Virus record (IMG/VR): IMGVR_UViG_3300000116_000021
Span: 1-21,091 of that record
Length of the DNA: 21,091 bases
DNA from: a virus
Reading direction: 5' to 3' (one strand)
Position 1 is the stretch's first letter, and each line of letters begins with the position of its first letter. The translations under genes and the position numbers were made by a program. This document shows, piece by piece, positions 1 through 21,091 of this stretch. The notes beneath the pieces are model-generated. The model did not search any database, had not been told where the DNA came from, and was given only the letters and a program-made list of their open reading frames with translations.

Positions 1-502
1 CGAAGAGAGAACGGCAGATGGATACTGCATGATCTGAACCACCAACCATAAGACAGTATCCACGCTCCAAACCGTAAACACCACCGCTAGTACCACAGTC
101 AAGATACGCGATGCCCAACTTTGAACAATACTCTGCCCGTCTCCGACTGTCCTTAAAATTGCTATTGCCATGATCAATAATAATATCTCCTTCACGACAA
201 AATTGTAGTAACTCATTGAGCGTATCCTGTACTGATTCTGCTGGGACAACCATCATAAAGATGCCTGGTTGTTCTGTATAGATTGTTTCTCCAGATTTCT
301 CTCCGTAGATACATTCTTTTTGTTTTACTACTTGAACAAGAGTTTCTATAGAAGTGGTACATCCATTGATATAACCCTTCTCATATTGTTCTTCGGATTT
401 TGCATAGTTGTTGCGATAACCATGTACTTCATGATCTGCAGCAATCAAACGGCGAGACATACCCTCACCCATTCTACCTAGACCAATCATTCCAACTTTC
501 AT
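1..502 (-). CDS. gnd: 6-phosphogluconate dehydrogenase, partial (C-terminus off the left edge)
   Basis: Oxidises and decarboxylates 6-phosphogluconate to ribulose 5-phosphate, giving NADPH, in the cytoplasmic oxidative pentose phosphate pathway. About 167 N-terminal residues are visible. They begin with an NADP-binding Rossmann loop (GLGRMG, residues 7-12) and reach the substrate-binding stretch DCGTSGGVYGLERG (about residues 128-141), which carries the family's GTSGG signature, followed by a CLMVGG segment. The ATG at 502 is chosen because the Rossmann strand starts immediately after it; an AAAGG-like ribosome site lies upstream. Cyanophages often carry gnd together with talC and cp12, both present in this window. 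The oxidation step feeds NADPH and ribose to phage nucleotide synthesis (established for the family, inferred here). The end of the gene is not visible, so completeness of the C-terminal helical domain cannot be judged. Confidence 0.95.
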   Translation of the reverse strand, partial: MKVGMIGLGRMGEGMSRRLIAADHEVHGYRNNYAKSEEQYEKGYINGCTTSIETLVQVVKQKECIYGEKSGETIYTEQPGIFMMVVPAESVQDTLNELLQFCREGDIIIDHGNSNFKDSRRRAEYCSKLGIAYLDCGTSGGVYGLERGYCLMVGGSDHAVSICRSLF

Positions 503-542
503 AATAACCTTTTATGCAATTTATCTATATTGAGGTATACAA

Positions 543-734
543 TTAATATGAGTCCAAATCAATATCTTCAATATTAACTGAAGATTTTTTAAGATTCTGT
601 TTTTTACCAAAGGGATCGTTTTGATAGTAAGATTCCCACTCAACGGGTCTCCAAGAATTTATATCCTGTCGAATTCCATCAATACTCTCCTCAATATTCT
701 TGAGTTTATACTCAATACGTTCCCAAGGTTGCAT
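543..734 (-). CDS. Small hypothetical protein (63 aa)
   Basis: Unrecognised 63-aa soluble protein, predicted helical in its first half (MQPWERIEYKLKNIEESIDG) with a polar, acidic C-terminus. The open frame extends upstream to a TTG at 779, but that codon lies inside the stem-loop of a terminator, so the first ATG at 734 is preferred. A weak GGGA-like ribosome site precedes it. The gene lies between that terminator and gnd. No function can be assigned. Confidence 0.6.
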   Translation of the reverse strand: MQPWERIEYKLKNIEESIDGIRQDINSWRPVEWESYYQNDPFGKKQNLKKSSVNIEDIDLDSY

Positions 735-760
735 GGCATCCCACTTAGTTATTATCCAGT

Positions 761-791
761 ATAAAACCCCCTTGACCAAAAGTCAAGAGGG
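761..791 (-). terminator. Rho-independent terminator
   Basis: Read on the minus strand, CTTGAC (787-782) pairs with GTCAAG (776-771) around a 5-base loop. The stem is extended by three G:C pairs (CCC 791-789 with GGG 770-768) past a single bulged base at 788, and is followed by TTTTAT (766-761). It sits just after the 817-1014 gene and would end transcripts coming from it. Confidence 0.72.
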
Positions 792-816
792 TAGGATAAC
801 GGATTTACGTGAATAT

Positions 817-1014
817 TTAAATTAAAGCACCTTTCAAACTACTATCTGATAAGATTCGCTTACAAATCTTCTTGCACGAAGACTGCGAATCATCACATTC
901 TATCAAACATTCAAAATAATCGTTAATGGCTTGGTCTTTTGAATTGCACATATCGACAGTCTGTTCAAACTTTTTCCATTCAGATAACTGATTATAGGAT
1001 AGTAAATTATGCAT
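817..1014 (-). CDS. Small cysteine-containing hypothetical protein (65 aa)
   Basis: Unrecognised 65-aa helical protein with five cysteines (residues about 23, 36, 40, 47 and 51), the last four spaced as C-x3-C and C-x3-C. That spacing suggests a helical hairpin held by disulfides, or a metal site. The ATG at 1014 is supported by a GGAG ribosome site 7 bases upstream. The gene is preceded by a promoter-like sequence (1082-1112) and followed by a terminator (761-791), so it could be a single-gene transcription unit. Function is unknown; the arrangement is typical of small early phage genes that act on the host, but that is inference. Confidence 0.72.
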   Translation of the reverse strand: MHNLLSYNQLSEWKKFEQTVDMCNSKDQAINDYFECLIECDDSQSSCKKICKRILSDSSLKGALI

Positions 1015-1081
1015 AGTAATCTCCAGAGATAAAATTTTGCTTGCTAAATTTAAAGTTTTAATTCACCCAAACTACTCCCAA

Positions 1082-1112
1082 ATTATACTCTATATATGTC
1101 ATTTGTGTGCAA
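1082..1112 (-). promoter_or_regulatory. Possible sigma70-type promoter
   Basis: On the minus strand TTGCAC (1112-1107) and TATAAT (1087-1082) are separated by 19 bases, slightly long. It lies in the 150-base gap 1015-1163, which has no gene, and points at the 65-aa gene starting at 1014. The -10 is perfect; the spacing lowers confidence. Confidence 0.42.
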
Positions 1113-1163
1113 ATCAATACAATTATGCAATAAAAATTTATGCCTACGAGTTTATACTTACTA

Positions 1164-1514
1164 TCATTTAGATTTTATTATATGCGTTACCACCTCTAAA
1201 ATACCCTTACGGAATAATAGTTTACACTCTGGAAATGGTGAATATTTACAATCCCAAGAGTGAGGATATACTTTAATAATACCAGTAAAACTGCATGGTT
1301 TACATTTACCTCTATTTCCATTCTTAACCCACTTAAACTCTCCAGTATCCTCTCGAAAATCATAAGTTCCGCTACAATCAATTTCCCATAAACATCCCAC
1401 ATGATCCAAAAAATAATTGCCCATCATATATGACAAATCCTTTGTCTGTAAGATTCTACTATTGAACCCAGGACCAAGGTCATAATTATTATTAATAGTA
1501 TCAAACATACCCAT
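1164..1514 (-). CDS. Hypothetical protein of the MGMFD-start type (116 aa)
   Basis: Unrecognised function. The N-terminus (MGMFDTINNNYDLGPGF) resembles short phage proteins that start MGMFD and often carry a zinc-ribbon-like core; here a CKPC pair is seen at residues 71-74, with further cysteines at 41, 47, 89 and 97. The sequence is rich in beta-type residues in the middle. The ATG at 1514 lies four bases after the stop of the upstream 135-aa gene and has a GGGGTG ribosome site within that gene's end, so the two are probably translated together. A structural zinc site is possible but not shown. Confidence 0.7.
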   Translation of the reverse strand: MGMFDTINNNYDLGPGFNSRILQTKDLSYMMGNYFLDHVGCLWEIDCSGTYDFREDTGEFKWVKNGNRGKCKPCSFTGIIKVYPHSWDCKYSPFPECKLLFRKGILEVVTHIIKSK

Positions 1515-1518
1515 ATGC

Positions 1519-1926
1519 TTACACCCCAGGATTTTTATTTAAATAATTACCTCTCCAATCACAGTATTTAATACAATCATCAAGATACCAACCTAGATTT
1601 TTATTTGCTGTTTTTGAAGTTTTTGGTTTGTACACTATACTGGAAACAAAGTCAACAAATGCATGAGTTACTAATTCAAATTCTTCATCTATTCTGCAAA
1701 TTTTAAAATACTTTTTATTGCGACTTTCACAATCAATAACAAAAGCACCAATCTCTAAATTTTTTTCAATCTCTCTTCTTTTAAATTTTGTTTCTAGAGT
1801 TATTCCATCTGTTGCTTCAATACGATCAATAATCCACAAATTCTCTCTTCTATAGTCTTTATTAAGAGCAATACAGAGCAATCCTACCTTATTGAGTAGT
1901 TTTTTCTTACTATCATCCCATTCCAT
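1519..1926 (-). CDS. Hypothetical protein (135 aa)
   Basis: Unrecognised 135-aa protein with mixed alpha/beta character, basic at the N-terminus (DDSKKKLLNK), no signal peptide and no membrane segment. Residues 45-80 look like alternating strands and may form a small beta barrel, but I cannot name a family. The ATG at 1926 is the first in frame. Directly upstream is a 13-bp perfect inverted repeat (1933-1966) that would sit in the leader and could affect its expression. It is followed four bases later by the 116-aa gene. Confidence 0.68.
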   Translation of the reverse strand: MEWDDSKKKLLNKVGLLCIALNKDYRRENLWIIDRIEATDGITLETKFKRREIEKNLEIGAFVIDCESRNKKYFKICRIDEEFELVTHAFVDFVSSIVYKPKTSKTANKNLGWYLDDCIKYCDWRGNYLNKNPGV

Positions 1927-1932
1927 AAAAAT

Positions 1933-1966
1933 AATGTAAAGGTATTACTATCTATACCTTTACATT
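1933..1966 (-). repeat. Perfect 13-bp inverted repeat with 8-base loop
   Basis: Bases 1933-1945 and 1954-1966 are exact reverse complements (core ATGTAAAGGTAT) around an 8-base loop. On the minus strand the second arm is followed by ATTATTTTT, so it could be a weak terminator of the 72-aa gene. Because it ends only about 6 bases before the ATG at 1926, it could equally be an operator or a translational hairpin for the 135-aa gene. Confidence 0.7.
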
Positions 1967-1977
1967 TAGATCAATAT

Positions 1978-2196
1978 TTAAAGATTTGGACCCCAAGTTC
2001 CACTATCACCCGATATCCTGTTCTCCAATTTATCAAATAGACTTTCCATACTCTTCATTTGATCAATCTTAGTAATCAATTCAGCAATACTATTGCAAAT
2101 AAATGGTTTCTCTTGTCTTGCTGCAAATGCCAATGCATTGCGTAGACTTGCTTCTGCATCCTCTAGTGAGTCATTAACTGATTTTGATAGTGCCAT
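1978..2196 (-). CDS. Small helical protein (72 aa), probably conserved in cyanophages
   Basis: 72-aa protein predicted to be largely helical. The first half (residues 5-30) is an amphipathic helix rich in Ala, Leu and Glu; residues 38-62 form a second helix. The pattern matches, from memory, a small protein of unknown function found repeatedly in cyanomyovirus genomes; I cannot verify this here. The ATG at 2196 has a GGAG ribosome site 6 bases upstream and a TTGTCA-N17-TATAAT promoter (2215-2243) just before it, so it begins a transcription unit inside the end of the preceding oxygenase gene. No function is proposed. Confidence 0.75.
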   Translation of the reverse strand: MALSKSVNDSLEDAEASLRNALAFAARQEKPFICNSIAELITKIDQMKSMESLFDKLENRISGDSGTWGPNL

Positions 2197-2214
2197 AATT
2201 CTCCAGTTTTGTAT

Positions 2215-2243
2215 ATTATACCATTAAAGGAACCAAGTGACAA
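2215..2243 (-). promoter_or_regulatory. Sigma70-type promoter for the 72-aa gene
   Basis: On the minus strand TTGTCA (2243-2238) and a perfect TATAAT (2220-2215) are separated by 17 bases. The -35 lies inside the last codons of the two-domain oxygenase gene and the -10 in the 27-base gap before the ATG at 2196. Confidence 0.62.
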
Positions 2244-3384
2244 TAGAATATCTTGTTCCTTTTGTTACCTCCATGATTTGATGTGGGTACATGAAATTAG
2301 CAGGGAACATAATTACAGATCCAACTCCACCTCTGATCTGTATCTCCTTATCAAAAAATGCCATATTACCACCTTCATAATCATCATTTAGATTAACAGA
2401 CATTGCTAATGTTCTTGGTTGTTCATTATAGCTGTCAGTATGTTCAGTATAATATCCTCCAGTCTCATATCTTAGCAGATCATATCCACTATCAGTCTTT
2501 AAAAAACATTTTGGAAATTCTGAGATGTACTTTTGTGCAGCATAATTTGTATTTTTAAAGATTAACTCATCAATCTTCTTTCGTGTACTCTGATTTTTTT
2601 CTATAATATTTGGGAGTGAGATATTCATAACGTCACAATTACGAACATTCTTATTTTCTAGTTTTTTGGAACTAATCTTAGCAGATTGCCACTCATTAGA
2701 TTTTTTATATTCATCCAAAATAGTTTTACACTCTTCTGGTGTGAATATGCTATCATAAACCTTAATATACTCAGCAAGAGGACTTTCGCTTACATTGGAA
2801 TTGGCACTAGTAGTAATTGTTTCCAATTTAACTTCGTCATCACGATATCTGTGATCCTTATCAAAGTAATATCTGAAGTTTGGTCCTTTACTTTTTACAT
2901 AATGCAAAAATACTTGGGTACATAATTCACCTTCAAACAATTCTCTACCATGCATACCTTCCGTACCAAGGTACAGCATAGCATCTCCTGGAGACAAAGA
3001 CACTTCATTTCTTTTACCCTCTGGTGTCTCAATCCAAATATCCCATACCTCACTACATTCTAAATTTATAGTAAGAGAGATTTCACATTGAGGTTTATCT
3101 ACATGAGCGGCAAGGGTATTCCCTTTTTTATATTGTCTTGCATATGTGTAAGTTGGTAGAACAGATTCTCCTACAAACTCACCAATTATTGCATTTTTCT
3201 CTACCAAAAGTTCAACAAATGGTATAAAGTCATACTTTGCAGAACAATTTTGTACCTGAGGATCATCAGATATGTGATGATCCTCACAATAGGTATTGAA
3301 TTGTTCTGCTAAACTTTTTGCTCTTGAGGATGATATAAAATTAGGAATAACGATATAGTTATTCTCTGTCAATTGTGCATTCAT
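2224..3384 (-). CDS. Two-domain 2OG-Fe(II) oxygenase (tandem fusion)
   Basis: 386-aa protein made of two double-stranded beta-helix dioxygenase domains. Domain 1 (about 1-180) has His94-x-Asp96 (HVD) and a distal His145, but no obvious Arg/Lys about 10 residues after it to hold 2-oxoglutarate. Domain 2 (about 203-386) is prolyl-4-hydroxylase-like, with His315-x-Asp317 (HTD), His368 and basic residues Lys375/Arg378 in a typical C-terminal strand. Such enzymes hydroxylate proteins, nucleic acids or small molecules using Fe(II), O2 and 2-oxoglutarate; the substrate here is unknown. Its start overlaps the preceding stop by one base (TAATG), and it follows the tail-collar genes, so modification of a virion protein is a reasonable guess. 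Single-domain forms are common in cyanophages; the tandem arrangement is the unusual part. Confidence 0.88.
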   Translation of the reverse strand: MNAQLTENNYIVIPNFISSSRAKSLAEQFNTYCEDHHISDDPQVQNCSAKYDFIPFVELLVEKNAIIGEFVGESVLPTYTYARQYKKGNTLAAHVDKPQCEISLTINLECSEVWDIWIETPEGKRNEVSLSPGDAMLYLGTEGMHGRELFEGELCTQVFLHYVKSKGPNFRYYFDKDHRYRDDEVKLETITTSANSNVSESPLAEYIKVYDSIFTPEECKTILDEYKKSNEWQSAKISSKKLENKNVRNCDVMNISLPNIIEKNQSTRKKIDELIFKNTNYAAQKYISEFPKCFLKTDSGYDLLRYETGGYYTEHTDSYNEQPRTLAMSVNLNDDYEGGNMAFFDKEIQIRGGVGSVIMFPANFMYPHQIMEVTKGTRYSIVTWFL

Positions 3385-4268
3385 TATTGTTTAGTGTCAT
3401 CAACTTCATCATCAACTTCATCATCAACTTCTTGGACAAGACTATCAAGAACTATTCCAGATTCATCTTGAGCAATCAAATTTTCAATCTCTGAAACCAC
3501 TTGCTCTTCACTATCATCTTCAAATAGAAGTTCCAAGTTAAACTCACTATCAAGAATAGTAAGATCAATATCACCTATGGTTTTATCAGATATAACCTCA
3601 TCTTTAAAATGTTCGTCATCAATTACATCATCAAACAAACTAGGATCAACATTACCATCAAATAAAGTAATATTATCAAGACCATTAGTCGAATATAAAG
3701 TAGGTTCTTGATTTTCTATAACATCCTGATTATAAAACAATTCTTCATGTTGCCTAGCGACTTGTTCATGAATATTGTCCATTTGTGAATCATGATCACT
3801 CATCATTTCCAACAAAGAAGAAGAATGTCTATCTTCCTGCTCCCTCAGTTGTGTTTGAAGTTTATCATATGCATCCTTATCTTGTTCTTGAGCTTTTGTT
3901 AAAGCACTGGCATGACGAATTTGCATTTCTTCCATCTGTTCTTCAAGTTCTTTCATTGCTTCAGACCAAGAATATGCGTCCTTCTTTTCTTGTTCTTCTT
4001 CTGAGATTCTTTCCAATTCTTTTTTATGAGATTCTATCTTCCAAGCATCAACATATTTTTCAATATTTGATCTTGTAGCAGGATCATTTGGTCTATCTGC
4101 AGAGTCATACTCAATCTGACCAATACCTTCAAGAGTTCCATTATCAGTCCATTGAATTGCCCAAAGATGTTCAATATCGGGGAATGGCCAATCTTTCTCA
4201 TCAAACCAAACACCTTTACCATCTACGGAAATATATCTATCCGCTTCAATTAAAGTAAACTTTTTCAT
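3384..4268 (-). CDS. Coiled-coil, acidic-tailed protein, probably tail/virion associated
   Basis: 294-aa protein in three parts. Residues 1-75 resemble the N-terminal module of small phage proteins found beside tail-fibre genes (pattern: ISVDGKG, then aromatic HLWAIQW, then a G-x-IEY strand). Residues 80-180 are a long charged coiled coil rich in Glu, Gln and Lys. Residues 185-294 are strongly acidic and end in a repeated VDDE motif. There is no signal peptide or membrane segment. It overlaps the upstream 110-aa gene by ATGA and the downstream oxygenase gene by TAATG, so the three are translationally coupled. A structural or chaperone role in tail assembly is inferred from position only. Alternatively the acidic tail could be a DNA mimic; there is no direct support for that. 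Confidence 0.62.
   Translation of the reverse strand: MKKFTLIEADRYISVDGKGVWFDEKDWPFPDIEHLWAIQWTDNGTLEGIGQIEYDSADRPNDPATRSNIEKYVDAWKIESHKKELERISEEEQEKKDAYSWSEAMKELEEQMEEMQIRHASALTKAQEQDKDAYDKLQTQLREQEDRHSSSLLEMMSDHDSQMDNIHEQVARQHEELFYNQDVIENQEPTLYSTNGLDNITLFDGNVDPSLFDDVIDDEHFKDEVISDKTIGDIDLTILDSEFNLELLFEDDSEEQVVSEIENLIAQDESGIVLDSLVQEVDDEVDDEVDDTKQ
3397..3430 (-). repeat. Triplicated 12-bp tandem repeat coding for VDDE
   Basis: On the plus strand the unit TCATCATCAACT occurs twice in full plus one partial copy, coding for VDDEVDDEVDD near the C-terminus of the coiled-coil protein. This kind of in-frame repeat can change copy number by slippage. Confidence 0.75.
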
Positions 4269-4597
4269 TCTTCAACCTCTTCTACATGTGCGGGAATTGC
4301 TTTATGTTGTCTTGACTGATGTAACATCTGTACGGATGCAGAGAGAACGTTTAGGTTGCTCTCATTTGCCTTTACCATCTCATTCCTAAAAGATTCTACA
4401 GCAGCACTAGTTGATCTCTGCTGGTTAGAATTTTCAATAGCTAACATTGGCATCCAAGTAACTGCACATCCCCATTCATCAACAGGTTCTCCTGTTTGTG
4501 GATGCATACCTCTAATTTGAGTATACCAGGAACATTCAAGCCCGATACAATCCTTACCAATAAGAGGACAGAATTTACCAACTTCTAACTTTGCCAT
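4265..4597 (-). CDS. Small conserved phage protein with four N-terminal cysteines (110 aa)
   Basis: 110-aa protein. Its N-terminal half holds Cys10, Cys17, Cys22 and Cys44 in a CPLIGKDC...ECSWY...GCAVTWMP arrangement that could bind zinc or an iron-sulfur cluster; the C-terminal half is helical (IENSNQQRSTSAAVESFRNE). From memory this two-part layout recurs in short phage proteins near tail-fibre genes, but no activity is known to me. It starts at 4597 in the 33-base gap after a collar gene and couples to the next gene by an ATGA overlap. A TATAAT lies at 4624-4619 just upstream, with only a poor -35. Confidence 0.7.
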   Translation of the reverse strand: MAKLEVGKFCPLIGKDCIGLECSWYTQIRGMHPQTGEPVDEWGCAVTWMPMLAIENSNQQRSTSAAVESFRNEMVKANESNLNVLSASVQMLHQSRQHKAIPAHVEEVEE

Positions 4598-4630
4598 AAT
4601 AAATAACCACTTATTATAATTATACCATAT

Positions 4631-5188
4631 TTAGTTTAATCGACACAAGATAACATCTACATATGTTACTGCCAAATCAACGTCAAGTGATGCTGATGTG
4701 TCGATGTCAACACTTCCACTAAACGGGTGATTATGTGATCCACCCCCACCAGCAGGAACCATAGTTCCAGTTACAGTAGACCCAGATACTAATCTTGCGC
4801 CAGTATTACTAAATGGTGTAGCATTAGCTCCACCAGCAGGACCAAAATATGATTGGTGAGTGTGATTAGGCAATTCTGAAATAGATAAAGTATGATTTCC
4901 TACAGATGCATTAACTACAGGGAATATTTGATCTATATCAACACTTAAATCTGCTGTTCCAAACAAAGTACTAGTAAATGATATAGATCCTCCATTTCCA
5001 CCACCAACCCCATTGACAAGTCTAAGAGCTTTATTGTTCTGAGATGTATCTTGAGTCCATCCAGTTGGAGCAGTTGCTTGAAAAAATACTTTCTTTGTTC
5101 CTGCAGGATACTGCCAATAAAAACTGTTAATGACATTACTCGGATCAAGTAAATCAAACTCTACTCCATTAGCATTTAAACGTGCCAT
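4631..5188 (-). CDS. Tail collar/short-fibre protein, T4 gp12-like (copy 2)
   Basis: 185-aa fibre protein probably exposed on the phage tail and used for host attachment. After a short N-terminal module it has the collar pattern FFQATAPTGW (35-44), NKALRLVNG (52-60), then LPNHTH (106-111) and SHNHPF (151-156). In T4 gp12-type receptor-binding tips, His-x-His pairs like these bind a metal ion in the trimer. Gly/Ser/Asn-rich linkers separate the His motifs. It sits one base after a paralogue (5190-5753) with the same motifs in the same order but a different loop between them. The N-terminal region has drifted from the usual fibre start, so attachment to the virion may differ. The name is by motif; exact fibre type cannot be told. 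Confidence 0.85.
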   Translation of the reverse strand: MARLNANGVEFDLLDPSNVINSFYWQYPAGTKKVFFQATAPTGWTQDTSQNNKALRLVNGVGGGNGGSISFTSTLFGTADLSVDIDQIFPVVNASVGNHTLSISELPNHTHQSYFGPAGGANATPFSNTGARLVSGSTVTGTMVPAGGGGSHNHPFSGSVDIDTSASLDVDLAVTYVDVILCRLN

Positions 5189-5189
5189 A

Positions 5190-5753
5190 TTAATTAAACT
5201 TGCAAATAATTACGTCAATATACTGAAGTCTCAAATCAATCGAACCAGAACCATTTACATTAAAATTTACACTACCTGTGAATGGATGATCATGTGCCTG
5301 TCCAATTCCTTGAGGAGATGTAACACCACCAGTCTGATTACTACCTTGCGTTCTAAATGTTGAACTGCCACCACTGGCACTCGCAGTTCCTCCAGTTAAA
5401 GAATTGTGAGTATGATTTGGAATTTCAGCAATAGATAGAGTATGTCCTCCAACTGTACCAGCAACAGGTACTACACTATTGAATCCTACAGTCAAACTGC
5501 TCGTAGTGCTAGGAAATGTTGAGCTAAAAGAATTACCTCCAGAACCACTTTGATTACCATATCCAAATCCTCCACCAGTTCCATTAACTAGGCGTAACGC
5601 CTTATCATTATGAGCAGTAACTTGCGACCATCCAGTAGGTGCTGCTGCCTGATAAAATACACTTACTGTATTTCGAGCTAAAACGGAATACTTAGAAGAT
5701 AATGATGTACCATCACTAAAAGTAACCCCAGTGGCGGTTAGTTGAGCTGCCAT
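5190..5753 (-). CDS. Tail collar/short-fibre protein, T4 gp12-like (copy 1)
   Basis: 187-aa paralogue of the next gene. It starts with a fibre repeat of the type common in cyanophage fibres (GVTFSDGTSLSS, residues 9-20), then VFYQAAAPTGW (32-42), KALRLVNG (51-58), IPNHTH (111-116) and HDHPF (154-158). The paired His-x-His motifs match the metal-binding receptor tip of T4 gp12-like collar proteins. A Ser/Gly-rich loop (117-150) between them is the most divergent part between the two copies, as expected for a receptor-contacting loop. The ATG at 5753 follows an AAGGAAG ribosome site and a GATAAATA late-promoter-like box at 5788-5781, consistent with late, structural expression. Confidence 0.87.
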   Translation of the reverse strand: MAAQLTATGVTFSDGTSLSSKYSVLARNTVSVFYQAAAPTGWSQVTAHNDKALRLVNGTGGGFGYGNQSGSGGNSFSSTFPSTTSSLTVGFNSVVPVAGTVGGHTLSIAEIPNHTHNSLTGGTASASGGSSTFRTQGSNQTGGVTSPQGIGQAHDHPFTGSVNFNVNGSGSIDLRLQYIDVIICKFN

Positions 5754-5780
5754 CTTACAAATATACTTCCTTTATTTACT

Positions 5781-5788
5781 TATTTATC
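5781..5788 (-). promoter_or_regulatory. Late-promoter-like box (GATAAATA)
   Basis: GATAAATA on the minus strand, about 28 bases before the ATG of the first collar gene, close to the T4 late -10 box TATAAATA. Such AT-rich octamers can occur by chance (AATAAATA also occurs inside a gene near 11095), but the position before a structural gene is right. Confidence 0.42.
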
Positions 5789-6059
5789 AACTACATTTAA
5801 TCCAGAATCCATCACCAGTAAACTCCCACCCATCTGCAAGAACTTCTTGATAGTTATTATAGGTATCTTTAAACCCCTCAGGGACATATGGAGGCCACTG
5901 TTCTCTATAAAATTGTTGCGTCCATCCATCATTATATGGGGATGTTGCTTGAATCTGATTCATAATATCAGGATAGATCTGACGCCTTGGTTCATCAATA
6001 CCCACCTCACGTTCATAAACTGTTTTACCACCATCAGGCGATTCATAGATTTTTGTCAT
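5787..6059 (-). CDS. Hypothetical protein (90 aa), probably virion associated
   Basis: 90-aa protein starting MTKIYESPDGGKTVYERE, a pattern (short peptide, DGG turn, then charged strand) I associate with small cyanophage proteins near fibre genes. The C-terminus is rich in Trp, Tyr and Gly (EVLADGWEFTGDGFWIKCS). No known catalytic motif is visible. The start at 6059 is the only sensible ATG. It lies two bases after the stop of the 37-aa gene and is directly followed by the collar genes behind a late-type promoter box. A structural role is inferred from position. Confidence 0.68.
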   Translation of the reverse strand: MTKIYESPDGGKTVYEREVGIDEPRRQIYPDIMNQIQATSPYNDGWTQQFYREQWPPYVPEGFKDTYNNYQEVLADGWEFTGDGFWIKCS

Positions 6060-6061
6060 GG

Positions 6062-6175
6062 TTATTTGTAAATAAAGGGATCATCTTTTGCAAGACTTTT
6101 TTTTAATCTTGAATACTTTTTATTTTCAATATAATCTTCAATGCGATTAAAAATCTTTTTTAAGTAAGTCAGCAT
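6062..6175 (-). CDS. 37-aa basic peptide, family of two in this window
   Basis: Small gene read directly from the sequence: ATG at 6175 to TAA at 6062. The product begins MLTYLKKIFNRIEDYIENKK and ends SLAKDDPFIYK. It is a basic amphipathic helix followed by a short DPFIYK tail. A second small gene (8110-8202) has the same plan and ends DPYIYR, which strongly suggests both are real and related. It overlaps the end of the SGNH hydrolase gene by 29 bases and stops two bases before the next ATG. Function unknown; a peptide of this sort could bind a host protein or a membrane. Confidence 0.72.
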   Translation of the reverse strand: MLTYLKKIFNRIEDYIENKKYSRLKKSLAKDDPFIYK

Positions 6176-6965
6176 GAATACAACTCGCTATACGTTGGGT
6201 AGATTTTATTCCAAAATGATCACAATCTCTTCCATAATCATTCCATACAGCAGTATATTTTTTACATTTTAGTATCTCTGATGTTCTTGAAAACGTAGAA
6301 AACATATGACATTTACATTTGTCTTCCCATATTCTTTTAATTAACTCAATATTAATTAAATTAAATGGAATAAAATGATCACAAACCGTTTTTTCTTCTT
6401 CTTTACAGGTATCTTCATGTCTAGTAGAATTTGAGACATAAGTCTTATGATAAAACGTATATCTTGTCAATCCTGTTAACCCATACAGTACTGCTCTGGG
6501 AGGACCATACTTCTTATATAACATTAAAGAATTATGTAGAGCAAATTGTATGGAAGTTCCACTCATACCCATATTAATTATAGGCACACCCATAAGTCTT
6601 TCCAAATTTGCAGATATTGTATCATTGTCATCTACTCCTTCACCAAACATATGAGAACAACCAAAAAGAACGATTGAATTTTTCCAATCAATGTCTTTAA
6701 ATTCATTCGTTCTATAACCATAAGAATTTAAAGTATAATTCACCTTATGATTACGATAATACCAATCTTTTGGTTTCTTCTCTAAGTTTTTTTGATGTGT
6801 CTCATAGTTATCTGTAGAAAAATAATTCCAGACTCCTTTTATATTACAACTAGGTCTATGGTTGACCAAATAACGTGAGGTATCAGAATTGTGTATAGAT
6901 GCATTGGGAATTGGAATAAAGTCATTGTTTTCAATAGACTTTATAATATTTTTATTGACAGACAT
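6147..6965 (-). CDS. SGNH/GDSL-type hydrolase (copy near cp12)
   Basis: 272-aa protein with the SGNH fold signature. The nucleophile block FGCSHMFGEG (101-110, Ser104 nucleophile) follows a hydrophobic strand; block II is NMGMSG (131-136); the C-terminal DxxH pair is Asp247/His250 followed by FG. SGNH enzymes remove or transfer acyl groups on sugars, lipids or other alcohols; the substrate is unknown. A paralogue lies at 8734-9483 with shared stretches before the nucleophile (L-N-x-x-GYRT) and after it (KKY-x-x-PRAV). It is translated between cp12 and the 37-aa gene, so here it belongs to the talC operon, whereas the other copy overlaps the carbamoyltransferase gene. Confidence 0.75.
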   Translation of the reverse strand: MSVNKNIIKSIENNDFIPIPNASIHNSDTSRYLVNHRPSCNIKGVWNYFSTDNYETHQKNLEKKPKDWYYRNHKVNYTLNSYGYRTNEFKDIDWKNSIVLFGCSHMFGEGVDDNDTISANLERLMGVPIINMGMSGTSIQFALHNSLMLYKKYGPPRAVLYGLTGLTRYTFYHKTYVSNSTRHEDTCKEEEKTVCDHFIPFNLINIELIKRIWEDKCKCHMFSTFSRTSEILKCKKYTAVWNDYGRDCDHFGIKSTQRIASCIHADLLKKDF

Positions 6966-6977
6966 TCTTCTTATACT

Positions 6978-7208
6978 TTAGTCATCAAATACTTTACACA
7001 TGGGTGAACCAGGATGATCATCACAGAACTTATCTAACACCTTATCTTGGTGACGATTCTCTGGATCAGCAATCTTACCCTCTGTGGTAGGATCCCACTC
7101 ATCAGGTGGGTGTGTTTCATTACAATGTAGATCTACTTTATACTCATTCCACTTATCATTTGCATCATAAAGTGGATCGGATGGATCTTTTTGACGTGGT
7201 TGTGACAT
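6978..7208 (-). CDS. cp12: CP12-like Calvin-cycle inhibitor
   Basis: 76-aa acidic, disordered-looking protein. Its C-terminus (LDKFCDDHPGSPMCKVFDD, residues 58-76) matches the CP12 signature: FC-x8-C with Cys62 and Cys71, then an aromatic-Asp-Asp end. In cyanobacteria this loop forms a disulfide and inserts into the active site of GAPDH; with phosphoribulokinase it builds an inactive complex that stops the Calvin cycle in the dark. The usual central AWD-x-VEEL motif and N-terminal Cys pair are absent (a lone Cys29 and a KWNEY stretch are seen), so GAPDH binding is expected but phosphoribulokinase binding is less certain. The start has an AAGGA ribosome site upstream. Together with talC this matches the known cyanophage programme that redirects carbon to the pentose phosphate pathway. 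Confidence 0.84.
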   Translation of the reverse strand: MSQPRQKDPSDPLYDANDKWNEYKVDLHCNETHPPDEWDPTTEGKIADPENRHQDKVLDKFCDDHPGSPMCKVFDD

Positions 7209-7211
7209 GAT

Positions 7212-7391
7212 TCAGCAGTCCTTATTTTTGAATTGTTTACGACATAGTTTAACTTCTTTGAGTTCATCCTTAATCATCTGATAGGCATCTTCAGGTGATA
7301 GTTTCTTTGCCATTTCCATAGCAGTGATGATCTCTACTCTTGTTCCAAAGTGCTTAAGTGCCTCTTCAAAACAATTTAGTTCTTCATACAT
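7212..7391 (-). CDS. 59-aa hypothetical protein between talC and cp12
   Basis: Small gene read directly from the sequence, from ATG at 7391 to TGA at 7212. The 59-aa product is predicted helical: EELNCFEEALKHFG, then RVEIITAMEMAKKL, then SPEDAYQMIKDELK, ending basic. It overlaps the end of talC by 8 bases (ATGTATGA) and is followed three bases later by the cp12 ATG, so it is firmly part of the talC-cp12 operon. The sequence is coding-like throughout and leaves no other explanation for the 175-base gap. Function unknown. Confidence 0.78.
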   Translation of the reverse strand: MYEELNCFEEALKHFGTRVEIITAMEMAKKLSPEDAYQMIKDELKEVKLCRKQFKNKDC

Positions 7392-8046
7392 TACTCAATG
7401 CCTCAAGAGATGCTTCATAATCACTTTGGAAGATAGCAAGTCCCTCACGAGTCAAGACGCTATCATACATCGCATCAAAGACTTTAGATGGCATAGTTAC
7501 AACATCAGCACCATACATGAAGCATCGCGATACATGATGTGCGTCCCGAAGAGATGCTGCCAACACCTGAGTCTTCTTACCATGAACAGATCGACAAGTA
7601 GCAATAGCACGAACTAATTCAACTCCACTAAAGGAGTTATCATTACATCGACCAACAAAAGGAGAGATATATGTTGCACCTGACTTCATTGCCATCACTG
7701 CTTGTGCAACAGAGAATACCAACGTTACATTGGTCTTAATATCATTCGCTATAGAGAGATGGCGACAAACTTCCAAACCATCAGGAGTGCAAGGAACTTT
7801 AATAGTTGCAGACTCACCAAACTTCTCAGCAAGGCGAAGTCCTTCCTCATACATCACAGTGGAGTCACCAACGACTTCCATGCTAATATCACGCACACCA
7901 ATATCAATCAATTCCTGATACACATCCTCAGGATTACGTCCACTCTTACGAATCAACGATGGATTTGTAGTCACGCCATCAACAAGTCCTGTCTGAAAAT
8001 ACTTCCGTACTTCCTCAGTATCCGCAGTGTCAAGAAAGATCTTCAT
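7384..8046 (-). CDS. talC: Transaldolase, TalC/fructose-6-phosphate aldolase type
   Basis: 220-aa enzyme of the short TalC family. It transfers the dihydroxyacetone unit between sugar phosphates in the non-oxidative pentose phosphate pathway. Visible signatures: MKIFLDTAD start with catalytic Asp6, TTNPSL (26-31), the Schiff-base lysine in TIKVPCT (Lys83) and SPFVGR (128-133). The length equals the family norm, and nothing is missing. It is the first gene after a perfect-consensus sigma70 promoter (8073-8101), with a GAGA ribosome site, and couples to the 59-aa gene and cp12. Cyanophage talC is well known as a host-derived metabolic gene expressed during infection, working with gnd and cp12 to raise NADPH and ribose supply. 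Confidence 0.97.
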   Translation of the reverse strand: MKIFLDTADTEEVRKYFQTGLVDGVTTNPSLIRKSGRNPEDVYQELIDIGVRDISMEVVGDSTVMYEEGLRLAEKFGESATIKVPCTPDGLEVCRHLSIANDIKTNVTLVFSVAQAVMAMKSGATYISPFVGRCNDNSFSGVELVRAIATCRSVHGKKTQVLAASLRDAHHVSRCFMYGADVVTMPSKVFDAMYDSVLTREGLAIFQSDYEASLEALSNV

Positions 8047-8072
8047 TTATCTCGCAATATATGTTTGTTTGA

Positions 8073-8101
8073 ATTATATCTTTATGTAGCATGATTGTCA
8101 A
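8073..8101 (-). promoter_or_regulatory. Consensus sigma70 promoter for the talC-cp12 operon
   Basis: On the minus strand TTGACA (8101-8096) and TATAAT (8078-8073) are separated by exactly 17 bases, a perfect match to the bacterial housekeeping consensus. It fills the 63-base gap between a 30-aa gene and talC, leaving a leader of about 20 bases. Host RNA polymerase should use it without phage factors, so early expression is expected. Confidence 0.88.
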
Positions 8102-8109
8102 TTGAATAA

Positions 8110-8202
8110 TTATCTATAGATGTATGGATCATGATTTCTACTTTTACGTTTTTGAATAAAATCCCTGATTTTACGCTTAAGAATATTAATAATTTTTTTC
8201 AT
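8110..8202 (-). CDS. 30-aa basic peptide, paralogue of the 37-aa peptide
   Basis: Small gene read directly from the sequence: ATG at 8202, TAA at 8110, product MKKIINILKRKIRDFIQKRK then SRNHDPYIYR. It is a strongly basic amphipathic helix with the same DP-aromatic-I-Y-basic ending as the peptide at 6062-6175. Its ATG overlaps the previous stop as ATGA, and AGGT lies 7 bases upstream, the same coupling used by larger genes in this window. It ends just before the talC promoter. Function unknown. Confidence 0.75.
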   Translation of the reverse strand: MKKIINILKRKIRDFIQKRKSRNHDPYIYR

Positions 8203-8495
8203 AATTTACCTGATACAAAACTATCTCCTATTACAGTAGTATAATCATCAAGAGTACCATCTTGCAGACATTTCAGATGCCAACGTGTCATAGTTACAAT
8301 TGAATCATAACCTATACCACTCAAAAAATGTTGCCCAAGAGGTTCTTTTAGAATACTAGTATGTAAACCAAAAATAGACTCTTTTACATAAAAACATCCA
8401 TCAATCCATTCAACATCATCTGGAATGTTTTTTTCAATTGATCCTCCAAAAGAGGACTCAAGTGTCGATCTTTTAATTGGGTTCTGTTGTTCCAT
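8199..8495 (-). CDS. Hypothetical protein (98 aa)
   Basis: Unrecognised 98-aa protein starting MEQQNPIKRSTLESSFGG. The frame opens further upstream (to 8564), but the ATG at 8495 is preferred: AAGGA sits 5 bases before it and it overlaps the upstream gene by only 23 bases. The middle is rich in aromatic and hydrophobic residues (VEWIDGCFYVKES), with no known motif, signal peptide or membrane segment. It couples to the 30-aa gene by ATGA. Confidence 0.68.
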   Translation of the reverse strand: MEQQNPIKRSTLESSFGGSIEKNIPDDVEWIDGCFYVKESIFGLHTSILKEPLGQHFLSGIGYDSIVTMTRWHLKCLQDGTLDDYTTVIGDSFVSGKL

Positions 8496-8706
8496 GTTCC
8501 TTATTTTTATTAAAACCAAGAGGGGAAGATTTAACTTCAGTATCTTCTCGCATCTTATGTGCAAGATTACAGACTGTCTCCATAACTTTTAAACTATCTT
8601 CAGTTTTAGATCCCTCTGGCATATTACTAAGAATAACATCAAATAGAGGAAAAAATCGATCTGCTGCTGCTTGTACTTCTTCAGTACTTAAAGGTTTTTT
8701 AGTCAT
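8473..8706 (-). CDS. Small hypothetical protein (77 aa)
   Basis: Unrecognised 77-aa protein, helical in residues 7-60 (STEEVQAAADRFFPLFDVIL...), with a polar C-terminus. The frame opens at TTG 8709, but the next codon is ATG at 8706 with an AGAAG ribosome site, so that start is used. It is the first gene after a TTGCAT-N17-TATAAT promoter (8728-8756), and its end overlaps the 98-aa gene. Function unknown. Confidence 0.7.
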   Translation of the reverse strand: MTKKPLSTEEVQAAADRFFPLFDVILSNMPEGSKTEDSLKVMETVCNLAHKMREDTEVKSSPLGFNKNKEHGTTEPN

Positions 8707-8727
8707 CAAATCTTCTTGACTGAACTG

Positions 8728-8756
8728 ATTATATCACAGATCCAGTTCAGATGCAA
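8728..8756 (-). promoter_or_regulatory. Sigma70-type promoter with flanking palindrome arms
   Basis: On the minus strand TTGCAT (8756-8751) and a perfect TATAAT (8733-8728) are 17 bases apart, inside the end of the SGNH gene. An 8-bp inverted repeat CTGAACTG/CAGTTCAG (8750-8743 and 8727-8720) places one arm right after the -35 and the other right after the -10, a possible operator. It would drive the three small genes 8706-8110. Confidence 0.58.
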
Positions 8757-9483
8757 TATATTCAGATATTATCTTATTTGTTTTAGAACCTGGATGATCT
8801 TTATCCCTAGCTGCATCAATTGTTTTTATAAACTTGCACTCAGGAATTATTCTTTGATTTGATGGAAATAGTGAAAAATCTACGTATGGAATATCATCCC
8901 ACATCTGATGTATAGATTCTCTAAGATATCTATGGTGCATAATACAATTCATATCAAACCTTCTCCATGTTTTGCCCAAATCAGATACATCTTCTGTCCA
9001 ATTACCACAATGGACTGATTGATATTCATTATGGCCTTGAGGTATAAACAACGTACATCTACTGGCGTCTGGTATGTCAAAAACCACTGCTCTTGGTTTA
9101 GGATACTTTTTTCTAAACATTGCTGAATTATATAACATATATTGAAGACTACAACCAGGAACCCCCAAATTAATTGATGGTATATTTGTAATTGAAGAAA
9201 ATGTACCAGGAATAGTATCTTTTAAACATACACCTACACCAAACATATTTGAACATCCAAACATGACTACAGTTTTATCCCATGGTATTTTATTAAACTC
9301 AAACGTTCTATATCCATTAGTGTTTAGCTTATATGTAATACGTTTATGCCTATATTCCCAATCAGAACTTTCTATTTTAAGATTTCTTTCATAAAGTTCT
9401 TTACTATCATTATCATGATATCTATTGTCACCATCTCCACTATTTGTAATGGGCAATAGATCATTTGAAAATTTATGTGTCAT
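8734..9483 (-). CDS. SGNH/GDSL-type hydrolase (copy beside carbamoyltransferase)
   Basis: 249-aa paralogue of the SGNH protein at 6147-6965. Nucleophile block FGCSNMFGVG (75-84, Ser78), block II NLGVPG (105-110), and a clear catalytic Asp227-x-x-His230 followed by PG, as in bacterial SGNH acyl-hydrolases. Shared features with the paralogue include LNTNGYRTFEF (53-63) and KKYPKPRAVVF (125-135). Its ATG overlaps the carbamoyltransferase stop (ATGA), so the two are translated together; an acyl- or carbamoyl-group chemistry on the same substrate is a plausible inference. There is no signal peptide, so it acts in the host cytoplasm or on virion material before release. Substrate unknown. Confidence 0.8.
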   Translation of the reverse strand: MTHKFSNDLLPITNSGDGDNRYHDNDSKELYERNLKIESSDWEYRHKRITYKLNTNGYRTFEFNKIPWDKTVVMFGCSNMFGVGVCLKDTIPGTFSSITNIPSINLGVPGCSLQYMLYNSAMFRKKYPKPRAVVFDIPDASRCTLFIPQGHNEYQSVHCGNWTEDVSDLGKTWRRFDMNCIMHHRYLRESIHQMWDDIPYVDFSLFPSNQRIIPECKFIKTIDAARDKDHPGSKTNKIISEYIASELDL

Positions 9484-10904
9484 GAAAATACCCCCACATC
9501 ATTCAAGTGAGACCATCGTTCAACATCATACTCATCATTAACAATCGGTTCTCCCTTAACATTTAAACTTGTATTTAAAAGGATTGGATATCCAGATACA
9601 TTTCCCCAACGCATAAGCAAATCATACAATTTTGGTGCATCAGTTTTCTTTACAGTCTGTACTCTACTAGTACCATCAACATGCACAACGCCATGAAGTT
9701 TGTCTGGAATTTTACACTTGACAGCATATTGCATGTAGGGACTTTCTACAAGATCATCATGCATATCAAAATATTTTGAAGCAAATTCAAGAGGTACTAT
9801 AGGTGAGAATGGTCTAAATGACTGCCTATTTTTAATTTTATTTACAGTATCCTTTATTCCAGGATGTGTAGGGTCTGCCAATAGACTCCTAGCACCCAAT
9901 GCTCTTGGTCCAAACTCTGCTCTACCTCTTGCCAATCCACATACTTTATTCTTCTGCAAATAGTTAACAATACTAGTATTTGTAGACCTATGTAGTATTT
10001 TATATCCAAGGTATGGTGTAAATTTTATCTTATTCTTTTTATGTGCCAATACTGCACCAATAGCAGAACCCGCATCACCTGGTGCTGGCATAATCCATAC
10101 ATTTTTAAAGTAATCATATGCATGACAATTTGCTACACAATTCAGAGCACAACCACCCATCATCACCAAATTGTCAGTATCAACAATCTCTCTAGTCTTT
10201 TTTAAAGCAACTTTTAACAGAATCTCATAAACATATTGGGTTGCAGCAGCAATATCTTCATCAGATTCTCCAAGTGCCCAATCTTTACATCCTTTATGAA
10301 AATTTCTTTTACACTTAAAATCAGTTCCAATTAATTCATTTAATATTTTATCTTTAAGTTTATGTGGATTGCCGTATGAAGACAATGCCATTAAAATATA
10401 TTCTTCTTCATTTGGTTTTAATCCAATCCTTTGAGTCATAGCAGAGTACCATAGTCCAATACTATTAGGATACTTTAATTCATATTTTAACCGAATATCT
10501 ACACCATTTGCTTCCCAAATAGTCATAGTTTGATATTCGCCAATAGCATCTATTACAAGTATAGCAGATTTAACATAATTGCTAGTATAATATCCAGCAC
10601 ATGCATGACTGTAATGATGTCCTATAAATTTATGTTTACAGTTAAAATATTTTGAAAAGTTGTTAATAAGCAACCCCTGACCAGCAGTAAACTGCCTCAT
10701 TCTCTTTATCAGAGGATTTTCATACCAACAAATTAGTTCTGGATCTCCATATCTCAATGCATAATCTAAAATTGATTGATTGATATATGGATCATTTTTT
10801 ATACCACTAAACCTTTCACTCTCACTTGCAAACATAAGAGAATTATTTGAAAATACTGCAAGAGCAGCATTATGACTATTTGACGATATCCCCCATGTTA
10901 TCAT
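9480..10904 (-). CDS. Carbamoyltransferase, NodU/CmcH/TobZ family
   Basis: 474-aa enzyme that moves a carbamoyl group from carbamoyl phosphate, through an adenylated intermediate, to a hydroxyl group. The N-terminal Kae1-like domain shows SHNAALAVF (10-18), the metal-binding HHYSHACAGYY (96-106), Asp119 in VIDAIGEY and the MGGCALNC loop (249-256). The C-terminal domain has the highly diagnostic RAEFGPRALGARSLLADP (328-345) and NRQSFRPFSPIVP (359-371). It is shorter than typical NodU proteins (about 550-600 aa), but both domains are present. A strong GGGAG ribosome site precedes the ATG, and the gene overlaps the radical SAM gene by 29 bases and the SGNH gene by ATGA. Family members act on sugars, antibiotics and, in one reported viral case, hydroxymethylcytosine in DNA; the acceptor here is unknown. 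Confidence 0.95.
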   Translation of the reverse strand: MITWGISSNSHNAALAVFSNNSLMFASESERFSGIKNDPYINQSILDYALRYGDPELICWYENPLIKRMRQFTAGQGLLINNFSKYFNCKHKFIGHHYSHACAGYYTSNYVKSAILVIDAIGEYQTMTIWEANGVDIRLKYELKYPNSIGLWYSAMTQRIGLKPNEEEYILMALSSYGNPHKLKDKILNELIGTDFKCKRNFHKGCKDWALGESDEDIAAATQYVYEILLKVALKKTREIVDTDNLVMMGGCALNCVANCHAYDYFKNVWIMPAPGDAGSAIGAVLAHKKNKIKFTPYLGYKILHRSTNTSIVNYLQKNKVCGLARGRAEFGPRALGARSLLADPTHPGIKDTVNKIKNRQSFRPFSPIVPLEFASKYFDMHDDLVESPYMQYAVKCKIPDKLHGVVHVDGTSRVQTVKKTDAPKLYDLLMRWGNVSGYPILLNTSLNVKGEPIVNDEYDVERWSHLNDVGVFS

Positions 10905-11727
10905 AAATTTTCTCCCAATAACTGACTGGTAAAGTTGGATCTTTTTTAATTATAGGTTTTAATTGATTTGCTGGGCACATAGAACAAAAAGATTCATCTT
11001 CTTTACTTAAAAATTCTTTTAGTTCTTCATCACTACAATCAACATCAAGAGGTTTATATTTTAAATATGGATCCCATTTAGAATTTAAATTATATTTATT
11101 TGCCTGCATAGGCAAATATGCTAATGGAGGACACTTCCAAAGTTTACCTTCATGCAATTGTAATGCATGTTTTGATATACAATTATCCCAACTTTTGCGA
11201 GGATTATTATCTTGATATGGCATAATATTATTACCATATCCAGTATATTGTGGTATCCAGTGCTTATTGGTAAAATCCCAAAACTCAACACGAACTTTTT
11301 CAGAATGTCTCCACTCTTTTGCTAAAGTATATCCTCTTTTAAATCTTTTAATATAGTCCCTATGTTGTGTACTATGAATTGAGATTGCAAGTGCAGTATC
11401 TGTTACTCTTAATGCAGTAGGAAGATCTGGATGATTATGTAAAAAACTAGCGTTTGATACTAAATCAATTTTAGTATATGGATCTGGATACATCATCCTA
11501 ACCATATATACAAATCGTGCCAATTCTGGATGTAAAGTTGGTTCCCCACCAAGAATGACAAATCTTTTAGGTTTTAATTTTCGACTCCAATTATATAGCC
11601 ACTCTTCTGCATCATTTAGAGATACGTTACCAGAATGTCCATGATTGGAATAGTGAGAACATCCCTCACAAGTAAAATTGCAAGTATGTACTACATGAAA
11701 TTCTAATTGTTTAGTTCGGAATATCAT
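10876..11727 (-). CDS. Radical SAM enzyme with C-terminal auxiliary cluster cysteines (copy A)
   Basis: 283-aa iron-sulfur enzyme. The CNFTCEGC motif (Cys16, Cys20, Cys23) binds the 4Fe-4S cluster that cleaves S-adenosylmethionine to a radical; LGGEPTLHPE (59-68) is the SAM-contact loop. Cys183, Cys199, Cys231, Cys248 and Cys251 form a SPASM/Twitch-like C-terminal set likely to hold a second cluster. Such enzymes modify peptides, sugars or cofactors; the reaction is not predictable from sequence. It overlaps its upstream 2OG-oxygenase gene by ATGA and the carbamoyltransferase by 29 bases. A paralogue (14297-15115) has the same layout and shares a 100-base stretch at 93% DNA identity. Confidence 0.92.
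   Translation of the reverse strand: MIFRTKQLEFHVVHTCNFTCEGCSHYSNHGHSGNVSLNDAEEWLYNWSRKLKPKRFVILGGEPTLHPELARFVYMVRMMYPDPYTKIDLVSNASFLHNHPDLPTALRVTDTALAISIHSTQHRDYIKRFKRGYTLAKEWRHSEKVRVEFWDFTNKHWIPQYTGYGNNIMPYQDNNPRKSWDNCISKHALQLHEGKLWKCPPLAYLPMQANKYNLNSKWDPYLKYKPLDVDCSDEELKEFLSKEDESFCSMCPANQLKPIIKKDPTLPVSYWEKIYDNMGDIVK
11061..11160 (-). repeat. 93% identical DNA island shared with 14461-14560 (copy A)
   Basis: Aligned without gaps at an offset of 3400, the two 100-base blocks differ at 7 positions, while the 20 bases on the outer side match at only about 60%. The block codes for the region around QLHEGKLWKCP and LNSKWDPYLKY in both radical SAM proteins. Confidence 0.9.
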
Positions 11728-12254
11728 AGATCTTCAAAACTTGTAAAATTAATATTGATTAATAGTCTACGTGGTGTGGTTGTACATGTTGTTGCCGTAT
11801 GTCGTGTCTCACAAGGGAATATACAAAATCTATTTGCAACATTATGAACTTTTGTCCCATCTTCAAATAAAGTATATCCATCATTATCATTGATGTAGTA
11901 TATACCCGTAGTCAATTTTTGTGGGTAGTCTGTATGAAATCCTAACTTCAATTCCTTTATTTTTTCCGTCTGCATCATACAATTTGTTTTAATTCTAGCA
12001 ATTGATGACATTCCTGCTTTTTCAATCAAAGGTCTCAGCAAATAAAATGCTCTAGGAACCAGTATAGTATACATTGAGAACACTATTTGAGTAAAATGAT
12101 AATGCCCATCTGGATCATTTAATCCAACACAATCAGGAAGAAATTGCCAATTACAAGATCCTTCTTGAGTGCCGTCATCAAAGTCACCCTCATAATATTT
12201 ACGTATGTTCTCATACTCATTAGGCATAAGAAAATTATCAAGAATTTTTATCAT
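11724..12254 (-). CDS. 2OG-Fe(II) oxygenase (176 aa)
   Basis: Compact single-domain dioxygenase. Visible are FHTDY with metal ligands His107 and Asp109, distal His152 in ETRHTA, and Arg162/Arg163 in PRRLLININF for 2-oxoglutarate: a complete active site. The start MIKILDNFLMPNEY at 12254 is preferred over an ATG four codons upstream, because GGAG lies 7 bases before it and the opening matches the usual helix-first start of phage prolyl-hydroxylase-like proteins. The gene overlaps the upstream cupin-like gene by 17 bases and couples by ATGA to radical SAM copy A. Substrate unknown; the tight coupling suggests oxygenase and radical SAM enzyme act on the same molecule. Confidence 0.87.
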   Translation of the reverse strand: MIKILDNFLMPNEYENIRKYYEGDFDDGTQEGSCNWQFLPDCVGLNDPDGHYHFTQIVFSMYTILVPRAFYLLRPLIEKAGMSSIARIKTNCMMQTEKIKELKLGFHTDYPQKLTTGIYYINDNDGYTLFEDGTKVHNVANRFCIFPCETRHTATTCTTTPRRLLININFTSFEDL

Positions 12255-12801
12255 CAATTTCTCCATTGGATGTTAAAATTTGAACTGCCTCATCAAAAGA
12301 GTTATACGGCAATTCCATGCAAATGCATTTGCAGTCAGTAATACCAGGTCTTGTTGGTGTTATAGAATATGGTTTAGATAAATCCAAGAGATATGCTTCC
12401 CCTGGATATGCCATAAATCTAACTGATTTTTTCAAATACGAGTTATGGAAAGTAGCACCCTCTATTTGATTATTAATATCATCACCATGTATTTCTGGAT
12501 TAAGAGGATAATAGAATTGTGTAATACATTTATCAGGTTTAATATAAAAATTTATAACTGATTCAATTCCATTATTGGTATGAGGAGGAAGAGTATAATT
12601 TAATTCCATTACTGACAGTTTACAGTTTTCACGATCACTACTAGGAATAACTCGATATAGTTCATCATCATAACTGGTTCTTACATGAGAATACTTAACC
12701 CCCCTAAATCCCATAGGAGTGTCGATACCATATTCGATTTTACTACCATTTTTTTGATAATGATCAATAAAAAACTTTTTATTTAATTTACGATAAAACA
12801 T
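12238..12801 (-). CDS. Cupin/2OG-oxygenase-like beta-helix protein with altered metal site
   Basis: 187-aa protein with a beta-helix pattern: LPPHTNNGIESVINFYI (71-87), a strand pair around KCITQFYYPL, then YPGEAYLLDLSKPYSI (132-147) and a final CKCICMEL strand. The position that normally reads H-x-D reads His74-Thr-Asn76, so iron binding is uncertain; it may be a non-catalytic or cupin-type relative. The ATG at 12801 is chosen over 12849 because a GGAG site precedes it by 7 bases and it then avoids overlapping the HNH gene. It sits between the HNH nuclease and a full 2OG oxygenase. The family call is moderate; another beta-helix fold is possible. Confidence 0.6.
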   Translation of the reverse strand: MFYRKLNKKFFIDHYQKNGSKIEYGIDTPMGFRGVKYSHVRTSYDDELYRVIPSSDRENCKLSVMELNYTLPPHTNNGIESVINFYIKPDKCITQFYYPLNPEIHGDDINNQIEGATFHNSYLKKSVRFMAYPGEAYLLDLSKPYSITPTRPGITDCKCICMELPYNSFDEAVQILTSNGEIDDKNS

Positions 12802-12814
12802 AAAATCACTCCAA

Positions 12815-13288
12815 TTAAAAATAAATATATTCCTTCCACTCTGGAACATTGCAATTTGCTAGATCAAAAGCAACAAAACTGTAAGGTGCATTTGGTTTTT
12901 TTGATAGATTCATTTTAGTATTCTCTAACAATTTATCACTTTTTTTAGTATTGCACTTTGAACATGCAACCACTAAGTTTTCCCAAGTATCTTTACCACC
13001 CTTACTTTTTGGAATAACATGATCAATTGTCAATCTACTTGTTGAACCACAATATTGGCAAGAATTTCTGTCACGTTTGTATATCATAGATCTAGTTGGT
13101 TTATTGTCAGCATATTTAATTGGAACTCTAACATAACTCAACAATCTTATAACTCTTTTTGATAATACCTGTACCTTTTCCTTTAATACAAGAACAACTG
13201 CTCTCTTCCAATTAGTGAAATTAATTGGTTCATAACTTGAATTAAGTACTAAAACCGTTTGATACGGTTGAATCTTTAGATGCTCCAT
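12815..13288 (-). CDS. HNH endonuclease
   Basis: 157-aa nuclease of the widespread cyanobacterial/bacterial HNH type. The N-terminal part (VLVLNSSYEPINFTNWKRAV) is typical of this subfamily. The catalytic core has CQYCG (Cys77, Cys80), DHVIPKSKGG with the general-base His, the ENLVVAC stretch with the Asn, and CSKCN closing the zinc site with two more cysteines. All expected residues are present, so the protein should cut DNA. It lies between the two radical SAM/2OG sub-clusters. It could be a free-standing homing-type nuclease that spreads the neighbouring genes or a host-derived gene; the sequence does not decide. Confidence 0.95.
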   Translation of the reverse strand: MEHLKIQPYQTVLVLNSSYEPINFTNWKRAVVLVLKEKVQVLSKRVIRLLSYVRVPIKYADNKPTRSMIYKRDRNSCQYCGSTSRLTIDHVIPKSKGGKDTWENLVVACSKCNTKKSDKLLENTKMNLSKKPNAPYSFVAFDLANCNVPEWKEYIYF

Positions 13289-13315
13289 ACAAGTTACGTT
13301 ATTAAAGATATTTTA

Positions 13316-13549
13316 TCACTTATACATGGTATCTGACAAGTCCAACAAAAACAAAATTTCCTCTATGGTGTCCTGCACTCCAGGACATTTACGAAGTACG
13401 TCTTGTTTATATCTACCGTTTTTCATATCAGAGATCAAATCAGGATGAGATTGCAACCACACCATCTCTTCACTGTCTAATTGATCAAAATTACCCTGAT
13501 TTATTTTGGTAACAATACTAAAGTATTTAATTCTATCTTGAGCATTCAT
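13316..13549 (-). CDS. Small hypothetical protein (77 aa)
   Basis: Unrecognised 77-aa protein, mostly helical and acidic (DSEEMVWLQSHPDLISDMKNG...DTIEEILFLLDL). It has no metal or catalytic motif. It begins inside the stop of the upstream oxygenase gene (ATGA at 13549-13546) and is followed 27 bases later by the HNH gene, so it is co-translated with the oxygenase and may be its partner. Function unknown. Confidence 0.68.
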   Translation of the reverse strand: MNAQDRIKYFSIVTKINQGNFDQLDSEEMVWLQSHPDLISDMKNGRYKQDVLRKCPGVQDTIEEILFLLDLSDTMYK

Positions 13550-14307
13550 AATTTTGATTTGTGCTTAAAATCTAACACAATAACACAACGATGAGATTTA
13601 CTTGCGACTTCTGGTGGAGGCATAACTGGTTGGTGATTTATATTAGAATGATGTATAAGCAAAGAATTTTCATCACCAGGTAGTATTATCTCCCTATCAT
13701 CATTTTCTATTAAAGTACCATAAATTCTAGATGGATTTCTCAAATAATAAATCATTCCAAGATCAAAATCTTCATGTGCGTGTGAATTTTTATAATTTGG
13801 ATATAATTGTTGATCATAATCAAGATCATTATTACCCTTCATACGTTTTGACCAATATGAAGCGATTTTATATTCTTTAACTTCGGGGTCACCAACAACT
13901 TCAGAATAATTATTTAAATGTTGTTTTATTTTAGCAAAAAAGATATACCAACTAGTCTTATACCACAATTTTCTATTGGATAAATTATTAGTTGCTTCAA
14001 CACTTCTATCCCACTTATTACCAGATCGCAATTCGTCATCAATATCTTGCTCAATCTCATTTTGAACTTGATGTGTCAAAAGATTATATGCACGATAAAT
14101 TGTATTGTCACAAAAGTCAAAATGATTAACATTTCTTGTATCAAAAAACTCACTGTCACCTGAGGTACAATCATTCTCAAGTACTCTAAATGTTCTTAAA
14201 TATTCATCACTTATAATTTCATCTAATCTAACAGTAGGAGTAGTTCTTGATCTATTTGCCAACTCAAAAATCTTATTCTGCTGCCCAATACTCAATTTAA
14301 GTGTCAT
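13546..14307 (-). CDS. 2OG-Fe(II) oxygenase-like protein (253 aa)
   Basis: The C-terminal beta-helix domain carries a plausible full active site: His178-Glu-Asp180 (SHAHEDFD), distal His225 in NINHQPV and Arg240 in SHRCVIVLDF. The first 150 residues are mostly helical and unlike the other oxygenases here; they contain an acidic, asparagine-rich stretch and may select the substrate. The gene overlaps the end of radical SAM copy B by 11 bases and couples to the 77-aa gene by ATGA, so radical SAM copy B is flanked by oxygenases on both sides. Substrate unknown. The family call rests on spacing of these residues and the strand pattern between them. Confidence 0.72.
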   Translation of the reverse strand: MTLKLSIGQQNKIFELANRSRTTPTVRLDEIISDEYLRTFRVLENDCTSGDSEFFDTRNVNHFDFCDNTIYRAYNLLTHQVQNEIEQDIDDELRSGNKWDRSVEATNNLSNRKLWYKTSWYIFFAKIKQHLNNYSEVVGDPEVKEYKIASYWSKRMKGNNDLDYDQQLYPNYKNSHAHEDFDLGMIYYLRNPSRIYGTLIENDDREIILPGDENSLLIHHSNINHQPVMPPPEVASKSHRCVIVLDFKHKSKL

Positions 14308-15115
14308 ACTTATTCTTCCAATAACTAACAGGCAATAAAGGATTCTCTGGCGTAAAATATTCCTCTTTAGCAGGACACATTTTACAAAAACTCTCAGATC
14401 TACGAGTAAAAAAGTCTCTCAAGTCTTTACTGTTACAATCAGATTCAAGTGGAACATACTTCAAATATGGATCCCATTTAGAATTTAAATTATATTTTTC
14501 TGCCTGCATAGGCAAATATGCTAATGCTGGGCACTTCCAAAGTTTACCTTCATGCAACTGCACACAAAGTTTAGAGACACAATACTTCCAACTATTTTTA
14601 GGATCATTATCTTCATAGGGTTCCATTTTATCCCCAAAACCATTATACTGTCTAATCCAATGCCTAATAGAAGGTCTTAACTCAACTGGTGCTCCATTGT
14701 CCATCCAAGATCGCAATAATTCATAAACTGGTTTAAACTTCTCAACATATTCAGGATCACTATCAGAATGAACCGATACTCCCAAAACAGTACCTGTTTC
14801 TTTCAAAGCTTTACAAAGATCTGGATGCTTATATAAGTAAAATCCATTTGATATGACTTCAATATATGAATTTGGCCACATATTACGAGCCAAATAAACA
14901 AACTTTGTAAGATCTTTATTAAGTGCTGGTTCACCCCCCATTAAGGTAAATCTTTGAGGTAGAATTAATTTTTTCCACTTCCACATCCACTCTTCTGCCT
15001 CCTCAAGAGATAATGATCCTGAATGACCCTGGTTCATATAATGTGTGCATCCTTCACATGTAAGATTACATGAATGTGTTAGATGTAATTGTATCTCATG
15101 AGGTACTTTTAACAT
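14297..15115 (-). CDS. Radical SAM enzyme with C-terminal auxiliary cluster cysteines (copy B)
   Basis: 272-aa paralogue of copy A (10876-11727). CNLTCEGC (Cys16, Cys20, Cys23) is the SAM-radical cluster motif and MGGEPALN (59-66) the SAM-contact loop. C-terminal cysteines at about 179, 184, 195, 227, 244 and 247 likely hold an auxiliary cluster. The N-terminal halves of the two copies are clearly related but diverged, while the segment around QLHEGKLWKCP and LNSKWDPYLKY is almost unchanged even at DNA level. The ATG overlaps the stop of a 2OG-oxygenase gene (TAATG) and its own end overlaps another, making a 2OG-radical SAM-2OG sandwich. The reaction is unknown. Confidence 0.92.
   Translation of the reverse strand: MLKVPHEIQLHLTHSCNLTCEGCTHYMNQGHSGSLSLEEAEEWMWKWKKLILPQRFTLMGGEPALNKDLTKFVYLARNMWPNSYIEVISNGFYLYKHPDLCKALKETGTVLGVSVHSDSDPEYVEKFKPVYELLRSWMDNGAPVELRPSIRHWIRQYNGFGDKMEPYEDNDPKNSWKYCVSKLCVQLHEGKLWKCPALAYLPMQAEKYNLNSKWDPYLKYVPLESDCNSKDLRDFFTRRSESFCKMCPAKEEYFTPENPLLPVSYWKNKYDT
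14461..14560 (-). repeat. 93% identical DNA island shared with 11061-11160 (copy B)
   Basis: Partner of the block at 11061-11160: 93 of 100 bases match without gaps, with sharp edges on both sides. This suggests gene conversion or a recent recombination between the two radical SAM genes. Confidence 0.9.
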
Positions 15116-15729
15116 TACTCATCCCCTATATTAATATTTGCTGCCATAATCATTCTTTCTTCATCCGTCTGATTTGTTGGTGCATAATGCATAAGAGCAG
15201 AAGGAAATATAATCATAGATCCTTCAGTAATTCCTGAGGGTATATATTCCAAAACATTACCATCCTTTAAACTTGTAAATGGTGCAATAAAGGTTGTTGG
15301 ACTATGACTATCTGGACAGTAATCAACAAACACTACAATACTTAAAGCACCTAATCCATGATTATGTGGGGCATGATGGTGATTGTTGTTATAAATTTGA
15401 TACCATGCAGTAGTAATATGAGGTCTTGCATTAACATATCCAAGAGCAAGTACTCCAGCACACAAGTCGTCATGCAGAAGGTCGTCAATTAAGAGATGAT
15501 ATGTATTGTCAGTATCATAATCAGTTATCTGATCGTGTCCTTTATGATGGACCATATTTGATTTGGCACATCGATCCCAAATTTTAATCAATGTATTCTT
15601 CTTATCCTGCCAATTACTTAACTTAACGTGATAAAATGGAATTACCCAGTCTTTAATATAATGATTCGTATTAATAAACAAATCATCATCTGCAGATAGA
15701 TTTTTATTGGGGATGATTGAATTCTTCAT
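15115..15729 (-). CDS. 2OG-Fe(II) oxygenase, phage 2OG-FeII_5-like (204 aa)
   Basis: 204-aa beta-helix dioxygenase. A His-rich loop (HHHAPHNHG) gives metal ligands His122 and His124 in the usual H-x-H/D place. It is followed by IVVFVDY, a long acidic strand pair, then SALMHYAP with the distal His181 and Arg192 in ERMIMAANI for 2-oxoglutarate. His in place of Asp at the second ligand is odd, though phage members of this group do show it as far as I recall. It ends one base into the ATG of radical SAM copy B (TAATG) and starts inside the end of the 63-aa gene. A hydroxylation step on the same substrate as the radical SAM enzyme is inferred. Confidence 0.78.
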   Translation of the reverse strand: MKNSIIPNKNLSADDDLFINTNHYIKDWVIPFYHVKLSNWQDKKNTLIKIWDRCAKSNMVHHKGHDQITDYDTDNTYHLLIDDLLHDDLCAGVLALGYVNARPHITTAWYQIYNNNHHHAPHNHGLGALSIVVFVDYCPDSHSPTTFIAPFTSLKDGNVLEYIPSGITEGSMIIFPSALMHYAPTNQTDEERMIMAANINIGDE

Positions 15730-15895
15730 TGCGCTTTCTATCTAGATATTCAATAATTTCAGAACGCCACTCCATTAATTCGTTATAGCACTGTTGATTG
15801 TGAGCACAATCACGTAGTTGATGATCTGGTTTGAGAACACTCTCATAAAACAAACCCAGCGCATCGCGACGTTTATTAGATTTAATTTCATCCAT
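15704..15895 (-). CDS. Small hypothetical protein (63 aa)
   Basis: Unrecognised 63-aa charged helical protein with two cysteines (CAHNQQC) and a basic end. Its ATG directly abuts the TAA of the upstream oxygenase gene, and its end overlaps the next oxygenase gene by 26 bases. The tight packing on both sides supports it as real. Function unknown. Confidence 0.62.
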   Translation of the reverse strand: MDEIKSNKRRDALGLFYESVLKPDHQLRDCAHNQQCYNELMEWRSEIIEYLDRKRNEEFNHPQ

Positions 15896-16393
15896 TTAAA
15901 ATACATTCCTTGTTACTTTAAGACCACCAACCAATACCTTCTTACTATTAGAATATTCTGAACTGTGAGGAATATTTGAAGAAAATACTAACATCTTTCC
16001 TTGTTCTGGTTTAATTTTTAAACAATTTTTTAATGATAAAACAGTACAACCATCATCACAGGTGTTCAAATATAAAATAAAACTATAATCCTCATTATGA
16101 TCATGAGAATGTTTATTCATAATACCACCATTTGCATAGTCTACCATATGAACATAAAAAAAGTCCAACTCTTTATCGACATGAAGTTCTATAATAGTCT
16201 TCAATTCATCAATATAGTTATAAAAGTTATTATTATGCAAAATCTTCAAAAGATTTAGAGTAGAAAAACAATTTGCACTTAAAGAACTTTGTTTAATATC
16301 TTTTACTAATTCAGGTTTTGCCAAAAAGATTTTTAGTAGAGATGTCATATACTCTACAATGTTCTCTTCTACATTAAATACTTTGATCATCAT
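15896..16393 (-). CDS. 2OG-Fe(II) oxygenase-like protein (165 aa)
   Basis: 165-aa protein with a helical first half and a beta-helix second half. Metal ligands probably come from the HSHDHNED cluster (residues 95-102), followed by SFILYLN and later SNIPHSS with distal His143. Lys151/Lys152 stand where an Arg usually contacts 2-oxoglutarate. The first codon of the open frame is a TTG; the ATG at 16393 (or the next codon, 16390) is the more likely start. It overlaps the upstream 66-aa gene by about 20 bases and its stop abuts the 63-aa gene. The oxygenase call is good by pattern but the exact ligands are uncertain. Confidence 0.7.
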   Translation of the reverse strand: MMIKVFNVEENIVEYMTSLLKIFLAKPELVKDIKQSSLSANCFSTLNLLKILHNNNFYNYIDELKTIIELHVDKELDFFYVHMVDYANGGIMNKHSHDHNEDYSFILYLNTCDDGCTVLSLKNCLKIKPEQGKMLVFSSNIPHSSEYSNSKKVLVGGLKVTRNVF

Positions 16394-16574
16394 CAATAGG
16401 AGTTATATCTACAATATCAGAGACTGGAACTTCATGCTCACCAGCAACCAAATACCAATGACCATCTTCACGCTCTCCAAGATACATCAATTCACTACTA
16501 GGAAATTTATTCTCCCTTAGCATTGCCTGCAATTGTAGATGTTTAAGATCATTCTGAGAAATTTCCATCCCCAT
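16374..16574 (-). CDS. Small hypothetical protein (66 aa)
   Basis: Unrecognised 66-aa acidic protein. The first 25 residues are a polar helix; the rest reads as short strands (SSELMYLGEREDGHWYLVAGEH), like a small beta barrel. The ATG at 16574 has a strong GGAGG ribosome site 5 bases upstream, placed inside the upstream gene's end (26-base overlap). Function unknown. Confidence 0.7.
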   Translation of the reverse strand: MGMEISQNDLKHLQLQAMLRENKFPSSELMYLGEREDGHWYLVAGEHEVPVSDIVDITPIDDDQSI

Positions 16575-16770
16575 AAACCTCCCTATACTTTTTAATTAGA
16601 GACTCTCTCATCTCATGATATGGTGTAATATCCATGTCATATTCATCACCAAAATTCCAATTGTCACCTTGCTGAATTGCAGCAATTGCAGCACTAATCA
16701 TAGTTTTAAGTCCTTCTTCATCACAAGTGATTGTGACAAGAGTATCTGGATGTGGGTCGGCATTCATCAT
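16549..16770 (-). CDS. Small hypothetical protein (73 aa)
   Basis: Unrecognised 73-aa acidic protein beginning MMNADPHPDTLVTITCDEEG, with a helix rich in Ala and Ile in residues 20-40. The open frame starts at a TTG (16785), but the ATG at 16770 overlaps the upstream stop as ATGA, the coupling used throughout this block, and is chosen. Function unknown. Confidence 0.66.
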   Translation of the reverse strand: MMNADPHPDTLVTITCDEEGLKTMISAAIAAIQQGDNWNFGDEYDMDITPYHEMRESLIKKYREVYGDGNFSE

Positions 16771-16958
16771 TTTACAATCATCCAATTACGATCATTATTT
16801 TTAGATATAGAGAATCGATGTTTAGTAATCGACTCCAAATGATATACTTCAGGTTCTTCTTTTTGAACCCTACATGAGTGAAATTTCAACATATCTAGTT
16901 CAAAAATCAACTGTGCTCTTGAACTAATTGGAGAAACACAAATAAATTTTGCTTTCAT
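16767..16958 (-). CDS. Small hypothetical protein (63 aa)
   Basis: Unrecognised 63-aa basic protein with strand-like segments (KAKFICVSP, LESITKHRFSI). It is joined by ATGA overlaps to the genes on both sides. No motif, signal peptide or membrane segment is seen. Confidence 0.66.
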   Translation of the reverse strand: MKAKFICVSPISSRAQLIFELDMLKFHSCRVQKEEPEVYHLESITKHRFSISKNNDRNWMIVK

Positions 16959-17179
16959 TTTACAAAAACCGTTCCAACTTTTACTTGACTGCGATGCTTT
17001 TTGATGAAATTTTGTGCAGACTTTTCATTTCTACACGCTTTTAATCTTTCTCCTGAGTATATCACCATTAAAGAACTTTTTCCCCCAATAGGAACGGCAG
17101 CGTAACCATCCCTAGTTACAAATCCTTTACTGCAATTTTTATAAAAATTGTAAACTTCAGTTAATTCTTTTTTGTTCAT
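16955..17179 (-). CDS. Small basic hypothetical protein (74 aa)
   Basis: Unrecognised 74-aa lysine-rich protein (MNKKELTEVYNFYKNCSKGF...KKHRSQVKVGTVFVK). The central part looks like two strands around VPIGGKSSLMVIYSG and the end is strongly basic, so nucleic-acid binding is possible but not shown. ATGA overlaps on both sides place it in one long co-translated run from the beta-helix gene at 17176 onward. Confidence 0.68.
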   Translation of the reverse strand: MNKKELTEVYNFYKNCSKGFVTRDGYAAVPIGGKSSLMVIYSGERLKACRNEKSAQNFIKKHRSQVKVGTVFVK

Positions 17180-17592
17180 AATGACGAAAAACTACAGGTA
17201 ATTCTAGGTTCTAAGTGAATTGCTTCATGATAGGTTCCAGAATCAATGTAAAGAGCATCTCCTGGTTTAAGAAGTACCTCTCCATCATCCATTCTATACT
17301 TAATTCTACCCATAGAAGGCACAATAACAACATTCATCTCATCACAGTGTCTTCCACCAGTGACAGATTGTTTAAATCGAGAATAATATATGTGCATTAC
17401 CCTCCATTTTTCTGGTTCCCTATACATTTGATTAATTATACTCCTAAAGAGACCATCATACGGTCCCATGAGTAAAGTAACATCCTCCCTGGTTTCATGA
17501 GAATCCCTCTCAACTTCAAATTGAGTATCAACATGGTTCCATGTAATACCTTTCACAAACATAAATTTTTTTCGTTCTACTCGGTATGTCAT
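17176..17592 (-). CDS. Cupin/JmjC-like oxygenase (138 aa)
   Basis: 138-aa beta-helix protein. GRHCDEMNVVIV (80-91) gives His82-x-Asp84, followed by the strand MGRIKYRM, the turn LLKPGDALYIDSGTYHEA (107-124) with distal His122, and a last strand with Arg130. The PGD-x-LYI-x-x-G-x-x-H pattern is the one seen in cupin_4/JmjC-like protein hydroxylases such as the ribosomal-protein hydroxylase group, although this protein is much shorter and lacks their C-terminal dimer domain. It may hydroxylate a host or phage protein, or be a plain metal cupin. Its ATG overlaps the helicase stop (ATGA). Confidence 0.72.
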   Translation of the reverse strand: MTYRVERKKFMFVKGITWNHVDTQFEVERDSHETREDVTLLMGPYDGLFRSIINQMYREPEKWRVMHIYYSRFKQSVTGGRHCDEMNVVIVPSMGRIKYRMDDGEVLLKPGDALYIDSGTYHEAIHLEPRITCSFSSL

Positions 17593-18845
17593 CGTTTAAT
17601 AGTAGAGATAGCAGGTTGACCTTGAACAAAAACAGTATCAACAACACTTTGAAGACGCTTGACTGTAGAGATGCCCACATTACTGTAAACAGGAACATGA
17701 ACTAAACCAAAAGACTTAGTATAATCTTGAAGTTTGCCTGGAACAAGAGTACCTTCTTCAATGCGTTTAATGTCATCCAAATGAAGGCGAATAACCCTTC
17801 CAACAGACTGACACATCTCAATAACATTCATCTGACGCATAAGGACTAAAGAGGTCAAACCAGGAACAGAAATGCCCTCACTCAAAATAGAGTAATGCAT
17901 GACAATAAACTTCCTATTTGGATCAGCACCATACTCACGGACCAGATTAAAAAACTCTTCACGGGTAATTTTAGAATTATTATGAAATGCACCATGCTTA
18001 CTGGTAATCCAAAGTAGATCATAACCCATAGAATGAACTTCATTCATGAAGTCAGTAGTAGCAAGCATACGAATCAAAACCTTCGTATTTGGTGCGGCAA
18101 TCAAAACCTTCTCCATATGATCCTCATTATATAAAGTGTCAAGAAGAGTCATACAATCACGCTCTGCTGCTTCTTCACCCTTCTCACGAAAAGTACCTAT
18201 AGGAATAGCATTAATCTTAGGAGGTAGAATTGAACCATTGTTCACCAAACGAGGGGCAGGAACATTGTAAATAATTCCACCAAAAATAGAATCGTTCATA
18301 CCATACTTTTTACCAGTTGATGAATACTTAGGAGTAGCAGTGAAGAAATAACAATGATTAGAAGTGAGTGCAAAATGTTTGGTAGAACCAAAGAAGTTCC
18401 TCTTGATAGAGTTGTGTGCTTCATCAAAGTAAATACTGTCAACAGAAATACCTGCTTCCTGAATACGATGCAACGAATGATATGTAGTAATTATCAACTT
18501 GTTGCCTCTAGTATTGTTACACCAAGTGAAGATCTGATTTGATTTGGTTGTCGTAAAATAAGGAAGATCATTACCCGAGTGAACATGCATCACGGAAGCA
18601 TTAGTAATATGTTCTGTAAACTCAGCAGATAGTTGACGCGCAAGCATAAGACGAGGAGCAACGACAACAATAGTTTTGTCTCCTGCCTCAAACTGACGCA
18701 TGGCATGTGTAATAGCAATGAATGTTTTTCCACCACCAGTTGGGACCACTATGATACCGATGGACTTCTTGCCCATAACATCAAGTGCTTCTTTCTGGTG
18801 GGGGCGGAGTTGCATCGAATTAGTGCCGATAGACATATTATACAT
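17589..18845 (-). CDS. SF2 DNA helicase (DEAH type, restriction-helicase-like)
   Basis: 418-aa superfamily 2 helicase. The start at 18845 (ATG with AGGG upstream) is preferred over an in-frame TTG at 18872. Domain 1 has the Q-motif-like LRPHQKEAL (13-21), Walker A VPTGGGKT (34-41), APRLMLARQL (63-72), DEAH (141-144) and FTATP (168-172). Domain 2 has the typical SEGISVPGL and QSVGRVIR (about 336-343) motifs. It differs from T4 UvsW, whose extra N-terminal domain is absent, and is closer to helicases of type I/III restriction systems, but no nuclease domain is fused. It follows two methyltransferase-like genes in the same run, suggesting a joint role in DNA modification, anti-restriction or repair. 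Confidence 0.93.
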   Translation of the reverse strand: MYNMSIGTNSMQLRPHQKEALDVMGKKSIGIIVVPTGGGKTFIAITHAMRQFEAGDKTIVVVAPRLMLARQLSAEFTEHITNASVMHVHSGNDLPYFTTTKSNQIFTWCNNTRGNKLIITTYHSLHRIQEAGISVDSIYFDEAHNSIKRNFFGSTKHFALTSNHCYFFTATPKYSSTGKKYGMNDSIFGGIIYNVPAPRLVNNGSILPPKINAIPIGTFREKGEEAAERDCMTLLDTLYNEDHMEKVLIAAPNTKVLIRMLATTDFMNEVHSMGYDLLWITSKHGAFHNNSKITREEFFNLVREYGADPNRKFIVMHYSILSEGISVPGLTSLVLMRQMNVIEMCQSVGRVIRLHLDDIKRIEEGTLVPGKLQDYTKSFGLVHVPVYSNVGISTVKRLQSVVDTVFVQGQPAISTIKR

Positions 18846-18868
18846 CAAAATGACCCTATTGTGAGCGG

Positions 18869-19285
18869 TCAATCAATAAACTGGTCAAGTGTCACAGGTC
18901 CATCTGTGCCATCAAATCGATAATGATACTGAAGTGCATCTGCACATACAAAATGAGGATGATCTGTAGGTACACCAATTCTCCTACACATCTCCTTATG
19001 ATTATCCTCCATCAACTCCACAGCATATAGCATATTGTTGACGATGTGATCTTTACTATGATATTCCTGCAACGCTTCATAAAGACAGACTATAAAATTA
19101 CCATCTCCCGCACAGTTGTCCATGAATCTAGAGTTTGGATTCTTTAGTTGTTCAATGGGAATGTCTTCTATCATGAGATTAATTAGGTCTGTTGGTGTAA
19201 AAACTTCTTGAGTTTGTTTAATTCTATCATCAGAACGTTCGAGAGTAGAACCATGAAGTTTGTTATGTTGATTCTTAGATGACAT
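18869..19285 (-). CDS. Methyltransferase-fold protein with motif I only (138 aa)
   Basis: 138-aa protein matching the N-terminal part of type I/IIG adenine methyltransferases: QEVFTPTDLINLMI (26-39), the SAM-binding motif I FMDNCAGDGNF (54-64), an acidic motif II (AVELMEDN) and a CADAL motif III. It then ends before any NPPY catalytic motif. From memory, similar stand-alone short proteins occur in cyanophages. It could bind SAM as a regulatory subunit or complete the neighbouring NPPY protein. The ATG at 19285 has a GGGGAAG ribosome site and overlaps the end of the upstream methyltransferase gene by 11 bases. It is either a split gene or a specialised SAM-binding partner. Confidence 0.8.
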   Translation of the reverse strand: MSSKNQHNKLHGSTLERSDDRIKQTQEVFTPTDLINLMIEDIPIEQLKNPNSRFMDNCAGDGNFIVCLYEALQEYHSKDHIVNNMLYAVELMEDNHKEMCRRIGVPTDHPHFVCADALQYHYRFDGTDGPVTLDQFID

Positions 19286-20681
19286 TCTGCTTCCCCAAAT
19301 ATTCTAACTCTTCAACGGTAAAACCAAATTGGTGAGATAAATTCTCATAGTTTGTGATGTCAGGTACTTCCGCATTCTTAATAGCAGGAGTAAATCCCGC
19401 AGTCTTTTTATAATTGTCCACAAAAAACTTGATAATCGAATTATCAAAGATTTTGCTAAGGCGCGTCCCTTCCTCTTCCGAAGTAATAGGACACCAAGCA
19501 TTAAGCATACCCACATATCCATTAGAGATAAACCTCTTCTTATATGTTGATGAGAACGGTACAATAAATTTTAGTACATCACTAGTATTGGGAAGAACAT
19601 CGGTTCTACCAATCTTATCTGCAGATTTATAAATCTCATACTTACCATCAGGAGTGTAATCATCATTAGCAATTACCTGACCCATCTTCAAGGGAATACG
19701 AGGATGGTTAGAGTTAGCAATCTTATCTAAAATGGAATGCTTAAGAGCAGCATCACCAAAGAGAGGCAAACCATCACGGAGATCCCAAGTAAATGATCTG
19801 TCTTGAGTGATGACAGTAGTCTTACCCTTATATGGTTCATTTACTAGATGCCAACGACATATTGCAACGCCTTCATTGAAGAAGTCATCAGCAGTGTAGT
19901 CAATCAGTTTGAGGTTGTAGATCGTAGAGAACAACTTCATGAACTTTTTACCCTTGCCAGTGTTGCCCAACACAGATGCAGGAGTGACCTCACACATATC
20001 TCCACCAGGAGCAACCATCTCTAGATGCTCTTCCACTATCTTTGTCCACAGTTTGTTGTTCCGTGCCTTCTTGGTCGGATCGTTATATGGAGGATTGGCA
20101 AGAATGGCAGTGAACTTCATGTCTGGGTGGGTAGCAACGATTTTGATCTGCTTGTCAATATATCCTACACGATTACGGTGACTATCGCAACTCTCCCACA
20201 CAGTGAGACGGTTGGGGTCAATTCCACGTTCCAAGAGTCGAGCAGAATGAGAACCACTTGGATCACCAAACATGTATGTGCTGCTCATATCCCGACAGTC
20301 ATTGATCATCGTGTCAAGCAATGGGGTAGGAATAGATTGCTGGGTAGCAGATGAGACCGATAGACCGTTAATAGTCTCAGAGATCGATTGCCTCATGCTC
20401 TTCTGAATGCTGTTGGAGACCAAACCGATGCGACGGGTCAGAAGTTCCATGCTGTGAGGATTCTTAGAGATAACCTCAGAGAGGATTCCTTCTCTATCAC
20501 CAGTTACAGAAGAATAAACATCAGAACCAATCACATCGTTGATGGAGTACACATTCCGACCACTACGGATGATGTAGAACATGGTCAGAGGGATAGATTC
20601 TAACAGTGCCTTGACAGTCTGCTTCTTCAGCGTGTCAAGGTCATCGACTTTTTTACGCGATCGGTCTCCATCACGACACAA
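19275..20681 (-). CDS. N6-adenine DNA methyltransferase-like protein (NPPY), possibly frameshift product
   Basis: 468-codon open frame. The catalytic motif ILANPPYNDP (193-202) is intact; a degenerate motif I (MFGDPSGSHSARLL, 137-150) lies before it. The C-terminal 200 residues resemble a target-recognition domain, with a TGK turn, a K-I-x-R strand and a final helix, as in Eco57I-like enzymes. It would methylate adenine in DNA using SAM. The only start before residue 34 is a TTG (20681) without a ribosome site. The frame overlaps the upstream ORF by 55 bases at a -1 slip signal, so it is probably read as the C-terminal part of one longer protein. It overlaps the motif-I protein by 11 bases. 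Base composition looks higher in GC than the island to its left. Confidence 0.87.
   Translation of the reverse strand: MCRDGDRSRKKVDDLDTLKKQTVKALLESIPLTMFYIIRSGRNVYSINDVIGSDVYSSVTGDREGILSEVISKNPHSMELLTRRIGLVSNSIQKSMRQSISETINGLSVSSATQQSIPTPLLDTMINDCRDMSSTYMFGDPSGSHSARLLERGIDPNRLTVWESCDSHRNRVGYIDKQIKIVATHPDMKFTAILANPPYNDPTKKARNNKLWTKIVEEHLEMVAPGGDMCEVTPASVLGNTGKGKKFMKLFSTIYNLKLIDYTADDFFNEGVAICRWHLVNEPYKGKTTVITQDRSFTWDLRDGLPLFGDAALKHSILDKIANSNHPRIPLKMGQVIANDDYTPDGKYEIYKSADKIGRTDVLPNTSDVLKFIVPFSSTYKKRFISNGYVGMLNAWCPITSEEEGTRLSKIFDNSIIKFFVDNYKKTAGFTPAIKNAEVPDITNYENLSHQFGFTVEELEYLGKQNVI
20609..20669 (-). promoter_or_regulatory. Candidate -1 programmed ribosomal frameshift signal
   Basis: On the minus strand: GGAG (20669-20666), 11 bases, slippery heptamer A AAA AAG (20654-20648) in phase with the upstream ORF, a 7-base spacer, then an 8-bp perfect stem CCTTGACA/TGTCAAGG (20640-20633 and 20616-20609) around a 16-base loop with an inner CTG/CAG pairing. 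The stop of the upstream frame (20629-20627) lies in the loop. A -1 slip enters the methyltransferase frame. The layout is like the dnaX signal of Escherichia coli. Confidence 0.72.
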
Positions 20682-21091
20682 CTTTGATTGTTGGCACCAT
20701 TGTCGTTTAATTGCACCTCTTTTAGGACTGTCGTAAGAGCAGACTTCAGGTTGAAGTTGAAGTCACTCAGACCACTGAGATCAAGAGACTCAACAATGCT
20801 GGTCACAGTAGAGATACTGCTCTCAACATCTGCTGCTAGAGCATCTTCAAATGCTTCCTTACTCAGTTCCTGGAACCCATCGTTCCATTCATGGATGTTG
20901 GTGAAGTCTACGACGCTGAATTGGGAGAGTGAGGGATTGCTATCACATGCGAGTTGGAACGCTGTATGAAGAGCACGTAGGCACCTCTGAGCATCAAAAT
21001 CAATCACCCACCAATCATGTTCACCAGATCCACCACGGAATGCAAACTGTGTCCAGAACTCAATCGATTCCCCACCACGGCAATTGATAAC
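20627..21091 (-). CDS. Unidentified ORF entering from the right edge (N-terminus missing)
   Basis: Open from the window edge to TGA at 20627, giving at least 154 residues; no start is needed inside the window. The visible part begins with an aromatic-rich stretch (IEFWTQFAFRGGSGEHDWW), followed by helical, acidic sequence with no motif I can name. It ends 12 codons after the heptamer at which a -1 shift would fuse it to the methyltransferase frame. The likely reading is that this is the N-terminal region of a large methyltransferase-type protein, with the short zero-frame end as an alternative product. Without the missing N-terminus, identity stays open. Confidence 0.72.
   Translation of the reverse strand, partial: VINCRGGESIEFWTQFAFRGGSGEHDWWVIDFDAQRCLRALHTAFQLACDSNPSLSQFSVVDFTNIHEWNDGFQELSKEAFEDALAADVESSISTVTSIVESLDLSGLSDFNFNLKSALTTVLKEVQLNDNGANNQSCVVMETDRVKKSMTLTR

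Follow-up and report, generated by a model that had tools for sequence, protein, structure and literature searches.

The DNA studied here, called the window, is a stretch of 21,091 nucleotides that forms the start of an IMG/VR virus record. At its far end, on the minus strand, the end of a helicase reading frame meets the start of a methyltransferase reading frame. The elements at this junction are:

20627..21091, minus strand: last part of the 0-frame helicase ORF, which tblastn matches at 42% identity to the helicase portion of WVQ00382.1, a protein of phage MA01
20666..20669, minus strand: internal Shine-Dalgarno-like (SD-like) GGAG, 11 nt 5' of the heptamer, with an SD-like element in 20/20 aligned rows
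20648..20654, minus strand: A_AAA_AAG, the slippery heptamer, whose phase is that of the helicase frame, read from the sequence and kept across the clade of relatives
20609..20640, minus strand: putative stimulatory stem-loop of 8 bp, 7 nt 3' of the heptamer, from fold energy and covariation
20640-20633 and 20616-20609, minus strand: the stem arms CCUUGACA and UGUCAAGG, around a loop of 16 nt
20627..20629, minus strand: 0-frame TGA within the hairpin loop, the predicted end of a short helicase-only product
19275..20648, minus strand: 457 codons of the -1 frame, encoding a linker/coupler-like segment, the N6-adenine methyltransferase and a C-terminal part (Pfam Eco57I, PHROG 3689)

Within the window the methyltransferase frame is exactly -1 relative to the upstream helicase frame. 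An earlier note on this DNA, made from the sequence alone, had said as much, and both the coordinates and an alignment bear it out. Its GGAG, in-phase A AAA AAG and 8-bp hairpin were also exact to the base, and they stand at the very point where the frame changes.

The upstream reading frame, which the note took for an N-terminal ORF, is really the 3' end of an SF2 helicase of ~600 codons that begins beyond the window. Its start is a GTG near position 22423 of record G000 (57,022 b), which gives ~598 aa in total. With the upstream ORF recognised as part of such a helicase, the gene as a whole is predicted to encode one helicase-methyltransferase of ~1,050 aa, resembling the Type ISP enzymes. 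From the N-terminus, the order is a domain of ~110 aa, an SF2 helicase (ResIII), a helical segment, and an Eco57I-type N6-adenine methyltransferase with a C-terminal part. The methyltransferase (NPPY) follows the helicase in the same chain, and this chain is unbroken in those related contigs that carry the gene in one frame. Pfam ResIII passes its threshold in two contigs, L063 (E 6.8e-9) and L037 (E 1.7e-7), and stays under it in L022; the Eco57I family passes in MA01, the window and L022.

A profile search of the ~110-aa domain gave no match to an N-terminal Mrr nuclease. This domain was also considered as a GIY-YIG domain. It has motif-like residues, but the Pfam match was subthreshold and found in 1 of 20 sequences (E 0.08), and a PDB fold search gave no significant match, so GIY-YIG is at most a tentative assignment. 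For the modelled full-length relative, the best PDB fold match is LlaBIII (4xqk), with an E of 9e-11 over 897 columns and a TM of 0.32. Because the model is poor (pLDDT 60), a Type ISP-like fold is only a lead.

Directly 3' of the helicase-methyltransferase gene, at 18869-19285 on the minus strand, is an N6-methyltransferase-like ORF of 138 aa (Pfam N6_Mtase, PHROG 4376). It has a motif-I-like stretch and no evident catalytic motif, and it overlaps a DNA helicase gene at 17589-18872 (minus strand). Further along, at 9480-15729 on the minus strand, a NolO/NodU-like carbamoyltransferase, Fe(II)/2OG-oxygenase-like ORFs and an HNH gene are clustered, together with two paralogous radical SAM proteins (10876-11727 and 14297-15115). 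This cluster is possibly a small phage biosynthetic island.

The junction is best explained as a dnaX-type programmed -1 ribosomal frameshift in a Type ISP-like helicase-methyltransferase gene of a phage, a reading to which we assign a probability of roughly 93%, judging from sequence comparison. The virus appears to be a phage of marine cyanobacteria with two predicted proteins from a single gene. The site combines an X_XXZ_ZZN heptamer in phase, an SD at 6-17 nt, a covarying stem-loop, and a near stop set against a long ORF. The motif A_AA.A_AA.G is among the most efficient in bacteria, and a GGAG 6-17 nt upstream stimulates slipping (PMC4066793).

Such sites are rare. In the contigs examined, 651 distinct ORFs that reach 100 aa or more, with 176,940 codons in all, yielded 37 distinct in-phase A_AAA_AAG sites. 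An SD-like sequence together with a hairpin of -7 kcal/mol or better was found at 15 of 15 sites in the helicase-methyltransferase family, versus 1 of 22 others. The hairpin in the window folds at -15.2 kcal/mol, against a shuffle mean of -6.4 (z = -3.5). The shuffle controls take no account of kinship among the sequences. An Rfam search at the frameshift site matched no known RNA family, frameshift elements included. There is also a second in-phase A_AAA_AAG in an unrelated ORF of 273 aa on contig L014, with a GGAG upstream, a hairpin of -7.9 kcal/mol and a -1 stop after one codon; this one may be chance.

Scans of IMG/VR delivered a clade of 25 contigs including the window. The heptamer A_AAA_AAG is invariant, in phase and in the same place in all 25. 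The frames that follow it come in two arrangements. In the 'shifted' arrangement, seen in 11 contigs (the window, L008, L009, L010, L023, L024, L025, L054, L037, L038 and L039), a stop closes the 0 frame after 0 or 6 codons, and the -1 frame stays open for 457. In the 'in frame' arrangement, seen in the other 14 (L011-L017, L031-L035, L063 and L065), the 0 frame continues into the fusion, and a -1 slip leads to one sense codon and then a stop. This -1 stop is written in three different sequences: GTC TGA, GTC TAA and GAT TGA. The shifted genes would make the fusion only by a -1 slip, and the in-frame genes would make the short form by that same slip. All 25 therefore encode the same two products.

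The two arrangements are intermixed. Well-supported branches force at least three changes between them, on the helicase and methyltransferase trees alike. For example, L038 is shifted and L063 is in frame, and the two gene parts of this pair differ by 19% and 9%. The shifted contigs come from different samples and include lineages that are only 58-60% identical. One pair, L037 and L065, is identical at the DNA level over the first ~150 aligned codons and up to about 40% different over the remainder, which points to recombination inside the gene.

The note had proposed aligning homologues, and across the clade the heptamer, its phase and the stem all turn out to be conserved. It had also named a case that would speak against frameshifting: homologues with an uninterrupted frame and no heptamer. 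Among close relatives there are none, and those that are uninterrupted keep the heptamer, SD and hairpin. The more distant or recombinant relatives L002, L018, L019, L060 and L068 have no heptamer in phase, and the hairpin is absent from those of them that were folded (L018, L019, L060 and L002). This is so even though the methyltransferases of L019 (72% identity) and L018 (65%) are nearer to that of the window than those of L037 and L038 (58%), which have kept the heptamer. In phage MA01 a single protein of 1,074 aa covers the helicase and methyltransferase parts. Yet other relatives (L003, L004, and IMG/VR contigs such as L042 and L050) carry helicase-plus-linker and methyltransferase in two genes that overlap or adjoin and are read in different frames. 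These are split about 120 codons beyond the frameshift position. Cellular genomes gave only one match, to the methyltransferase, on contig L072 in a bin labelled as a Rhodobacteraceae MAG; this is probably a misbinned phage contig.

The signal itself is well conserved. In the alignment 96.5% of the stem's cells are paired, against at most 42% for slid stem registers, and RNAalifold recovers the same stem. In four pairs both partners have changed, as in U-A to C-G and G-C to A-U. Stem conservation could partly follow from conservation of the protein (DLDTLKKQTVKALLES), although third positions covary. The hairpin lies 7-11 nt from the heptamer across relatives, and the SD-like element in the aligned rows is GGAG or GAGG. 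In 15 sequences there is zero synonymous variation at the GAG of the SD, at the A preceding the two Lys codons, and at the AAA and AAG themselves. Out of 1,082 overlapping windows, the junction ranks fifth in synonymous conservation; four score higher.

These same elements bear on whether it is the ribosome that slips or the RNA polymerase. Six A's are a short run for bacterial transcriptional slippage. Still, the run consists of a single kind of base, and transcripts that gained an A could give the fusion by normal translation, as happens by slippage in dnaX of Thermus thermophilus (PMC5009743). Slippage of this kind needs no final G, no SD-like sequence and no hairpin at a fixed distance, however, and all of these are conserved, the hairpin with compensatory changes. 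We infer that the slipping is ribosomal. Any slip re-reads the A run, and a contribution from transcription may remain, but as the main explanation it is highly unlikely.

A more mundane explanation is that a deletion broke the gene, or that it was misread or misassembled, and that the heptamer is a coincidence. In-frame homologues do exist, only one base separates the two frames, and other points of this gene are ambiguous in the window's record. But the shift is common to eleven contigs in lineages with synonymous distances near 0.9, and the heptamer, SD and stem are retained throughout. The note had singled out an artefactual indel in the six-A run as its main alternative. This is excluded because ten other contigs have the same shift, and because the missing base of the shifted genes sits after the heptamer, between it and the hairpin and so outside the A run.

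Nor does the methyltransferase look like debris. In the shifted clade its dN/dS is 0.07-0.21, and the same pairs give 0.05-0.13 in the helicase part. The divergent group of L037, L038, L063 and L065 has higher values, 0.29-0.71, so selection is weaker there or these contigs are noisier. Over the 22 codons after the slip, the window differs from L024 and L025, all of them shifted, by 6-7 synonymous changes and 1 non-synonymous change. By these counts, the methyltransferase of shifted genes is evidently under purifying selection, including the codons before any possible start. A broken gene or a faulty sequence is thus even less probable than slippage during transcription.

Equally improbable is that these are two separate, translationally coupled genes, with the methyltransferase starting on its own near the helicase stop. 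Phages S-CAM7 and ACG-2014f do have the two parts as separate, overlapping genes, and in the window a TTG stands 33 nt ahead of the slip point. But in L008, L037 and L038 the -1 frame offers no start codon from the last stop up to the slip point, and the next ATG, GTG or TTG lies 60-78 nt past it. In the shifted clade the first ATG comes 66 nt on and is not preceded by an SD. The codons between slip and first start are conserved as protein, and the split-gene phages break about 120 codons further downstream.

This leaves the programmed frameshift, and it suggests the following course of events. Ribosomes translating the helicase ORF would reach A_AAA_AAG with the GGAG behind them and the hairpin ahead, and tRNA-Lys would re-pair one base back on the ribosome. 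Those that do not slip would end at the TGA in the hairpin loop, giving a product of ~600 aa with the N-terminal domain and helicase. Those that do slip would read 457 further codons and make a helicase-linker-methyltransferase of ~1,050 aa. In the in-frame relatives, somewhat over half of the clade, the spacing after the heptamer differs, and there ordinary in-frame reading would yield the long form, and the slip the short one. The note's proposal of a dnaX-type frameshift, with a short protein ending in the hairpin loop and a methyltransferase fusion, is in this way supported by the comparative evidence.

Because both arrangements persist, slipping is probably highly efficient, near one half. 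The repeated natural reversal with a constant signal likewise points to a need for both products, in nearly equal amounts. The short form may supply extra motor subunits, with both products acting together. From there it is a further step, on which we would give even odds, to a multi-subunit Type ISP-like translocating enzyme, in which a frameshift near 50% would set the ratio of motor-only to motor-methyltransferase chains. Selection would then act on this ratio, whichever product is the default, and the arrangement could flip freely under a constant signal. Alternatively, the slip might merely limit the dose of methyltransferase, a role that sequence cannot separate from the supply of motor subunits.

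In the searchable literature, which takes in few subscription journals, no report was found of programmed frameshifting in DNA methyltransferase, restriction-modification-type or cyanophage genes. The note had known of no precedent for a cyanophage methyltransferase either, and the search agrees. The nearest case is a C-REase fusion in which a shift site was suspected, but a test detected no such product (PMC3850674). The PRFect paper also names a methyltransferase, a case that seems to be macrolide-induced frameshifting of a resistance gene and was set aside. As far as the searchable literature goes, the class of gene is new for a cassette of the dnaX kind; the cassette and its reversibility were already known.

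For annotation this is also a warning. Roughly half of the family has the look of a broken gene or of a pair of ORFs, and in the rest a second product is hidden from view. The family also offers a natural series of variants in which the influence of spacing and stem strength on efficiency could be measured.

Frameshifting is, to our knowledge, not known in the Type ISP family. Its members LlaBIII and LlaGI likewise have an SF2 helicase-like ATPase followed by an adenine methyltransferase in a single chain (PMC4666363). They differ in having an Mrr nuclease where the phage protein has its ~110-aa N-terminal domain. Among phages, MA01 has homologous helicase and methyltransferase parts in WVQ00382.1, but in one frame, with no heptamer and no stem. 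S-CAM7 and ACG-2014f also have homologous parts, as two overlapping genes broken at another point.

Other systems share the way the products are made, and not the gene. The G/GT tail assembly chaperone of tailed phages also uses a frameshift to make a short and a C-terminally extended protein (PMC10885494), but this is a tail assembly gene of unrelated sequence. In alpha-carboxysomes, csoS2 makes short and long forms of one protein with about 50% -1 frameshifting (PMC5009743). That protein is structural however, its long form is in frame, and there is no apparent SD stimulator.

The closest parallel is dnaX of E. coli, which makes tau and gamma. It too has A_AAA_AAG, an SD-like sequence upstream, a hairpin downstream, and a long and a short product with a common N-terminus. 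The in-frame relatives resemble the E. coli form, with the -1 stop one codon on. The window's arrangement matches the reversed form of dnaX found in a few bacteria, where the frameshift product and the in-frame product are known to have traded places (PMC5009743, PMC4066793). The genes are unrelated, with no sequence or Rfam homology at the site. What sets the phage gene apart from dnaX is that both arrangements interleave on one gene tree, with at least three changes between them.
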